The notes under the pieces were generated by a model. That model was not told the origin of the DNA. It ran no database searches and saw only the letters and a list, made by a program, of their open reading frames with translations. From assembly GCA_019359315.1 (NCBI GenBank), contig JAHHHO010000005.1, positions 93,738 through 157,737 of the forward strand: a stretch of DNA of 64,000 bases, written 5' to 3'. Made by a program: the position numbers and the translations under genes. This document shows, one piece after another, positions 1 through 64,000 of this stretch (position 1 is its first letter; every line of letters begins with the position of its first letter). The DNA is from Myxacorys californica WJT36-NPBG1 (GTDB lineage: Bacteria; Cyanobacteriota; Cyanobacteriia; Leptolyngbyales; Leptolyngbyaceae).

Positions 1-1
1 G

Positions 2-2773
2 CCTCTACGTTGGGTGATCATCCTCATTGCGATCGTTATTGCTCTGCCGCTTCCTGCCTTTTGGATTGGGTTGGGATATCCCGCAGGAGTTGAAGTTGCA
101 GGATTTGTCGTTCTCAAAACTACAATTTTGTTGATGCAACTTTGGCTAGAAGCCAGCCATGCTTTAAATGATCTCAATGCATCAATTACCGCCAATCAAC
201 TATTTAACGTCCGAGAAGTTAAACGCACCTACCCCCTCATCAGTAGCGGAATTCTATTTGCAGATGTGGTTGGCGGGTTCTCGCTGCCGCTTCTGTTAGC
301 TGTTTTACCCCGCGATCGCGGCTTACCAACCGTCATTATGGTCTCATTCGCCATGATGATGGTCGGTGCAATCGTTTTGGTTTACCTGAGCCAATCTTAC
401 CGACAGTCGTTTCCAGACGCGCGGCGGCGACACGATGACGCTGTTAGTGAATCGTCAACTCGTCGGATGCGGGGAGAGATGCGGCACTATGCTATGCTGC
501 TACTCGTTTTCTTTGCCTTGGCGCAGGTGCTGCTCTTGCTGGTTGAGTTCCAATTTTTGAGTCAACTTGGAGAACAATCAGGGGCGACAGGCAATCGTTT
601 TCTTCATGGAGAAGTGGCTGGCTTTTTGGGGTTATTTAATGGATCACTTGGCATTTGTGAGCTGGCGATGCAGTGGCTCTTTGCCAGCCGCCTGATCGGT
701 CGGATCGGGGTCTTTGCCGCGGTGATGCTACTGCCTGGACTGACGATTTTGTTTAGCAGTGCCTCTTTCACGGGGTTAGTGCCCATCTTTTTCATCGTGG
801 TCGGTCTGCGATTTCTCTATGAGCTACTGCACTACACCATTTTTGCTGGCACAGGTCCATTTCTGTTTCATGCCATTCCAGACCAGTATCGCGATCGCAT
901 TCAATCTCAAGTCCGGGGGATTGCAGAACCCGTTGCAACTGCTATCACCGGGTTCGTGTTGTTAGGAATTGGCAGTTTTGGATTGCAGCAGGCAGGTGCC
1001 ACTGGGCAAAATCTGGTGTTTGGCATGATGATTTTGCTTGCGGGGGGATGGCTTGTCGCGATCGCAATCCTGCGGTCAAAATACGTTGGGTTGCTGGTTC
1101 TCAGCGCTGGGCGAGGGCAGTTAAGCGGCTCCGAAGTCGATTTGCGGGCACTAAAACAAGCGGTGATCGAAACGCTAGAAAAACCGGGGGCAGAGGCAGA
1201 CAAGCGATCGTGTGTCGAGTTGCTCAACCAAATTGATCCCAAAACCATCGGCGATGTTCTCGCCCCGCTTTTGAGCAAGCTATCGCCTCTCCTACAACAC
1301 AAAAGCTTAGAGGTGATGCTCAGCTATCCAAACGCCGTTCACTTGCCTACCGTTCGGAATCTATTGGCAGAAAATCCGGCTCCCGAAGTGACTGCGATCG
1401 CGTTGCGCTATCTCATGCTGACCGATGAATCTCCCAACATCAAACAGCTTGAACCTTCGTTGCATCCAGATATTCATCCTGTCGTGCGCGGAACTGCCGC
1501 ATCGCTCATTCTGCGTTGCGGCAATCCTAAGCAAAAAGCGCAAGCAACCAACACCTTACGGCTGATGTTGACTAGTCAGAATAAGCAAGAACGAATCATG
1601 GGCTGTCGGGCATTGGGAGAAGCAGTCTATCTGCAAGCCTTGCGGGTCTATGTGCCAAATTTGTTAGAAGATCGATCCATCCAAGTGCGACGGGCAGTGC
1701 TTGAAGCGATCGGAGCAACGCGCTCAGAAGAGTATTATCCCTACTTACTGAAAGGAATTCATCTTAAATCGACTCGTGAAGCGGCAATTAAAGCCTTAGT
1801 CAAGCTAGAAAACGACGCCTTACCCATGCTGGTGCGATTGGCAGAGAATGTTCATCAGTCTGACCTTGTGCGGAGTGAGGCTTGGGGTGCGATCGGAGAA
1901 ATTGGCACAACCGAAGCAATTAACATTCTGATTGCTCACCTCACTACATCTTGGGGAAATAGCCGTCGCAGCTTACTCAAAATTCTGCTCAAAATTCCTC
2001 AAGAGCGGGGTATTGAACGGGTGTTAGATCAGCTTGGACGAAGAGGAATTGAAGCGCTGATCGATCAAGAAATGATGTTTATTGGGCAAGTGTACGGCGC
2101 GTTGGCCGATTTAATTCCTGAACGGTTGCGCGGGCAAGAAGCCGACATGCTTAGGAATGCGCTTCAAGATTCACCCACTGATGGAATTGAGCGGTTGTTT
2201 TTGCTGATGAAATTTCTCTATCCTATCAGTGCCATTCAGGTCGCTTCTTTCAATTTGCAGTCTGGGTCGCGAATTCACATGGCACAAGGGCTAGAAATTC
2301 TAGATAACACGTTGGATATTGTCAATAAACCTGCTGTTCTGGTGCTGCTCGATCGCAACCTACTAATTGACAAGCTGCAAAGTTTATCTCAGTTAGTGTC
2401 CTACGTGCCGATGCGTCCCCACGATCGCGTGAAACATTTGCTGAATCTGCGCCACTTTGTTTCAGATTGGACGTTGGCATGTTGTTTTCATCTGGCTCAA
2501 CGGGAACGTTGGACTTTGACGAGTGATCAAATTTTGTCAAGTCTCGATCATCCGACTGGATTTGTGCGCGAAGCCGTGCTGAGCTACTTACGTCTTGCGT
2601 CTCCACAAGCGCTCGCTCGTATTTTGCCGAATTTACAGAGCGATCCGAACCCAATTGTTGCCAGTGAAGTGAAGAGATTGATGAAGGAGTTAGGAAGCGA
2701 GGCCCAAAGGGGCGCTCTCCACTCTCATGCCCATGAAAATTTGTCGAACCCTGCCGAGCCACAACCCCTGTAG
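2..2773 (+). CDS. MFS/ATP-ADP-translocase-like membrane protein with C-terminal HEAT repeats (5' truncated by window edge)
   Basis: The frame is open from base 2, so the true start probably lies upstream; the GTG at 14 is only the first possible start seen. The N-terminal ~370 residues hold many hydrophobic segments (roughly 1-25, 75-125, 160-180, 195-265 and 305-360), as in MFS or Tlc-type nucleotide translocases. From about 380 to 900 the protein is soluble, with repeated helical pairs typical of HEAT repeats (for example RSIQVRRAVLEAIG, VRSEAWGAIGEIG, FVREAVLSYLRLA). Membrane translocase plus HEAT architecture is known in cyanobacteria; the substrate cannot be read from sequence. The next gene encodes a free-standing cyclic-nucleotide-binding domain, and the two domain types occur fused in related proteins, so they may work together. 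Confidence 0.75.
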   Translation, partial: PLRWVIILIAIVIALPLPAFWIGLGYPAGVEVAGFVVLKTTILLMQLWLEASHALNDLNASITANQLFNVREVKRTYPLISSGILFADVVGGFSLPLLLAVLPRDRGLPTVIMVSFAMMMVGAIVLVYLSQSYRQSFPDARRRHDDAVSESSTRRMRGEMRHYAMLLLVFFALAQVLLLLVEFQFLSQLGEQSGATGNRFLHGEVAGFLGLFNGSLGICELAMQWLFASRLIGRIGVFAAVMLLPGLTILFSSASFTGLVPIFFIVVGLRFLYELLHYTIFAGTGPFLFHAIPDQYRDRIQSQVRGIAEPVATAITGFVLLGIGSFGLQQAGATGQNLVFGMMILLAGGWLVAIAILRSKYVGLLVLSAGRGQLSGSEVDLRALKQAVIETLEKPGAEADKRSCVELLNQIDPKTIGDVLAPLLSKLSPLLQHKSLEVMLSYPNAVHLPTVRNLLAENPAPEVTAIALRYLMLTDESPNIKQLEPSLHPDIHPVVRGTAASLILRCGNPKQKAQATNTLRLMLTSQNKQERIMGCRALGEAVYLQALRVYVPNLLEDRSIQVRRAVLEAIGATRSEEYYPYLLKGIHLKSTREAAIKALVKLENDALPMLVRLAENVHQSDLVRSEAWGAIGEIGTTEAINILIAHLTTSWGNSRRSLLKILLKIPQERGIERVLDQLGRRGIEALIDQEMMFIGQVYGALADLIPERLRGQEADMLRNALQDSPTDGIERLFLLMKFLYPISAIQVASFNLQSGSRIHMAQGLEILDNTLDIVNKPAVLVLLDRNLLIDKLQSLSQLVSYVPMRPHDRVKHLLNLRHFVSDWTLACCFHLAQRERWTLTSDQILSSLDHPTGFVREAVLSYLRLASPQALARILPNLQSDPNPIVASEVKRLMKELGSEAQRGALHSHAHENLSNPAEPQPL

Positions 2774-2842
2774 CATTTGACACAAGACTTCGTAAAATTT
2801 GGATACGTGAGATTTGAATAATAGTGCCTACCCCGCCCGACC

Positions 2843-3361
2843 ATGCTAAACAGTTTTGACCGCCTGCTCCTAATCCGACAAGTCCCGATTTTCCAAGAGC
2901 TTCGGGATGATTTTCTGGTGCGGTTGGCATCGATTATGGAAGAACAGTCATTTGGGGCACGGAAGCCAATTTTTACTCAGGGAGATGAGGGGCGATCGCT
3001 GTATGTGATTGTGTCAGGCCGCGTCCGCGTGCATATTGGCAAACAGGAACTTGCCCAAATGGACAAAGGCGGATTTTTTGGCGAAATGTCTCTGTTTGAT
3101 GCCGAAAAGCGATCAGCATCGGTTACCACTCTTTCGGTTTGTGACTGTTTGGTTTTAACGCAGCAGCAACTCTACGAAGCGATCGACGAAACGCCGGGAA
3201 TCGCGCTCAACATTATTCGGATTCTCTCGCGGCGCATTCGAGAACTAAATGTGAGAATCAAAGACCAAGACGCTGAGCTGATGTCCTTTAAAGGGCCGCC
3301 AGAACTGGAAATAGAACCATCGCGATCGCTTCGGGTTGTGCCCAATGTTCGGCCTAATTAA
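2843..3361 (+). CDS. Cyclic nucleotide-binding domain protein (no DNA-binding domain)
   Basis: This 172-residue protein consists of one cNMP-binding fold. The phosphate-binding cassette is visible as FFGEMSLFDAEKRSASV, containing the Glu and Arg that normally contact cyclic nucleotide. There is no C-terminal helix-turn-helix, so it is not a Crp-type transcription factor. After the domain comes a helical, charged tail (ILSRRIRELNVRIKDQDAELM). It starts 69 bases after the HEAT/translocase gene on the same strand, probably in one transcription unit, and may act as a regulatory subunit for it. That link is inference from position. Confidence 0.8.
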   Translation: MLNSFDRLLLIRQVPIFQELRDDFLVRLASIMEEQSFGARKPIFTQGDEGRSLYVIVSGRVRVHIGKQELAQMDKGGFFGEMSLFDAEKRSASVTTLSVCDCLVLTQQQLYEAIDETPGIALNIIRILSRRIRELNVRIKDQDAELMSFKGPPELEIEPSRSLRVVPNVRPN

Positions 3362-3478
3362 TAGGTAGGCATTGGCAGTGGATGTGGAAGTAGATTTATA
3401 TAGATGAAGGGTCAACAGATTTGTTTATCCACTACAGCCGTTACTCCATCCACTGCTAACGAGAGACCTCTGCAAATC

Positions 3479-4294
3479 CTACGATCGGGGGTTATCTACG
3501 CCCTCTGCCTTAGAACTACTGCTGAGCGATTCCTTCGCAATCTGCAAAACTTCTGATTTCACCTGCTCGTAGTGACTCGCCGCGCACCAAGGACGAAGGT
3601 ACAACGTTGTTGTCGTTGCCGAAATCGTATCGACATGACATGTCGTTTTTGGCTCTTGCAAAATTAGGGGATGATCTTGCAGCAAGGAAAGCAGTTGGGT
3701 AATGGTAGAGTCGATGACGCGATCGCCAATATCAACCGTCAAATCGACGCGCCGAGTGCCCATCACTGTATTGTTTTTCAGCGTGCCGCTAAAGAGATTG
3801 CTGTTGGGAACCGTAATTCGCACGTGATCGGCGGTGAGAATAGTGGTCGAAAATAAGCCGATGTTATCGACCAATCCTGCCACGCCTGCTCCTTCGATCG
3901 CATCTCCCACTTCAAAGGGGCGAAAACTAACCAGCAAGATTCCCGCCGCAAAGTGAGACAGACTATTTTGCAGAGCCAGCCCGATCGCGAGACCCGCTGC
4001 ACCCACCACGGCGACCACAGTTGTCGTTTGAATTCCAACGGTATTGAGGGCAGCGACAACGCCAATCATCCACACCAAAATTCCTGACATCTGTGCCAAG
4101 AATTTCTGTAAGGTGGGTTCTGCGTATTTGAGCAGACGAAAGGTAAGGTGTCTCGCTGTTATTGCTCCCCACCGCGTCAGGAGCAGGATTGCGATCGCTT
4201 TAAAGCACTGAAATGCCAAGTTTGACAACTGATTCTCAAACACGGGTTGAGGAAAATTCAGCGAAAACCCTAAAATTCCTTCAGTCTCAGCCAT
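3479..4294 (-). CDS. Small-conductance mechanosensitive ion channel (MscS family)
   Basis: The protein has about 271 residues from the ATG at 4294, chosen because a strong Shine-Dalgarno (GGAGGAT on the minus strand, 4301-4307) sits just upstream. It has N-terminal hydrophobic helices, the Gly/Ala-rich pore helix of MscS (AVVGAAGLAIGLALQNSL), then the beta domain signature with FRPFEVGDAIE and VPNSNLFSGTLKN. It lies in the inner membrane and would open under membrane tension to release solutes on osmotic downshock. It is shorter than multi-TM plant/cyanobacterial MscS variants and close to the E. coli MscS plan. It ends near alr on the same strand but the gap of about 90 bases does not prove an operon. 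Confidence 0.85.
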   Translation of the reverse strand: MAETEGILGFSLNFPQPVFENQLSNLAFQCFKAIAILLLTRWGAITARHLTFRLLKYAEPTLQKFLAQMSGILVWMIGVVAALNTVGIQTTTVVAVVGAAGLAIGLALQNSLSHFAAGILLVSFRPFEVGDAIEGAGVAGLVDNIGLFSTTILTADHVRITVPNSNLFSGTLKNNTVMGTRRVDLTVDIGDRVIDSTITQLLSLLQDHPLILQEPKTTCHVDTISATTTTLYLRPWCAASHYEQVKSEVLQIAKESLSSSSKAEGVDNPRS

Positions 4295-4387
4295 AGGCGT
4301 ATCCTCCTTAACTCTGCTCATTGGGGTTCTACATTGGCAGTCTGCCAACTTCCATAAACCCTTCTAAGGAGGATCAGTTTAAACGGT

Positions 4388-5614
4388 TTAGGCTCTAGAT
4401 TGACGATGAACTTCAGAAATGGGAGGTTTAGCTCGGTAAGGCTTGCCAACCGAAACACGGGGCAATCGATGCTTAAAACTACACAAAATTTCCCAAGAAA
4501 TGGTGCCCAGCAACTTGGCCCAATCGTCCGCCAAGATTTGCTCATTGCCGTCTTGTCCGATCAGCGTGACGACTTCCCCTTCTTGCAGTGCTGGAATCTT
4601 GCTCACATCTAGCATGATCTGATCCATCGTGATGGCTCCAATTTGAGGAACCCGCTGTCCCCGAACGAGAACCGTCATTTTATTCGATAGATTGCGAGGA
4701 ACGCCGTCTGCATAGCCAATTCCAACGACGGCAATTTGAGTCTCGCGATCGCAAATAAATTTGTACCCATAACTCACTCCAGTTCCTGGTTGCAGCGTTT
4801 TTACCTGAGTCACCCGCGCTTTGACTTGCAGCACAGGTTTGAGATTGACGCGATCGTTCAGGTGGTCGGCTGGATAGAGTCCATAAATAATCAGTCCTGT
4901 CCGTACAAGATCGTAGTGAAGGCTAGAGTCAGTCAGTGTCGCTGCCGAATTGGCTAAATGAAAATGCGGCAGTGGATGGGCAGGGGCCGTGCTATTGGGA
5001 TTAAACCCACAGGCATGGAGAGCAGACTCATAGTGCTGTTGCTGCTGACGCAAAACCGTTGGATCAGGATCGTCGGCAGTGGCTAAGTGAGAATAAACGC
5101 TAGCGATCGCTAAGTTTGGTAATCGCTGCACCAACTGCACAAACTCTGTTGCCTGCTGCCAGGATGTGCCCAAACGGGACATGCCCGTGTCCAATTTGAT
5201 ATGAACAGGTAAGGAAGCGCGACTGCCCACGGCTTCCGAAAAGACAAGCGCTTGTTTAGGCGTGCAGAGCGTTGGCTGGAGTTGCCACTGCGCGATCGCG
5301 CGAATTTGCTCCGCCGTATGAGTCGCTCCCAGCACCAAAATCGGCGCTTCGATTCCTGCCTCTCGTAGCTCGATTCCCTCTGGAATAGTGGCGACACCTA
5401 GCCACGTTGCGCCTGCTTGCAGAACCGTCTGGGCAACGGTAATGGCTCCGTGTCCATATGCATCAGCTTTCACAACCGCCATTAAGGCAGTTTGCGGCGA
5501 CAACAAGCTTAGAATCTGCTGCACATTATAGGAGAGGGCCGCTAAATCAACCTCTACCCACGCCCGTTCTCGCTGCATCAGAGCAACACTCGGACTTTGC
5601 TCCCAACTCAACAT
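4388..5614 (-). CDS. alr: Alanine racemase
   Basis: This is the PLP enzyme that interconverts L- and D-alanine for peptidoglycan. The PLP-lysine motif VVKADAYGHG lies near residue 49, and the second-base tyrosine region (GVSYGYKF) and the GIGYADGVPR segment are present. The length of about 408 residues is normal for fold-type III alanine racemases with an N-terminal TIM barrel and C-terminal beta domain. The ATG at 5614 is preferred to the GTG one codon upstream; a weak GGAG-type site precedes it. It is transcribed toward the MscS gene. Confidence 0.95.
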   Translation of the reverse strand: MLSWEQSPSVALMQRERAWVEVDLAALSYNVQQILSLLSPQTALMAVVKADAYGHGAITVAQTVLQAGATWLGVATIPEGIELREAGIEAPILVLGATHTAEQIRAIAQWQLQPTLCTPKQALVFSEAVGSRASLPVHIKLDTGMSRLGTSWQQATEFVQLVQRLPNLAIASVYSHLATADDPDPTVLRQQQQHYESALHACGFNPNSTAPAHPLPHFHLANSAATLTDSSLHYDLVRTGLIIYGLYPADHLNDRVNLKPVLQVKARVTQVKTLQPGTGVSYGYKFICDRETQIAVVGIGYADGVPRNLSNKMTVLVRGQRVPQIGAITMDQIMLDVSKIPALQEGEVVTLIGQDGNEQILADDWAKLLGTISWEILCSFKHRLPRVSVGKPYRAKPPISEVHRQSRA

Positions 5615-5954
5615 CACACCTACTCCTTCTCACACCCAATATCTGCGATTGGCAAAGCCAAACTCCAAAGGATCGCACCCTAGCACCTAAAACTCTTCAT
5701 TCGGACTTCTTAAACTTTTGTAAGAATAGTGTTTGAACTTGAAGTCTGGTGAACCTGAATTGCTCTTTACTTTATATTGTTTTACTCAAAAACAATATGG
5801 TTGCTCAATAAAGGCGCTGTCTCGATCGAGAAGTCGTGTGTCAGAAAAATTCTGGTTCAGCATTTGCTCAGTGCTGTCGTTGCGCCCCAACTCTGCATTT
5901 CGAGGAATGTGTTAGCATCAGTACTAGTCAGATTGTCTTAAACAAATTCCTGGA
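5615..5954. other. Intergenic region between alr and the HNH gene
   Basis: About 340 bases separate two divergent genes and must hold the promoters for both. I see A/T-rich stretches but no convincing paired -35/-10 boxes, hairpin or repeat. Confidence 0.4.
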
Positions 5955-6467
5955 ATGGGCAAGGTTCTGGTGCTTAACGCTTCCTTTGAACCGCTTAACA
6001 TCACAAGCTGGCGGCGAGCCGTGGTGTTGCTAATCAAAGGAAAGGCAGAGCAAGTCGAACACAACGGCAAGTACATTTATTCGGGATTTCCCTTACCCAC
6101 GGTTATCCGATTGCGTCACTACGTTCGTGTGCCGTACAAAGAAATCTCTCTAACGCGCAAAAACATCCTGCATCGCGACGAGCAGATGTGCCAATACTGT
6201 AGCTATCGAGGAGACGATCTAACCCTCGATCATGTGATCCCGCGATCGCGGGGCGGAGAAGATTCTTGGGAAAACATGGTAACGGCTTGCGTTCGTTGCA
6301 ATGTTAAAAAAGGCAACCGGACGCCCAAAGAAGCCAATATGCCATTGCTGACGACGCCTCATCGTCCTCACAGCAGCCTCTATTTTGAGGTGACGAAACA
6401 TGTCAAAAATGGAGTAAATCAAGAATGGCGTAAATATGTAATCGGAGATTTGGAGATCGAAGGATAG
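5955..6467 (+). CDS. HNH endonuclease family protein
   Basis: This 170-residue protein carries a C-terminal HNH domain: zinc-type Cys pairs (CQYC and CVRC) surround LTLDHVIPRSRGGEDSWENMV, where the Asp-His and later Asn are the metal-binding/catalytic residues. The N-terminal ~70 residues (VLNASFEPLNITSWRRAV) match the conserved front part of this cyanobacterial and actinobacterial HNH family. The biological target is unknown. It stands alone, divergent from alr. No restriction partner or phage gene is adjacent, so it is more likely a housekeeping nuclease than part of a defence locus. Confidence 0.85.
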   Translation: MGKVLVLNASFEPLNITSWRRAVVLLIKGKAEQVEHNGKYIYSGFPLPTVIRLRHYVRVPYKEISLTRKNILHRDEQMCQYCSYRGDDLTLDHVIPRSRGGEDSWENMVTACVRCNVKKGNRTPKEANMPLLTTPHRPHSSLYFEVTKHVKNGVNQEWRKYVIGDLEIEG

Positions 6468-6690
6468 TCTCTCGGCCTAGAGCAGCTTCTATCGATTAGA
6501 TTTTAATTTCTCCATCTCAAGACATTTTCTCTCCATCTCAAGACATAAAGCCTTCATAAAGCTAACGCTTTTGAAGCTTTTTTGCGAAGATCAGGAAGTA
6601 CCAACTGAAGCAAGGTTTCCAGATTTAGAGGAACCCCGCAGCAATGCCGCTAATTATAGGTACTGTCTTGGTTCTCTCGTCTGTCTCTAT

Positions 6691-7980
6691 ATGCAATTTG
6701 ATCCGAGTCCACACTCCCCTAGCTCAACTACCTCAATGGAACCAGAACTTATCCTGACTGGTTCAAACTCTCGCTCCACTGAGTACGTACCCTCTGATGC
6801 TGTCGGTAAGCTAAATGGTTCTGGCTACGAACAGCGAGGACGGTTCCCGTATGATTCAGCGCGATCGTCAGAGCAAGAACAAAAAGTCGAAGTGTTTCGG
6901 AAACTGTTAGAAAAGCATCGCGGTGAGCGTCAGCTAGTCATTCTACAGGATTTTCCTGATCCGGATGCCTTGTCTTCAGCTTGGGCCTATAAGCTGATTG
7001 CTCAGAAATACGATGTCAATTGCGAAATTGTCTATGCTGGAATGCTGAGCCACCAAGAAAATATTGCGCTGGTGAAGTTGACTGGCATTCCGTTACAGCG
7101 CTGGACGCCTCAGATTGCTAAAACGAAAGATCTTTCAAACTACAAAGGCTGCGTCTTCATCGACAATCAGGGCACGACGAGCCAGCTTTTCTCGGTCGTT
7201 CAGCAGGCGCATGTGCCGATTACGGTGGTGATTGATCATCACAGTATGCAGGATGATCTGAATGCTGAGTTTATCGATATTCGGACAAACACTCGTGCTA
7301 CAGCAACGATCCTGACGCAGTATCTGCAATCTGGGATGCTGAGGCTAGATAGCAATATTAGCGAGCATGTGAAATGCGCGACAGCGCTGATGCACGGGCT
7401 GCGATCGGATACGAATCGGCTGATGCAGGCTCAAGAAGAAGATTTTCTAGCCGCCGCCTATCTCAGCCGCTTCTATGATGGGCAGTTGCTCAACACGGTG
7501 CTGCAATCGTCCCGATCGCGGCAGGTGATGGATGTCATTGAGCGATCGCTGAAAAATCGCATTGTGCAAAACAACTTCTCGATCGCGGGCGTTGGCTATT
7601 TGCGCTACGACGACCGAGACGCGATTCCGCAAGCCGCAGATTTTCTAGTGACTGAAGACAACGTGCACACTGCTGTTGTATATGGCATTGTTCACGATGA
7701 CGACGATGAATTAGAACTCGTGGTTGGCTCGTTGCGAACGAATAAAATTACGCTCGACCCCGATGAGTTTATCAAAGAGGCATTTGGGCAAGACTCTCAG
7801 GGACGCTTCTTTGGCGGCGGGCGATCGCAGGCAGGCGGATTTGAAATTCCGATGGGATTTCTCTCTGGCTTCTCCGAAAGTAGCGAGTACGCCAAAATGA
7901 AGTGGTCTGTCTTTGATACCCAAATTAAGCAAAAACTTTTGCGTTTGGTGAATCCAGAACAAAATTATCCGCAGCAATAG
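6691..7980 (+). CDS. DHH-family phosphoesterase (NrnA-like oligoribonuclease/pAp phosphatase type)
   Basis: The DHH domain is recognisable from DFPDPDALSSAWAY, VIDHHSMQDDL with the DHH triad, and the C-terminal DHHA1 glycine motif GRFFGGGRSQAGGFEIP. Such enzymes use two Mn ions to cleave short oligonucleotides or 3'-phosphoadenosine phosphate. The frame is open further upstream to a TTG at 6571, but the ATG at 6691 (429 residues) is more plausible because the extra N-terminus is not conserved-looking. Residues 1-60 are still low-complexity and acidic. It is not obviously in an operon; the next gene begins 143 bases later. Confidence 0.85.
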   Translation: MQFDPSPHSPSSTTSMEPELILTGSNSRSTEYVPSDAVGKLNGSGYEQRGRFPYDSARSSEQEQKVEVFRKLLEKHRGERQLVILQDFPDPDALSSAWAYKLIAQKYDVNCEIVYAGMLSHQENIALVKLTGIPLQRWTPQIAKTKDLSNYKGCVFIDNQGTTSQLFSVVQQAHVPITVVIDHHSMQDDLNAEFIDIRTNTRATATILTQYLQSGMLRLDSNISEHVKCATALMHGLRSDTNRLMQAQEEDFLAAAYLSRFYDGQLLNTVLQSSRSRQVMDVIERSLKNRIVQNNFSIAGVGYLRYDDRDAIPQAADFLVTEDNVHTAVVYGIVHDDDDELELVVGSLRTNKITLDPDEFIKEAFGQDSQGRFFGGGRSQAGGFEIPMGFLSGFSESSEYAKMKWSVFDTQIKQKLLRLVNPEQNYPQQ

Positions 7981-8123
7981 CGCGTTGAGTAGGGATCAAA
8001 AGACAAGGTTCAACTGGGGAACTGAGAGGAGGTTCTCGTGTTGAAGATTTGAGCATTGAGGGTGGTTGAAGTTCGTAAGATAGGCGCTATAGTCGGAGTC
8101 AATCACCCAATGCTCTCTTGATC

Positions 8124-8624
8124 ATGGATCTCTATCTCATTCGCCACGGCTTAGCTGGGCAACACGGCGACTATGCTAACGATGCAGAGCGTCCCCTCAC
8201 GGATGAAGGCAAGCGCAAGACTCGGCAGGTGGCGAAGCAGTTGCACCAGTTGGGGTTGAAGTTTGACTTGATTTTGACTAGCCCTCTGATGCGAGCTAAA
8301 CAGACGGCTGAGATTCTTCAAGCCGAGGGACTGAGCAAGCACCTAGAGATCGCAGATTGTTTAGCGCCTGGAGGCGAGCTTCAGCAGTGGTTAGACTGGT
8401 TGGCAACGTGGAGAGCGCCTAACAAAGTTCTAGCGTTAGTGGGGCACGAGCCAAATTTGAGTAATTGGGCAGAAATTTTGGTGTGGGGCAATGCTCATGG
8501 AAGCTTAGTGCTTAAAAAAGCAGGCGCGATCGCGGTTACGATTCCAGATTCGGGAACCCCGATCGCGACGAGCCGGCTTTTTTGGTTAACACCGCCTCGC
8601 TTCTTAGGCAGTCATAAGCTGTAA
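8124..8624 (+). CDS. sixA: Phosphohistidine phosphatase SixA-type
   Basis: This histidine phosphatase family protein has about 166 residues. The catalytic motif LIRHGLAG is at the N-terminus; LTSPLMRAKQTAEIL and the second catalytic histidine in VGHEPNLSNW are also present. SixA enzymes remove phosphate from histidine of phosphotransfer proteins. The ATG at 8124 places the RHG motif at the usual position; a TTG two codons upstream is less likely. It precedes the double-MarR gene by about 200 bases on the same strand. Confidence 0.85.
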   Translation: MDLYLIRHGLAGQHGDYANDAERPLTDEGKRKTRQVAKQLHQLGLKFDLILTSPLMRAKQTAEILQAEGLSKHLEIADCLAPGGELQQWLDWLATWRAPNKVLALVGHEPNLSNWAEILVWGNAHGSLVLKKAGAIAVTIPDSGTPIATSRLFWLTPPRFLGSHKL

Positions 8625-8645
8625 GCATTAATAAAACATTAATAT

Positions 8646-8692
8646 GCAGAATTTAGTGGCTCAGTTTAATAGAATTCCGTGCTAAATTCTGC
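8646..8692 (+). promoter_or_regulatory. Inverted repeat upstream of the double-MarR gene
   Basis: The 11-base arms GCAGAATTTAG (8646-8656) and CTAAATTCTGC (8682-8692) are perfect inverses separated by 25 bases. This could be an autoregulatory operator for the MarR protein or a weak terminator of sixA; there is no T-run after it, which slightly favours an operator. Confidence 0.35.
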
Positions 8693-8820
8693 TAAACCCT
8701 AATATCCTATTGCTGTAAGCAAGTCAGGCTCCTGTTTGTCTCACCACTATCCGCCCTGTCACATTGAGCCTGCGTTGATCCAAGATATTCTATAAAGTAA
8801 GTGCCCTCGATAATGTCGTA

Positions 8821-9756
8821 ATGGTTCCTTCCCACACTGAACTTCAGGTTTCTAAAGATTCGCTTCGTGTGCTTGCACCGCATGGGATTGGCTATCGGCT
8901 GAAATTGCTTTCCCAACTGCTGGGTCGGCGATTTCAAGAGAAGCTTGATCCCTTTGGGCTGACGCCGTTTCATTGGGTGGTATTGTGCTGCTTGTGGCAA
9001 GAAGATGGGCTAGCAACGTCAAGCATTGGCGATCGGTTGCAGCAGGTGGGTGGAACCTTGACTGGAGTGCTCGATCGCATGGCAGAACGCGATCTGATTC
9101 GGCGAGAGCGCGATGCTCAAGACCGTCGAGTGTGGCGAATTTGGCTCACCAGTGCGGGACGGCGATTAGAAGACTTGTTGCCACCCCTTGGTGTTGAGAT
9201 TCGAGAGACGGCGTTAAAAGGACTCTCTTACGCTGAGCGAGAACAGTTCTCCAACATCATCGATCGCATTATTGTCAACCTTCAACCCAATCCATCTGAT
9301 CCGCCTACTACATCCTCGCCGCTTGGCTGGCAGTCGATTCTTGCGCCTTATAACATGGGCTACCGCATTAAACTGCTGGCTCAGTTGGGGATGAGAAAGT
9401 TTCAAGAACTGCTCGATCCCTTCGGGCTGACGCCGTTTCATTGGGTAGTGTTGTGCTGTTTGTGGCAAGAAGACGGGCTGGCAACCTCAAGCATTGGAGA
9501 AAAACTACAGCAGGTGGGCGGAACCTTGACCGGAGTGCTCGATCGCATGGCAGAACGCGATCTAATTCGGCGGGAACGCGATGCCGAAGATCGTCGAATC
9601 TGGCGAATTTGGCTCACCGATGAAGGCAGAGCGCTGATAGATGACTTGCCGCTGCTCGCACTGAGCATTCAAAACTGTATGGTGCAAGAAATTTCGGCAG
9701 AAGACCAAGCGAAGTTATCGGGTTGGGTAAATCAGGCGATCGCAAACCTAAGTTGA
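8821..9756 (+). CDS. Tandem-duplicated MarR-family transcriptional regulator (two fused MarR domains)
   Basis: The 311-residue product is two MarR domains head to tail, joined by a linker around residues 155-170. Residues 42-110 and 198-266 align without gaps and I count 65 of 69 identical positions, including the recognition-helix segment QQVGGTLTGVLDRMAERDLIRR and the wing (RRVWRIWLT or RRIWRIWLT). Normal MarR proteins are about 140-160 residues and bind DNA as dimers, so this looks like a single-chain dimer. At DNA level the two halves differ largely at third codon positions, so the duplication is not recent or has been kept alike by selection or conversion. The ATG at 8821 is the only reasonable start. 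Confidence 0.85.
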   Translation: MVPSHTELQVSKDSLRVLAPHGIGYRLKLLSQLLGRRFQEKLDPFGLTPFHWVVLCCLWQEDGLATSSIGDRLQQVGGTLTGVLDRMAERDLIRRERDAQDRRVWRIWLTSAGRRLEDLLPPLGVEIRETALKGLSYAEREQFSNIIDRIIVNLQPNPSDPPTTSSPLGWQSILAPYNMGYRIKLLAQLGMRKFQELLDPFGLTPFHWVVLCCLWQEDGLATSSIGEKLQQVGGTLTGVLDRMAERDLIRRERDAEDRRIWRIWLTDEGRALIDDLPLLALSIQNCMVQEISAEDQAKLSGWVNQAIANLS

Positions 9757-10443
9757 GGCGACAGCAGAGGCAGTTGTCGAAGTTTCTTCTAGCGTTTGAA
9801 TCAGAGTGCGGGCTTGATGTTGAATGAGTGACCAATCGCAAATTGCAGTTCCTCTAGAGTTGCGCTGATTGCTCATGGCTCCTTTCGGAAATAATCCGCT
9901 TGACAGTCCAACCGCGATCGCGCCTGCTTCGATCAAAGCTTTGGCATTGGTCGGCGTCACTCCTCCGGTTGGAATGAGCGGAACATCTCCAAGCGGTTGT
10001 TGCAGGACCCGAATATAGTCTGCACCGCCCACGGCTTGTACGGGAAAAACCTTAACGCTACTTGCTCCTGCTTGCCAAGCCGTAATGATTTCAGTCGGCG
10101 TCAGCGCACCTGGAATCATTGGAATTTCTTTAGCAACAGCAAGCCCAATCAAGTCGAGATTGGTATGGGGAGAAAAGGCAAATTCTGCACCCGCCGCGAT
10201 CGCGTCTTTTAGCTGAGCCGTGGTTAGAATTGTGCCTGTTCCGATCGTACAAGTGGGTAGCTCAATTCGCAGTTGAGAAATTAGATCTGCCGCGCGATCG
10301 CTATCCCAAGTAATTTCAATTAGTTTCATTCCCCCTGCTGCAACTGCTGTTGCCATCTGTTGCCCCAAACAAAATTGGGGAGCGCGAATCACTGCGATCG
10401 CACGATGTTGTTGAGCTAATTTCAACCAAGTTTGGGAGTCCAT
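9748..10443 (-). CDS. eda: 2-dehydro-3-deoxy-phosphogluconate aldolase (KDPG/KHG aldolase family)
   Basis: This is a class I aldolase of the Entner-Doudoroff route, splitting KDPG to pyruvate and glyceraldehyde-3-phosphate. The (beta/alpha)8 hallmarks are seen: KLIEITWDS with the catalytic Glu, FAFSPHTNLDLI, the Schiff-base lysine in SVKVFPVQAVGG, and the phosphate-binding PLIPTGGVTP. At about 231 residues it is slightly longer than E. coli Eda, with a Thr/Ala-rich tail. The ATG at 10443 is preferred to the TTG at 10458. The 3' end overlaps the convergent double-MarR gene by 9 bases. Confidence 0.88.
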   Translation of the reverse strand: MDSQTWLKLAQQHRAIAVIRAPQFCLGQQMATAVAAGGMKLIEITWDSDRAADLISQLRIELPTCTIGTGTILTTAQLKDAIAAGAEFAFSPHTNLDLIGLAVAKEIPMIPGALTPTEIITAWQAGASSVKVFPVQAVGGADYIRVLQQPLGDVPLIPTGGVTPTNAKALIEAGAIAVGLSSGLFPKGAMSNQRNSRGTAICDWSLIQHQARTLIQTLEETSTTASAVAST

Positions 10444-10645
10444 TTGGTTAACGTTCAATTAAGAGAAACTGAGTTGAACTTAATATCTCTTTACTCAAAA
10501 CCTTTGCTTTTTTGCTAAAAGAACAAAACACAATTACAACTCATTCATAAGAAGTAGAGACAGGTTAGGTCGTTAGAAAGAGGGAGCCTTCTAATTGAAT
10601 TTATACACTTAGGCTGTAGTGACGAAACTTTAGGAGATAACACAT

Positions 10646-11686
10646 ATGGCTTTACATAAGATTAAAGACTTTGATCCTGATTATCGTAATCATTTTGATG
10701 GTGACGATGTAAAAGATCTAGATTTATATGCTGGTGATGAAAAAATTGGTTCCGTAAACGATGTCTTAGTAGATGAAAACGGCCAATTCCGCTATTTAAT
10801 TATCAATACTGGTGCATGGATATTTGGTAAAAAAGTAATGCTGCCGATCGGCCGTGCGAGAATTGATTATAGCGCTCGTCGCGTTTATGCCGATGGCTTG
10901 ACTAGGCAGCAAGTAGAGGCTCTACCAGAATTCACGGATGATTTGAAGATCGATTACGATCACGAAGAGCAGGTTCGCGGCGTGTATCGCTCTTCTGGTA
11001 CGACCGGCACGACTGGCATGACCGGAATGACTGGTATGACTGGAGCAGCTGGCACGACCGAAGCTTCTTTGGATGCTTCCGCTCCTCTAAATTCCCCGAC
11101 TCCGGTTGAAGGAATGCCCTATACCGGTTCCTCGATGGGTGCTACGACAGGTGCTTTCGCCGCAGATACTAACTCAGGTGCTTTCGCCGCAGATACTAAC
11201 CTTGGTCGTGACTATGATCGCGATACCTATAACTACGACGAACACGATAGAGACTTATTCGACTTAGGTCGTCAGGACGACCGCATTCGGTTGTATCAAG
11301 AGCGCTTGATTGCTAGCAAGACTCGTCAGAAGACCGGCGAAGTTACTGTAGGCAAGCATGTTGAAACTGAGACGGCTCGCGTTGATGTGCCCGTTGAGAA
11401 AGAGCGTGTTGTGATTGAGCGGGTTAACGCGACCGATACAACTGCTGTTACTCCAGGTGAAGCTACGTTCACCGGAGGCGAAGTCGCTCGCGTAGAAGTC
11501 TACGAAGAGACGCCTGATATCCATAAGGAAGCGTTCGTTCGGGAAGAAGTGCGCGTGAAGAAGGTTGTGGATCAAGACACTGTGACTGCCGAAGACGAAG
11601 TCCGTCGCGAAGAACTGGACATCGATACTCAAGGTCGTCCGATCATCGACAACGATCGTACCAACGTCGATCGCGCTAGTCGGTAG
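10646..11686 (+). CDS. PRC-barrel and DUF2382 domain protein, stress-response type
   Basis: Residues ~10-90 form a PRC-barrel (KIGSVNDVLVDENGQFRYLIINTG). A Gly/Thr/Met repeat linker (TGMTGMTGMTG) and a duplicated GAFAADTN segment follow. The C-terminal ~130 residues are DUF2382 (RLIASKTRQKTGEVTVGKHV and PVEKERVVIERV), the domain found in YsnF-type stress proteins. DUF2382 proteins are often induced by desiccation or oxidative stress; their biochemical role is unsettled. A good ribosome site (TAGGAGAT) precedes the ATG. The next gene is a diverged relative. Confidence 0.85.
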   Translation: MALHKIKDFDPDYRNHFDGDDVKDLDLYAGDEKIGSVNDVLVDENGQFRYLIINTGAWIFGKKVMLPIGRARIDYSARRVYADGLTRQQVEALPEFTDDLKIDYDHEEQVRGVYRSSGTTGTTGMTGMTGMTGAAGTTEASLDASAPLNSPTPVEGMPYTGSSMGATTGAFAADTNSGAFAADTNLGRDYDRDTYNYDEHDRDLFDLGRQDDRIRLYQERLIASKTRQKTGEVTVGKHVETETARVDVPVEKERVVIERVNATDTTAVTPGEATFTGGEVARVEVYEETPDIHKEAFVREEVRVKKVVDQDTVTAEDEVRREELDIDTQGRPIIDNDRTNVDRASR

Positions 11687-11738
11687 AACTGAAAGCTTTG
11701 CTTTTAGGCTGCACTTAATTAGTAATTAGGTAAAAGTG

Positions 11739-11771
11739 GGCAGAGCTATTTCAAGTAGCTCTGCCTCTTTT
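11739..11771 (+). terminator. Rho-independent terminator of the first PRC/DUF2382 gene
   Basis: A perfect 10-bp stem (GGCAGAGCTA / TAGCTCTGCC) with a 7-base loop is followed by TCTTTT. It ends before the preferred start of the next gene, which argues against using the GTG at 11736 as a start. Confidence 0.75.
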
Positions 11772-11801
11772 GAAAGAGAAGAAGTGATTTACTACAGGAA
11801 A

Positions 11802-12794
11802 ATGGCTGGCAAAATGTATACGGAATCGTCACAATATTCCGATAGCAATCCGCTTGAAGATCGGCTGGATAATCTTAGACAAAAGTTAATTGGATTTGAA
11901 GTAGTTAATCAACAAAATGAACTTGTTGGAATTGTTGAGAATCTGATTATTGATGCAACGCAACATCTAAATTTTGTTTTGACCCGTTCTCTGTCTGATC
12001 CTCTACAAAAAAGCTTTTTATTAGAAAGTAGATTGGTCGATCGTGTAAATCCAAAATCTCGCGCACTATTAGTTAGTTTAAGTCCTGCTGGTCTTGCAAA
12101 TTTGCCTGTATATCCTATGCAATCCGACGCCTCAAAAAGGGATCTAATCCAGTCAGACAATCGCCTTAGTTCTCGTCATTCGCCAGCAGACCCGCAAGCG
12201 ATTAGCGCAGAGCGCAACTCCGCAGGAACCGCTTCTCCCATGACGCAGAGCGCAACGGGCGCAATTCCGCAGGAACTGCTTCCTCCTAAGGTGATTGAAC
12301 AAGATGTGGTTGAACAAGGTGTGGTTGAACAGCAAGATGTCCTTAGACAGAACGTTGTTCAGGAAGAAACCATTCGCCTGTTAGAAGAACGGCTTAAGGT
12401 TAATTACCAGAAACAGAAGGTTGGCGAAGTCATTGTCCGTAAGGAAATCGAGACTCGCATGATTCAAGTTCCGGTGCGTCGCGAGAAATTGATTGTTGAG
12501 CAGGTTGGCGATTCCCCTCGGAGGCTCGCGGAGATTGACTTAGGACAGGGCGAGATTGAGGGCTTAGAACTCCTTGGCTCAGAAGCGACTTCAGAACGTA
12601 CCATTGCTTCTGGTTCTACGGCGCAGGGTTCTATCGTGAAAGGCGAAGTTTCGTCTCCTCGAACTGCGGCTTGGTTGTTGGATGCGATCGCGCGTCAATC
12701 TAATCACGGTTGCAAGCGGATTCGTATTGAAATTGAGCTAGACAATCCGAGTCATCAGGAAACTTATCAAAGCTGGTTAGATCGTTGTCGCTAA
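11802..12794 (+). CDS. Second PRC-barrel/DUF2382-type protein
   Basis: This protein of about 330 residues has the same layout as its upstream neighbour. It has an N-terminal PRC-like barrel (LIGFEVVNQQNELVGIVENLI), a disordered middle with repeated VVEQ units, a DUF2382-like segment (LEERLKVNYQKQKVGEVIVR and PVRREKLIVEQV), and a C-terminal extension ending in a helix (CKRIRIEIELDNPSHQETY). The start is uncertain: GTG 11784, ATG 11802 or ATG 11814 are possible. I use 11802 because the upstream part overlaps the preceding terminator. It probably arose from an old tandem duplication and may serve the same stress response. Confidence 0.75.
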   Translation: MAGKMYTESSQYSDSNPLEDRLDNLRQKLIGFEVVNQQNELVGIVENLIIDATQHLNFVLTRSLSDPLQKSFLLESRLVDRVNPKSRALLVSLSPAGLANLPVYPMQSDASKRDLIQSDNRLSSRHSPADPQAISAERNSAGTASPMTQSATGAIPQELLPPKVIEQDVVEQGVVEQQDVLRQNVVQEETIRLLEERLKVNYQKQKVGEVIVRKEIETRMIQVPVRREKLIVEQVGDSPRRLAEIDLGQGEIEGLELLGSEATSERTIASGSTAQGSIVKGEVSSPRTAAWLLDAIARQSNHGCKRIRIEIELDNPSHQETYQSWLDRCR

Positions 12795-12845
12795 CTTCTC
12801 TAGCGATCGCAGCGATATGACCGTGATGAGTTTGTGTCAACAGTG

Positions 12846-12932
12846 ATGACTGAGATTCAGATTTCGGTGGAAGATGATGGCGCGATCGTAGAGAAAACGC
12901 AAACGGATAGCGATCGAGTCCAAAAGAAATGA
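12846..12932 (+). CDS. Possible 28-residue leader peptide or gene remnant before the 21-bp repeats
   Basis: The frame ATG 12846 to TGA 12930-12932 encodes an acidic 28-residue peptide (MTEIQISVEDDGAIVEKTQ...). Its stop overlaps the ATG (12929) of the repeat-encoded frame in an ATGA arrangement, a common sign of translational coupling. It is short and may be chance or the front of a decayed gene. Confidence 0.25.
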   Translation: MTEIQISVEDDGAIVEKTQTDSDRVQKK

Positions 12933-13228
12933 TCCGCGAATGTTACAACGTTCGTAACCAAAGTCGTAATGTTCGCAACGAAAGTCGTAACGTTCGTTAC
13001 GAAGGTCGTAACATTCGTGACCAAGGTCGTAATGTTCGTGACCAAAGTCGTAACATTCGTGACCAAGGTCGTAATTTTTGTAACGAACGCTACGATAATC
13101 GTGACCAAACCTATCGCAATCGTGACCAAACCTGCAAACCTTATCAACCTGCTCAAGCGACCTGCAAAATCTTCCTCGCAAAATATACCTTTAAAGTCTT
13201 TGTCTCGTTTCTTTCCGTATCTTTCTAG
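12929..13228 (+). CDS. Repeat-encoded basic/polar protein of uncertain reality
   Basis: This 99-residue frame is made mostly of heptapeptide units such as NVRNQSR, NVRNESR, NIRDQGR and NVRDQSR, followed by a hydrophobic tail (IFLAKYTFKVFVSFLSVSF). The underlying DNA is a 21-bp tandem repeat, so several other frames on both strands are also open (for example FVTKVVT units on the plus strand). I cannot tell which frame, if any, is translated. The ATGA overlap with the small frame upstream is the only argument for this one. Confidence 0.3.
   Translation: MIRECYNVRNQSRNVRNESRNVRYEGRNIRDQGRNVRDQSRNIRDQGRNFCNERYDNRDQTYRNRDQTCKPYQPAQATCKIFLAKYTFKVFVSFLSVSF
12950..13138 (+). repeat. 21-bp tandem repeat array, nine units
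   Basis: Nine consecutive 21-base units follow the pattern gttcgtaaccaaagtcgtaa plus one base. Units 1-6 (12950-13075) are close to each other and units 7-9 are more diverged. The period is a multiple of three and of about two helical turns, so it could encode heptads or act as a DNA structure. It fills the gap between the DUF2382 gene and ribF. Confidence 0.9.
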
Positions 13229-13262
13229 ATTTTCCGAATCGAGATGTGTCAAAATGTGAAGT

Positions 13263-14213
13263 GTGTGGATCACTTCTTCCCCCTCTACAGCCCTAACACC
13301 AACTGCTGTTGCCCTAGGAAACTTCGATGGCATTCATCTAGGGCATCGTCAGGTCATTTCGCCTGTTCTTGGCACTGGCACTGGCAACCGCCCCACCGTC
13401 GTCACCTTTTCTCCCCATCCCACTGAATTCTTTACCGGGAAACCGCGATCACTGCTGACACCCCTCGACGAAAAAGCCGCTTGCCTCGAAGCAATGGGAG
13501 CTGAGCAACTCGTGATGTTGCCCTTTACCCAAGAACTGGCAGCCCTGACCCCGCAGCAGTTTGTCGAAGAGATCTTAGTGCAACACATGCAGGCGCAGCA
13601 CGTCAGCGTCGGCGTAGACTTTCGGTTTGGCTGCAAGCGACTCGGCACAGCAGAAGATCTGAGCGCGATCGCGGCCACCTTCGGCGTCAGCACCACGATC
13701 GTTCCTCTCCTCACCTTTCACGGCAAGCGCATCAGTAGCTCCTCCATTCGGGGAGCGCTTCTCAGTGGAGACGTGAAAACCGCGAATCGAATGTTAGGTC
13801 GCTCCTACCGTTTAGTCGGGGAAGTGGTCAAGGGACAACAGCTTGGACGCACCATCGGCTTTCCAACCGCAAACCTACAACTGCCAGCCAACAAGCTAGT
13901 TCCTCGACAAGGCGTGTACGGCGTCAGAGTTTCTGAGCCAGGAAAAGAGCCATTGCCAGGAAAAGAGCTATTGGGCGTGATGAATATTGGCAACCGTCCG
14001 ACCGTAAACGGTTTGGCACAGACCATTGAAGTTCATCTACTCGATTGGACAGGAGACTTATACGGGCACACGCTCACCGTTGAGCTAGAAGAATTCATTC
14101 GCCCTGAGCAGAAGTTTGCTTCCCTCGAAGAGTTACAAGCTCAAATTAGCGCAGATTGCGAGATTGCAAGAACGACGTTAGCCGTTTCCTCGTACCGCGC
14201 CAATCAGATTTAG
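13263..14213 (+). CDS. ribF: Bifunctional riboflavin kinase / FAD synthetase
   Basis: The N-terminal nucleotidyltransferase domain shows GNFDGIHLGH with the HxGH motif, and FGCKRLGTAEDL and ISSSSIRGALLSGDV are present. The C-terminal riboflavin kinase domain carries GRTIGFPTANL and MNIGNRPTVNG. The enzyme makes FMN then FAD from riboflavin. The length of 316 residues is typical. The GTG at 13263 is the furthest plausible start; the conserved region begins about 15 codons later. It lies just before the MoxR gene on the same strand. Confidence 0.93.
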   Translation: MWITSSPSTALTPTAVALGNFDGIHLGHRQVISPVLGTGTGNRPTVVTFSPHPTEFFTGKPRSLLTPLDEKAACLEAMGAEQLVMLPFTQELAALTPQQFVEEILVQHMQAQHVSVGVDFRFGCKRLGTAEDLSAIAATFGVSTTIVPLLTFHGKRISSSSIRGALLSGDVKTANRMLGRSYRLVGEVVKGQQLGRTIGFPTANLQLPANKLVPRQGVYGVRVSEPGKEPLPGKELLGVMNIGNRPTVNGLAQTIEVHLLDWTGDLYGHTLTVELEEFIRPEQKFASLEELQAQISADCEIARTTLAVSSYRANQI

Positions 14214-14308
14214 CGAAACCTTCGCGTTCGATCAACACGCTTGAGCGCGCCAAGGGCGGGAACCCTGAGTATGATCAACAGGATTCTTCAACCCCTAGGA
14301 TTTTCGCT

Positions 14309-15217
14309 ATGAGAGACCGGATTGAGCAACTCGTTCAGAATTTGAACCGTGCTATCGTTGGAAAACACGAGGCGATCCGCTTGGTTCTGGTTGCCCTGCT
14401 CTCTGGGGGACACGCCTTGCTAGAAGACGTTCCCGGCGTTGGCAAGACCCTATTGGCAAAATCGTTAGCCAAATCCATTGACGGCAAGTTTCAACGGTTG
14501 CAATGCACACCAGACTTGCTGCCGAGCGACGTGACCGGAACCAACATTTGGAATCCCAGCACTGGAAGCTTTGAGTTTCTGGCTGGCCCGGTGTTCGCCA
14601 ACATCTTGCTAACCGACGAAATTAATCGGGCTACTCCCCGAACGCAAGCTGCCTTGCTCGAAGTCATGGAAGAACACCAAGTAACGATCGATGGTCATTC
14701 CCGTAAAGTACCGGAACCCTTCTTTGTCATTGCCACTCAGAACCCTGTGGAATACCAGGGAACCTTCCCGCTCCCCGAAGCTCAAATGGATCGCTTTGCT
14801 TTGTCATTATCGCTCGGCTATCCCACGGAAGCTGAGGAACTGCAAATGTTACAGCGACTCTCCACCGGGTTTGCCCCCGAAGCTCTGCAGCCTTGCATCA
14901 GTTTGGAGGAGGTGCAACAGCTTCAGAAGTTGTGTACTCAAGTCACGGTCGAACTCTCGTTGCAGCAGTATATTTTGAACCTGGTTCGAGCCACCCGACA
15001 GGATGAAGAAGTCACGCTGGGTGCAAGTCCGCGAGGAACGCTGGCGCTACAGAAAGCCGTTCAAGCGTTGGCATTTTTAGAAGGCAGAGATTACGCAATT
15101 CCAGACGATGTAAAAGAACTTGCGCCGCACGTGTTGTCTCACCGCATCATTTCGGCAGGCGGACGGCGCTCTAGCGCGATCGTTGATCGACTGCTGCGCT
15201 CGATCGCAATTCCATAA
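14309..15217 (+). CDS. MoxR-family AAA+ ATPase
   Basis: The Walker A motif is DVPGVGKTLLAKS and Walker B is ILLTDEINRATPRTQAALLE, followed by the sensor segment ATQNPVEYQGTFPLPEAQMDRF that is diagnostic of MoxR proteins. The length is 302 residues from the ATG at 14309; the frame is open upstream into ribF but that part is not MoxR-like. MoxR ATPases act as chaperones that mature metalloenzymes or membrane complexes, usually with a VWA-domain partner. No VWA gene is adjacent here, so the client is unknown. Confidence 0.9.
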   Translation: MRDRIEQLVQNLNRAIVGKHEAIRLVLVALLSGGHALLEDVPGVGKTLLAKSLAKSIDGKFQRLQCTPDLLPSDVTGTNIWNPSTGSFEFLAGPVFANILLTDEINRATPRTQAALLEVMEEHQVTIDGHSRKVPEPFFVIATQNPVEYQGTFPLPEAQMDRFALSLSLGYPTEAEELQMLQRLSTGFAPEALQPCISLEEVQQLQKLCTQVTVELSLQQYILNLVRATRQDEEVTLGASPRGTLALQKAVQALAFLEGRDYAIPDDVKELAPHVLSHRIISAGGRRSSAIVDRLLRSIAIP

Positions 15218-15271
15218 GATAGTAAGGTGAGAGGTTCAACTATCGTCCGCCTTTATCGATGGAAAACTGCT

Positions 15272-15859
15272 ATGCTTTCGTCCTCACTAGTTGTACGAAT
15301 TCCGTCCTCCATTCTCGCGATGACAGATGACCAGTTTTTTGAGTTCTGTCGGTTTAACCGTGACCTGCAAATTGAGCGCGATCGCTATGGAGAAATTTCA
15401 ATTATGTCCCCCGCAGGTTCAGAAACTGGAAATCGAGAAGCCAGAATTATTCATCAGTTAGTGAACTGGTCAGACGAAGACGGTACTGGACTGGCATTTA
15501 GCTCTAGCGCGGGCTTCAAGCTCTCGACCGGGGCAGATCGTTCTCCTGATGCGTCTTGGATTACAATCGAGCGCTGGAACACACTCACGCCTGAGCAGCA
15601 GCAAAAGTTCGCTCCGATTTGTCCTGATTTTGTCGTTGAGCTGCGATCGCTCTCTGACAACCTCAAACCCTTGCAAGAGAAGATGGAGGAGTACGCGCAA
15701 GAACCGGGATTTCGGTTGGGTTTGTTGATTGACCGCAAGCATCGAAGAGTCTACATTTACCGAGCGGGACAAGCAACCGAATGTTTAGAGAATCCTGAAA
15801 CCGTAAGCGCTGATCCCGTGTTGCCAAACTTCGTTCTAAAGTTGAGTAAGGTTTGGTAG
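15272..15859 (+). CDS. Uma2 family (DUF820) putative endonuclease
   Basis: This 195-residue protein has the PD-(D/E)XK-like core of Uma2 proteins. It shows the N-terminal MTDDQFFEFC..NRDLQIERDRYGEISIMSPAGSETG, then SPDASWI, then FVVELRSLSDNLKPLQEKM with the catalytic Glu and the K-containing segment. The family is hugely expanded in cyanobacteria and its function is not settled; nuclease activity is inferred from fold. The ATG at 15272 gives the normal family length. A second Uma2 gene lies at 19922. Confidence 0.82.
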   Translation: MLSSSLVVRIPSSILAMTDDQFFEFCRFNRDLQIERDRYGEISIMSPAGSETGNREARIIHQLVNWSDEDGTGLAFSSSAGFKLSTGADRSPDASWITIERWNTLTPEQQQKFAPICPDFVVELRSLSDNLKPLQEKMEEYAQEPGFRLGLLIDRKHRRVYIYRAGQATECLENPETVSADPVLPNFVLKLSKVW

Positions 15860-15987
15860 AAGTTCTGCATTCCTGAAGATTTTTTAGATTACGGACGGAT
15901 TTCACCCAGCGATCAGCGGGACAAGCTCTGAAAGATGGCTCGTAATGCGCCAGAATTTAACTAGGGAAACACGCAGGACGCGATCGA

Positions 15988-16962
15988 ATGGATATCAAAC
16001 GTGGATTTGTCAGTGCAGTCGGCAATACGCCACTCATCCGCCTCAATAGTTTTAGTGATGAAACTGGGTGTGAAATTTTGGGCAAAGCAGAATTTCTCAA
16101 CCCAGGCGGATCGGTTAAAGATCGAGCTGCCCTCTACATCATTGAAGATGCCGAAGCAAAAGGCTTACTCAAACCGGGAGGAACGGTAGTCGAAGGAACC
16201 GCAGGCAACACAGGAATTGGACTTGCCCACATCTGTAACGCCAAGGGCTACAAGTGCCTGATCATCATTCCTGATACTCAATCTCAAGAGAAAATTGACC
16301 TGTTGCGAACTTTAGGTGCAGAAGTTCGCACGGTTCCAGCAGTTCCTTACAAAGACCCGAACAACTACGTCAAACTGTCGGGCCGAATTGCGGCAGAAAT
16401 GGACAACGCAGTTTGGGCAAATCAGTTCGAGAATCTTGCCAACCGTGAGGCACACTACAAAACGACCGCTCCAGAAATGTGGGCGCAGACTGACGGCAAC
16501 ATCGACGCCTGGGTGACTGCAACCGGGACAGGCGGAACCTATGCAGGCGTGTCGATGTTTCTCAAAGAAAAGAATCCGAACATCCGATGCGTGCTTGCTG
16601 ACCCAATGGGAAGTGGGCTGTATAGCTACGTGAAAACCGGCGAGATTAAGCTTGAAGGCAGTTCGATCACCGAAGGCATTGGCAATAGCCGCATCACCGG
16701 AAATATGGAAGGTGCACCGGTCGATGATGCGATTCAGATTGACGATCGCGAAGCGATTCGGGTGATCTACCAACTGATGGAGAAAGACGGCTTATTTATG
16801 GGCGGCTCGGTAGGAATTAACGTCGCGGCAGCCGTTGTCTTGGCAAAACAAATGGGAGCCGGACATACGATCGTCACCGCTCTCTGTGATGGCGGCAGTC
16901 GCTATCAGTCCAAACTATTTAACCGAGATTGGTTAGCATCGAAGGGATTGTTACCGAATTGA
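15988..16962 (+). CDS. cysK: Cysteine synthase (O-acetylserine sulfhydrylase)
   Basis: This PLP enzyme forms cysteine from O-acetylserine and sulfide. The PLP lysine is in NPGGSVKDRAALYII, the substrate loop is GTAGNTGIGLA, and the glycine-rich phosphate loop is TATGTGGTYAGVS. The length is 324 residues. The GTAGNT sequence, rather than PTSGNT, places it in a branch seen in cyanobacteria and fungi and leaves open related beta-replacement chemistry. It is followed after 9 bases by a small 2Fe-2S-type gene, probably co-transcribed. Confidence 0.9.
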   Translation: MDIKRGFVSAVGNTPLIRLNSFSDETGCEILGKAEFLNPGGSVKDRAALYIIEDAEAKGLLKPGGTVVEGTAGNTGIGLAHICNAKGYKCLIIIPDTQSQEKIDLLRTLGAEVRTVPAVPYKDPNNYVKLSGRIAAEMDNAVWANQFENLANREAHYKTTAPEMWAQTDGNIDAWVTATGTGGTYAGVSMFLKEKNPNIRCVLADPMGSGLYSYVKTGEIKLEGSSITEGIGNSRITGNMEGAPVDDAIQIDDREAIRVIYQLMEKDGLFMGGSVGINVAAAVVLAKQMGAGHTIVTALCDGGSRYQSKLFNRDWLASKGLLPN

Positions 16963-16971
16963 AGCTGACTC

Positions 16972-17262
16972 ATGAGGATCGGACTAGAGCCACAATGCGT
17001 GCGAGTTTGCCAGAATAAGTCGTGTCGCAAACTGGGAGCCGCTAAGGTACTCGCTGCGTTTCAAGCCCATCCCATAATAGGGGTCGAAATTGAGAGTAGT
17101 CGCTGTCTTGGGCAATGCGGGAACGGCCCGATGGTACTCGTCTTGCCCGAGCAGGTTTGGTATTGTCGGGTGTCGCCTGAAGAGGTAGACGCGATTAAAA
17201 CTCGTCACTTAATTAATGGACGCCCGATTCAATCGATGCTGTATCGCAAATTTCACGGTTAG
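16972..17262 (+). CDS. Thioredoxin-like (2Fe-2S) ferredoxin
   Basis: This 96-residue protein has the Cys spacing of the thioredoxin-like ferredoxin family: VCQNKSCRKLGA (Cys13, Cys18) and RCLGQCGNGP (Cys45, Cys49), with an additional Cys9. These proteins carry a 2Fe-2S cluster on a thioredoxin fold and move electrons in small redox systems. It follows cysK closely, which suggests shared expression and a role in sulfur or redox metabolism; the partner is not identified. Confidence 0.82.
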   Translation: MRIGLEPQCVRVCQNKSCRKLGAAKVLAAFQAHPIIGVEIESSRCLGQCGNGPMVLVLPEQVWYCRVSPEEVDAIKTRHLINGRPIQSMLYRKFHG

Positions 17263-17572
17263 TGCAAGCCCTTACGCGATTGGCGCTGCCAAGCTTCAAA
17301 GAATCAGCGCAAAGCGCAACTTTGAAGAAAATGGCTTTACCAAGCTCCGCAGGGGTTCGAGAAGTCCGTTGGATTGCCCGATCAGAAACTCAGCCTGGTG
17401 AAGCCTTAGCGATCGATACCGCTTCTTCCCATACAAAGAGTTGCGCTTCGGTGGAACCCGTTTTAGCATAGGGCTAGTTTTTTAGAAGAGAGTTACACAG
17501 CTTTTCCAAAGCTAGGTAAAGAGGTGTCTCCTGTCTTTTTCTGACAACGAACTCAGCGTTGAGGCAAGTAGA
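17263..17572. other. Intergenic region before ltrA-like gene
   Basis: About 310 bases. Short open frames here have no recognisable features and look accidental. I see no hairpin followed by T-run and no clear promoter. Confidence 0.4.
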
Positions 17573-18781
17573 ATGAATCGACCCCAGCGACGATCCCTGC
17601 GGCTCTACGTCGGAGAAAGTGAGACCAGCTACCCTGAAGGGGAATTGCGAACTAGCCGTCATGCGACTTGGCTAGAACTCTTCTTTGATCTTGTGTTTGT
17701 CGTGGCGATCGCAGAACTGGCGCATTTTCTCCACGACCATCTCGATTGGACGGGCATCGTTAGTTTCGCTGTCCTGTTTGTTCCAATCTGGTGGCTGTGG
17801 ATTGACTTTAGTTATTACGCGGATCAGTTTGACGTTGAGCGAGGATTTTATCGCCTGATTATGCTGGGTGTCATGTTTGGGATGATTGTGCTGGGATTAA
17901 CCATTCCAGAAGCGCTACAAAACGGATCAGCCCAGTTCGCGTCCGTCTATGCAGCGTTGCGCTTTGTGATCGTCGGGTTATATTTTCAGGCGTGGCGACT
18001 GGTTCCCGAATCGCGAGAACTCACGAAGCGCTACACGCTCAGTTTTGCGATCGCGCTTGTTTTATGGCTTGTCTCGATCGTGCTGCCGCCTCCGGTTCGA
18101 TTCGTTCTTTGGGGCATTGCCCTGCTGATTGAGATTAGCAATGGTCCGATTACCTACGTCACGATTCGATCAGTGCCGGTTCAGGTGTCGCACATGGACG
18201 AACGGTTTGGGCTATTTGTGATCATTGTTTTAGGAGAAGCGATTCTGGCTGTGGCAACCGGAGTTTCTGACATTAAATGGCAATGGCAAGAAACCTTGAC
18301 CGCAATCAGTGGGTTCATTGCCGCCGTGAGCTTATGGTGGCTGTATTTTGAATGTGCAGAAGATTCGGTGATTAACCAGGCACTGCGAAGCAATCAGAAA
18401 CGAGCGTTGTTGAAATCATTTGTTTATGGCTACAGTCATGTGTTGGTGTTTGCCGGGATTGTTGCGTCTGGAGTTGGAATTCAGGCCGCGATCGAAGGCG
18501 TAGACGTAGGACAGTTAAGCCTTGCAACCTGCACCGTTCTGTGTGGAGGAATCAGCTTGTATCTGATTGGACTCACTGCGGTTCAGTGGGCAGCACCGCG
18601 ATCGTTACCGAATCGAATTCTGGGCGGACGGATGTTGGCCGCGATCGCCTGTGTCGCCTTGATTGGACTAGGCGGATTTCTCGCTCCGGTTGCGTTGATG
18701 GGACTTTTAGTGCTGATTCTGATTGGACTAATCCAGTTTCAATCGCACAGTTCAACGGCGTTGAAAGAATTGCAATCCTAA
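17573..18781 (+). CDS. Low temperature requirement protein A (LtrA) family membrane protein
   Basis: This 402-residue protein has about eleven hydrophobic segments. The family signature is at the N-terminus (ATWLELFFDLVFVVAIAELAH), with WWLWIDFSYYADQFD and the central HMDERFGLFVIIVLGEAILA. It is an inner membrane protein; LtrA was named from a Listeria cold-growth mutant and its transport activity is unknown. It stands alone on the plus strand and converges with ygfZ. Confidence 0.85.
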   Translation: MNRPQRRSLRLYVGESETSYPEGELRTSRHATWLELFFDLVFVVAIAELAHFLHDHLDWTGIVSFAVLFVPIWWLWIDFSYYADQFDVERGFYRLIMLGVMFGMIVLGLTIPEALQNGSAQFASVYAALRFVIVGLYFQAWRLVPESRELTKRYTLSFAIALVLWLVSIVLPPPVRFVLWGIALLIEISNGPITYVTIRSVPVQVSHMDERFGLFVIIVLGEAILAVATGVSDIKWQWQETLTAISGFIAAVSLWWLYFECAEDSVINQALRSNQKRALLKSFVYGYSHVLVFAGIVASGVGIQAAIEGVDVGQLSLATCTVLCGGISLYLIGLTAVQWAAPRSLPNRILGGRMLAAIACVALIGLGGFLAPVALMGLLVLILIGLIQFQSHSSTALKELQS

Positions 18782-18795
18782 GCTTGCTGAGGTTC

Positions 18796-19803
18796 CTATG
18801 AAGTTGAGCCTTGCACCGATTCTTTGGAGCTTGGCAGAGCCGATCGCGAAAGGTAGGGCAAATCGACCACTTCACCTTGACTCTCGCCCGCTTTCACCTC
18901 CAAGCCTGCGCCGCCTGCTTTCGTGCGGATGTAAGCGAGAGCGATCGCTCCAGATTGGGTTTCAGCCACGCTGGTTAGCGTTCCGACTTTCGTGTCCTCA
19001 ACGGTTACAGTTGTGCCGACTTCAGCAAGTTGATCGAGTCGGACTCCCCACAGTTGTTGCTTGACCCCGTTGTACGTATCGAGTCTGGCGATCGTTTCTT
19101 GCCCGATGTAGCAGCCTTTGTTGAATGAAATGGTGTGCCACAGTCCCGCTTCTAAAGGATTGTAATCATCGGTCAACTCGTGTCCCGGCATAGGGCGACC
19201 TTGTTCGACGCGGAGATAGTTCCAAGCGCGATCGCTGAGTGCGATCGCACCCGCTTCGACTAAAACGGATTGGATATTGGAGGGCGCAATCAAGGTGTAG
19301 CCTTCTGTGGCTAAGCCGCTTCCAACCGCCACTCTCACTTCCTGCCCGGCAATCGTGAACATGCGATGCGTTCCGTAAGGTTGCCCGACAATCTCTGCAG
19401 CTCCCAGTTTCTGGAGCAGGGCGTGACTTTGTGGGCCGAGCAAGCTGAAGGCAAATGTTTGGTCTGTTCTATCCGTTAGCTTCACTTTATCGGCGAAGAA
19501 AATGTAGCGATCGAGAAACGACATAATCTTCTCAGCCATTCCAGGTGACACCATCAGCAAGACGGATTCATCAAGAATATAAGCCGTTGCTAGATCGATT
19601 GTTCGTGCTGTGGACGTGAGAAACACCGTATCGCAGCCTTCTCCCGGTTTACGGAGTTTGAGGTCGTTAGTGCTTTGGTTGTGAAGGAAGCTCAGCCGAT
19701 CCGCATCGGATACTTCAATGCGTCCCCAAGTGCTGCGATCGTAGACGGCAACGCCAGAGGTTACGGCTTCAAGTTCTGCGTTAAGGGTTTGATCTTGAGT
19801 CAT
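18796..19803 (-). CDS. ygfZ: YgfZ/GcvT-type folate-binding protein, iron-sulfur cluster repair
   Basis: This is a GcvT-fold protein of 335 residues with the YgfZ signature FNKGCYIGQETIARLD, whose cysteine is needed for function in E. coli YgfZ. It lacks the other glycine-cleavage context and no gcvH or gcvP is near, so it is not GcvT. YgfZ proteins use tetrahydrofolate and help maintain certain Fe-S enzymes such as MiaB. The ATG at 19803 gives a full N-terminal domain. Confidence 0.87.
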   Translation of the reverse strand: MTQDQTLNAELEAVTSGVAVYDRSTWGRIEVSDADRLSFLHNQSTNDLKLRKPGEGCDTVFLTSTARTIDLATAYILDESVLLMVSPGMAEKIMSFLDRYIFFADKVKLTDRTDQTFAFSLLGPQSHALLQKLGAAEIVGQPYGTHRMFTIAGQEVRVAVGSGLATEGYTLIAPSNIQSVLVEAGAIALSDRAWNYLRVEQGRPMPGHELTDDYNPLEAGLWHTISFNKGCYIGQETIARLDTYNGVKQQLWGVRLDQLAEVGTTVTVEDTKVGTLTSVAETQSGAIALAYIRTKAGGAGLEVKAGESQGEVVDLPYLSRSALPSSKESVQGSTS

Positions 19804-19921
19804 GACTGTGAGTTTAGCGTTTTATCGATTGTCCTACATATCCTCAGCATAGCCATGCGACTGCCCTTGTCGTGCGACGAGTGCGCTTCAGTAAAATAAT
19901 AGAGAGGCTAACGGAGGCTGT

Positions 19922-20470
19922 ATGCTTTTAACCGCTAAAGACTTAGAGATGGTGCAGGCGCAATACCCCGACTATCGATTGGAGTTGGTGAACGGAGAAA
20001 TCGTGATTATGAGCCCATCGGGGTATGAATCGGATGAGGTTGCGTTTGAGTTTGGTCGTCAGTTAGCAAATTGGACGAAACCTCGCAAGTTGGGGCGTGT
20101 GACAGGTTCTAGTGCAGGATTTGTGCTGCCGAATGCAGATACTCGTGCCCCAGATGTGTCGTTCGTCGAGGCAAGGCGGTTACGGCGGAGTCCACGCAGT
20201 TTTGCCGAGCTTGCTCCTGATCTGATGGTAGAGGTCAAGTCGCCCACGGATAGCCTAACGAAGCTGAGAGAGAAGATTGAGAAGTTTTTGGAGATGGGAA
20301 CAAGGGTTGGAATTTTGATTAACCCGGAGCAGCGTTGGGTTGAAGTTCGCCGCTCTCAGCAGGAGCCGATTGTGCTAAAGGATGGTGAGGTGCTGACAAT
20401 TCCAGAACTTCTGCCTGGATGGGAGGTGAAGATTGAAGAGTTGTGGTCGCCGGAGTTTGATGAGGAGTAA
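19922..20470 (+). CDS. Uma2 family (DUF820) putative endonuclease
   Basis: This 182-residue protein is of the same family as the gene at 15272 but clearly diverged. It shows RLELVNGEIVIMSPSGYES, a SSAGFVLPNADTRAPDVSFV core, LMVEVKSPTDSLTKLREKI with the catalytic E-x-K, and VGILINPEQRWVEVRR. Function beyond the nuclease fold is unknown. It converges with the hypothetical gene ending at 20486. Confidence 0.85.
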   Translation: MLLTAKDLEMVQAQYPDYRLELVNGEIVIMSPSGYESDEVAFEFGRQLANWTKPRKLGRVTGSSAGFVLPNADTRAPDVSFVEARRLRRSPRSFAELAPDLMVEVKSPTDSLTKLREKIEKFLEMGTRVGILINPEQRWVEVRRSQQEPIVLKDGEVLTIPELLPGWEVKIEELWSPEFDEE

Positions 20471-20485
20471 GGCGCGATTTGTTCA

Positions 20486-20980
20486 TCAGGTCGGCAAATT
20501 ATCAAAAATCTCTGACACGAGCCGCTTTGTCTTGTCATCTAATTCATTCCAGTCAACTTCGCCCGTTTCATCAATTAAACTCGTATCGACCTCAACCGGG
20601 CGATCGTCGGTTAAAGGTTGATTATCGGTTTGAAAGCAAATTCTGTAGCACAGCTCCCACAGATCAACCGTCACCTGCCGATCGTTGTGCTCTAACTGCA
20701 ATTCGTAGCCTGGATAAGGATTCGGAAGATGCGACAAAGACTGCTCAATTTGCATCGCTTGATCCGGTGAAGCCGTTTTAAGCTGCTCTTGCAGCTCCGC
20801 CACCGTTGCCTTTACATCCTCAGGAATTCCATCTGCCCACACCAAGGCATCGCGATACGTCCCTTTCCACGTCGTTTCGTCTAACTGCTTGCGAAGATTA
20901 TCAATCAGGCGGATAAACGCAGGCTGCATCAACACTTCTGCCTGTTGCCACGTTTCTATATCTGCAAATCTAGGCTTCAT
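20486..20980 (-). CDS. Conserved-looking hypothetical protein
   Basis: This is an acidic, soluble 164-residue protein with no signal peptide or membrane segment. Trp-rich N-terminal helices ([21 protein letters not shown]) and a C-terminal [17 protein letters not shown] are seen. I do not recognise a named domain. It is transcribed away from fmt, and the 74-base divergent gap probably holds both promoters. Coding quality (regular codon use, HIP1 sites within) supports a real gene. Confidence 0.7.
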
Positions 20981-21054
20981 CTCAAAAAGGTGAAAACGTA
21001 ATGAGGTATTGGCTTCATACTAAAGGGTATTGCCTTACGCCAAAGTCCCTCTGC

Positions 21055-22071
21055 ATGAAGATTGTTTTCTTTGGAACGCCGCAGTTTGCCGTTCCCACAC
21101 TCCAAGCCTTGCTGTCAGATTCTAGGTTTGATGTCGTTGCGATCGTCACTCAGCCCGACAAGCGACGAGGACGCGGGAGCGAATTGTCGCCGTCTCCAGT
21201 TAAAGCAATTGCAACATCGCATCAGCTTCCAGTGTGGCAGCCCCATCGCATCAAAAAAGACGAAGACACTCTAGAAAAACTTCGAGCGACCGAGGCGGAT
21301 GCGTTTGTCGTGGTCGCGTATGGACAGATTCTCTCGCAGCAAATTCTCGACATGCCGCGTTTGGGCTGTCTCAACGTTCACGGCTCGATTTTGCCAAAAT
21401 ATCGAGGAGCCGCGCCGATTCAGTGGTGCCTTTACCACGGTGAAGCGGAGACGGGCATTACTACGATGTTGATGGATGCGGGAATGGATACGGGTGCAAT
21501 GTTATTAAAGGCAACGGTTGCGATCGCGCCCCTCGACACCGCCCCTGATCTCGCCGCCAAACTATCTACGGTTGGAGCAGAGTTGCTGATTGAAACCCTA
21601 CTGAAGCTGGAAAACCAAACGATTCAATCAATTCCCCAAAATAATGCAGAGGCAACCTACGCGCCGTTGATCAAAAAAGCCGATTATGAATTGGATTGGT
21701 CGAAGAGTGCGATCGCGCTGCACAATCAAATCCGGGGGTTCTTCCCCAACTGCACCACGACCTTTCGCGGCAGTGCGCTTAAAGTCATGGCAACCATTCC
21801 CCTCGAACCCACGTTGCTAACTCAGCTTCCGTCAGAGTTTGCCACACTTCAGCAAGAAACCTCTAGTCTGACTTCAATAGACCCACCCGGAACGATAGCT
21901 CCACCCGGAACGATTGTGGCGATTCTTAAAAATCGTGGAGCTGTCGTGCAAACGGGAGACGGACTATTGTTGCTAAGGGCCGTTCAGCAAGCCGGTAAAC
22001 GTGCTCAGTCTGGGTGGGATTTTGCTAACGGCGTGCGGTTAGAAGTGGGCGAACAGATTACTCGTGATTGA
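21055..22071 (+). CDS. fmt: Methionyl-tRNA formyltransferase
   Basis: The enzyme formylates initiator Met-tRNA using 10-formyl-THF. The start is at ATG 21055, giving the canonical [18 protein letters not shown]-terminus; the frame is open 18 codons further up but that extension is not conserved. The active-site region [18 protein letters not shown] carries the Asn, His and SLLP-like loop, and the Asp lies in [11 protein letters not shown]. The C-terminal OB-like domain is present. A small duplicated PPGTI unit lies near residues 277-288. Confidence 0.95.
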
Positions 22072-22118
22072 ACGTTGCCCCTGGGTGAACCCGTGAAGGC
22101 GTAATTCAACCGAATTGC

Positions 22119-22472
22119 CTACGCAGGATCGTAATAGCGGCATCCTTCACACGGACCTTCTGGATTCACTGCACATCGCACAATCTCCGATCGCGCACTA
22201 TACGCGCAGGTTGCATCGCCCAACACCCAACGCCCTGCAACCAAACTCCGTTCTACCGGATGTTGCGTTTTCTGAACATAAATAGCAATCTTGTGCAATC
22301 GATAGCGTCCAGACCTCAACTGATAGCGATGCCGACGTTCTAAAACCGTATACGTCTGACCCTCTAAATCAAAGTAAGTGCCCGGTTGCGGAGACCAATC
22401 GAGATGTACGTTTCCAAGGGACTGCTTTGGATGAGTCAGAATAACCTCTGTTGGCAGAGTAGTTTGCTCCAT
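22119..22472 (-). CDS. DUF6464 family protein
   Basis: This 117-residue soluble protein is of a type found widely in cyanobacteria, with a beta-rich core (GTYFDLEGQTYTVLERRHRYQLRSGR) and a C-terminal cysteine cluster (CAVNPEGPCEGCRYYDP) that could bind metal. Function is unknown. It is convergent with fmt and on the same strand as the LivG gene. Confidence 0.75.
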   Translation of the reverse strand: MEQTTLPTEVILTHPKQSLGNVHLDWSPQPGTYFDLEGQTYTVLERRHRYQLRSGRYRLHKIAIYVQKTQHPVERSLVAGRWVLGDATCAYSARSEIVRCAVNPEGPCEGCRYYDPA

Positions 22473-22599
22473 GAGAAATCGTGGTTGAAAAAGTGTGTTG
22501 TCAACAGCTCAGAATCTTCTCGATGGTAGCGCGATTACTTCACAATACAAAATTCGCAACTCGTAATGAGGAATGCCAATGACTTTACTGACCCAGACT

Positions 22600-23379
22600 T
22601 TACTTGCCTAAATACGCTTCTAGAACTTGAGAATTTGTTTGGATTTCCGTTGGTGTCCCTTCTGCAAGATTTTTACCTTCTGCTAACACCCACACGCGAT
22701 CGCAGATCGACATAATCACGTCCATATTGTGTTCAATCACGAGAAAGGTGAGACCCTGGCGATTCCAATAGGTAATGTATTCACAAATTTGCTTGATTAA
22801 CGTCGGGTTCACGCCCGCCGCAGGTTCATCAAGCAGAATTAATTTTGGGCGCGTCATCAGCGCCCGTGAGATCTCTAACAGTTTGCGCTGTCCGCCCGAT
22901 AATGCGCCCGCATAGTCGTTTGCTTTCGCCGCGAGTCCAACCGATTCGAGAATTTCTAAAGCGCGATCGCGGGCGTCCCGTTCTTCTTGGGCAATGCGTC
23001 CCGGCAAAAACCACGTACTCCAAAATTTCTCCCCAGTTTGCTGCTGCGCGGCCAACAACATGTTATCCATCACCGAGAGCCGCGATAAAACCCGCGCCAC
23101 CTGAAACGTGCGAGTCATGCCTCGTTGAGCAATTTGGTAGGGTCGCAATCGCTCAATTGGCTCTCCATCAAACAACACGCGCCCCTGATCCGGTTCGATG
23201 AAATTTGACAATAGATTAAACAAGGTTGTCTTTCCGGCTCCATTTGGACCAATTAATCCAGTAATGCTGCCTTGGGCCACCTCAATCGATGCATCATTTA
23301 CCGCTTTTACGCCACCAAAACTTTTCATCAATCCTGTTGCAGACAGAACTGGCATGGGCGATTTGGAAAGGTCAGTCAT
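22600..23379 (-). CDS. livG: Branched-chain amino acid-type ABC transporter ATP-binding protein
   Basis: This cytoplasmic ATPase of the LivG type has Walker A GPNGAGKTT, signature LSGGQRKLLE, Walker B LILLDEPAAGVNP with the LivG-specific AAGVNP, and the switch histidine in LVIEHNMDVI. It energises import of hydrophobic amino acids, possibly the cyanobacterial Nat-I/Nat-II type systems. The start is at ATG 23379, with a TTG five codons earlier less likely. It lies 55 bases after livM on the same strand. LivF, LivH and the binding protein are not in the window. Confidence 0.88.
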   Translation of the reverse strand: MTDLSKSPMPVLSATGLMKSFGGVKAVNDASIEVAQGSITGLIGPNGAGKTTLFNLLSNFIEPDQGRVLFDGEPIERLRPYQIAQRGMTRTFQVARVLSRLSVMDNMLLAAQQQTGEKFWSTWFLPGRIAQEERDARDRALEILESVGLAAKANDYAGALSGGQRKLLEISRALMTRPKLILLDEPAAGVNPTLIKQICEYITYWNRQGLTFLVIEHNMDVIMSICDRVWVLAEGKNLAEGTPTEIQTNSQVLEAYLGK

Positions 23380-23434
23380 CGTGCTTTGCTTCAATCCAAT
23401 TACGTCTTCAATTTAATTACTGACCAAGGGTCAA

Positions 23435-24565
23435 TTACTTACCGAGGGTCAGTTCGTCTTTATTGCCTAACACGCCTTGAGGACGCCAGATCATCAGCAC
23501 CATTAGAATTAGGCCGATCACCATAATTCGCAGTGCGCCCACCTGATCAGCTGCGATCGGGAGCCGTTCTAAGTCTCGTGTTAAGGCCGTATATGCCCAA
23601 TAAATTCCCGCACCCAACAGCGTTCCGGCATTGTTTCCAGCACCGCCCAGAATCATGATAATCCAAGCTTGAAACGTCACTAGGGGTTCAAAATTGGTCG
23701 GGTACACGGTACTCAACTGCCACGCAAAAAACGCACCCGCAATCCCCGCAATAAAGCCACCCAGCATCAGCGATTGCAGTTTGTAGGCAAACACATTTTT
23801 ACCCAAGGCTTTCGCGACTTCTTCGTCTTCCCGAATGGCTTTTAGCACCCGTCCCCACGGCGATTTGACCAATCGTTCTAGCGCCCAGAAGACGATCGCG
23901 ACCGTGATCAACGACACGAACAGCAAACCATTTGCGGCTGGGCTACTGCGGAAATTGTAAAGCGCGATCGCACTGACGAGCCAAAGCCGAACTCCCAGCA
24001 ACACCAACAGCCCGGAGCCAATCGCCACGATCCGCTTCTGCCAATTCTTTGCCCCTCGGATTTGGTGAAAAAACCGCCTGCCTAATTTCCACAACGCCAG
24101 CCCAAAAATAGCGGTGATCACAGCAACCATGCCGATCCGAGTCGCAACGGTCGGACGAAAATTCTCCAAGGGCAGCGGAAAACTTTGCACCCCAAACGCA
24201 CCTTTAGTGAGCCATCCTTCGTTCAACGCAATTAATCGCACGAGTTCCGACACCCCAATCGTAACGATCGCAAGATAATCCTCCCTCAATCGCAGCGTCG
24301 AAAACCCCATCAGCAACCCCAGCAATGCCGCTAACATCGCTCCAATCGGAACTGCGACTAGCAATGGCACACCCGCCAAACTGAGCAAAGTCGTGCTATA
24401 GGCCCCCACAGTCATGAATGCGACATGACCAAAATTAATCAGTCCGGTGTAGCCCCATTGGAGATTGAGTCCCAGGCTGAAGAGTCCATACAGGGCAACC
24501 GACGTGATTAGAAAGACGAGATAGCCAATGATGCCCGTGTCAAACGAGAACAGATAGTTGAACAC
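23435..24565 (-). CDS. livM: Branched-chain amino acid-type ABC transporter permease
   Basis: This 376-residue integral membrane protein is of the LivM type. It has an N-terminal GLNLQWGYTGLINFGHVAFM, a central LREDYLAIVTIGVSELVRL, and the cytoplasmic EAA-like coupling segment SPWGRVLKAIREDEEVAKALGKN. It pairs with the adjacent LivG-type ATPase. A GTG start at 24565 is used. The insert around residues 160-200 (GRRFFHQIRGAKNWQKR) is longer than in E. coli LivM. Confidence 0.88.
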   Translation of the reverse strand: MFNYLFSFDTGIIGYLVFLITSVALYGLFSLGLNLQWGYTGLINFGHVAFMTVGAYSTTLLSLAGVPLLVAVPIGAMLAALLGLLMGFSTLRLREDYLAIVTIGVSELVRLIALNEGWLTKGAFGVQSFPLPLENFRPTVATRIGMVAVITAIFGLALWKLGRRFFHQIRGAKNWQKRIVAIGSGLLVLLGVRLWLVSAIALYNFRSSPAANGLLFVSLITVAIVFWALERLVKSPWGRVLKAIREDEEVAKALGKNVFAYKLQSLMLGGFIAGIAGAFFAWQLSTVYPTNFEPLVTFQAWIIMILGGAGNNAGTLLGAGIYWAYTALTRDLERLPIAADQVGALRIMVIGLILMVLMIWRPQGVLGNKDELTLGK

Positions 24566-24743
24566 AGATATAGCAATGAACGATTCTGAAATCCTATCGT
24601 AATGAGGAACACGAACCGTAGAAATTGCTACGAAAGCTTACGAAGGCAGCTACGTTTAGCGCAATTTCCATTGGAGCAATGGGCACTCTGAAACCATGCC
24701 TCGCCTGCGTTCGTTGCGCACACCCACTCTCTCTTCTGCCCTT

Positions 24744-24962
24744 ATGAACTTCTTTCGTAGTCGCGCTCACAATCTTATTGAGCATCTCTCTGATGACGAA
24801 TTAGAAACTCTGTGGGGAGTCCTCGAACCGCTCTACTGCGATCTCTACATGCTAAGAGCAATTCAAACCGCTAAACGGGCTCACAATCCCGGCGATACAC
24901 TCACCCGCGAAGAAGCAATTCGGCTCCTGCCCCTCCTCCAGAGCGCACCCCGCACCCTATGA
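24744..24962 (+). CDS. Small antitoxin-like protein of a putative toxin-antitoxin pair
   Basis: This helical protein of about 72 residues (HLSDDELETLWGVLEPLYCD ... GDTLTREEAIRLL) resembles the small antitoxins that precede RelE-like genes in cyanobacteria. The ATG at 24744 is preferred to 24696 on family length. Its TGA overlaps the ATG of the next gene (ATGA at 24959-24962), which indicates translational coupling. Confidence 0.6.
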   Translation: MNFFRSRAHNLIEHLSDDELETLWGVLEPLYCDLYMLRAIQTAKRAHNPGDTLTREEAIRLLPLLQSAPRTL

Positions 24963-25261
24963 ACATCACTAAACCTTTGACAATGGGAGGCACGATTCTC
25001 CCGTCCCGGCTTGAAGTCCGCTACGATCGCGCCTTTCTCCTGGATCTAAAAGGCTTAGAAACGGCAGCTTTTCAGCGCATTCAGCAGTTTGTATTTAACG
25101 AGTTTTTCCAGACTGGCCAACTGCAAGAATTAGCAGAATTTCAACCACTTGGCACCAGCGAGATTTTTTATCGATTTACAATCGACACCTATTTGATTAG
25201 TGTTGAGATAACGGGACAGATCATCAAATTTTTACGAATTCTGCCCAAGCCGACTGTCTAG
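24959..25261 (+). CDS. RelE/ParE-like toxin candidate
   Basis: This 100-residue protein has a RelE-type profile: LEVRYDRAFLLDLKGLE, a central helical region and a C-terminal strand pair YRFTIDTYLISVEITGQIIKFLRI. RelE-fold toxins cleave mRNA in the ribosome; no individual catalytic residue can be confirmed here. The ATGA overlap with the upstream small gene is typical of toxin-antitoxin operons. Confidence 0.6.
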   Translation: MNITKPLTMGGTILPSRLEVRYDRAFLLDLKGLETAAFQRIQQFVFNEFFQTGQLQELAEFQPLGTSEIFYRFTIDTYLISVEITGQIIKFLRILPKPTV

Positions 25262-25339
25262 AAATGGCGTCCTTGGGTAGCGCGATATGACGAATTTCTT
25301 AAATTTCCCCCTCTAGTCCCTAGTTCGGTGTCTGTTGCC

Positions 25340-25373
25340 CTTATAAACTGAACGTTGCGCTTATAAACTGAAC
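25340..25373 (+). repeat. Direct repeat pair upstream of pgi
   Basis: The 14-mer CTTATAAACTGAAC occurs at 25340-25353 and again at 25360-25373, a 20-base period (two helical turns), 26 bases before the pgi start codon. It could be a paired activator or repressor site or part of the promoter. Confidence 0.5.
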
Positions 25374-25399
25374 AGAGAAATGACGCAAGGGGCTTTGAT

Positions 25400-26992
25400 A
25401 TGAATGCTGTGGCACTTTGGCAACGCTACCAAGACTGGCTTTACTACCATGACGGCTTGGAGGTGTATCTCGATGTCAGCCGGATGCGATTTGACGATCG
25501 CTTTGTTGAGCAGATGCAACCTAAGTTTGAGAAAGCCTTTCAAGACATGGCAGCCCTAGAGGGAGGCGCGATCGCAAATCCTGACGAACATCGCATGGTT
25601 GGCCATTACTGGCTGCGCGATCCTGACCTTGCACCCAACGAAGACCTCAAACAAGACATTATTCAGACGATTCAAGACATTGAAAGTTTTACGCGCAAAA
25701 TTCATCTCGGTGAAATTCGTCCTCCCCAAGCCGAGAAATTTACCGATATTCTATCGATTGGCATCGGCGGATCAGCGTTAGGACCGCAATTTGTGTCCCA
25801 AGCGCTTGCCGCATCGCCACCCATGGCGATTCACTTTTTTGACAACACCGATCCAGCAGGCTTCGATCGGGTTCTATCCGGGCTGGGCGATCGTCTGCGA
25901 AGCACACTCGTTCTCGTCATTTCCAAGTCCGGCGGCACGCCTGAACCCCGCAATGGCATGTTAGAAGCTCAACGCGCTTATCAGCAGCAGGGCTTGGACT
26001 TTGGCAGACACGCGGTGGCCGTGACTGGATACGGTAGCGAACTTGACAAACTCGCCAAATCTCAAGGCTGGCTGACGACGTTTCCAATGCACGATTGGGT
26101 TGGTGGACGAACATCAGAACTTTCGGCGGTCGGTCTACTTCCAGCCGCTCTGCAAGGCACTGATATTCAAGCGATGCTTTCTGGTGCCAAAGAAATGGAT
26201 GTCGCCACTCGTGTGCCCAAAATTAAGGAGAATCCTGCTGCCCTGCTGGCGCTCTCTTGGTATTTCGCAGGCAATGGCAAAGGCGAGAAAGACATGGTGG
26301 TCTTGCCTTACAAGGATAGCCTGCTTCTCTTTAGTCGATATCTTCAGCAATTGGTAATGGAGTCGCTCGGTAAAGAGAAAGATCTAGACGGAAACGTTGT
26401 TCATCAGGGCATTGCTGTCTATGGCAACAAAGGTACAACAGACCAACATGCCTACGTGCAGCAACTCCGAGAAGGCGTCCCAAACTTCTTTCTCACCTTT
26501 ATCGAAGTCTTGCATGATCGTCAAGGCACGTCTGTTGCTTCCGCCATTGAAGTCGAGCCAGGTGTGACTTCGGGAGACTACCTATCGGGTTTACTCCAAG
26601 GCACGCGCAAAGCCATTTATGACAACGATCGCGATTCGATTACCGTGACGATCCCGGAAGTGACTCCCCGTCACGTTGGCGCACTGATAGCGCTGTACGA
26701 ACGCGCTGTAGGGCTTTACGGCTTTTTAGTCAACGTCAATGCCTATCACCAACCCGGTGTCGAAGCGGGTAAGAAAGCGGCGGCAGTCATTTTAGAGTTG
26801 CAACGCAACGTGATTCAGGCGTTGAAACAAGAAAGCCGCCCCATTACGATAGACGCCCTAGCCACCAAAGCAGGTGCGCCCGATGAAGCAGAAGCAGTTT
26901 ACAAAATCATCCGGCACTTAGCGGCAAACGATCGCGGCGTCAAGCTTCACGGCAGTGCTGGACAGCCAGGACGTTTAACCGTAAGTCTATGA
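25400..26992 (+). CDS. pgi: Glucose-6-phosphate isomerase
   Basis: The enzyme interconverts glucose-6-phosphate and fructose-6-phosphate in glycolysis, gluconeogenesis and the Calvin/pentose phosphate network. The two SIS domains are clear: [29 protein letters not shown], and the C-terminal [15 protein letters not shown] with the catalytic region QGTTDQH-like ([12 protein letters not shown]). The length of 530 residues fits the cyanobacterial type. Confidence 0.95.
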
Positions 26993-27054
26993 GTTTGATC
27001 TATTAAATCCATGACTGATGAAGGTTTCATCAAAAGTTCGTGAAGTTTGCCCCT

Positions 27055-27116
27055 TCTAGAACAGTGACTTGCTATTCTTTTCATGAGATGGAACGCTACT
27101 GTTCTAGAGGTTTTTT
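27055..27116 (+). terminator. Hairpin with T-run after pgi
   Basis: The arms TCTAGAACAGT (27055-27065) and ACTGTTCTAGA (27098-27108) are perfect 11-base inverses with a 32-base loop, followed by GGTTTTTTGG. The long loop makes it weaker than a typical terminator. It could instead be an operator for the gene starting at 27119. Confidence 0.45.
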
Positions 27117-27118
27117 GG

Positions 27119-27919
27119 ATGCGTAACTCACTTCGATCAAGCGTTTTCTTAGCTTCCTTGTTGGCGTCAACCGCTTTAGCGGCGAGTGACACCATTGCGG
27201 CTGATCCAGTTCCATCTTCCATTAGGCTAACTCCGCTGCAAACAACGCTGGGTTCACCGTCGCAACTCAATCCCTCGCCGCTAGGACCGCTCCAACTTCC
27301 ATCAGGAACCCCTTCAAATTCGCTAGGGGCGACGCAAGATCCATTAAGGACGCAGCGATCGCCAGACTTTGTTCAACCAAATTCCAACCCTCAAATTCGC
27401 CAGAAAGAAGCGGATGGAATTCCGCAGGTTCGTCAACGGCAGATAGACGAGACTCCCCAAGTCCGCCAAAAAGACCAAGATCCCTTTCAACTTCCGCCCC
27501 GCCGTCGTCAACCTCAACCCAAAATTCGGCGTTATGAACCCACTCCAACTGGCGCGGTAGGGGGGATTAGAGGTCAAGTAACGGTTAAACCCATCTGCTC
27601 GGTTGTATCTGTGACAGATTGCGTTGCCCGTCCTTACGTGGGTACGCTGAATGTCGTTAGCTTGGATCGCACCCAGCGTGTACGCATTAGAACAGATAAT
27701 CAGGGAGAGTTTCAACTTCAGCTATTGGAAGGGATCTACATTATTGAGCCTGAAACTGGGTCTTTTCCTGCCTTGAGCCAACGGACAGTGAGAATTGTGT
27801 CTGGTGCGATTCGGGAGGAGGAGTTTGCGTTTGACAGCTACGTTCGAGACGCTGAACAACCCGGCTCCTCTTCCCAAACTGTTCGACAGGCTGAACAACG
27901 CCAATCATCCTCTTTCTAA
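27119..27919 (+). CDS. Secreted protein with Pro/Gln-rich region and C-terminal beta domain
   Basis: A signal peptide is evident (MRNSLRSSVFLASLLASTAL, then AASDTIA). The mature N-terminal half is Pro/Gln/Ser-rich with repeated QVRQ/TPQVRQK units. The C-terminal ~110 residues (IRGQVTVKPICSVVS..., FQLQLLEGIYIIEPETG) resemble a carboxypeptidase-regulatory-like beta sandwich. It is probably periplasmic or cell-surface. Role unknown. The 3' end overlaps the convergent LprI-like gene by 15 bases. Confidence 0.7.
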   Translation: MRNSLRSSVFLASLLASTALAASDTIAADPVPSSIRLTPLQTTLGSPSQLNPSPLGPLQLPSGTPSNSLGATQDPLRTQRSPDFVQPNSNPQIRQKEADGIPQVRQRQIDETPQVRQKDQDPFQLPPRRRQPQPKIRRYEPTPTGAVGGIRGQVTVKPICSVVSVTDCVARPYVGTLNVVSLDRTQRVRIRTDNQGEFQLQLLEGIYIIEPETGSFPALSQRTVRIVSGAIREEEFAFDSYVRDAEQPGSSSQTVRQAEQRQSSSF

Positions 27920-28306
27920 AAAGCTTTCTAGTTCTTCGGTACGTTGCCGAGTGAGCCGTTCAATACAACTTTGCTCTATCATCGGTGCGATCGAACCCCC
28001 TGCAAATCTCTGCTGGGCAAATTTGCAGTTTTCATCTCGAAATTTAATCCAAGCGAGTTGAGCCTCAACCAACAGATTTCCTAGTGCGGTGCGATCGTAG
28101 GTTGACTGAACTCGTCGATACACCTGATTGAGAGCGCGATCAGCGGCTTGCGCTGCATTGGCGGCACAGAGGTTCATGTCTTCCTGAGTTTGCGGATCTC
28201 TACAATTGGGTTGCCTTGCCATAAGTTCGGCATTCACGGGTTTAGTCAGGATGACAACGCTACAGCAGGTTATCCACCCTATGAGTTGAAACAAAGGTTT
28301 TCTCAT
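27905..28306 (-). CDS. LprI/DUF1311-like secreted protein
   Basis: This 133-residue protein has an N-terminal signal peptide (LFQLIGWITCCSVVILTKPVNA) and the DUF1311 pattern: CRDPQTQEDMNLCAANAAQAADRALNQVY, then LLVEAQLAWIKFRDENCKFA and a final Cys. LprI-type proteins are periplasmic and some inhibit lysozyme; that role is not shown here. Confidence 0.8.
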   Translation of the reverse strand: MRKPLFQLIGWITCCSVVILTKPVNAELMARQPNCRDPQTQEDMNLCAANAAQAADRALNQVYRRVQSTYDRTALGNLLVEAQLAWIKFRDENCKFAQQRFAGGSIAPMIEQSCIERLTRQRTEELESFLERG

Positions 28307-28460
28307 TGAAACAGGGTCTTGGTTGTATTGTTTAGAGTGTCTCAGGAGATTGTCTCAGATTTCACACGATCCTTGGCAATGGGTTAGGTAAATTGCCGTA
28401 GAACCTAACTTGTTTAGCAAGTAAGACTATGTCATTGAACGATCAAAGTCATTGAAAGAC

Positions 28461-28490
28461 CAAAAAAATGGGTGAGCATTGCTCACCCAT
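28461..28490 (-). terminator. Rho-independent terminator of the peroxiredoxin gene
   Basis: A perfect 10-bp stem (ATGGGTGAGC / GCTCACCCAT) with a 3-base loop is followed, on the minus strand, by seven Ts. It lies 38 bases after the peroxiredoxin stop. Confidence 0.85.
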
Positions 28491-28528
28491 CCTAAAATCA
28501 CAGTAAAAAAACGCTGAAGCGATATCCT

Positions 28529-29164
28529 CTAACGGTTCGGTTGAGGGGTCATCCGCAAATAGGGTTTCACTTCTGTCACCCCTTTCGGGAATTTCTCCCG
28601 CGCGGCATCGGTCGGAATCGATGGCACAACTACCACATCGCCGCCATCCGTCCAGTTTGCTGGAGTGGCCACGCTATAGTTGTCCGTCAGTTGCAACGAA
28701 TCAATCACCCGCAAAATTTCTTCAAAGTTGCGCCCAGTACTAGCAGGATAGGTGAAGGTGAGCCGAAGCTTTTTGTTGTTGTCGATAATAAACACCGATC
28801 GCACCGTCAGCGTATTATTAGCGTTGGGATGGATCATGTCATAGAGGTCAGAAACCTTGCGATCGGGATCAGCCAAAATCGGGTAGTTCACACTACAGCT
28901 TTGGGTTTCGTTGATATCTCCAATCCAGCCTTGGTGAGACTCAGCTGTATCGACGCTCAGTGCGATCGTCTTGACGTTGCGCTTATCGAATTCGGGCTTG
29001 AGCTTTGCTACTTGGCCTAGTTCGGTCGTGCAAACTGGGGTGAAGTCAGCCGGGTGGGAGAAAAGTACAACCCAGCTATCACCAGCCCAGTCGTAAAAAT
29101 CGATGGTTCCTTCAGAGGAGTCTTGTGTAAAGTTGGGAACGGTGTCGCCAAGTCGGAGAGCCAT
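28529..29164 (-). CDS. 1-Cys peroxiredoxin (Prx6 type)
   Basis: This 211-residue peroxidase reduces H2O2 and alkyl hydroperoxides. The peroxidatic cysteine is Cys45 in FTPVCTTELG, preceded by FSHPADF. The C-terminal Prx6 extension is present (YPASTGRNFEEILRVIDSLQLT). There is no conserved resolving Cys in the usual 2-Cys position. It is a single gene with its own terminator, and its divergent promoter lies in the gap up to 29622. Confidence 0.92.
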   Translation of the reverse strand: MALRLGDTVPNFTQDSSEGTIDFYDWAGDSWVVLFSHPADFTPVCTTELGQVAKLKPEFDKRNVKTIALSVDTAESHQGWIGDINETQSCSVNYPILADPDRKVSDLYDMIHPNANNTLTVRSVFIIDNNKKLRLTFTYPASTGRNFEEILRVIDSLQLTDNYSVATPANWTDGGDVVVVPSIPTDAAREKFPKGVTEVKPYLRMTPQPNR

Positions 29165-29622
29165 AATGTTCTTGTTTTCCTTTGCGATCGCAGATAGTGA
29201 CTAACTGATCATGCCATAAAACTCCGGTTTTCCGGTCGGAGTTTAGATCTATTCACGATTTTAGCGAATTAATGGGACAAATCTCAAGGATCTAATACAG
29301 CCTCAAATTAAGAATCTGGCCTTCTCCCTGAAGCAAAGACTCTCATTTGCTTTTGATGAGAGCAATTAGTTATAGAGAATTTACTTAGGTCAGGTTTTTG
29401 TCATGCTCCGTTCAAATACTCAAACATGTTCGGTAAGGGCAGTCAAACTCTTTTAGAAAGTTTTAGCAATTGGTTGAAATTGCTGAGTCTAAGTGATCGG
29501 GTTTTAGAGTTTAATCACATTGGCTTACGTTAAATTCCTTAACCAGCTCTAATTTTTTATTAAAGTCCCATTTGCCCTGGGCAAGATACTATCTGATTGA
29601 GACCCTCACAGAATTGAGATTC
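29165..29622. other. Long divergent intergenic region between peroxiredoxin and the parvulin gene
   Basis: About 460 A/T-rich bases. They contain a modest 7-bp hairpin (CTCTCAT / ATGAGAG near 29340-29363) and must hold promoters in both directions. No small gene or RNA is recognised. Confidence 0.4.
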
Positions 29623-30387
29623 ATGGACGCTAAAGCTTTTCTAACAGTCGATGAGGAAGCCCTCTCTCTGAAACAGTGCCTCCGCTATTTACAGACATCA
29701 GGTAAGCTGCAAGGCTTCCTGGGCGATATTTTACGTCAGTATGTTTTGGAGCAAGAACTCAACACCCGCGAAGACTTAGCCATTAATCCTGCTGTCATTG
29801 AGCAAGCCGTTATTGATTTTCGCCTCCAGCAACAGCTTACCGATCCGAAAGTGTTTCAGGACTGGCTTAATCGTAATGGTTTAGACTACTCTACGTTTCA
29901 TAATCAAATTTCATCTAACTTCAAAACAGAAAAGCTTAAGCAAGTTGCGACTGAACCGAAGCTGCAAGAGTATTTTATTGAACGCAAGGTTTTTCTCGAT
30001 CGCGTGGTGCTGTCTCGCATCATGGTAGAAAATCAGGAGCTCGCCGAAGAACTCAAAATTCAGGTGAAAGAGGGAGCCAGCTTTGAAGAGTTGGCACGAG
30101 AGCATTCGGTAGCGGACGATCGCATTGCCAATGGCATGATGGGACCCGTCAGCCGAGGAACCATGCCCGATATTGTTCGAGCCGCGATCGATTCTGCGAA
30201 TGAAGGTGATCTGGTTGGGCCGCTTGAGATCGACAATCGCTGGGCGCTGTTCCGGGTCGAGCAAGTGTTACCTGCATCACTCGATAATCCTCAATTGAGC
30301 CAGATGCTGCGAAATGAGTTGTTTGATCGGTGGATGGGTGAGAAAATCCAGAAAATGAGCGTCAAACTGCAAGTTGGTGAAGAATAA
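29623..30387 (+). CDS. Parvulin-type peptidyl-prolyl isomerase linked to an exporter
   Basis: This protein has 254 residues from ATG 29623. A SurA/PrsA-like helical N-domain (residues ~10-125) is followed by a rotamase domain: VVLSRIMVENQELAEELKIQ, SFEELAREHSVADDRIANGMMG, GDLVGPLEIDNRWALFRVEQ. It has no signal peptide, so it acts in the cytoplasm or at the exporter. It precedes a C39-like ABC exporter by 43 bases. This gene pair is recurrent in cyanobacteria, suggesting the isomerase helps present substrate to the exporter. Confidence 0.85.
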   Translation: MDAKAFLTVDEEALSLKQCLRYLQTSGKLQGFLGDILRQYVLEQELNTREDLAINPAVIEQAVIDFRLQQQLTDPKVFQDWLNRNGLDYSTFHNQISSNFKTEKLKQVATEPKLQEYFIERKVFLDRVVLSRIMVENQELAEELKIQVKEGASFEELAREHSVADDRIANGMMGPVSRGTMPDIVRAAIDSANEGDLVGPLEIDNRWALFRVEQVLPASLDNPQLSQMLRNELFDRWMGEKIQKMSVKLQVGEE

Positions 30388-30430
30388 TCGCGACCGTTTT
30401 GATCTGCTGTCCCCCAGTTCTGAGTGTTAG

Positions 30431-32962
30431 ATGCTTACAAACGACATTACCGCCAATCTTCCGTGGGAAGCGCCGCCCCTGTGCTTCCTTAGCCCTGATC
30501 AGCAAGTTCAATTTAAGACAAAAGCAGTCATCCAACGGTATCGGTTAGGACAATTGCTGTGGTCAGAGGAAACGCCGGGTGTCCAATTAGTGGTACTGAG
30601 TGGAAAAGTTCGGCTGGTTTCGGAAGAAGAGAAGACCATTTTGCTCAAGCCTGGGGAATGGGTTGGCGAATTGCTCGATCTGCCGGGATGGAAGGCACGG
30701 GCGGCAAGTAATGATGTCGTTGTCGTGCAGTGGCGGGCAGAGACGTGGGCATCGTTGTCTTCCGCCGATATTGAGCGGTTCTGGGCAATTCAGCGCGATC
30801 GCTACCAGCCCCAAACCGATGTTTCTCCCCAACCTGTCACAAGCTTTCCGTTTGTCTCGGGCATGAATTCGGGAGCGGCGTGTCTGACGATGGTGGCTAA
30901 CCATCTGCAAAATCCGGCTCAACTGGAGTGGGTGCAACGGCAGTTGAGAGGACAACGCCCCACAAATTTAGTTGATGCGGCTGAGAAATTGGGGCTACAG
31001 TTACGGCGCATTGAGTCTACCTGGCAGAACTTACGGCTGCTGAATTTTCCGGCACTGATGCAATGGGGAACGCCAAATAGTGAGCCACACTGGGTCGTGG
31101 CTTATGGTGTCAGAGGCGATCGCTTAATCATTGCTGACCCGATGAATCCCACCATGACGTGTGAGGCGATTCATCGCTCGGCGGTGCAGCAATCTTGGAA
31201 CGGGACACTCTGGCAAGTCGAAGCGATTCAGAAGCAGGAGCGGTTTAACCTCAGTTGGTTTTTGCCTGCGGTGTGGAAATATCGCGGGCTATTGATCGAG
31301 GTACTGGTTGCCTCAATCACATTGCAGATTGTGGGTTTGGCGACGCCGTTGATTACTCAAGTCGTCATCGATCGCGTCATGGTGCAAGGTAGCGTTTCAA
31401 CGCTAGATGTCATGGCGTTCGCGCTACTGGGCGTTGCGATTTTTGAGGCGGTTCTCGGTATTCTTCGCCTCTTTATTTTCACGCACACTGCCCGCCGCTT
31501 GGATCTGAGTCTTTCGGCACAATTATTTCGTCATTTGATGCGGTTGCCTCTGGCATATTTTGAATCTCGTCGGGTGGGAGATACCGTGGCGCGGGTTCAG
31601 GAGTTGGAAAACATTCGTCAGTTTTTGACGGGAACGGCACTGACGGTTGTACTGGATTCAATTTTCTCAGTCGTGTATTTGGCGTTGATGTTTTTCTACA
31701 GCATTCCGCTGACGGCTGTGGCACTGGCAGTGTTGCCCTTGTATGCGGCCTTGACGCTGACTACGACTCCAATTTTGCGGAACTGGCTGAACGAGACGTT
31801 TAACCGCAGTGCCGATAGTCAGTCATTCCTTGTCGAGACGGTGACAGGAATTCATTCGGTCAAAGCGCACGCGGCGGAAAAACCCTCGCGCGATCGCTGG
31901 GAAGGATTATTTGCTCGCTACATTCGCACCAGCTTTAAAGCCTCTACAACGTCGAATATCAGCAACAACTTAGCTGACTTCCTCACGAATTTTTCCTACC
32001 TGCTGATTTTGTGGGTCGGGGCGCATCAGGTGATTGGGCAGAACCTGACCATTGGTCAACTCGTTGCGTTTCAGATGTTGTCGGGACGGGTGACAGGTCC
32101 GTTGCTGAGATTGGTTCAGCTTTGGCAGAACTTGCAGCAGGTGTTGCTATCGGTTGATCGGATTGGAGACATTCTCAACGTTCCTCCCGAAGCTGAGCCG
32201 GGATCAGGGCTAGTCTTGCCGCCGCTTAAGGGGCAAGTGACGTTCGATCAAGTGTTCTTCCGGTACAACCCCAATCAAGAACCTGTTCTCAAGGGCATCT
32301 CGTTTACGACTGAGCCTGGAATGCTCGTCGGCGTCGTCGGTCGGAGCGGTTCAGGGAAGAGTACGCTGTCTAAACTGTTGCAACGGCTTTATTTACCGGA
32401 AGCAGGTCGAATTTTAGTCGATGGATTTGATGTCAAGAGCGTCGATCTGCATTCGTTGCGGAGTCAGATGGGCGTTGTCTTGCAAGAAGATCTAATTTTC
32501 AATGGGACGATCGTTGACAACATTACTCTTGGACGCCCAGATATTAGTGCCGAAGATGTAGTAGAAGCGGCTCGACTCGCGGTTGCCCATGACTTTATCA
32601 GCGAACTGCCTCAGGGCTATGAGACCAACACAGGAGAGCGAGGCACAGCCCTTTCAGGAGGTCAACGTCAACGGATTGCTCTAGCCCGATTGTTTTTGTC
32701 TAATGCTCCGGTGCTGGTGTTGGATGAAGCGACGAGTGCGCTCGATAGTGAGACCGAACAACAAGTACTGCACAATCTTCAGCAGGTGGCGAGCGATCGT
32801 ACGGTCTTCTTAATTGCTCACCGCTTCGCACCACTCAAAAAGGCAGATTTAATTCTAGTGATGGAAAAAGGCGTGATTGCCGAGAAAGGGACTCACGATC
32901 AGTTGCTGAAGTCGAAGGGATTGTACTGGTCGCTTTATCAGCGTCAGCAAGCCTCGGTTTAG
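30431..32962 (+). CDS. Type I secretion ABC exporter with cNMP-like and degenerate C39-like N-terminal domains
   Basis: The 843-residue protein has four parts: residues ~20-125 cyclic-nucleotide-binding-like barrel; ~138-265 C39 peptidase-like domain; ~275-560 ABC exporter membrane domain; ~590-840 ATPase with GRSGSGKSTLS, LSGGQRQRIALARL and LVLDEATSALD. In true C39 peptidases the motif is DCGxACL; here it reads NSGAACL, so the catalytic Cys is Ser147, while the His (EPHWVVAYG) and Asp (IIADP) positions remain. That is the HlyB-type C39-like pattern, which binds substrate without cleaving it. The likely cargo is an unprocessed RTX-type protein; none is in the window, nor are the HlyD and TolC partners. 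Confidence 0.88.
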   Translation: MLTNDITANLPWEAPPLCFLSPDQQVQFKTKAVIQRYRLGQLLWSEETPGVQLVVLSGKVRLVSEEEKTILLKPGEWVGELLDLPGWKARAASNDVVVVQWRAETWASLSSADIERFWAIQRDRYQPQTDVSPQPVTSFPFVSGMNSGAACLTMVANHLQNPAQLEWVQRQLRGQRPTNLVDAAEKLGLQLRRIESTWQNLRLLNFPALMQWGTPNSEPHWVVAYGVRGDRLIIADPMNPTMTCEAIHRSAVQQSWNGTLWQVEAIQKQERFNLSWFLPAVWKYRGLLIEVLVASITLQIVGLATPLITQVVIDRVMVQGSVSTLDVMAFALLGVAIFEAVLGILRLFIFTHTARRLDLSLSAQLFRHLMRLPLAYFESRRVGDTVARVQELENIRQFLTGTALTVVLDSIFSVVYLALMFFYSIPLTAVALAVLPLYAALTLTTTPILRNWLNETFNRSADSQSFLVETVTGIHSVKAHAAEKPSRDRWEGLFARYIRTSFKASTTSNISNNLADFLTNFSYLLILWVGAHQVIGQNLTIGQLVAFQMLSGRVTGPLLRLVQLWQNLQQVLLSVDRIGDILNVPPEAEPGSGLVLPPLKGQVTFDQVFFRYNPNQEPVLKGISFTTEPGMLVGVVGRSGSGKSTLSKLLQRLYLPEAGRILVDGFDVKSVDLHSLRSQMGVVLQEDLIFNGTIVDNITLGRPDISAEDVVEAARLAVAHDFISELPQGYETNTGERGTALSGGQRQRIALARLFLSNAPVLVLDEATSALDSETEQQVLHNLQQVASDRTVFLIAHRFAPLKKADLILVMEKGVIAEKGTHDQLLKSKGLYWSLYQRQQASV

Positions 32963-32965
32963 ATA

Positions 32966-33189
32966 ATGATGACCCAGCTTAAATATCAGATGGTGATTCA
33001 ATGGTCAGAAGAGGATGATTGTTTCCTGGTTTGTTTTCCAGATTTTCCGGAGCAGCAATGGCGCACCATGGTGATAGCTATGAGGAAGCTGTCACTAACG
33101 GAATTGGAGCCCTCGAATCGTTGGTTATGGCATACGAAGTCACTGGAGAATCCTTGCCGGAACCCAGCACGGTTTTTGTTGCTGCTTGA
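32966..33189 (+). pseudogene. hicB: HicB-family antitoxin-like gene with a frameshift
   Basis: The first ~30 codons (QMVIQWSEEDDCFLVCFPDFP) are the HicB N-domain. One base appears missing near 33065-33068. Reading on in the next frame gives HGDSYEEAVTNGIEALESL and then ESLPEPSTVF up to the TGA at 33187, the normal HicB remainder. So the gene is intact except for one indel. No hicA is adjacent, so it would be an orphan. A sequencing error cannot be excluded. Confidence 0.75.
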
Positions 33190-33209
33190 TCAATAATGAT
33201 TGCCATTCT

Positions 33210-33860
33210 ATGAGTCACACTATTTACTACATGGCGATTTCTCCTCAAAGTAGGCTGTATGCACGGCTGCAACAAGAAAAAGCAATGTATATCCTAATGG
33301 TGCATTCTTTTGATTGCTGCTTTAAGGTCATGAGCGAATACGAAGAACCAGAGGATGCTGATGAAGAAACTTTGGAGATCTTGATGAATGGCTATTCAGA
33401 TGTCTTTAAATCCAAGGTTGAGACGAGGCAGTTAGTTGACGACTTCCAAGCTGAGGTGGAACGTACTCAAATTAAAGTTGCTTACTTTGAATCAAGCTCG
33501 GTAGAAATTGAGAAGCGCCTCACCCAAGAGTTAAACAGAAGACAAAGTAGCGATGTTGCATTTTTATCGAGTCTGTTGTTTGGAGATCGCGACTTTGCTC
33601 CTCATTGGTTTCCTGGAGTTCGTCAAGACTTGAACCTTGTATCGCTTCCAATTGTTCAACAGGGAGCAAGAATTCTCAGCGGGATCAAGCTGCATTCTCT
33701 CTTTAACGTTGATGAAGATGCTGAAGATTGGAATTGGGACGATCCAGATATAGAAGACGCTTTCGAGGGATGGTGGTACGCAAGGCAGTTCTGGTATTGG
33801 AAAAGGCTTTATCTTGAAGCTGCTGCCGCACGTGAAGAGATATTGGTTGGAATTAATTGA
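33210..33860 (+). CDS. Hypothetical protein
   Basis: This acidic soluble protein has 216 residues from ATG 33210. It has a helical N-terminus with two adjacent Cys (FDCCFKV), a charged coiled region (VDDFQAEVERTQIKVAYFE) and a very Trp-rich C-terminus (DWNWDDPDIEDAFEGWWYAR). I recognise no domain. It follows the broken hicB. Confidence 0.6.
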   Translation: MSHTIYYMAISPQSRLYARLQQEKAMYILMVHSFDCCFKVMSEYEEPEDADEETLEILMNGYSDVFKSKVETRQLVDDFQAEVERTQIKVAYFESSSVEIEKRLTQELNRRQSSDVAFLSSLLFGDRDFAPHWFPGVRQDLNLVSLPIVQQGARILSGIKLHSLFNVDEDAEDWNWDDPDIEDAFEGWWYARQFWYWKRLYLEAAAAREEILVGIN

Positions 33861-33927
33861 AGCTAATCTGCGCTGCACCGAAAGCTAAGTTGAGATCGCA
33901 AAGGCTTTGTTAACTCGCGATCTCACT

Positions 33928-34716
33928 TCATATTTTGAAAGATGTTGCATTCAACTCATCACCCACACGTAGGTATTTTCCGGCTTCGGACGGGGCAATT
34001 CGAGTATTAACCGCCATTCGGTAAAACGATTTGAACCGATTGCTGGCTACCCAATTTGGGAGGGTTTCTTCTCGCTTGACGGCAAAGGTTTTTTGAAACT
34101 GCGGTGTAGCTTCTCCAGAGATGGCATCGCGGGTTGGCACGACGCATCGCAAACAGGGATTGATGCCTTGCACCTGCACATCACCAATTTGAAAGAGCAA
34201 CGGTTCTTCAGTTTTGGTGTAAAGTCCATCTTCCCAAAATGCCAGGGTTTGACCAATTTCGAGATTGGTGCGGAGGCGCGATCGCATTCCCTCTACCGTC
34301 ACTCCATCAAACCAACCTGCCGATGCTTCTAAAGTCGCGGTGCTAATCAGAGTTGGCCCAGGCGAAGCTTCGTCGTCTGGAAATCCGGTAGTTCGATCTT
34401 GTTGCAGGCTGATAGGAAATCCGAAATAGTCGCTCAGCCATGCCGCGATCGCGCTTCGGGCATGATCCAGATGAAAACTCACCGGATTGTTGCCTTGAAT
34501 CGAAAGCGTTACTAATCTTGCTGGGAGATTGAACTGCGATCGAATCTGATGAACCTTGGCAGTGCGTTTGCCGTTGACCCATTTTCCGTTAGAGTCCACC
34601 ATGCAAAACTCGCGATCGCCCTCTAATGCGCCACTCTCTAAAATTTTTGCGTGCCTAACTTCCACCGCGTCTAACGATTTGATCGGATGGATAAAGATGC
34701 GATCGAGGGTTGGCAT
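33928..34716 (-). CDS. MOSC domain protein
   Basis: This 262-residue protein has an N-terminal MOSC beta-barrel (IFIHPIKSLDAVEVRHAKI) and a C-terminal MOSC domain with the conserved cysteine region GINPCLRCVVPTRDA. MOSC proteins bind molybdenum cofactor sulfur or reduce N-hydroxylated compounds (YcbX/mARC type). No Fe-S domain is fused here. It is divergent from the MarR gene at 34896. Confidence 0.85.
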   Translation of the reverse strand: MPTLDRIFIHPIKSLDAVEVRHAKILESGALEGDREFCMVDSNGKWVNGKRTAKVHQIRSQFNLPARLVTLSIQGNNPVSFHLDHARSAIAAWLSDYFGFPISLQQDRTTGFPDDEASPGPTLISTATLEASAGWFDGVTVEGMRSRLRTNLEIGQTLAFWEDGLYTKTEEPLLFQIGDVQVQGINPCLRCVVPTRDAISGEATPQFQKTFAVKREETLPNWVASNRFKSFYRMAVNTRIAPSEAGKYLRVGDELNATSFKI

Positions 34717-34895
34717 GGTTTGTCCCTATCGTTCAATCTATGAAGGCTGCTTCTACTCTGAGTTTTACTTATCTGGGTTTTACCTAATCTCGTCCTCAAG
34801 CTACAGTTTACAAGGTTCGAGCAGTTTGAAACCAATAGTTTTAACTAGGACTGTTTGATATGCAATACTAGAAAGACGAATTTAGAAAAACGTAA

Positions 34896-35375
34896 ATGTC
34901 GAAAAAATCAATAACATCAGAAAAACTAGCCAAACTAAATCCTCAAAGCGCCGCGAAACAGCCTTTTATGAAAACGCTGCGATCGCTAACTACCACCTAT
35001 CAAGCCTTTTGTGCTTACGATGAGCCGCATATTCGTGAACTCGGATTAACGCCGCCTCAGTTTGATGTGCTGTGTACATTGGGAAACACCTCGGGCATGT
35101 TCATGCATCAATTGGCAGAGCGAACCTTGGTTACAAAAGGAACGTTGACCGGCATTATTGATCGCTTAGAACAAAAAGGGTTAGTCCGTCGAGAAGTGCC
35201 GCCAGAAAATCGGCGCTGCTTTCTCATTGTGTTGACGCCTGAGGGCGAGCAGGTCTTTCAAGACGTGTTTCCGGCTCATATCAGCTATCTGAAGGAGCGA
35301 TTTGACCAACTCGATGCCGCAGAATTAGAGCAAATCGAATCTGCGTTGCAGCGATTGCGACAAATTTTTAATTGA
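34896..35375 (+). CDS. MarR-family transcriptional regulator
   Basis: This 159-residue winged-helix regulator has LGLTPPQFDVLCTLGN, the recognition region TLVTKGTLTGIIDRLEQKGLVRR, and the wing with PPENRRCFLIVLTPEG. It is a single-domain protein of normal size, in contrast to the double MarR gene at 8821. The divergent MOSC gene is a possible target, by position only. Confidence 0.88.
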   Translation: MSKKSITSEKLAKLNPQSAAKQPFMKTLRSLTTTYQAFCAYDEPHIRELGLTPPQFDVLCTLGNTSGMFMHQLAERTLVTKGTLTGIIDRLEQKGLVRREVPPENRRCFLIVLTPEGEQVFQDVFPAHISYLKERFDQLDAAELEQIESALQRLRQIFN

Positions 35376-35466
35376 TTTTCTAACTAATATCGAAATCTAT
35401 CGTAAGGGGCTTACCTTTCGCTAAAGTGAGCCCTATCGTGTCGAAGAACAAAAAGAGGATGAGCGC

Positions 35467-36795
35467 GTGGATCAACGTTTAAAGCGATCGCAGGAGCTAA
35501 AGCAAGCATTAGTCGATTTTGTGTATGACGCGGAAGGAGAGTTAGCAACCGCTTTAGAGGCATTTGTCGCTGAGCAGTTATCCAAATCTCAGTCCAAAGA
35601 TCGCAAGCAGCGCGATCTGGCGGTCGATTCGTTTCTCGGTCAGGGCCAGGTTGGCGATCAGACACCGCTAGAGTTGTTTGTTAACGAATCGGAATTGTCG
35701 GAGAGCGATCGCGCGCTTGTTCTCGGCTGGAAGCGCAATTTTGCTGGACTATTTGTAATTCAGCACATTCTACCCGATGGCTTTAAGCTAATGAATTGGC
35801 TCACGACAAATACCTATGTCGTCAAGCCAACCGATGAAGCAACGCTAGAAGCAATGGCACGGTTAAAGCCAGGAGAAATTCTGCTGAGCCGGATTGCACC
35901 GGTGACAGAAGACGCGTGGATGTTCTTTAGTCCATACGTTCAGTTGGGTAGTTTAGGAAAGCCAAAGTTAGCGGTTGCGATCGGTAACTTTAAACAGAAC
36001 TACAAATCCGAACTTTACGGCGACGCTCCAGAGTTGTTAGAAGAAGCGTGGAAATCGGTGGAACGCTATCACCAAGATTTTCTCGACTTTTTTGGTGGTG
36101 CAGAAGTGAGCTTACCGGGCTATCAACTGAGTAAAAAGATTCCTGAGTTTCAAGATTTTCTGACAGAACGGCGACTCGATGAAGCAGGCGTCGATCGCAA
36201 CAAATCGATGACTGAACTGGCGCAAGAAGCAGGCGTCAGCGATGAAGAAATCGCAGAAATGGCAGAAGCGATGGGAATGGATGCAGACACTGCCGCCAAA
36301 ATGATGACCGACAAAGCGGCGGCGAAAATGGTGACGCCTCAGATCGAATTGCCTCCCGAACTGAAGAAAGCAGAGGAAGTCACGATTTTGGCGCATCCTC
36401 GCTGGGGGCAAATGATTTTGCCGAATCATCAGCAGTTTATTGATCTGCTCAAATCCGACGATTGGAAGACGATGAAAGGGTCAGACAAACTGATTCGCAA
36501 GTATCTTGAAAGTCCTGAAATCAATACGTATGTCTGGAAGCAATTAGCGAAAGATTACCCGACCCAATTAGAAACAGTGTTACGCGAATTCTTGCAGCAA
36601 CCCGACTTTGAGCTTGGGCGAGATTTGGATGATCTGCTGCGATCGCACCAAAAGCCTCTAGAACCTGAACTGCCCGAAATTGCCAGCGTTCCGCTCCATC
36701 TGCATAATTTGTTTCAAGAAGCATTAGCTGAGGTGAGCAAAACAAAAGCGAAAGAGAAGAGCGATAAGAAATCTGCTAAAGGCTTTCAGCGTTAG
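35467..36795 (+). CDS. Cyanobacterial hypothetical protein
   Basis: This 442-residue soluble, acidic protein has a compact N-terminal half (SESDRALVLGWKRNFAGLFV, LPDGFKLMNWLTTNTY) and a helical middle rich in MAEAMGMDAD-type segments. A Lys-rich tail ends it (KTKAKEKSDKKSAKGF). There is no signal or membrane segment. I do not recognise a named domain. Good coding statistics and normal spacing support a real gene. Confidence 0.75.
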   Translation: MDQRLKRSQELKQALVDFVYDAEGELATALEAFVAEQLSKSQSKDRKQRDLAVDSFLGQGQVGDQTPLELFVNESELSESDRALVLGWKRNFAGLFVIQHILPDGFKLMNWLTTNTYVVKPTDEATLEAMARLKPGEILLSRIAPVTEDAWMFFSPYVQLGSLGKPKLAVAIGNFKQNYKSELYGDAPELLEEAWKSVERYHQDFLDFFGGAEVSLPGYQLSKKIPEFQDFLTERRLDEAGVDRNKSMTELAQEAGVSDEEIAEMAEAMGMDADTAAKMMTDKAAAKMVTPQIELPPELKKAEEVTILAHPRWGQMILPNHQQFIDLLKSDDWKTMKGSDKLIRKYLESPEINTYVWKQLAKDYPTQLETVLREFLQQPDFELGRDLDDLLRSHQKPLEPELPEIASVPLHLHNLFQEALAEVSKTKAKEKSDKKSAKGFQR

Positions 36796-37210
36796 CAAGA
36801 GTTTGATGGCGACAGCTAGTAGTTTGTCGAGTGGATTCTGCGGGGCGCGTTTTTCTTCTTGACAGACTATAGGCAGTACCGTTGAAACGGCTTCTCAACC
36901 GAGGCAACATTTGTGTCGCGATCGCGACAGAGCAGAACTTACGCGAAGTTTCTCGTTGCTCATGCCTAAGTCCTGTAGAACAAATCTTAGTTACTTGCTA
37001 AAAGAGACGGGCGGCATTGCCACCCGTCTCTGCTATTTCTCTGATTTTGTTGTTTATGGTCGAAAGCTTTTTTGTTGGAGTTCCAGCTTTCGTATTATAG
37101 GTTTTTATGCGTTTCAGAGTGGAATAGCCTATTCATAACTGTAATGCTCATCTCCCTTAGTGTCGGTACGATTTAGTACGCGCTGTAGACAAAAGGTCAA
37201 AGTTATGCAT
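36796..37210. other. Intergenic region between the hypothetical and Crp/Fnr genes
   Basis: About 415 bases with a strong hairpin at 37004-37030 (listed separately). Nothing else is recognised. Confidence 0.4.
37004..37030 (+). terminator. Stable hairpin, probable terminator
   Basis: GAGACGGG pairs with CCCGTCTC, with inner GGC/GCC pairs, followed by a T-rich stretch. It lies between convergent genes and could end either transcript. Confidence 0.6.
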
Positions 37211-37927
37211 CTACTTGTACTGAATGGGCAGCGATCGCTCAGTCATCGCTTTAATCATTCGATAACACTCACAGGACGCTTCTTCTAAATGTTCGCGATC
37301 CACTATAGTAATGTTGCCTCGGTGATAGCGAATGAGTCCTGCCTGTTGCAGTGTTCCCGCCGCGATCGTCACACCTGCCCTCCGGGTGCCGAGCATATGA
37401 GAAATAAATTCTTGAGTGAGCGGGAGGTCATTAGAATTGATGCGATCGCTGACCATCAGCAGCCACCGCGCTAACCGTTCTTCAATGCTATGGCGGCGGA
37501 AGCAGGCTGCCCCCTGTGCTACCTGAAAAAATAGAGTCTGCATGTACCTTAGCAGCAGGCGTTGCAGCGGTCCTCCTCGCTCAAACTCTGCCTTAAAGGG
37601 TGCTGCTGCCATGCGGATCCCACTATCGGGGGACTGAACGACCATTTCGTATTGCGCGATCGGGTCGCCTAAAAACACCTCAACGCCTAGCACGCCTTCG
37701 TTTCCGATGATCCCGACTTCAATACTCGCTCCGTCTTCTAGAATCGTGACTAATGAAATGATCCCTTGGTTAGGGAAATAGACATAGTCGATCTTGTCAC
37801 CAGGGTGATAGAGAGTTTTCTTTAGAGGTAGATCAACAACTTCTAAATGTGGCAGAATACGCTGATATTCCTCGTCGGGTAAGGCGGCGAGCAGTTGATT
37901 CTTAGATGGACCGAAATTCTGCAACAA
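37211..37927 (-). CDS. Crp/Fnr-family transcriptional regulator
   Basis: This 238-residue protein has an N-terminal cNMP-fold sensor (KIDYVYFPNQGIISLVTILEDG) and a C-terminal winged helix (LTQEFISHMLGTRRAGVTIAA). The phosphate-binding Arg of cAMP-binding Crp is not evident, so the ligand is unknown. The TTG start is supported by AGGAG 6 bases upstream, which is also kept in the duplicate copy at 63.57 kb. Its 5' part, leader and the end of the next gene are duplicated in inverted orientation at 63385-63877. Confidence 0.87.
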   Translation of the reverse strand: MLQNFGPSKNQLLAALPDEEYQRILPHLEVVDLPLKKTLYHPGDKIDYVYFPNQGIISLVTILEDGASIEVGIIGNEGVLGVEVFLGDPIAQYEMVVQSPDSGIRMAAAPFKAEFERGGPLQRLLLRYMQTLFFQVAQGAACFRRHSIEERLARWLLMVSDRINSNDLPLTQEFISHMLGTRRAGVTIAAGTLQQAGLIRYHRGNITIVDREHLEEASCECYRMIKAMTERSLPIQYK

Positions 37928-38111
37928 AATAGTCTCCTAAGCCAATAGTGTTAACTAACGGCACAAGGAGGGGAATTCAGAGCCTAGTCCTAGTGGCAAT
38001 ACTTTAGAGTGAAAAGCTCGAAGGCATGAACTTTTAACCGATAATCTAATTTTAGCCTAGATTTTGATGGCTCAGTGTTGGTAGTTTAAGCCGCAGACAG
38101 TGGAAACCCGG
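37619..38111. repeat. 493-bp segment duplicated in inverse orientation at 63385-63877
   Basis: It covers the N-terminal half of the Crp/Fnr gene, its promoter region and the last codons of the hydrolase gene. The other copy is on the opposite strand with few differences by eye. Confidence 0.88.
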
Positions 38112-39588
38112 CGGCCAGCAACCATGCAAACAATAGCGAACTCGCGATCGCATAAATCCACGCTTCATTTAACAGTGATTCAACAAACGATAACAATCCT
38201 ATTAACACTGGAAACAGTGGCAATAGTAGAAACATAAATCCTAATTTGGGTACTACAGAAATCACTAGAATAAATCCGCCAATCAGTACCAAGCTTTGTC
38301 CTAACCACCACAGGAAACGGCTTTTAGTACGGATATCTTGTTGAACAATGCCAGACGCGAGAAACCACGGGAAACACGCGATCGCAATCGGCAACCAAAC
38401 TTTCAATCGGGGTAAAATCAGCCACCACTGAAGCCAGACGAATTGGGCCATCAGCCCAAACGCAATCCAAAGCAGCGCAAACACAGCAAGCCCAATTCCG
38501 ACTGTTCGCAGAGTCGGACGGGGAAATCGACCGAGAGCCAATAACCACACGAGTCCTGCAATCAAAAACCAAACGCCTACCGCGCCGCCAACTTGCACTC
38601 CTCCTAAGGATTGCAGTTGAACGGAAGAATTGAGTAACAACAGTCCTCCGACGGCTGCGATCGCTGAGCCAATCAGCCCGATCGCACTTCTGATAATTGG
38701 AACTTTGGTCGGTACTTTGGTTGGTGAATCGGTGATTAGTGAATCGGTTAAGGTTGATGCTGCAAATTTCGGTGCAATCACACCCAACGCCAATAGCCAC
38801 CCAAATAAATGTAAAAAGTACCAAATCATACGGCGATCGACATAGTGACTTGTAGATTGTCGATTAAACGAGGCATCTAGCCACTTCAACGCCGCTTGAT
38901 GGCTGCCTCCATTAAACAAAATCGTGATGTGTTCAACGCTTGGCACAACGATTAGCTCTCGCGCCCTGCCTTGCTCGAACTGCGAATTCGCTCCTCCTGC
39001 TTGAGCCAGCGCTCTCTCAGCATACGGAATCAGCCGTCCTTCCCAAGTGCCAACCTGCAATTGCAGATTGCGAGGTGCTTGCGGCGTCATGCTTCCCCCC
39101 GCAGAAGACACCGCGATCGTCGCCGCAAACCGATTTACGTCATTCACTCCTGCTGAAAGAACGGCTGATCCGCCCATCGAATGCCCCAGCAGTGCTAAAC
39201 GACTCGCATCGACTCCGGGTTGCTCCGTGAGCGATCGCAACGCCACCTGAAGATTCTTCTGAAGGGCGTTACCATCAACTCCTCCCAACGGGTTCGGATT
39301 GGCTCCATGCCCATCAAAATCCCACAGCATAACGGCATAGCCTGCTCGCGCCAATACATACCCATAGCCCAACATCAATTGTTTCGAGCCTGCAAAGCCG
39401 TGGGCAACCAAAACGCCGGGTGCAGCTTGGGCTTGTTTTGGCGCAATGTATAGCAACGGAACCGTTTCCCGTTCAAAAAAACGGATGGTGAGTCCGGTTT
39501 GAGCAGCGGCAATGCCTGCCCACGAGATCAAAATAAGCAGAACAGCAAGGAAGGATCGCAGCAGTTGCCAGCGAGTGAACCGAATCAT
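38086..39588 (-). CDS. Membrane-anchored alpha/beta hydrolase
   Basis: This 500-residue protein has an N-terminal membrane anchor (LLRSFLAVLLILISWAGIAAA), an alpha/beta hydrolase domain (VAHGFAGSKQ, nucleophile elbow LLGHSMGGSAVL, MLWDFDGHGANP, catalytic His in SVEHITILF) and about seven C-terminal transmembrane segments from residue ~255. It belongs to the dienelactone-hydrolase-like branch. The substrate is unknown; the architecture suggests a catalytic domain facing the periplasm. Confidence 0.8.
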   Translation of the reverse strand: MIRFTRWQLLRSFLAVLLILISWAGIAAAQTGLTIRFFERETVPLLYIAPKQAQAAPGVLVAHGFAGSKQLMLGYGYVLARAGYAVMLWDFDGHGANPNPLGGVDGNALQKNLQVALRSLTEQPGVDASRLALLGHSMGGSAVLSAGVNDVNRFAATIAVSSAGGSMTPQAPRNLQLQVGTWEGRLIPYAERALAQAGGANSQFEQGRARELIVVPSVEHITILFNGGSHQAALKWLDASFNRQSTSHYVDRRMIWYFLHLFGWLLALGVIAPKFAASTLTDSLITDSPTKVPTKVPIIRSAIGLIGSAIAAVGGLLLLNSSVQLQSLGGVQVGGAVGVWFLIAGLVWLLALGRFPRPTLRTVGIGLAVFALLWIAFGLMAQFVWLQWWLILPRLKVWLPIAIACFPWFLASGIVQQDIRTKSRFLWWLGQSLVLIGGFILVISVVPKLGFMFLLLPLFPVLIGLLSFVESLLNEAWIYAIASSLLFAWLLAAGFPLSAA

Positions 39589-39634
39589 GCGGATCTAGAG
39601 CATCAACGACTCTTTGAGATTAATTCATCAAGGT

Positions 39635-40555
39635 CTAATTGCCGTGTGCCGATAGAAATGTCGTGAGTTCTTCGCGAGTCGGCAAAGACGCTTGCGCTCC
39701 AGCTTTAGTCACCGATAAAGCCGCGATCGCAGACGCTTGGATCGTTGCTTTCTGGAGTGGTAAACCTGCGGCTAAACCCGCTGCCAAACCTCCATTAAAC
39801 GCGTCTCCAGCCGCAACAGTATCTACTGCTTTGACCGGAAAACTAGGAGTCAAAAAGGTTTCATTTTCGGTTAAACAGAATGCACCCAATTTACCTAGTT
39901 TTATGATCACGGTTGCAACCCCGCGCTGGTGAATTAGCGTTGCGGCTCGCATTGCACTCTCTTGATCATCTACCGTAAATCCGACGAGTTGACTAGCTTC
40001 TACTTGGTTTGGCGTCATGACATCAACCCACGAATACAGTTCCATTGGTATCGTTTGAGCCGGAGCCGGATCGAGAATAACCGTCACCCCTGCCTGTTTT
40101 GCAGCTTGAGCCGCCGCCACGACGGCTTCTAACGGAATTTCAAGCTGTAACAGGAGTACCTGTGCCTGTGGCAAAACCTCCTGCAATCGCTCTAGGTCAG
40201 CCCGCCCGACTCGCCCATTCGCACCAGGAACGACAATAATGTTGTTTTCGCTGGTATCATCAACCGCGATCGTGGCCACACCAGAACCAATCGACGCATC
40301 GACCAAGACGCGATCGCACCCGACCCCATTGGCCATTAATCCAGCCAATAAGTCCTGCCCAAACGGATCATTTCCCACTCGTCCAATTAACTCGGTCGCC
40401 ACGCCCAATCGAGCCACCGCAACGGCTTGATTGGCTCCTTTGCCTCCCGATATCGTTTCAAACGAATGTCCGGTCAACGTTTCGCCAGCAACGGGCAGGC
40501 GAGGAGTCCGGGTCACGAGATCCATGTTGATGCTGCCAAATACGATCGCGCTCAT
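39635..40555 (-). CDS. rbsK: Ribokinase
   Basis: This PfkB-family sugar kinase has 306 residues. The N-terminal GSINMDLVTRTPRLPVAGET and substrate loop GGKGANQAVA are present, and the catalytic base region is DTVAAGDAFNGGLAAGL with Asp of the GD motif. It phosphorylates ribose at O5. The divergent neighbour is a nucleoside hydrolase that would release ribose, so together they form a nucleoside salvage pair. Confidence 0.9.
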   Translation of the reverse strand: MSAIVFGSINMDLVTRTPRLPVAGETLTGHSFETISGGKGANQAVAVARLGVATELIGRVGNDPFGQDLLAGLMANGVGCDRVLVDASIGSGVATIAVDDTSENNIIVVPGANGRVGRADLERLQEVLPQAQVLLLQLEIPLEAVVAAAQAAKQAGVTVILDPAPAQTIPMELYSWVDVMTPNQVEASQLVGFTVDDQESAMRAATLIHQRGVATVIIKLGKLGAFCLTENETFLTPSFPVKAVDTVAAGDAFNGGLAAGLAAGLPLQKATIQASAIAALSVTKAGAQASLPTREELTTFLSAHGN

Positions 40556-40641
40556 AGGAATTTAGGGTTAGGAATTAGATTAAAGAGGCGGCTGGGACTT
40601 AATATCACTTTAGCTTTGCTTCAGTCAGTTAAATCTTGCTT

Positions 40642-41649
40642 ATGAATCGCCACCTTTCTATTCGCAAAATCGTTGTCGATACCGATCCTGGAGGCGATGA
40701 TGCTTTTGCATTACTTTGGTTGCAAAGCTTAGCCAAACGAGGGTTAGCCGAAATCACTGCCATTACAACTGCCGAGGGCAATGTCAGCGCTCAGCAAACC
40801 TTTCAAAGCGCGGCTCAGCTTTTGCACTTGGGTGGCTTCGATGCGGTAGAAGTCGGACGAGGAGTGCGCCGAGCGGTAGAAGACATTGCGGATGCAGCTT
40901 ACATTCATGGAGCAGACGGCATGGGAAACCTGTCTCACACGCTTCCTGCCGCTGGGCGATCGTTTGCTACAGCACGAGACTCAGACGATATTTTGATTGA
41001 AACACTGCAAGCGATGCCGGGAGAAATTACGATCGTGGCGATCGCGCCGCTTACGAATCTTGCCTCGGCTGAGAAAAAATCACCCGGTATTCTAAAACGT
41101 GCCAAGGAAATCGTCATCATGGGTGGTGCGTTTCAAACCCACGGCAATGTTACGTCACAGGCAGAATTTAACATTGCTTTCGATCCAGAAGCCGCGCAAA
41201 TCGTGTTTGCTAGCCGAGACGATCTGGTGGTCATTCCGCTCGATGTGACTCATCAGTTAATCTTTACGCCTGAAATGGCAGCCCAACTTCAGTATCCTTG
41301 GAAGAACGCGACTCCGAAATCATTACACTCATCGCCACTCACACACTTTATTGTTGCTCTTTGCGATTTCATGACTCGAACATCATTGACCTATCGCGAG
41401 ACGCGAGGAGCCCAAGGATTTCTGGTGCACGATGCGGCAACGCTTGCCTATTTGTTTTATCCAGAAACCCTCACGTTTCGTCGCGCTCAGGTGGACATTG
41501 AAACTGAAGGCCGATGGACACGCGGCAAAACCATAATCGATAGTCGTCATAGCACCAAATCTTCAGCCAATGCTTGGATCGCTTCAGCAGTGGATTGTGT
41601 TTCTGTGTTAGCTGCAATGCTTGAAGATTTGAAAGACCTTACGTGCTGA
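40642..41649 (+). CDS. Nucleoside hydrolase (IunH family)
   Basis: The calcium-binding signature VVDTDPGGDDAFAL is at the N-terminus; further motifs are GADGMGNL, APLTNLA and EFNIAFDPEAA. The enzyme splits nucleosides to base and ribose. The ATG at 40642 (335 residues) is preferred to the TTG at 40636. It is divergent from rbsK with an 86-base gap that should contain shared control. Confidence 0.9.
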   Translation: MNRHLSIRKIVVDTDPGGDDAFALLWLQSLAKRGLAEITAITTAEGNVSAQQTFQSAAQLLHLGGFDAVEVGRGVRRAVEDIADAAYIHGADGMGNLSHTLPAAGRSFATARDSDDILIETLQAMPGEITIVAIAPLTNLASAEKKSPGILKRAKEIVIMGGAFQTHGNVTSQAEFNIAFDPEAAQIVFASRDDLVVIPLDVTHQLIFTPEMAAQLQYPWKNATPKSLHSSPLTHFIVALCDFMTRTSLTYRETRGAQGFLVHDAATLAYLFYPETLTFRRAQVDIETEGRWTRGKTIIDSRHSTKSSANAWIASAVDCVSVLAAMLEDLKDLTC

Positions 41650-41845
41650 GCAGAACGTACTGAGCTTTACTTCACCTTTCCTGCTGGGCCTCGATCTTCC
41701 CTTTTCCTTATACCCAGAGTCTGATCATTGGGCGTTTTTACTCTCTTCAAGGTCAACCATCCGAAAGATGAATTGTAGCCAATCCTACGCGAACCTTGTG
41801 GTGTAGGATGCCGATCCAGACTATTCAAGAATTGGAGAATACGAA

Positions 41846-42889
41846 ATGGTAATGACAATTGACGATACAAAGCGCATGGCGATCGCTACAAAGCTCGCCG
41901 ATTTAAAAGCAATCCAAGAACTAATTATTGCCAACGAACAAAAACTTATTCCGGCAATAACAGATTCTGAAATTGCTAAGCGCTTTCAGGACATGCTGAG
42001 AGACGACCAGAAGAATCTGGGTGTCTTGGACACAGTAATTGTTCAGTACGGCGTAAAGTCAGAGCCTAAAGAAACCGTTACTCAGATGATTCAGGCAATT
42101 GATAAGCTCATGTCTGGCTCTGAATTGACAGTGTACGAGAAAGTGTTCCAGCATGAATTGCTGAAGCATGAACAGACAATGACGGGGATCGTGATTCACA
42201 AAGCGGCTCAAAAAGTTGGAGCAGACATCGAGGCCGCTATCACACCGCTCAACACTGTTAACTTCGAGAACCGCGCTCACCAAGAGCAACTCAAGGGCGT
42301 GCTAGAAAATCTGGGCGTGCGTGAATTGACTGGCATGGATGCAGATCAAGGTCTGTGGTCGCGGGTACAAGACGCTGTTGCTGCACTGACGGGAGTTGCA
42401 GGTAGCGTTGTTACTCACAACACTGACAAGTCTGACATGAACCTGCAAGATGTCATTCGGATGGATCACCAGAAGGTGAACATCTTGTTTGGAGAAGTTG
42501 AGCAAACCACCGATCCGCAAAAGCGCCAAGAATACTTCGGTCAGATCTTCAAGGATCTAACGGCTCATGCCCGTGCTGAAGAGGAAGTAGCTTATCCGGC
42601 GGTTCGAGGCAGATATCCTGAAGGCGACCTGAAGGAATTGTACGACGAGCAAGCTGAGATGAAGGTCATCATGGATGAGATTCGTGGATTGAATCCTTCC
42701 TCTGAAGAATTCCTCAATGCTGTGCGCCGTTTGCGTGACATTGTGATGGATCATGTGCGCCAAGAAGAAAGCACCTACTTTGCTGCGATCCGGGATAACT
42801 TCAGCAGTGCTGAAAGCGAGCAATTAGCAACTCAATTTAAGGCTGCTAAGAGCAAAATTCAAGATGAACTTGCAGCTTCTACGAAATAG
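41846..42889 (+). CDS. Hemerythrin-domain protein
   Basis: This 347-residue helical protein has a C-terminal half that is an HHE hemerythrin domain: RMDHQKVNILFGEVE, AHARAEEEVAYPAV and MDHVRQEESTYFAAI supply the His/Glu ligands of a di-iron site. The N-terminal half is a second four-helix region with HELLKHEQTM, perhaps a diverged hemerythrin or ferritin-like fold. Such proteins sense or bind O2, NO or iron. A strong terminator follows. Confidence 0.83.
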   Translation: MVMTIDDTKRMAIATKLADLKAIQELIIANEQKLIPAITDSEIAKRFQDMLRDDQKNLGVLDTVIVQYGVKSEPKETVTQMIQAIDKLMSGSELTVYEKVFQHELLKHEQTMTGIVIHKAAQKVGADIEAAITPLNTVNFENRAHQEQLKGVLENLGVRELTGMDADQGLWSRVQDAVAALTGVAGSVVTHNTDKSDMNLQDVIRMDHQKVNILFGEVEQTTDPQKRQEYFGQIFKDLTAHARAEEEVAYPAVRGRYPEGDLKELYDEQAEMKVIMDEIRGLNPSSEEFLNAVRRLRDIVMDHVRQEESTYFAAIRDNFSSAESEQLATQFKAAKSKIQDELAASTK

Positions 42890-42915
42890 TTAAGTTTGCT
42901 GGATTGAATTGATTT

Positions 42916-42940
42916 AGGGGCGCAAATAGCGCCCCTTTTG
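42916..42940 (+). terminator. Rho-independent terminator of the hemerythrin gene
   Basis: An AGGGGCGC / GCGCCCCT stem with a 5-base loop is followed by TTTTG. It lies 27 bases after the stop. Confidence 0.85.
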
Positions 42941-43052
42941 TTTGACCAATTCTATTGCGCTGAGCAATCATCTCGCATTATTCAATAGCATATTTAGATC
43001 TCTAATTTTTTTGAAGAAATTGGAGACCTCTCTAGACGTGATACAGCGTTTT

Positions 43053-43688
43053 TCATTCTAGTGAGGCGCAGTAACAGCACTGAGCGAACCAATTCCTGAG
43101 ATCGCTCAGTGACACTTGGGAGAAAGGGTCATCAATGGCTTTGGCAAGCTCTGGATAACTCCGTGCCCCAATCGGACGCAAAATGCTCTTAATCTTTGAA
43201 AAGCAATTTTCAATAGGCGAAAAGTCTGGCGAGTAAGGCGGTAGGAAAATCAGCTTGGCTCCTGCATCCTCAATCAACTTTCTCACCTCTTCACCGAGAT
43301 GAATGGAGCAGTTATCCATAATGACACAGGCTCCTTTCCACAACTGAGGAACGAGTTTCTGGGAAATGAAGGCTTCAAAGGTGAGACCATCGGTTGAACC
43401 CAGCAGATTGCAATAAGTAAGAACCTTTCCCAAACTAATCGCACTGAGCATCGAGACTCGTCTCCCTCGCTTGCTAGGACGCTTGCCGTGGGCTCGTCGT
43501 CCTTTCGGTGCACGCGCCCGGAGTCGGGTCAAGGCTAAGTCCACGCCAGATTCGTCAATGAAGATCAAGTCTTGAGCGAGAAATCTTTGAACCAGTTGCC
43601 AAAATTCGACGCGTTCAGTTTGTACTCGCTCAGTTTCTTTTTCGTCGGGATGAAGCGTTTTTTTTGAGCGTTAAGTTCAGTTTCTCTA
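43053..43688 (-). pseudogene. IS630-family transposase, truncated remnant
   Basis: The frame carries the DDE domain of IS630 transposases: LIFIDESGVDL, VIMDNCSIH and PPYSPDFSPIENCFSKIK give the three acidic residues. Reading continues in frame upstream of the first ATG (LHPDEKETERVQ) to about 43680, where the IS5 terminus begins. The N-terminal DNA-binding half is missing. The element was cut by the adjacent IS5 insertion. Confidence 0.8.
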
Positions 43689-44102
43689 GAGGGTGTTATG
43701 CACTTTTGAATCCGATACTGACATACTGCCTGACCATCAGCATGACAAACGCAATCAGGTGAAAGCCCACTAACGTTTCTGCTAATCGCTCATAATCTCG
43801 TGCTAATCGCCGGAAACGTGACATCCAACCAAAACTCCGCTCGACCACCCACCGACGCGGAAGTAGCACAAACCCTTTGCGGGCTTCGGGCAGTTTCACG
43901 ACTTCCAATCGAATCCCCTGTTCCTCGGCAGCTTGAGCCACTGGTGTTCCGGTGTAGCCTTGATCCACAAAGGCAACTTCTACCGATTCTCCAGTCATTT
44001 GCTGCACTTGTTGTGCTAAGACTTCAACTTGCGCTCGGTCTTGCTCGTTCGCTGGGGTAACGTGCAGAGCTAACAACTGACCTAACCTGTCCACAGCCAT
44101 AT
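43689..44102 (-). mobile_element. Truncated IS5-family (IS427-type) element
   Basis: The terminal repeat GAGGGTGTTATGCAC starts at 43689, preceded by TA. The frame at 43696-44100 is the C-terminal part of an IS5 DDE transposase ([43 protein letters not shown] with the catalytic E). The N-terminal half and the other terminus are gone; the break coincides with the start of a MITE-like repeat. A longer relative is at 53011-53860. Confidence 0.85.
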
Positions 44103-44252
44103 CCCTCTTTCATCACTTTGGTAGGAGCAAAAGCTGAAAGCTTTGCTGCACCTGCGTTTTGCTCTTTTGTCATCTTCGAGCCGTCAAAATAGGAAACTCG
44201 CACTGGAGCTAGGTTTCAGAGTTCACTTCAGCGAGAGTGATGAAAGAGGGAT
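44101..44252. mobile_element. MITE-like element with 17-bp terminal inverted repeats
   Basis: ATCCCTCTTTCATCACT at 44101-44117 is matched by its exact inverse at 44236-44252. The 118 bases between have no coding frame. Size and structure suit a non-autonomous transposon. It lies exactly between the truncated IS5 and the decayed integrase segment; no clear target duplication is visible. Confidence 0.65.
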
Positions 44253-44596
44253 AAAAGGATCACAGCTACTGATCGACCTACTGATCACCTACTGATCGAC
44301 CCCCCTGTTATTGACAATGGCTTAACAGAAGTTAACGTTGGTGACATAGTAATTGCTACCAGTACGGCTACGTGGTTTTGGTATAAAAGTGACAAGCTTC
44401 CCTACGTGAAATCGAGGATAAGAGCTTTGTCGAAATCAACACCTTGAGCGAGCCACTGTTCTTTGAATTGATTGAACCCAGTAAGGTGCTAGAGATTAAG
44501 ACTGATCGCGTCAGGGTGAGGCACCAGAAAACAGGTAGAACAAGTGTTTTCTATCTTAAAGATGTGAGCGTGCTGGAGAAAGCCCATCATGACTAG
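44253..44596 (+). pseudogene. C-terminal remnant of the element helicase gene (inverted copy)
   Basis: The sequence is about 90% identical to the last ~340 bases of the helicase gene at 57963-59843, in opposite orientation (EVNVGDIVIATSTATWF..., PLFFELIEPSKVLEIKTDR). A one-base deletion near 44405 breaks the frame. It keeps three ACTGATC motifs and the CATCATGACTAG overlap with the integrase start. Confidence 0.85.
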
Positions 44597-45428
44597 CTGC
44601 CAAGAGTGGATCGATAAATTTCGTGAGGACTATCTACAGCGCGGTAGTAGTGAAACGACCTGGAAGACTGACTATCAGAAGATTCTCAACCGTTTACCCG
44701 CGCAAGCGACGCTGTAAGCGTCGTTGCTGCATCAGACGGTGTTAGAAACTCCGGTCAATACCAAAACTCGCAAGCGATGCTGCATGGTCACAGGTGCGAT
44801 CGCGCGGTTCGCAGGCATTGACTACGACCCCTCTCCCTATGCAGGCAAGTACTCACCGAAAGCCGTGCAGCCGCGTGATTTGCCCTCTGATGCTGTAATT
44901 GCAGAGAACCACGATCGCTTGATTAACCTTGGGTGGAAGTGGGTTTATGGAATGATTGCCACGTATGGTTTACGTCCCCATGAGGTGTTCCGACTCAACC
45001 TAGAGGAAATTCAGAACGGGAATCCAATCGTCTTCGTAGGAGATAACACTAAAACGGGTTCGCGTCCGGTCTGGGCATTTCATCCTGAGTGGGTGGGTCA
45101 GTTCCGGCTCTGGGATGTGCAGATTCCACCCATCAAGCTGAATCGTCCCAACATCAACGTTGGGCATTCAGCCACAAGCTACTTTCGCGGGTTCGGTCTG
45201 CCCTTCCATCTCTATGATCTGCGACATGCCTACGCCATTCGCGCCACGCTCACCTACGGCATGGATTACAAGCTTGTGGCGAAGATGATGGGCCACAGCT
45301 ACCAAGTGCATGAGAATATCTATCACCGATGGCTGAATATGGATGTGTTTCAGAACGCCTATGACGCGGCGATCAACCGGAGCAATCGCCCACTTCCACC
45401 ATCTGTAGGCGCTTCAAATCCTGACTAA
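44589..45428 (+). pseudogene. Decayed tyrosine integrase, inverted copy
   Basis: The ATG at 44589 and the first 42 codons match the integrase at 57131-57970, then an in-frame TAA (44715-44717) interrupts at codon 43. After it the frame stays open to 45428 with all catalytic motifs (YGLRPHEVFRL, FHLYDLRHAYAIR, MMGHSYQVHENIYHRW). A downstream restart at TTG 44724 would lack the N-terminal arm-binding region. Most likely inactive. Confidence 0.85.
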
Positions 45429-45434
45429 ACAAAA

Positions 45435-45470
45435 AGGCTAGAAATGAGATTTGACTCTCATTTCTAGCCT
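45435..45470. terminator. Perfect 15-bp hairpin after the integrase copy
   Basis: AGGCTAGAAATGAGA pairs with TCTCATTTCTAGCCT over a 6-base loop. The same structure follows the other integrase at 57089-57126, so it belongs to the element. Confidence 0.75.
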
Positions 45471-45475
45471 CATGC

Positions 45476-45501
45476 TTGATATACCCCCAGGGGAATTCGA
45501 A
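45476..45501 (-). other. att-like copy of the tRNA-Glu 3' end
   Basis: On the minus strand this reads TTCGAATTCCCCTGGGGGTA plus TATCAA, identical over 26 bases to 57058-57083, the T-loop to 3' end of tRNA-Glu. The match stops exactly at the T-loop; the rest of the tRNA is absent, as expected for a recombination junction. Confidence 0.85.
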
Positions 45502-45650
45502 GCCACGACCATAGATTCAACTCTATGCTATGAGCTTTCAGATTCTGTCATCAGCGATCGTGGCTCTAGTCCGACCTTGGGTTGATAAATCTCGCGGGGT
45601 TGAACGCTTGGGGCTGTAATCGCCTTTGATTGCGGTTGCATTGAGGTCTG

Positions 45651-45782
45651 TTACCTCAGCAAATCTAGCAAGCGACGACCGCTGGATTCTGCCGGGGATT
45701 GCGCCTCTGCTTCGGCTTTTTTAGCCATATACGAAAGCATTGCCTCCCGCAATTGTCTTTTCAGTTCTGGTGAAAATCTCAT
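45651..45782 (-). CDS. Possible 43-residue protein
   Basis: The frame from ATG (45782) to TAA (45651) encodes MRFSPELKRQLREAMLSYMA and a basic/acidic tail ending GRRLLDLLR. The composition is protein-like but there is no clear ribosome site. It lies in the otherwise empty 45502-46099 stretch. Confidence 0.35.
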   Translation of the reverse strand: MRFSPELKRQLREAMLSYMAKKAEAEAQSPAESSGRRLLDLLR

Positions 45783-46099
45783 GGCTGATCTGGTTGGGGC
45801 TCTGCAGGAGGCTTGGCTTGCGATTCACTCGGTAGCGATCGCAGTCCTCAAGTAGCATTTGCAGGCGTTCTGAATAGACTAATTTAGACACCGCTTCCCT
45901 CCCAAGTTTCTAAGGAATGAAAATTTGGATGATTGGCATCATCTGACGCAATGCCTGTAGAATATTGATACTCAAAATCGTTTCTGCATCTTGCTTTCGG
46001 CTTATTCTGGTATGCGCATTGTGCATCGCACGGAAACACCGCTCAAACCCACGCTTTAGAAATGCGCTTCCACTGCCACTCATACCGAAAATCAAAACG
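45783..46099. other. Intergenic stretch before the histidine kinase
   Basis: About 320 bases. Frames here are open by chance on both strands, and the kinase frame itself is open upstream to 45965. No hairpin or repeat is seen. Confidence 0.35.
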
Positions 46100-47197
46100 A
46101 TGTCTAACCAAGCCTCTGAGCGTCTTAAGCAAAATGCTCAAAGAATCATGCAGATGTGGGAAGAGCGGGCACGTGATGAAGTCGGTGCATCAATGCATCA
46201 GTCCTCTCTTGTCTTGCAAGATTCGCTACCTCTGTACTTAGGCCAACTGGCAGATGAACTTTCAAACAAGATTAACAGGACATCTGCCCGAATCGCAGCC
46301 GACGAGGTAGAAAGCAGGCGAATTGGCAAGCTGCATGGGCATGAACGGGCGGGGTATGCGGACTACTCCATGAATCAACTCATTTTTGAGTATCACATCC
46401 TCCGTCAAGTCATCTTTCAAGTTTTAGAGGAAGAAGCACCTTTGGAAGTGCAGGATCGAGACATTATTATCGGCTCCATTGAGCAAGCCGTTAATGACGC
46501 TGCCACTCAGTTCTCCCGAACGCTGCAAGATATTCAAGAGCTACTTATGGTGACGATAACTCATGATCTCAGAAATCCCATTAATGTCATAAAAATGGGA
46601 ATTCAACTGACTCTGCGACGGCTTGAACGAGGAGATACTCACGCTGATGTGGCAACGAAGATGCTCAGTGCGGTCGATCGACTAGATTCGATGATTCAAA
46701 ATCTGCTCGATGCGAGCCGGCTGCGGACAGGGCAGAGCTTGAAGCTTAAATTTGAAGAATGCGATTTAGAGAAGCTAGTCCAGGACGTAGTGGAGGATTT
46801 GAGCTTCGCTTATGGAAAGCGGTTTGTCGTGGTTTCTGGTTCTGGTATCAAGAGTTATTGCAGCCATAAAGAAATACGGCGGGTGATTGAGAACTTAGCC
46901 ATTAATGCTGTGAAATATGGTGCGCCTGACACGCCGATTACACTTACGCTCCAGCAAACTTCAACGCAAGTCAGCCTAACTGTTCATAATGAAGGCGATC
47001 CGATTGCCCTAGACGCTCAATCAATCCTATTTCAACAATTTCGTCGAACCATCGCTGCTGAGGACCAGACGGGATGGGGATTAGGACTATTTTTAGCAAA
47101 GAGTATCATTGAGGCGCATCAAGGGACAATTACGATCGAAAGTGCGGAGGGCAAAGGGACAAGCTTTGTCATTAAGTTACCAAAAGCTCCTCTCTAA
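46100..47197 (+). CDS. Sensor histidine kinase with RsbRD-like N-terminal domain
   Basis: This cytoplasmic kinase has 365 residues from ATG 46100. The N-terminal ~170 residues are helical and resemble the RsbRD/globin-like sensor region (MWEERARDEV, ISRIGKLHGHERAGYADY-type segment). The HisKA box is TITHDLRNPINVI, the N-box VIENLAINAVKYG and the G-box GWGLGLFLAKSIIEAHQG. There is no transmembrane segment and no receiver domain, and no response regulator gene lies next to it, so it is an orphan kinase. Confidence 0.85.
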   Translation: MSNQASERLKQNAQRIMQMWEERARDEVGASMHQSSLVLQDSLPLYLGQLADELSNKINRTSARIAADEVESRRIGKLHGHERAGYADYSMNQLIFEYHILRQVIFQVLEEEAPLEVQDRDIIIGSIEQAVNDAATQFSRTLQDIQELLMVTITHDLRNPINVIKMGIQLTLRRLERGDTHADVATKMLSAVDRLDSMIQNLLDASRLRTGQSLKLKFEECDLEKLVQDVVEDLSFAYGKRFVVVSGSGIKSYCSHKEIRRVIENLAINAVKYGAPDTPITLTLQQTSTQVSLTVHNEGDPIALDAQSILFQQFRRTIAAEDQTGWGLGLFLAKSIIEAHQGTITIESAEGKGTSFVIKLPKAPL

Positions 47198-47299
47198 GTT
47201 GGCTTAGTTGCCAATAGATTGAGTCTCTCCTTATAGGCAAGTGAGGTCTACGGAGTAAAGTCTTCTATCACCCTGTGGTAGTACAGACCTGTCTTAACC

Positions 47300-47473
47300 T
47301 CAATCCTCGTCCTTATCTAGCTGAGGAAACTGCTCAAATACTTTAGTGATGAGCATGTAGAGTTCATCCAAAATCTCCTCCGCTCCTGCTTCATCCACCT
47401 CAGCTAACAGTTGTTCAACCCCGTTGCTGTATTGCTCAAGGCGATCGGATTGCTGACGGTTAAGAGAAGACAT
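47300..47473 (-). CDS. Small acidic hypothetical protein (57 residues)
   Basis: ATG at 47473, TGA at 47300. The product starts MSSLNRQQSDRLEQY and continues with acidic helices (LLAEVDEAGAEEILDELYML). The composition is clearly protein-like and no stop interrupts. It lies 55 bases after the next gene on the same strand. Function unknown. Confidence 0.55.
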   Translation of the reverse strand: MSSLNRQQSDRLEQYSNGVEQLLAEVDEAGAEEILDELYMLITKVFEQFPQLDKDED

Positions 47474-47528
47474 AGCAATTATTGTTTCCTGAGGGTGCTA
47501 GCCGTTCATTGTAGTGTTTCTTCCACCC

Positions 47529-47915
47529 TTACCCAAAGGATTCCGCCAACGCTGCTTTCGTTCGAGCCACCGAAAGGCGAATTCGCTCTACCTGGGACTC
47601 GTAAGCTGCCTTCTGTTCCGGCGACCCATCACTAGGACTCGCTCTCAAAATCTGTTCATAGTAGCGAAAAATTTGAAACGCATAACTGGCGATCGCCACC
47701 TGCTCCTGAGACAGAGACGTGATGCGATCGACCAGTTCTGCACAGGTTGCCGAATGAGGCAGTAGAAAAACATCGGCATACAGGGGTGGAAGCCCATGCG
47801 ATCGTGTTTTCAACTCCTCCAATAGCGCGATCGCCTCTTGGGATAGCTCTCCATCAAAATCAGCCAGAGCATTGAGTAAGGCTAAGAGCAAGAACTTTGA
47901 CCGTTTCTGCTTCAA
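47529..47915 (-). CDS. Hypothetical protein, partly duplicated downstream
   Basis: This 128-residue helical protein starts at a TTG (47915) with no better start visible. It has an N-terminal LLLALLNALADFDGELS and a central GLPPLYADVFLLPHSATCAEL. A 137-bp piece of it (47689-47825) is repeated at 49770-49906, and part of its upstream region at 49907-49979. No named domain. Confidence 0.55.
   Translation of the reverse strand: MKQKRSKFLLLALLNALADFDGELSQEAIALLEELKTRSHGLPPLYADVFLLPHSATCAELVDRITSLSQEQVAIASYAFQIFRYYEQILRASPSDGSPEQKAAYESQVERIRLSVARTKAALAESFG
47689..47825. repeat. Direct repeat copy A1 flanking the FAD oxidase gene
   Basis: The 137-base segment is repeated at 49770-49906 in the same orientation with a few substitutions. 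A second, shorter repeat (47946 to about 48019) is repeated directly after it at 49907-49979. Confidence 0.88.
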
Positions 47916-48214
47916 TGTGAACCCGTATCGTAGTAATCAACTTCTTCAAAATTCTAGCAAGACCCAAACCCGCAATTTTTCTTTCGAGTGCATTCCTAAA
48001 GCCTAACTTGGGCTTATGAGAACCGCCAGATTGGGTTGCTTCGACGAGGACTTGTCTCAATGGAACTATACTGCCAAACCTCAAAATTGCCCTTTATTTA
48101 ATTCATGATCCTTAGAGTTGTCCTCATTCCTTACGAGTGGGCAGAAGAAGAAGCGCCACATGCTCCCCGTGCAGCATGAGTTGTCAGGAGTATCCATCAA
48201 TCAAGCCACCTCTG

Positions 48215-49846
48215 ATGATCTTCATGTCACGTCAACTTCTTCGTCCAATTCGCTTTCAAATTAAAATTATCCTATCCATTCTGCTAGCCGGGATTACGAT
48301 TCTTTCAAGCATTGCAGCTCGACCTGTCCTGCATTTGGTACAAACTGCTCAGAATGACCAAGATGAAAGAGTTCCCTTGCCCTCAGACTTCGTCGATGAT
48401 GCCAGCCGACTGAATCAAACCCGCATGATGATGGTCAAGATTTCGAGCGATTCTGCGATCGCAAAATTGCAACTACGACAGGCGTTGAAGGATGCAAAAT
48501 CGCAAGGCAAGAAGGTAATGACTTCTGGTTCACGTCACACCATGGGCGGTCAAACGATTTATTCCAATGGCATCGCACTGGATATGACCGAGTTCAATCA
48601 AATGCGATTGAATCCGACCACCGGAATTCTAACGGTGCAGTCTGGCGCAACTTGGGCAGCCGTCATTCCTTACTTGAATCAACACGGCTTCTCGGTTACC
48701 GTGATGCAGTCGAACAATGATTTCTCGATCGGCGGCACCATGAGCGCCAATGCGCATGGATGGCAGCACGATCATCCCCCGTTTGCTAGCACCGTTGAAA
48801 GTTTCCAGTTAATGCTGGCAGATGGCACAGTCGTTCATTGCTCTAGGCAAGAAAACGCAGAACTCTTTTCTCTTGTCTTAGGTGGCTATGGACTCTTTGG
48901 CATTGTGCTTGAGGTCAATCTCAAAGTGGTGCCAAATCAATCGTATATCGCACACCGTACGGTTATTCCGAGCCGAGTTTATGTCGAGACATATCGCAGC
49001 AAGGTTCCGACTCAAACCGGAATGGCGTATGGAAGGTTGTCAATCGCCCCCGAAAACTTTTTACAAGAAGCGATTTTGACGGTTTACGATTCGGTTCCGA
49101 CTGCACCCCAAGCATCCCTCACAACTTCCTCAGAACCGGGACTTTCCCGTACTGTGTTTCGCGGCAGCGTGGGCAGTGACTATGGAAAGTCGCTGCGCTG
49201 GCAACTGGAGAAAATGAGCGGTGGAGAAGCCGGGACAGAAGTTTCTCGCAATCAAATCCTCAACCGTCCGTCTACACTGTTCGAGAATCATCAGCAGGCA
49301 AAGACAGAGATCCTACACGAGTATTTCATTCCACCAGAATCGCTAGAGCAATTTCTAGAGCAGTGTCGTCAGATTATTCCGGCATGCCAAGCTGATTTGC
49401 TGAATGTGACGATTCGGAATGTGCATCCTGATTCCGATAGCTTTTTGCGCTACGCCGATCGAGAAGTGTTTGGGCTAGTAATGCTATTTCATCAAGCTCG
49501 GACTCCAGCCGAAGATGCGAAAATGCAAGCGATGACTCAAGAACTGATTGAGGCAGCACTGGCAGTTGGAGGACGCTACTATCTACCGTATCGACTTCAT
49601 GCGACACCTGAGCAGTTTGATCGTGCTTATCCGCAAGGGCGAGAGTTTTTCCAATTCAAACGCAAGTATGATCCTCATCAACTGTTTCAAAATCAGTTCT
49701 ATCTCAAGTACGGGTCGCCTCAAGCTCGCAGTTCGAGTGTGATCAAACCGACCAGCACAACTAAGCCAAGCGATCGCCACCTGCTCCTGCGACAGAGACG
49801 TGATGCGATCGACCAGTTCTGCACAAGTTGCCGAATGAGGCAGTAG
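48215..49846 (+). CDS. FAD-linked oxidase with N-terminal membrane anchor and chimeric C-terminus
   Basis: From the ATG at 48215 (or 48224) the protein begins with a signal-anchor (FQIKIILSILLAGITILSSI). A PCMH-type FAD-binding domain follows: SGSRHTMGGQTIYSNGIALD, LTVQSGATW, NDFSIGGTMSANAHGW. The rest is a substrate domain ending in a typical YDPHQLFQNQFYLKYG. The last 24 residues (DRHLLLRQRRDAIDQF...) are not part of the family: they are read from the antisense of the duplicated hypothetical gene fragment. The enzyme probably oxidises an alcohol or sugar outside the membrane. Confidence 0.8.
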   Translation: MIFMSRQLLRPIRFQIKIILSILLAGITILSSIAARPVLHLVQTAQNDQDERVPLPSDFVDDASRLNQTRMMMVKISSDSAIAKLQLRQALKDAKSQGKKVMTSGSRHTMGGQTIYSNGIALDMTEFNQMRLNPTTGILTVQSGATWAAVIPYLNQHGFSVTVMQSNNDFSIGGTMSANAHGWQHDHPPFASTVESFQLMLADGTVVHCSRQENAELFSLVLGGYGLFGIVLEVNLKVVPNQSYIAHRTVIPSRVYVETYRSKVPTQTGMAYGRLSIAPENFLQEAILTVYDSVPTAPQASLTTSSEPGLSRTVFRGSVGSDYGKSLRWQLEKMSGGEAGTEVSRNQILNRPSTLFENHQQAKTEILHEYFIPPESLEQFLEQCRQIIPACQADLLNVTIRNVHPDSDSFLRYADREVFGLVMLFHQARTPAEDAKMQAMTQELIEAALAVGGRYYLPYRLHATPEQFDRAYPQGREFFQFKRKYDPHQLFQNQFYLKYGSPQARSSSVIKPTSTTKPSDRHLLLRQRRDAIDQFCTSCRMRQ

Positions 49847-49979
49847 AAAAACATCGGCATACAGGGGCGGAAGCCCATGCGATCGAGTTTTCAACTCCTC
49901 CAATAGTCAAAATTCTAGCAAGACCAAAACCGCGATTTTTCTTTCGAGTGCATTCCTAAAGCGTAATTTGGGCTATGAG
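49770..49979 (-). pseudogene. Truncated copy of the hypothetical gene at 47529-47915
   Basis: On the minus strand 49906-49770 encodes EELKTRSHGLPPLYADVFLL and the following ~25 residues of that gene. The 120 bases that lie between the two repeat parts at the original locus are missing here. The plus strand of this fragment forms the tail of the FAD oxidase. Confidence 0.8.
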
Positions 49980-50046
49980 TCATGCGTACTAATCAAGACT
50001 TTCGGCGTGTGAGATTGCGTCATCGCCTGTAGAGGGAATTTTAGTA

Positions 50047-50075
50047 AAAGCCCTTTCTGGAAACGGAAGGGCTTT
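50047..50075. terminator. Hairpin before the unknown cluster
   Basis: AAAGCCCTT pairs with AAGGGCTTT, extended by two further pairs, with a 7-base loop. On the minus strand it is followed by TTTTA. Confidence 0.5.
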
Positions 50076-50100
50076 GATATCTAATGTTGCTAGGATTCCC

Positions 50101-50415
50101 ATGTCTACCGTCATTAATCTGTTGCATTTGCTTCTCCTCCTTTGGTCGGTCGGATGGCTCAAAACGTTCCTTGCCATCTGCCTCGTTCTGATTGGATTAC
50201 TCTTTCTCTACTGCCTACTCGCCGCCATTTTCTTTCCGACACATTCAACAGCTCATGGTGACGAGCACTCAGAACTGGTGAGGTTATGCGGTAATACTAA
50301 GACAGCCAATCGGCTGATCAAGCATATTCAGTCACAACACCCCAAAAAATCACTGAAGTGGTGTTGCGACAAAGCGCTTTGGGATTTGCAGCGCGATCGG
50401 CGTCGAGGCTTGTGA
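50101..50415 (+). CDS. Small membrane protein
   Basis: 104 residues from ATG 50101: two closely spaced hydrophobic segments (NLLHLLLLLWSVGWLKTFLA and VLIGLLFLYCLLAAIFF) are followed by a basic soluble tail (NTKTANRLIKHIQSQHPKKS, WDLQRDRRRGL). No named family. It is the first gene of an accessory cluster with no recognised products. Confidence 0.6.
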   Translation: MSTVINLLHLLLLLWSVGWLKTFLAICLVLIGLLFLYCLLAAIFFPTHSTAHGDEHSELVRLCGNTKTANRLIKHIQSQHPKKSLKWCCDKALWDLQRDRRRGL

Positions 50416-50489
50416 GGGCTCAATCAGGTGATCCAATTTTTCAGTGTGCGGCTACTCTTGATACATCTGTTTACCAGTAGCTACCGAAA

Positions 50490-50852
50490 ATGACCCAACC
50501 CGTGATCACGTCCTACTTTGGCTCGACAGCAACGGTGATTGATTCAACCCAATCGATCACAGCTTCCCCCACGGCCCCAGTTCTAATAATTCCGTTCGAT
50601 GCCCTCGCCAGCGCTGGCCTAGATGATGCAGCCAGTATGAGCGATCCAGATAAGGTGTTTGGGGCCATTCTCAAACTGGCCCGTGTCTTCACTCAGGCTG
50701 ACACCGATGAAGAGAGTGGGATCGAAGTGGGAACCCCACGAAAAACCTTTGTGACCCGTGGCAACACTCAGAAGATAGGCCACGACTACAGTGTGACTGT
50801 TTACACAGCCGACACAACGCCCGCAGAATTTGACCCTGATAGTGTGGTCTAG
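50490..50852 (+). CDS. Hypothetical protein of the 50-53 kb cluster
   Basis: This 120-residue soluble protein starts with a Thr/Ser/Ala-rich stretch (STATVIDSTQSITASPTAP) and has a beta-type C-terminus (TQKIGHDYSVTVYTAD). It ends two bases before the ATG of the next gene, indicating co-translation. No domain recognised. The low-complexity, beta-rich look is compatible with a structural or surface protein, but that is a guess. Confidence 0.6.
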   Translation: MTQPVITSYFGSTATVIDSTQSITASPTAPVLIIPFDALASAGLDDAASMSDPDKVFGAILKLARVFTQADTDEESGIEVGTPRKTFVTRGNTQKIGHDYSVTVYTADTTPAEFDPDSVV

Positions 50853-50854
50853 GC

Positions 50855-51583
50855 ATGGCAAAACAGCTAGTCTATCAAGGTTGCCAGGGACAAGACGCGG
50901 CCCTGGTGACGTGGACTTCTCAAAATTTCGAGCTGCCGAACACCTACAAGACCATCTTCACCCCGATCAAAGTGTTCATCGCCCAGCCTGAGCAGGGGGG
51001 CGAGCTCAGCAGATACAACTATTACAGCTTTTTCTATCGCTATCGAATTAAGGAATACAACCAAGCGGTAGGGGGGCCAAATACAGAGTGGAGAGACACG
51101 GATGGTGACGGAAACCCGCTAATTGGTGAGCTTTTAGCTTACGGTGCGCCCACGGCCCCCTATCTCAAATTGCAGGGAACCGATCCTAACGGCATCACCT
51201 CTTACATGTGGACAACACTTGTGAGAGGTGTCACCTATGGGCAAACCTACGACGAAGTGACAGAGCAGTGGATACCGTATGAGGAGAACTACGACGAAGA
51301 GATCGAATTTATTCAAAGCTATTCGCAGCCCATCTATAGCGGTCAAACTTACGGTGAAGTGGAAATATTAGAATCGTATGTGCTGGATGAGAACGGCAAT
51401 AGAATCAATTTAGGTGGAGAAGTAAACAATACTACATGGCAGTTAATAGTAGCAGAAATAGTAGCAGAAACATACGAAGAGGTATTTAAGCTTAGTTTTT
51501 CATCACAATCTCAAGGAATATTTGTAGACTGCGACCAATGCGCAAACAATTGTCTAAAGGTCACTAGTGACGATAAAAAGTGA
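50855..51583 (+). CDS. Hypothetical Tyr/acid-rich protein of the 50-53 kb cluster
   Basis: This acidic 242-residue protein is rich in Tyr (SRYNYYSFFYRYRIKEY, GQTYDEV, SGQTYGEVEILESYV) and predicted mainly beta, with a repeated GQTY-E-V motif near residues 130 and 170. The C-terminus has a Cys cluster (CDQCANNC). The last third is more A/T-rich than neighbouring chromosome, suggesting foreign origin. No family recognised. Confidence 0.6.
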   Translation: MAKQLVYQGCQGQDAALVTWTSQNFELPNTYKTIFTPIKVFIAQPEQGGELSRYNYYSFFYRYRIKEYNQAVGGPNTEWRDTDGDGNPLIGELLAYGAPTAPYLKLQGTDPNGITSYMWTTLVRGVTYGQTYDEVTEQWIPYEENYDEEIEFIQSYSQPIYSGQTYGEVEILESYVLDENGNRINLGGEVNNTTWQLIVAEIVAETYEEVFKLSFSSQSQGIFVDCDQCANNCLKVTSDDKK

Positions 51584-51635
51584 TTCACTTGTGTATGTAG
51601 AGATTGACACCTAAAGCGAATAGAGATAGAAATAC

Positions 51636-53010
51636 ATGTCGAATAACGGCTTAACGCTTCAAGAGTTAAGTGATAATATACGTCAGAGAATGACGGGTGA
51701 TTTTGAGGCAACTAAAAAAGCGTTTGAGAAAATATACAAGAAAAGTGGTGTAGGGGACAACCTAGACATAATCAGAAAAAATCTAGAAAATCAAATCAAG
51801 CCAGTTACAGATGTAGTCAACGATCAAAAGGTAAAGGAATTTGTTCAAAAACCAGACAGTTTCTTTAAGAAGTGGATTATCGAACCGATTACTAAAACGT
51901 TTGATAATTTGATTCTAAAACCAGTTGCAAAGTCGATCGATGAAATCGCCTTCAAACCACTGTCCAGGACGTTAAACGACGGGTTTAGAGCAGCAGATCG
52001 CGTGTTATCCGGTTGGCTTCGTCCCATCAACAAAGCTGTTGATTCTGCGGGGCAATACTTACGCAAAATTGTAGGGGATTTGAGAGGCTTAGAGCGTACC
52101 GCTTCTCGAACGTTGGGCAGTGTCGCAGACACCTCTAGAAGTGTTGGCAAAATGGCAGAGGATGTCATCCCAGCCGTTCGTGTTTTGGGCAAAATTTCAG
52201 GAACGCTTCTGAAGGTGCTACCGATCATCGGCCTGGTGTTCGATATGCTTTCAGCGAACGAGATATTTAAGACGATTGAGGCCCAAAAGACGCAGCTTAT
52301 AGCCTTGAATCAGCAGGGGAGAGACAGCAAAGCGGCCTATGATTTGATGAAAATTCAGAATGATAGACTCGCCGTTCTAGCACGCGAGCAAACCGCAATT
52401 AAAGAAACGTTACGATGATTCAACTACACAGAATTAGATTTGAGACTAGATCGCATTGAAGGGCAGCTCCGCAATCTCGGATCTGGTAGCCAGAATGGGC
52501 AGAAAGTAGACCTTTCTCCCTTAGACGGCAAGCTAGGGGTGATTCAAAGCCAACTTGATAAGCTCAGCACTTCAAGCGGTCAGAAGGTCGATCTAAGCCC
52601 AATTCAGGGGCAATTGACCGACCTTAAAGCATCTGTGGCTCGAATCCCTACGACGGCTGGGAAAGTTGATTTAAGGCCAATTCAGGGGCAATTGACCAAC
52701 CTTAAGAGTTCCATTGCCAAGCTTCCCACCAGTGCCACGGGTCAGAAAGTAGATCTCTCCCCAATTCAAAGCCAACTGACCGACCTTAAGAGTTCTATTT
52801 CCAGACTTCCAACCGGTGCGCCAAAGGTAGACCTCTCCCCAATTCAGAGCCAACTGACCGACCTTAAAGCCTCGATCGCTTGAATTCCAACCACTCAGGC
52901 GGTCATTCCCAAACCTGACTTTTCATCTGTACTGCAAGCGATCAGCGCTGTCTCAACCCTACTACAGCCATTGGCAGGCATTCCGCCGACGCTCGCGAGG
53001 ATTGCGACTA
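51636..53010 (+). pseudogene. Long helical/coiled-coil protein gene broken by two TGA codons and IS5
   Basis: One continuous frame runs from ATG 51636 to the IS5 insertion at 53011, interrupted only by TGA at 52416-52418 and TGA at 52881-52883. Part 1 (260 residues) is amphipathic and helical, with repeated VAKSIDEIAFKPLSRTLND-type units and one hydrophobic stretch (LKVLPIIGLVFDMLSA). Part 2 contains five 26-28-residue repeats beginning KVDLSPIQ. In the repeats the second TGA replaces an Arg CGA (ASVARIPTT versus ASIA*IPTT). It resembles long structural or tail-fibre-like proteins, without a named domain. Confidence 0.65.
52503..52901 (+). repeat. Five imperfect 78-84-bp repeats encoding KVDLSPIQ units
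   Basis: Units begin near 52503, 52584, 52662, 52746 and 52824. Each encodes KVDLxPIQxQLTxLKxSIA and a short linker, giving a coiled-coil-like periodic protein. Confidence 0.8.
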
Positions 53011-53047
53011 GAGGGTGTTATGAACTTTGAGCTGACAGCTCAACAAA

Positions 53048-53605
53048 CTGTCTGAGCATCAGAAGCGCAAAGGCGACGAGATGAAAACCGACCAAAGTTT
53101 CTCCTAATCGCTCATAGTCTCTTGCCAGTCGCCTGAACCGCCCAGCTCAAGCAAAACTGCGCTCCACGACCCAGCGACGCGGCAGCAGCACAAATCCCTT
53201 CTTCGCTTCTGGCAGTTTCACCACTTGCAGTTGAATGCCCTGCGCCGTTGCATCTTGTGCTGCTTGTTCACCCGTATAACCCTGGTCTACAAAGGCTATT
53301 TCTACATTCTCGCCAGTGATGTCTTGCACCTGTTGCGCTAATTCTTGCACTTGAGCACGATCCTGCTCATTAGCGGGGGTGACCACTAGCCCTAACAGAT
53401 ACCCCAGTGTATCCACAGCAATATGAACCTTACTCCCTTTTTTACGTTTCCCGCCATCATATCCAGCCCGTCCTCCACTTTCAGGCGTCGATTGTAAGGT
53501 GCGACTATCGAGGATTACCGCAGTGGGCTGTTCACTTCGCCCTTCGGCAAGCCGCAACAACACTCTTAGGTCGTCCACGATTGCCTCACGCCTGCTCTCT
53601 ACCAA
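53048..53605 (-). pseudogene. IS5 transposase ORF B with premature TGA
   Basis: The DDE domain shows [30 protein letters not shown] and [16 protein letters not shown] at 53147-53149 stands where the related copy at 43.7 kb has Trp ([10 protein letters not shown]). Beyond it the frame continues in the family sequence ([20 protein letters not shown]) to a TAA near the left end, so one substitution inactivated it. Confidence 0.85.
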
Positions 53606-53820
53606 CGTTGCGCTTGCTGATACACGGCTGCCCAGGGCGGCAGGTCATGCGGCATGAGCCGCCATGCACTCCCGGAACGAGTGATCCAGCGCAGTCCGTT
53701 GAATACTTCGCACAAGCTGTGTTCTCGTTGCGGGGCGTCTTCGGTCATTAAGGTCAGATAGGGAGCGACAAATGCCCATTCCTCATCACTCACATCCGTC
53801 GGGTATGCTTTCCTTTCCAT
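53599..53820 (-). CDS. IS5 transposase ORF A
   Basis: The 73-residue N-terminal part ([40 protein letters not shown]) is typical of IS5/IS1031 DUF4096-type ORF A. It overlaps ORF B, and a -1 shift at the TGG-TAG junction would fuse them. Confidence 0.85.
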
Positions 53821-53862
53821 CCTCCCACTCTAGCGCATCCTAAAAGTGCATAACACTCTCTA

Positions 53863-54096
53863 GTGAGTATGGTTGCACTTGATCGAGAATAAAATAAACA
53901 TACTAAATTAGTATATAAATACGCCTCACTAGACTGGAAAATGCTATAGATAGCGGAGAAGATCGGTTGCATCCACTATAAAATTCGCTACCAGCTAACG
54001 CTGTTGCTTACAAGAATGAGTTATCTTTTTCTTAATTTTGATAGTATTTTCAACGTGATATTTCCAATACTGAAAGAGTAAATTGCTCAACCATAA
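53863..54096. other. A/T-rich intergenic region before the glycerate kinase gene
   Basis: About 235 bases, A/T-rich. Near 53923-53950 the sequence resembles the outer end of the IS630 remnant (CGCCTCACTAGA..G.AAAA). No gene seen. Confidence 0.35.
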
Positions 54097-55215
54097 ATGA
54101 ACATAGCGTTACTATTTCAACGATTAGCTGAAGGTATCAACATCGAGAATACGATTAGCGCTTTATATCATCCCGAAGTGATCGCAGCGCTAATCGATTT
54201 AGAATGGCAAAACCCATCCCGTGCCAATGCATTCAACATTAGTCCTGACACGGTTGAGGCCGCAATCATCCAACGACTGGAATTACTTCAATCAGTCTAT
54301 TTTGAATTTGTTCAGCTTTGTGAACATCTCAAACTGTCACCGCTTCCAATTGAGTCTCTTTGGAGCGTATGGCTTCCGTTGAGTCTTCAAATTGGCGATT
54401 GGCGATTCGCACAACACGCAACTCTGCTGGAACCCCAGCAATCTCGCCCACTAATTCAAGGATTTTTAGGAGGTCAAGGCGTTGGCAAAACCACTCTTAC
54501 AAAACTACTGACGCTAATTCTGCGTCACCTCGGTCATCAAACCATCAGTTTTTCACTCGATGATTTATATTTGCCTTACCGCGATCGCCTCCAACTCCAG
54601 CAGCACGATCCGCGCCTGATTCGTCGAGGACCGCCCGGAACCCATGATATTGAATTAGGGTTGCGCGTTCTACAACAGCTTCGGCAAAACCAGTTTCCGG
54701 TTGCGATTCCTCAGTTTGATAAGTCAGCGTTTAATGGAGCAGGCGATCGCACAGCGCCAATCCTTGTAACAGAAGCAGATATCGTCTTGTTTGAAGGCTG
54801 GTTTGTGGGTGTGCCACCAATTGATCCAAGTTCGTTTGAGGCTGCACCCGCGCCAATTGTGACAGCACGCGATCGCCAATTTGCGCGTGATATGAATGAA
54901 CAATTACGTGACTACTTACCGTTGTGGAATCTTTTAGACCGTCTGATTGTTCTTTATTCTCCAAACTATCAGTTAAGTAAACAGTGGCGCAAACACGCTG
55001 AACACAAGATGATCAATCAAGGCAAGGCTGGCATGATCGACTCTGAAATTGATGATTTTGTCGAGTATTTCTGGAAAGCATTGCATCCCCAACTGTTTCT
55101 TCAACCTTTGTTGAGAGATTCAGATCGCGTCAGCCTCATCCTTGAAATCAATCCCGATCATCAGCCAGGAGCGATCTACACTCCCTCGTTCAACAATTCT
55201 CTACGTTGTAAGTGA
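54097..55215 (+). CDS. Glycerate 3-kinase, P-loop (plant/cyanobacterial GLYK) type
   Basis: This P-loop kinase has 372 residues: Walker A is FLGGQGVGKTTLTKLL, followed by SLDDLYLPYRDRLQL, RRGPPGTHDIELGL, PQFDKSAFNGAGDR and ADIVLFEGWFVG, which together match the glycerate kinase that ends the photorespiratory pathway in plants and cyanobacteria. The product is 3-phosphoglycerate, returned to the Calvin cycle. The N-terminal ~100 residues are helical and less conserved. It is a chromosomal gene inside the accessory region. Confidence 0.87.
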   Translation: MNIALLFQRLAEGINIENTISALYHPEVIAALIDLEWQNPSRANAFNISPDTVEAAIIQRLELLQSVYFEFVQLCEHLKLSPLPIESLWSVWLPLSLQIGDWRFAQHATLLEPQQSRPLIQGFLGGQGVGKTTLTKLLTLILRHLGHQTISFSLDDLYLPYRDRLQLQQHDPRLIRRGPPGTHDIELGLRVLQQLRQNQFPVAIPQFDKSAFNGAGDRTAPILVTEADIVLFEGWFVGVPPIDPSSFEAAPAPIVTARDRQFARDMNEQLRDYLPLWNLLDRLIVLYSPNYQLSKQWRKHAEHKMINQGKAGMIDSEIDDFVEYFWKALHPQLFLQPLLRDSDRVSLILEINPDHQPGAIYTPSFNNSLRCK

Positions 55216-55284
55216 GGGCATGACCTAAATTCCGCATCATAAACCCTGTTAATCTGATGAGAAGCAGATCTATCAATAGAAGTA

Positions 55285-55800
55285 ATGAATTATCTTGTAG
55301 CGGTATTAAGCGATCGCATCAAAGCCGAAGAAGCTTACTCCACCCTAGAGCGCGAAGGACTGCCTACCGATAAGATTGCCATCTTAGGCAAAGGCTATAA
55401 AAGCGTCGACGAATTTGGCTTGATTGATCCGAACGAGCAAGTTCTAAAGCAGGTGAAGCTCATGGCAAGTTGGCTCATTCCCTTTGGCTTTATAGGAGGA
55501 GCCAGCTTCAACGCAATTACTGGACTCGATACCTTTGCTTGGGCAGGAGAAACCGGGAGTCTTGCGATCGCAGGTCTTTTGGGAGCCGTGTCAGGGGCGT
55601 TAGGTGGCGTGTTAGTGGGCGGTGGCACCGGGCTAATTATAGGCAGCAGCGATGCTTTGCCCTACCGCAATCGACTGAATGCTGGAAAATATCTAGTGGT
55701 TGTAAGCGGCACCGAATCGTTAACTCGCAAAGCAAATAAAATTTTGCAGCAGTATGACATTGAGAACATTCAAAGTTATTCAGACACAAGTGATGGATAA
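55285..55800 (+). CDS. Glycine-rich membrane protein, stress-protein-like
   Basis: This 171-residue protein has an N-terminal ferredoxin-like fold (LVAVLSDRIKAEEAYSTLER), a central Gly/Ala-rich membrane hairpin (GSLAIAGLLGAVSGALGGVL) and a C-terminal domain with VVVSGTESLTRKANKILQ. The layout resembles general-stress 17M/DUF1269-type proteins. Probably inner membrane. Function unknown. Confidence 0.7.
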   Translation: MNYLVAVLSDRIKAEEAYSTLEREGLPTDKIAILGKGYKSVDEFGLIDPNEQVLKQVKLMASWLIPFGFIGGASFNAITGLDTFAWAGETGSLAIAGLLGAVSGALGGVLVGGGTGLIIGSSDALPYRNRLNAGKYLVVVSGTESLTRKANKILQQYDIENIQSYSDTSDG

Positions 55801-55931
55801 CTTGAGGGTAGAGAGCCATGAATTGACGCCTATTGAAAAATACGCGAGCATTCAAAGCTTGATTAAAGTCAAAGCTTGGTTCTAAAGGAACTGCTGCAAT
55901 ACATCGGTGCAATTTTATAGTGCAATTTAAT

Positions 55932-56750
55932 CTAATAAACCTTCTGGTGCAGCAAGCCACACAGCGACTTGAACACTTGCTCTAAATCGTGTGTCAAGCG
56001 CTTAGCGCTCTGCTTTGGATTCTCCGAACTATAGTTCGCTACAGGAATTGGAGGATGAACGCGAATTTTAACGGCAGAACGCCATGGAACCAGAGGCTTG
56101 CTGTACTGGATATCGATCGGCACAATTTGAACGCCTAGGTTGGGCTGACTAGCTTCTGCTTGTAAAGCTAGACGGGCAAGACCCGGTTTAAGAGGTTTGC
56201 ACTCTCGGAATATATTTCCTTCTGGGAAAATAACGAGCGCTTCGCCTTGTTGAAGTAAGGTTAGGCTATGGCGAAGCGTCGCGATCGTAGGACGCTGCGT
56301 ATCAACGGGAAATCCCCCTAGCCGGCGAATAAACCATCCTTGCAGACCTTTCATTTCGTCGGCTGTTACCATAAACCGCAAGGTTCGCCCCGTTACGTCT
56401 TGCCCAGCGGCATAGGGGACCATAAATGCATCCCAGCGCGATCGATGAGTCGGAGCTAAGATCACAGGTCCTGTCCGTGGAACATTCTCTCGCCCTGACA
56501 CCTCAATGCGTCGAAAATAGAGAGGAAGTAACAGATAACGCGCTAATGGGTATGCCAAAGCCGTAAGCCACGGAGAACCATTTGAACCAACTGATTCTAC
56601 TTCGGGCTTACCTTGAGCAGGCTCTACAGAGTGAGTAGGCTCTGCGGAGTGAATAGGTGTCTCCACGGAAGTTTGAAAGGATTGGGGGCTAGTCGCATTG
56701 CCATTGCGCTTAGAAGAATGCAGCAACATTATGGGGTCGATCGAGATCAT
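55932..56750 (-). CDS. plsC: 1-acyl-sn-glycerol-3-phosphate acyltransferase
   Basis: This acyltransferase converts lysophosphatidate to phosphatidate. The HX4D catalytic motif is HRSRWD in APTHRSRWDAFMVP and the substrate motif is FPEGNIFRE. A membrane-proximal segment (LTALAYPLARYLLLPLYFRR) precedes it. The ~65-residue N-terminal extension is Ser/Pro/Glu-rich with a repeated HSxEPxH unit. Possible starts are 56771 (TTG), 56750 (ATG) and 56729 (ATG); I use 56750. Confidence 0.87.
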   Translation of the reverse strand: MISIDPIMLLHSSKRNGNATSPQSFQTSVETPIHSAEPTHSVEPAQGKPEVESVGSNGSPWLTALAYPLARYLLLPLYFRRIEVSGRENVPRTGPVILAPTHRSRWDAFMVPYAAGQDVTGRTLRFMVTADEMKGLQGWFIRRLGGFPVDTQRPTIATLRHSLTLLQQGEALVIFPEGNIFRECKPLKPGLARLALQAEASQPNLGVQIVPIDIQYSKPLVPWRSAVKIRVHPPIPVANYSSENPKQSAKRLTHDLEQVFKSLCGLLHQKVY

Positions 56751-56942
56751 GGTCGCAATAGGAAACAACAAAAAGCTTCGTATGGCGGGCGGTAAGATAC
56801 CCTATGTGTCATACCGTACTGGGTTTCCACAGGTCGCGCTTCTACTTGGGGACACTTCTAAGTCTGGCTATTGGGTCTATCTTCGGAGAGACTTCGGAGA
56901 GATTCTGACGTTAGTTTCGTTAAAGAAAAGTAGCTAAAAGTG

Positions 56943-56971
56943 TTGACAGTCACAGTTTCATCAGCTACATT
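56943..56971 (+). promoter_or_regulatory. Sigma-70-type promoter of tRNA-Glu
   Basis: TTGACA (56943-56948) and TACATT (56966-56971) are separated by exactly 17 bases and lie 33 bases before the tRNA. Transcription would start near 56978. Confidence 0.75.
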
Positions 56972-57004
56972 GATAAATGTCGAGCAAACGGTGCTGGTCT
57001 TCAA

Positions 57005-57077
57005 GCCCCCATCGTCTAGAGGCCTAGGACACCTCCCTTTCACGGAGGCGACGGGGATTCGAATTCCCCTGGGGGTA
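57005..57077 (+). tRNA. trnE-UUC: tRNA-Glu (anticodon TTC)
   Basis: A 73-nt cloverleaf: acceptor GCCCCCA / TGGGGGT, anticodon stem CCTCC / GGAGG with loop CTTTCAC (anticodon TTC at 57039-57041), T-arm GGGGA TTCGAAT TCCCC, discriminator A. No CCA is encoded. The anticodon and the Glu-type D-arm identify it. In cyanobacteria this tRNA also feeds tetrapyrrole synthesis. Its 3' end is the attachment site of the adjacent element. Confidence 0.97.
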
Positions 57078-57083
57078 TATCAA
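57058..57083 (+). other. Attachment site (att) at the tRNA-Glu 3' end
   Basis: The 26 bases from the T-loop through the tRNA end are identical to 45476-45501 on the opposite strand. An integrase gene begins 48 bases further on, the classic layout of tRNA-targeting integrative elements. Confidence 0.85.
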
Positions 57084-57126
57084 AAAGCAAGGCTAGAAGC
57101 GAGAGTAGAATCTCATTTCTAGCCTT
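57082..57126 (-). terminator. Terminator of the integrase gene
   Basis: A 16-bp stem with one mismatch (AAGGCTAGAAGCGAGA / TCTCATTTCTAGCCTT) is followed, on the minus strand, by GCTTTTTG. It is homologous to 45435-45470. Confidence 0.8.
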
Positions 57127-57130
57127 CTTT

Positions 57131-57970
57131 TTATTGGGTTTTTGAAGTATCTACAGACGGTGGAAATGGGCGATCGCTTCGATTAATCGCCGCGTCATAG
57201 GCCGTCTGAAACACATCCAAATTCAGCCATCGGTGATAAATCTCTTCATGCACCTGGTAGCTGTGGCCCATCATCTTGGCTACGAGTTTGTAATCCATGC
57301 CGTAGGTTAGTGTGGCTCGAATGGCATAGGAGTGTCGCAGGTCGTAGAGATGGAACGGTAGCCCAAACCCACGAAAGTAACTGGTAGCTGAATGGCCCAC
57401 GTCGATATTGGGCCGGTTGAGCTTAATTCGGGGGAGCTGCACATCCCAGAGCCGAAACTCTGTAAACCATTCGGGATGAAAGGCCCAAACCGAACGCGAA
57501 CCCGTCTTCGTGTTGTCCCCCACAAAGACGATTGGATTCCCCCGCTGAATTTCCTCTAGGTTGAGCCTAAACACTTCATGCGGACGCAGGCCGTAGGTTG
57601 CAATCATGCCGTAAACCCACTTCCATCCTAGATTCGTCAGTTGACTATAGTTTTCTGCGATCGCAGTGTCAGAGGGCAGATCACGCGGCTGCACTGCTTT
57701 GGGTGAGTACTTGCCAGCATAGGGGGATGGGTCGTACTGGATGCCTGCGAACCGGGCGATCGCACCTGTGACCATACAGCAGCGCTTGCGAGTTTTGGTA
57801 TTGACCGGAGTATCAATCACCGTTTGATGCAGCAGCGCTGCCGTTAACGTTGCTTGCGCGGGTAAACGATTCAGAATCTTCTGATACTCAGTCTTCCAAG
57901 TCGTTTCGCTGCTACCACGCTGTAGATAGTCCTCACGGAATTTATCGATCCACTCTTGGCAGCTAGTCAT
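57131..57970 (-). CDS. Tyrosine recombinase/integrase of the tRNA-Glu element
   Basis: This protein has 279 residues from ATG 57970. Catalytic motifs are visible: first Arg in TYGLRPHEVFRL, the HxxR-like box FHLYDLRHSYAIR, MMGHSYQVH, and the Tyr nucleophile in EEIYHRW. The N-terminal ~50 residues (EWIDKFREDYLQRGSSETTW) form a SAM-like/arm-binding region. The start overlaps the helicase stop by 8 bases (ATGACTAG), so the two are translationally coupled. It would integrate and excise the element at the tRNA-Glu 3' end. A related decayed copy lies at 44589-45428. Confidence 0.9.
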   Translation of the reverse strand: MTSCQEWIDKFREDYLQRGSSETTWKTEYQKILNRLPAQATLTAALLHQTVIDTPVNTKTRKRCCMVTGAIARFAGIQYDPSPYAGKYSPKAVQPRDLPSDTAIAENYSQLTNLGWKWVYGMIATYGLRPHEVFRLNLEEIQRGNPIVFVGDNTKTGSRSVWAFHPEWFTEFRLWDVQLPRIKLNRPNIDVGHSATSYFRGFGLPFHLYDLRHSYAIRATLTYGMDYKLVAKMMGHSYQVHEEIYHRWLNLDVFQTAYDAAINRSDRPFPPSVDTSKTQ

Positions 57971-59843
57971 GATGGGCTTTCTCCAGCACGCTGACATCTT
58001 TGAGGTAGAAGACACTCGTTCTACCTGTCTTCTGATGCCTGACTCTGACGCGATCGGTCTTGATCTCCAGCACCTTACTGGGTTCGATTAACTCGAAGAA
58101 CAGTGGCTCACTCAAGGTGTTGATTTCAACAAAGCTCTTATCCTTGACTTCACGGTAGGGCAGTTTATCACTTTTATACCGGAACCACGTAGCCGTACTG
58201 GTAGCAATTACTATGTCGCCAACGTTAACTTCTGTTAAGTCATTGTCAATAACAGGGGGGTCGATCAGTAGTCGATCAGTAGGTCGATCAGTAGGTCGAT
58301 CAGTAGCTACGATCCTTTTATCTACTCCGTTGGTTGCCTCTTGAATCGTGCTACTGATCGACTGATCGGCCAAATTCGCAATTCCTGATAGTGAAAAATT
58401 CGCGTTTTGGTCGATCAGTCGATCAGTAGAGGCTGAAACGTCCATTTGGCCTCCGTTGGAGCTACTGATCGCGTACTGATCGCGTACTGATCGACCCTTA
58501 TCCGCGATCGTTATAGGTCCACAGTGATAGAGCATTGCGCGGCTGTGTGCCTTTGGACACCGCAGTACTAAACCTTTAGCCCACATCTCCTTGAGAACCT
58601 TGCGAACGGTGTTCTTATTTAGTTGCAGGTAGTGGGCGATCTCTTCTGCCTCAAACCCAACTCCGAAATTCCCGTCTTCGTTCAGCCACAACTCAATCCG
58701 CTTCTCGGTGTGAGCGGTTTCTTCGTTCTCTTCTCCTTCTTGACCGACGTAGGCAAAGGTGAAGGTTTCCTCATCGAATTGGAACTTATAGCGCCCTGGC
58801 GGCCGTCCCATGCGGGTTTTCTGCACTCGAATGATGCGTTCCCCGCTCTGCTCATCGGTCACACCCATGCCCCAAACTTCTGAGGCGGAGTTGTAGAGGG
58901 CTTTGGTTCCGCGTGATTGCCCGTCGGAGTTGGAGTGGTGAACCACGGCAAAGGTGCAGCCGTAGCGATCTCCTAAGTCGTTTAGTTGCAGCATGAAACG
59001 AGCGTATTCCGTGTCATTCTCGCTGATTAGGGTATTGCGATTGATGGCCGTGACTGAATCGATCATGCAGAATCTCACCGGGTCGCCAGTGTCCTGGTAT
59101 TGCTTCAGATAGGCTTCTAGTCGCGGCATGTTCTCGACTTGCCAGCCGGGGACGAGCTGCACGGGATGAGATTTCTCCAGGTCTCGAATTTTGAGGCGTT
59201 CCCTAGTGACGATTACCGGCTCATCGGATTGCAGGATTAGGACTCTGCCTTGAGCTACAGGGTAGCCATTCCACGGCTGCCCTTTGACGATGCACTCGAT
59301 TAGCTCGTAAATCAGTAGGGACTTGCCCGTGCCACCGAGAGCATGGAGTAGGAGAACGATGCCTTTGGGAATCCAGCCATTGATAATCCATTCTTTGACT
59401 TGGACACAAAGCTCGTCGAGCTGATCCATATCGTAAGCAACGAATGGAGCTTGGTTGATTAGTGCCTTGTGATAGCTGTTCATCATGGCAGACTGCGGAA
59501 TCTTGAGCCGCTTGGCGAGCTTGGCAAGTTTGAATTCTCGTAGCCCGGCATCGACGATCGCTTCAATTTCACGAATGCTTTCCACCATCCTCGTGAACTC
59601 TCGTTCTTCCAGGTCTACGCCTAAACGGTCTTTCATTAAGACCTCAGCGACCTGCTCCATGACTTCGAGCGGAATGTCGTAGCTTCTGCCGATTTGAGCG
59701 AGTTCTTTTCTGGCAAGCTCTGGAGAAGTGAGGTTGAGAGCGGTCGATTCTAAAACTCTGTCCTCAAAGCGAGCACGAGTTGTCGCCTCCAAGTCAGCGA
59801 GAGCATCTGACTTGGAAGTATGCTTGGAAAAGTTTGATATCAT
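57963..59843 (-). CDS. RecA/RepA-fold helicase or replication ATPase of the integrative element
   Basis: 626 residues. Residues ~1-130 are helical, possibly a degenerate primase/helicase-linker region. Residues ~155-370 are a RecA-type ATPase: Walker A LLHALGGTGKSLLIYEL, ILQSDEP, Walker B FCMIDSVTAINRN, sensor FAVVHHSNSDGQSRGTKALY. Around 385-450 is a winged helix (FEAEEIAHYLQLNKNTVRKVLKEM). The segment ~465-560 is low complexity with TDRPTDRPTDRLLIDPP, encoded by iteron-like DNA, and the C-terminal ~85 residues are a beta domain shared with the copy at 44.3 kb. It resembles hexameric RepA/AAA_25 helicases of plasmids and phage satellites. Confidence 0.85.
   Translation of the reverse strand: MISNFSKHTSKSDALADLEATTRARFEDRVLESTALNLTSPELARKELAQIGRSYDIPLEVMEQVAEVLMKDRLGVDLEEREFTRMVESIREIEAIVDAGLREFKLAKLAKRLKIPQSAMMNSYHKALINQAPFVAYDMDQLDELCVQVKEWIINGWIPKGIVLLLHALGGTGKSLLIYELIECIVKGQPWNGYPVAQGRVLILQSDEPVIVTRERLKIRDLEKSHPVQLVPGWQVENMPRLEAYLKQYQDTGDPVRFCMIDSVTAINRNTLISENDTEYARFMLQLNDLGDRYGCTFAVVHHSNSDGQSRGTKALYNSASEVWGMGVTDEQSGERIIRVQKTRMGRPPGRYKFQFDEETFTFAYVGQEGEENEETAHTEKRIELWLNEDGNFGVGFEAEEIAHYLQLNKNTVRKVLKEMWAKGLVLRCPKAHSRAMLYHCGPITIADKGRSVRDQYAISSSNGGQMDVSASTDRLIDQNANFSLSGIANLADQSISSTIQEATNGVDKRIVATDRPTDRPTDRLLIDPPVIDNDLTEVNVGDIVIATSTATWFRYKSDKLPYREVKDKSFVEINTLSEPLFFELIEPSKVLEIKTDRVRVRHQKTGRTSVFYLKDVSVLEKAHHD
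58262..58493. repeat. Cluster of eleven ACTGATCG / CGATCAGT motifs inside the helicase gene
   Basis: The octamer or its inverse occurs near 58262, 58273, 58285, 58297, 58352, 58361, 58412, 58420, 58463, 58474 and 58485. Spacings are mostly 8-12 bases, in alternating orientation groups. The remnant at 44.27 kb keeps part of the array. Such density is typical of iterons bound by a replication initiator. Confidence 0.75.
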
Positions 59844-59925
59844 TGGCTTGACAGTCTGATGTTGGTAGATTCCACGATGTTTTGTTGGTCACATCATGGA
59901 AGGGTGTACACGGATGGACATATTC

Positions 59926-59966
59926 AAAAAAAGGGGGAAGGGTGCTTGCGACACTCTTTCCCCTCT
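59926..59966 (-). terminator. Terminator between the small gene and the helicase gene
   Basis: On the minus strand GGGGAAAGAGTG pairs imperfectly with CACCCTTCCCC over a 7-base loop, followed by a run of eight Ts. It lies just downstream of the gene ending at 59974. Confidence 0.7.
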
Positions 59967-59973
59967 TGTGTTT

Positions 59974-60246
59974 TTATTCGTCGTCGAGATGAACGGCGAT
60001 CGCTTTAAGTAATTTGATTCGACCGTTGTATGAGAGGCGATTCACGGAGGCAGCGAGCGCGCTGGGAATCGGTAGATGTCGATCGGTCTCGTCTTGGGCG
60101 AGTTCAAAGAGAAGTTTCCATCGCTGACCGTCGCTTAGTTGCTGGAGGTCGGAGCCGTACTCTTCGGTGATCACGTCGAGGATTGCTGAGTCTCTGGCTA
60201 GGTTGTGCTTTCGATCTGCATACCGTTCGTCATATTGAGTCTGCAT
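59974..60246 (-). CDS. Small hypothetical protein of the integrative element
   Basis: 90 residues from ATG 60246 (an ATG at 60345 would add a Cys-rich MFSPINPEPSCPCCLNS front). It is charged and helical: RYADRKHNLARDSAILDVI, RWKLLFELAQDETDRH, RIKLLKAIAVHLDDE. No domain recognised. It is divergent from the Xre gene and shares its palindromic control region, so it may be repressed by it, like an early gene of a phage. Confidence 0.6.
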   Translation of the reverse strand: MQTQYDERYADRKHNLARDSAILDVITEEYGSDLQQLSDGQRWKLLFELAQDETDRHLPIPSALAASVNRLSYNGRIKLLKAIAVHLDDE

Positions 60247-60395
60247 GGTGTTGGTTGTTGGTTGTGTTTCAGTTTCTAGCCACTGAAAGGGGTGAGAATT
60301 GAGGCAACAAGGGCAGGAAGGTTCTGGATTGATGGGAGAAAACATCAGTACCGTTTGCTTGACCCCTGCTCACAAAAGCCTCTGACTCCGTGAAA

Positions 60396-60411
60396 CGCCT
60401 AGAAATAGGCG
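60396..60411 (+). ncRNA. GAAA-tetraloop hairpin in the element control region
   Basis: CGCCTA / TAGGCG closes a GAAA tetraloop, followed by GGTTTTG; outer arms CGTGAAAC (60389-60396) and GTTTCACG (60433-60440) are also inverse. It may be a leader structure or terminator, or an extra regulator site. No evidence for an independent RNA gene. Confidence 0.35.
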
Positions 60412-60446
60412 GGTTTTGTCCTGTCTACCCATGTTTCACGTCCCTC

Positions 60447-60513
60447 CGTAAAACGTTTTACGAGTAACTTTCACAAGATAGCGTAAAACGTTTTACGGGT
60501 AAATGTTTTTACG
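60447..60513. promoter_or_regulatory. Operator array of the Xre regulator: two perfect 16-bp palindromes and one degenerate copy
   Basis: CGTAAAACGTTTTACG occurs at 60447-60462 and 60482-60497, with a weaker copy (GGTAAATGTTTTTACG) at 60498-60513 immediately before the Xre start codon. Spacing between the first two is 35 bases. This is a typical lambda-like divergent operator layout. Confidence 0.85.
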
Positions 60514-60518
60514 ATAAG

Positions 60519-60770
60519 ATGCAGGAGGAAGAACGTAAGAGGTCTCCACTGGTGCCACTTCGAGAAAAAGCCGGTCTTACCCAAGAAGCTTTAGCAGAGC
60601 GTCTTGGAGTAACTGATCACACTATTCGGAATTGGGAAAAGGGTAGGGCAGAGCCAAGGCTGACGATTAAGCAGACCAAGGCTTTATGCGCTGCCCTCAA
60701 ATGCACCTTGGACGATTTGCCCGACAGTTTTTGTCCAGAAATGAAGAACGCTGAAACTCAAATGGCATGA
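60519..60770 (+). CDS. Xre-family helix-turn-helix regulator
   Basis: This 83-residue protein is little more than the HTH_3 domain: LREKAGLTQEALAERLGVTDHTIRNWEKGRAEP. The ATG lies 5 bases after the last operator and has no Shine-Dalgarno, so the mRNA may be leaderless. It most likely represses itself and the divergent small gene through the palindromes, controlling the state of the integrative element. Confidence 0.85.
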   Translation: MQEEERKRSPLVPLREKAGLTQEALAERLGVTDHTIRNWEKGRAEPRLTIKQTKALCAALKCTLDDLPDSFCPEMKNAETQMA

Positions 60771-60798
60771 GGTTCAGCGTTCGATCACTACTTAATTG

Positions 60799-60828
60799 TT
60801 AAGGAGGTGAGATTGAAAACTTTATAGA
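60799..60828 (+). promoter_or_regulatory. Very strong Shine-Dalgarno followed by a mini-ORF
   Basis: AAGGAGGTGA at 60799-60808 is a full match to the anti-Shine-Dalgarno region, but the frames following it (GTG or TTG starts at 60805/60811) reach TAG at 60823 after only 4-6 codons (LKTL). It could be a leader peptide or ribosome standby/attenuation site for the downstream genes. Confidence 0.45.
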
Positions 60829-60923
60829 GCCGAGCGGAAGCAGACACTTCCCCCGGCAGCGCTCCGTAGTTCTGTTACCACTACAGAGAATTAAATTATG
60901 CATCTTCTAATTTCATTTCTAAC

Positions 60924-60966
60924 AAAAGAGCGATCGCACCCTGGTAGCAGTGCGATCGCTCTTTTT
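60924..60966. terminator. Perfect 16-bp hairpin, intrinsic terminator
   Basis: AAAAGAGCGATCGCAC pairs with GTGCGATCGCTCTTTT over a 10-base loop and is flanked by A-run and T-run, so it can stop transcription in both directions. It contains two HIP1 octamers. It lies 25 bases before the next start codon. Confidence 0.85.
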
Positions 60967-60990
60967 CGTTCATTTATCACTAGTAACATC

Positions 60991-61302
60991 ATGCCAAACA
61001 TTGATAAGCATCGCTCGCCGCCACAGTACCAGTGGCAAACCGCGCGGCCTCATGATTTCCCCACTTACAACCATGCGGGGAAGGACTACCACGTTATCCC
61101 TACCGAGGTTTTCAACCGGATGCAAGCCGAGAAGATCGATCGAACCTGGTTAGCCGTTGGTGTTGGTGGACTCCTGATCGCCGGTGTAACGGCAATCATC
61201 AGCAGCAAAATCGCGGCCCCCGCTCCTACAGTCGTTGAGAAGCCAATGGTTGTAGAAAGGCAAATCGTAGTACCCACCCAATGTTTAGCGTTCTGTAAAT
61301 AA
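60991..61302 (+). CDS. Small single-span membrane protein of the element
   Basis: 103 residues from ATG 60991; the frame is open upstream but crosses the terminator. A soluble N-terminus (HRSPPQYQWQTARPHDFP) is followed by one membrane span (WLAVGVGGLLIAGVTAIISS) and an Ala/Pro/Val-rich tail ending in two Cys. First of four closely spaced plus-strand genes. No family recognised. Confidence 0.65.
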   Translation: MPNIDKHRSPPQYQWQTARPHDFPTYNHAGKDYHVIPTEVFNRMQAEKIDRTWLAVGVGGLLIAGVTAIISSKIAAPAPTVVEKPMVVERQIVVPTQCLAFCK

Positions 61303-61313
61303 GAGGTAATTCA

Positions 61314-61799
61314 ATGAGATTAGGTCAAACGAGAAACGGTACAAGCGGCAAAGTTGGGGGAATGGCTCCTAACGATGTGATGCAGGTTGTAAGCGGTGCT
61401 CCGACTCCCTGGAATCCTGGAGACAATAGCGAGATTAGAACCGAGCAAGTAATTTCAAAGCACCAAAACTTCACGACAAAGGAGGTCGATCAACTGCGAC
61501 TCAAGGCCGCAACTCGTAAGCGGCAATCGAAAACGAATGCTAAAGCCTACACCGCGCTGAAAGCGATCGAGACTGCCGATACTCGCGATCAGGTTGCATT
61601 CCGTGGCTATCAAACCGGCGTTGCTCGCGCTGTGGCTGCGAAGAAAGGGGCCGACGTGAACAAAGCGAAAACGCTCGCCGGCCTCACGCCGGTCTATGCC
61701 GGCATGGGCTACTCCTTGGGAGCTGCTCAGGATGAAGCGACGGTGAGAGTTCAAGAGCTGAAAGCGCTCCACACCGATGTAGATAAGCGGTGGAGATAA
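61314..61799 (+). CDS. Hypothetical basic protein of the element
   Basis: 161 residues, basic and Ala/Lys-rich, predicted helical (LKAATRKRQSKTNAKAYTAL, VARAVAAKKGADVNKAKTLA). The N-terminus is Gly/Asn-rich. AGAGGT lies 8 bases upstream of the ATG and the gene starts 11 bases after its neighbour. It could bind nucleic acid, from composition only. Confidence 0.65.
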   Translation: MRLGQTRNGTSGKVGGMAPNDVMQVVSGAPTPWNPGDNSEIRTEQVISKHQNFTTKEVDQLRLKAATRKRQSKTNAKAYTALKAIETADTRDQVAFRGYQTGVARAVAAKKGADVNKAKTLAGLTPVYAGMGYSLGAAQDEATVRVQELKALHTDVDKRWR

Positions 61800-61818
61800 C
61801 TTCTAGGAGAATTTAATC

Positions 61819-62088
61819 ATGTTTAAGATGGCTAGACTTTTAACCTTTGGCGGTTTGAGTCTAGCCATTAGTTCTTTTTTAGGGCTAATGGCTAGAAATC
61901 TCCCCCCACTCAGCATTGGGTTGTGGACTGTGTTTCTATTACTTGCTGCGCTCGTTTTTGTGGCCTACTTCGCCGGCCCCCTATTGGATCGCTATTTCGG
62001 ATGGGAAGAGGACACCACGCTAGGGATCGCGATCGGTATCGCCGGCACATACATTCTAGGGGGGGCTGTCGGATGGCTAATTTCCTGA
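61819..62088 (+). CDS. Small multi-span membrane protein of the element
   Basis: 89 residues with three hydrophobic segments (LLTFGGLSLAISSFLGLMA, GLWTVFLLLAALVFVAYFAG, IAIGIAGTYILGGAVGWLIS). AGGAG precedes the ATG. Its 3' end overlaps the next gene by 16 bases. The size recalls holins, but this is not established. Confidence 0.65.
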   Translation: MFKMARLLTFGGLSLAISSFLGLMARNLPPLSIGLWTVFLLLAALVFVAYFAGPLLDRYFGWEEDTTLGIAIGIAGTYILGGAVGWLIS

Positions 62089-62753
62089 AATGGTTGCCTC
62101 AAGAAAATTACGGTAAGCAGTGGGCCGTATCGTTTGGCCTCGGGTGCTTCACCTGGTTTTGTGCCGTTTGCTTTGTCGGTTCGCTTCCCCCCGGCTTGCA
62201 ACTGCTGACGATGTTTATCCCGCTAGTCTGTTTTATTGTGGCCGTAACACTGCTCCCAAAATGGCAAAAGGAAGGCCGGCGAGCTGATTTAGTCGATTCA
62301 CTGAAAGAGCGGGAATGGAATAGTCAAGTGATGGGCCGGCATCAAGTCAACATGGCGGCGATCGGTGTGGACTATGACCAAGAGTTGAAAGCGCTTGCTG
62401 AGCTGTATGCGCCACCCGCACCAACTGAACCGGCGAGCGGTCGTTACGCTGTCCCTCATGCGGGATTGCCCATCGCAGATCAGGCTAATTCTCTGCTCAA
62501 AATTCAACAAGAGGTGATGCAGTGCTGTGGGGATGTGGGATGGGCGCTGGTGGAATACATCACAGGAAAAGGTGCTCAATACTGTGAAGGAGAAGGATGG
62601 ATCTCGGTTGAGAAATTGCGGAGTAATTGGGGTAAACATTTCGGTCTCAACACCGAACATGCGAAGCAATTGCTAATCGCCTTAAGTAACATCCAGTTGG
62701 GCGAATGGCGCGATTCTTCCCTCAAGGAGTGGCGTCTTTTACTAACAGTTTGA
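62073..62753 (+). CDS. Membrane-anchored protein of the element
   Basis: 226 residues from ATG 62073, overlapping the previous gene by 16 bases. Two N-terminal spans (WAVSFGLGCFTWFCAVCFVG and LTMFIPLVCFIVAVTLL) precede a soluble domain with charged helices and a C-terminal winged-helix-like segment (GWISVEKLRSNWGKHFGLNTE). The longer upstream frame is only the shadow of the previous gene. No named family. Confidence 0.65.
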   Translation: MANFLKWLPQENYGKQWAVSFGLGCFTWFCAVCFVGSLPPGLQLLTMFIPLVCFIVAVTLLPKWQKEGRRADLVDSLKEREWNSQVMGRHQVNMAAIGVDYDQELKALAELYAPPAPTEPASGRYAVPHAGLPIADQANSLLKIQQEVMQCCGDVGWALVEYITGKGAQYCEGEGWISVEKLRSNWGKHFGLNTEHAKQLLIALSNIQLGEWRDSSLKEWRLLLTV

Positions 62754-62762
62754 ATCGTCGGT

Positions 62763-62870
62763 TTCGGCGTTTCGGCGTTTCGGCGTCCAATTCGGCACTC
62801 CCTAGGCCGATTGGACGCCGAAGCTCTACGCCGAAGGTTACGCCGAACTGACGCCGAAGGTTACGCCGAA
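62763..62870. repeat. Iteron-like cluster: three TTCGGCGT and five inverse ACGCCGAA octamers
   Basis: Direct copies are contiguous at 62763-62786; inverse copies are at 62815, 62828, 62840, 62851 and 62863. The centre forms a hairpin (CGGCGTCCAAT...ATTGGACGCCG). It lies between genes, unlike the first cluster in the helicase gene, and could be an origin or partition site of the element. Confidence 0.8.
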
Positions 62871-62909
62871 AATTCTGCCTCTCTACCTTTGGTTGTTTCA
62901 GCTATCAAC

Positions 62910-63197
62910 ATGAATCAACAACAAATGAGTGACCATCTGCCAAAACATTTATATCAACTCAATCAAAAGGTTCTCATTTTTCACAATGACAAACAACCGT
63001 GGACGGTGGGAAAAGTTGGCGAGATTGCAAGCCTCATAAATGAGCCTCACCCGTGGGATTATTGCGGTAATGAACCCTACTATTATGTTTTTGTGGATCA
63101 TTCCGAAGGCTCATCTTCTGGATGCGTTTTAATACAATCAGCACTAAAAGCTGTAGGCCACATTGATCTAACTGTTGAAACTGTTGGAGAAGAATAA
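62910..63197 (+). CDS. Small hypothetical protein after the iteron cluster
   Basis: 95 residues from ATG 62910; the frame is open through the repeats but that part is repeat-derived. A beta-rich domain is seen (QKVLIFHNDKQPWTVGKVGE, EPYYYVFVDHSEG) with an acidic C-terminus. No family recognised. Confidence 0.55.
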   Translation: MNQQQMSDHLPKHLYQLNQKVLIFHNDKQPWTVGKVGEIASLINEPHPWDYCGNEPYYYVFVDHSEGSSSGCVLIQSALKAVGHIDLTVETVGEE

Positions 63198-63568
63198 GCG
63201 AAAGACTCGTGAGCTGCTGCATTAGACCGCAGAATGCCGGAGGAGAAGAGGTTTCAGAATTGGGAAGCATTTGGCGCTGCAATGTAGTTAACAGAACACA
63301 AACAATTCACATCAGATTCTTCCGCTAGCAGAGAGATTACCTCCATTCCCAGAGATAGGCTATTGGTTACAGGGTTGCTAGCCCCCGGGTTTCCACTGTC
63401 TGCGGCTTAAACTACCAACACTTAACCATCAAAATCTAGGCTAAAATTAGATCATCTGCTGAAAGTTCATGCCTTCGAGCTTTTCACTCTAAAGTATTGC
63501 CACTAGGACTAGGCTCTGAATTCCCCTCCTTGTGCCGTTAGTTAACACTATTGGCTTAGGAGACTATT
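63198..63568. other. Junction region: end of accessory sequence and duplicated Crp leader
   Basis: 63198-63384 shows nothing I recognise. From 63385 the sequence is the inverted duplicate of the hydrolase end and Crp/Fnr leader (38111 down to 37928). Confidence 0.6.
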
Positions 63569-63877
63569 TTGTTGCAGAATTTCGGTCCATCTAAGAATCA
63601 ACTGCTCGCCGCCTTACCCGACGAGGAATATCAGCGCATTCTGCCACATTTAGAAGCGGTTGATCTCCCTCTAAAGAAAACTCTCTATGATCCTGGTGAC
63701 AAGATCGACTATGTCTATTTCCCTAACCAAGGGATCATTTCATTAGTCACGATTCTAGAAGACGGAGCGAGTGTTGAAAGTGGAATCATCGGAAAGGAAG
63801 GCGTGCTAGGCGTTGGGGTATTTCTAGGCGACCCGATCGCGCAACACCAAATGATGGTTCAATCTCCCGATAGTGGG
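63385..63877. repeat. Inverted duplicate of 37619-38111
   Basis: It contains the last codons of the alpha/beta hydrolase, the intergenic region and the first ~100 codons of the Crp/Fnr regulator, ending abruptly at an ISAs1-like insertion. Confidence 0.88.
63569..63877 (+). pseudogene. Truncated second copy of the Crp/Fnr regulator gene
   Basis: The first ~103 codons match the regulator at 37211-37927 with few substitutions (for example TLYDPGDK for TLYHPGDK). The TTG start and AGGAG site are kept. After PDSG the frame runs into transposon sequence, so the effector-domain end and DNA-binding domain are lost. Confidence 0.88.
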
Positions 63878-64000
63878 GCAGGGCTGATTTATTGCAAAAA
63901 GGAAAAGAGGCGACAAATATCGTGAGCAACTGCCCGGATGCCTTGAGTAATTGAGGCAAAGCCCTGCAATCGCAAAAGATTGAGCGCTATCGTGCGGAGA
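63878..64000 (-). mobile_element. ISAs1-like insertion sequence, 3' end (continues past the window)
   Basis: The junction after the Crp copy is CAGGGCTGATTTATT, a plausible terminal repeat. On the minus strand 64000-63889 encodes LRTIALNLLRLQGFASITQG and ends LFSFLQ then TAA, which matches the C-terminal end of ISAs1/H-repeat transposases from memory. Confidence 0.65.
63889..64000 (-). CDS. ISAs1-family transposase, C-terminal fragment (cut by window edge)
   Basis: The last 36 residues and TAA stop are visible (ALNLLRLQGF, GIRAVAHDICRLFSF). The rest lies outside the window. Family assignment rests on this short stretch. Confidence 0.6.
   Translation of the reverse strand, partial: LRTIALNLLRLQGFASITQGIRAVAHDICRLFSFLQ

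Follow-up and report, generated by a model that had tools for sequence, protein, structure and literature searches.

The last part of a contig of the cyanobacterium Myxacorys californica WJT36-NPBG1 carries an integrase gene and a group of small genes beside a tRNA-Glu gene, which raises the question of what kind of element has settled there, how far it extends, and how it might pass between cells. The window analysed here is a stretch of 64,000 nucleotides forming the end of contig C103; its last base is also the last base of the contig (5.97-Mb genome, 128 contigs).

Genes and sites next to tRNA-Glu

The tRNA-Glu gene (TTC anticodon; 57005-57077, plus strand; ARAGORN and Rfam) is the presumed integration site, and its 3' end contains the 22-base left attachment core (57058-57079, plus strand), which has a right copy on contig C128 and counterparts as direct repeats in relatives. 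Beside it on the minus strand lies a tyrosine recombinase gene (57131-57970; the listed reading frame starts at 58015), which matches a PHROG integrase at E 5.7e-13 and Pfam PF00589 at E 2.5e-4, the latter being below that profile's cut-off. One end of this gene overlaps an end of the next minus-strand gene (57963-59843), which encodes an AAA_25 RecA-like helicase (PF13481, E 1.3e-23) with relatives in other genomes and a C-terminal part that weakly matches a winged helix; judging from the overlap, translation of integrase and helicase may be coupled. Further along are a divergent small gene (59974-60345, minus strand), with relatives on contig C33 of the same genome and weak ones in genomes G027 and G017, and an Xre-type regulator gene (60519-60770, plus strand; PF01381, E 2.4e-12), preceded by two exact copies of the 16-bp palindromic operator CGTAAAACGTTTTACG at 60447 and 60482 (60447-60497). 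This palindrome pair was not found upstream of the Xre genes in relatives.

Four tightly packed genes follow on the plus strand, three of them with predicted membrane spans: F06 (60898-61302; one span), present in seven loci including the window's; F07 (61314-61799), a basic protein without a span according to family grouping and span prediction; an 89-residue protein whose sequence contains 2-3 hydrophobic spans (61819-62088); and F08 (62073-62753; 226 residues), which has two spans and a soluble C-terminal part and belongs to an aligned family of 34 proteins including itself. Downstream lie an inverted repeat array (62763-62870) and a reading frame for a small acidic protein (62910-63197, plus strand). 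A first-pass annotation of this DNA had listed an integrase, a RepA/RecA-like helicase, an Xre regulator with operators, a divergent gene, four small genes and two iteron clusters; all are present, and its view that they form an integrated element with its own replication module at tRNA-Glu is well supported.

In the first iteron cluster, which lies within the helicase gene (58262-58493), ACTGATCG is repeated 11 times, where codon shuffling gives at most 3. Each of the 16 helicase genes examined contains comparable repeats: the leading 8-mer of a 450-bp stretch has 5-17 copies, and the maximum over 50 codon shuffles, which were scanned at a coarser step than the real genes, is 3-4. These repeats point to a likely replication origin within the helicase gene. 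The second cluster is the inverted array, with eight copies of CGCCGAA. An array lies 3' of the F08 stop codon in 7/7 copies, the window's included, with left motifs spaced about 8 bp apart, right motifs spaced 11-13 bp apart and a CCTAG-like centre; a generic array scan recovers six of the seven, and the array on C33 is degenerate. The motif differs from element to element (CGGCG, CGGTG, TCGGA), both arms changing together, and the array is predicted to fold stably as a single strand (z -3.1 to -7.8 relative to mononucleotide shuffles). We predict that it is the binding site of F08.

A probable continuation on a second contig

Close to the end of the window, the 5' half of a crp-like gene (63569-63878, plus strand) is interrupted by the end of an insertion sequence (63879-64000), which coincides with the contig end and has identical 101-base copies on contigs C100 and C7. 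The crp-like fragment has 93% identity to positions 1-309 of an intact copy at 37211-37927, and the end of C128, read in reverse, contains positions 300-717 of the same gene at 89% identity. Because the two halves have the 11 bases CGATAGTGGGG in common, and because imperfect inverted ends of an insertion sequence (17 bp, 88%) adjoin both of them, we infer that C103 adjoins C128 in the genome and that the assembly was split there by a repeated insertion sequence. The two crp-like genes of the window are paralogues; the split one lies within the element.

C128 also carries the right att, a 22-mer with one mismatch at G000:C128:64334-64355, beside an integrase remnant and the same host genes that adjoin the Myxacorys almedinensis (G027) element on its right. 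The direct att copy to be looked for beyond position 64000 was thus found, but on another contig and by way of the proposed link. With the contigs joined, the element would measure 6,923 + 15,435 = 22,358 bases, to which the unread stretch of the insertion sequence must be added, hence at least 22.4 kb, and would include a second gene module on C128; the self-contained unit of about 6 kb originally described would then be one part of a longer element whose conserved module lies outside the window. Since an insertion sequence sits inside it, the element may be inactive in this genome. Near attR in locus L005 we also noted a 1121-residue protein without a clear Pfam match (L005:10341-13706), adjoining a pentapeptide-repeat-like protein.

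Signs of serial entry at the tRNA

Elsewhere in the window the 26-base att recurs once, inverted and with two mismatches (45480-45505); 100 shuffles gave a mean of 0.00 matches. It belongs to a second stretch of element-like DNA (44250-45585, plus strand), in which the end of a helicase gene, an integrase, the att and a right-end flank shared with C128 form an attP-like junction, the layout expected of a circular form. The window also holds the remnant of a structural-like module (50074-52883, plus strand), recognised by family assignment (F13, F32, F33 and a broken F23) and by 75.9% DNA identity to C128 over 2.6 kb. Because integrase fragments lie just outside attR in G019, G027, G029 and C128, the tRNA site appears to have been entered by elements in series. 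A tyrosine recombinase beside a tRNA and direct att repeats at both ends, as in tRNA-integrating elements, are present here, the right att depending on the proposed contig link. At the level of sequence, there is strong support for an integrated element whose site has been entered more than once. Evidence bearing on a circle comprises the fossil attP-like junction and circular plasmid relatives, described below.

Relatives in other genomes

Helicase relatives occur in nine and F08 relatives in six of 42 genomes of the same order, counting its own genome each time; a same-genus relative is found in M. almedinensis. At E 1e-60 the helicase is present in 30 of 388 cyanobacterial genomes, a count that omits G019, whose helicase is longer. 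A second direct copy of the tRNA end is present in 5/12 other loci, at tRNA-Glu in G019, G027 and G029 and at tRNA-Met in G018 and G035a, and is absent within the available stretch in the remaining seven (G035b, G015, C33, C128 taken alone, G017a, G017b and G022). Recurrence next to tRNA-Glu, which the first reading had proposed as a check, is therefore borne out in three genomes. The five att-bounded relatives span 13.8-16.3 kb and have exact direct repeats of 44-388 bp. Genome G017 carries two copies of the element, with no tRNA near either.

The M. californica genome itself contains a further set of helicase, integrase and small genes, on C33 and adjoining tRNA-Met (L041, L042); its helicase is longer (819 residues) with a zinc-binding-primase-like N-terminus, and its integrase is different. 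A separate observation concerns a 9,027-bp contig of LEGE 13415 (L013), whose coverage of 812.71 would fit a free form present in many copies; it ends within a tandem repeat on one side and within the integrase gene on the other.

A conserved six-gene module

Around F11, a protein of 272 residues, genes recur in the order F05 or F57 (about 100 residues), F12 (700-950), F11, F14 (180), F09 (90) and F10 (150), followed by fibre-like genes. In 41 F11 loci, profiles detect F12 in 39, F14 in 36, F09 in 33, F10 in 32, and F05 or F57 in 30; the 41 loci also served to build the profiles, and several of them are truncated by contig ends. F11 was found in nine of 15 helicase loci, and F11, F14, F05 or F57 in 14, figures that give no unbiased estimate of co-occurrence because the loci were selected through helicase or F11 matches. 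Across the class, F11 is present in 30 of 160 genera, with 546 related proteins at E 1e-5 (the best 120 of the 546 being listed). The order of the module stays constant across loci of many families, with varying replication and partition genes around it.

The window's own element carries, on C128, the variant F32-F33-F23-F26, together with F14-, F09- and F10-like genes assigned by position and length. Two domain matches hint at adsorption or fibre proteins: F02 has an F5/8 type C domain (E 1.7e-7), and one F12 has collagen repeats (E 2e-15). Small tyrosine recombinases (183-209 residues) lie near the module start in L102, L105, L110 and nine other loci, mostly just upstream and divergent.

Searches against viruses and plasmids

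None of 41 F11, 35 F14 or 23 F05 members matches a PHROG at E 0.01. Scans of 2.9 million viral contigs of IMG/VR with helicase, F08, F11, F12 and F23 queries confirmed no relative. When 50,697 phage records were searched by tblastn, two F11 members and one F12 gave nothing, a third F11 member gave chance-level hits only (E 1 or more), and the helicase gave a 28% ATPase match. AlphaFold models of F11 (pLDDT 86) and F14 (pLDDT 88) had no match in the PDB at E 0.001. The element proteins scanned included no recognisable capsid, portal or packaging ATPase. Inoviruses are marked by a Zot-type morphogenesis ATPase and a small helical coat protein; Zot had no match among the window proteins and the part of the C128 genes scanned, nor had relaxase or conjugation Pfam profiles among ten window proteins. 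One finding that the first-pass annotation had named as telling against it was assignment of the genes to a known phage or ICE family whose structural genes lay immediately beyond the window: structural-like genes do lie there, but the core families match no known family searched.

Nostocales cyanobacterium HT-58-2 has two circular plasmids, both complete, on which matches were found. Profiles for F57, F12, F11, F14, F09 and F10 match pHT582-1 (37,028 bp), which also has a small integrase, ParB and a Prim-Pol protein; those for F12 and F11 match pHT582-2 (15,633 bp), which also encodes ParA, ParB and an integrase. Since the two plasmids carry module genes with other replication and partition sets, the replication genes evidently vary around the module. 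The plasmid state is thus represented by two relatives; the virion genes are putative. pHT582-2 also encodes a 1664-residue protein with a MACPF/perforin domain (E 2.1e-6; L152:9827-14821).

A plasmid-like virus or virus relative?

Based on these data we favour, with some reserve, the view that the window contains the tRNA-proximal part of an element of at least 22.4 kb, belonging to a family spread across cyanobacteria that is probably a plasmid-like virus or a relative of one. The att repeats, the integrase remnants of earlier insertions and the attP-like fossil junction suggest that the element enters the 3' end of the tRNA gene as a circle, a step that the integrase would catalyse. Replication is predicted to be started by the helicase, at the iterons within its own gene, and Xre, bound at its palindromes, likely holds the element silent. 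Together with the inverted array, the small membrane genes, four in number, make up an exchangeable cassette, in which F08 is predicted to anchor the circle at the membrane by way of the array. The second module, which we place on C128, would likely make a particle or surface structure for transfer between cells. Several observations count against this reading: absence from the viral contigs is odd for a free virus; helicase and F11 are sometimes apart, as the nine of 15 loci indicate; the scanned proteins gave no capsid, portal or packaging ATPase, and the element gave no terminase match; the well-modelled F11 and F14 match no solved structure; and seven of the 12 other loci showed no second direct att copy, the two G017 copies also lacking a nearby tRNA.

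More tentatively, the family could represent a new lineage of cyanobacterial viruses, 14-22 kb long, that are temperate and form plasmids; their particle would lack a recognisable capsid, portal and packaging ATPase and be built from a six-gene module that is found in many cyanobacterial families and has no counterpart in the virus collections searched. The marker protein F11 occurs in 54 of 388 cyanobacterial genomes, yet the family is without a match in those collections; some of the mobile DNA of cyanobacteria may have been overlooked because its particle or surface proteins are unlike any known ones. To our knowledge, prophages are seldom recognised in filamentous cyanobacteria.

Alternative readings: helper phages, plasmids and decay

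The large terminase profile (phrog_2) gave 22 matches in nine element-bearing genomes, none of them within an element. The window's genome has a strong match on another contig (G000:C23:30144-31400, E 2.9e-41), and matches at E 1e-17 or better lie elsewhere in G017, G035 and G019; the other five genomes give weak matches only (E 5.7e-5 or worse), and the profile also responds in 11 of 14 control genomes. The C23 match marks a possible helper prophage in the same genome. Because a terminase is matched elsewhere in the host genome and none within the element, the element could be a phage satellite, self-replicating and self-integrating, with tail or fibre proteins of its own, and packaged by a helper phage. 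This reading, which overlaps the one we prefer, strikes us as rather unlikely: in five of the nine genomes the terminase matches are weak, and the plasmid relatives have partition genes.

Those same plasmids, circular and carrying both partition and module genes, would suit an integrative plasmid whose spread relies on uptake or mobilisation and whose module builds a host-surface or secreted structure and no particle, as would the viral contig scans without a match. However, both plasmids are typed as non-mobilizable, and a constant module order amid varying replication and partition genes, with integrases alongside, is what one would expect of a module that itself spreads; we regard an integrative plasmid as a doubtful candidate. 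The first-pass annotation had left the choice between a satellite and an integrative plasmid, and each retains a modest chance, while a plasmid-like virus or virus relative is the reading we prefer.

A decaying island, its module the relic of an ordinary tailed prophage that has lost its head genes, seems very improbable to us: F23 (888 residues) matches a tail tape-measure PHROG through its repeat region (residues 285-422, E 2e-17), two further PHROGs without an assigned function and, within the repeats, Pfam Phage_Coat_B (E 1.2e-5), F26 of L012 and F02 weakly match a tape-measure (E 0.0025) and a 'virion structural protein' (E 0.0015), and broken module copies lie in the window, but the same order is kept in loci of many families, and F11, F14 and F05 are without a PHROG match.

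Comparison with known systems

Tycheposons of Prochlorococcus are cyanobacterial tRNA-integrated elements with tyrosine recombinases; the likeness is one of description alone, and the host groups differ. Phage satellites such as PICI and P4 carry an integrase, a regulator and a replication gene of their own. The present family resembles them, and PICMI, in these three features and in that no terminase was found in the element; it differs in having its own fibre-like and glycan-binding genes, and plasmid relatives with partition genes. Microcystis NIES-298 has a phage-like plasmid, P1, that resembles the present family in being cyanobacterial and in carrying an integrase as well as putative genes for tail and minor capsid proteins; its genes are reported to match Microcystis phages or uncultured phage contigs (PMC12510456), whereas the core proteins tested here match no phage. 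Phage-plasmids are also comparable, among them the small G8 satellite phage-plasmids from glacier viromes, which are under 16 kb and are described as devoid of phage structural genes, two members having a P4-like prim-pol (PMC4490671). The likeness extends to size, integrase, circular form, a Cro/CI-type regulator or primase in members and ParB in one member, and what sets the present family apart from G8 as described is its conserved six-gene module (PMC4490671).
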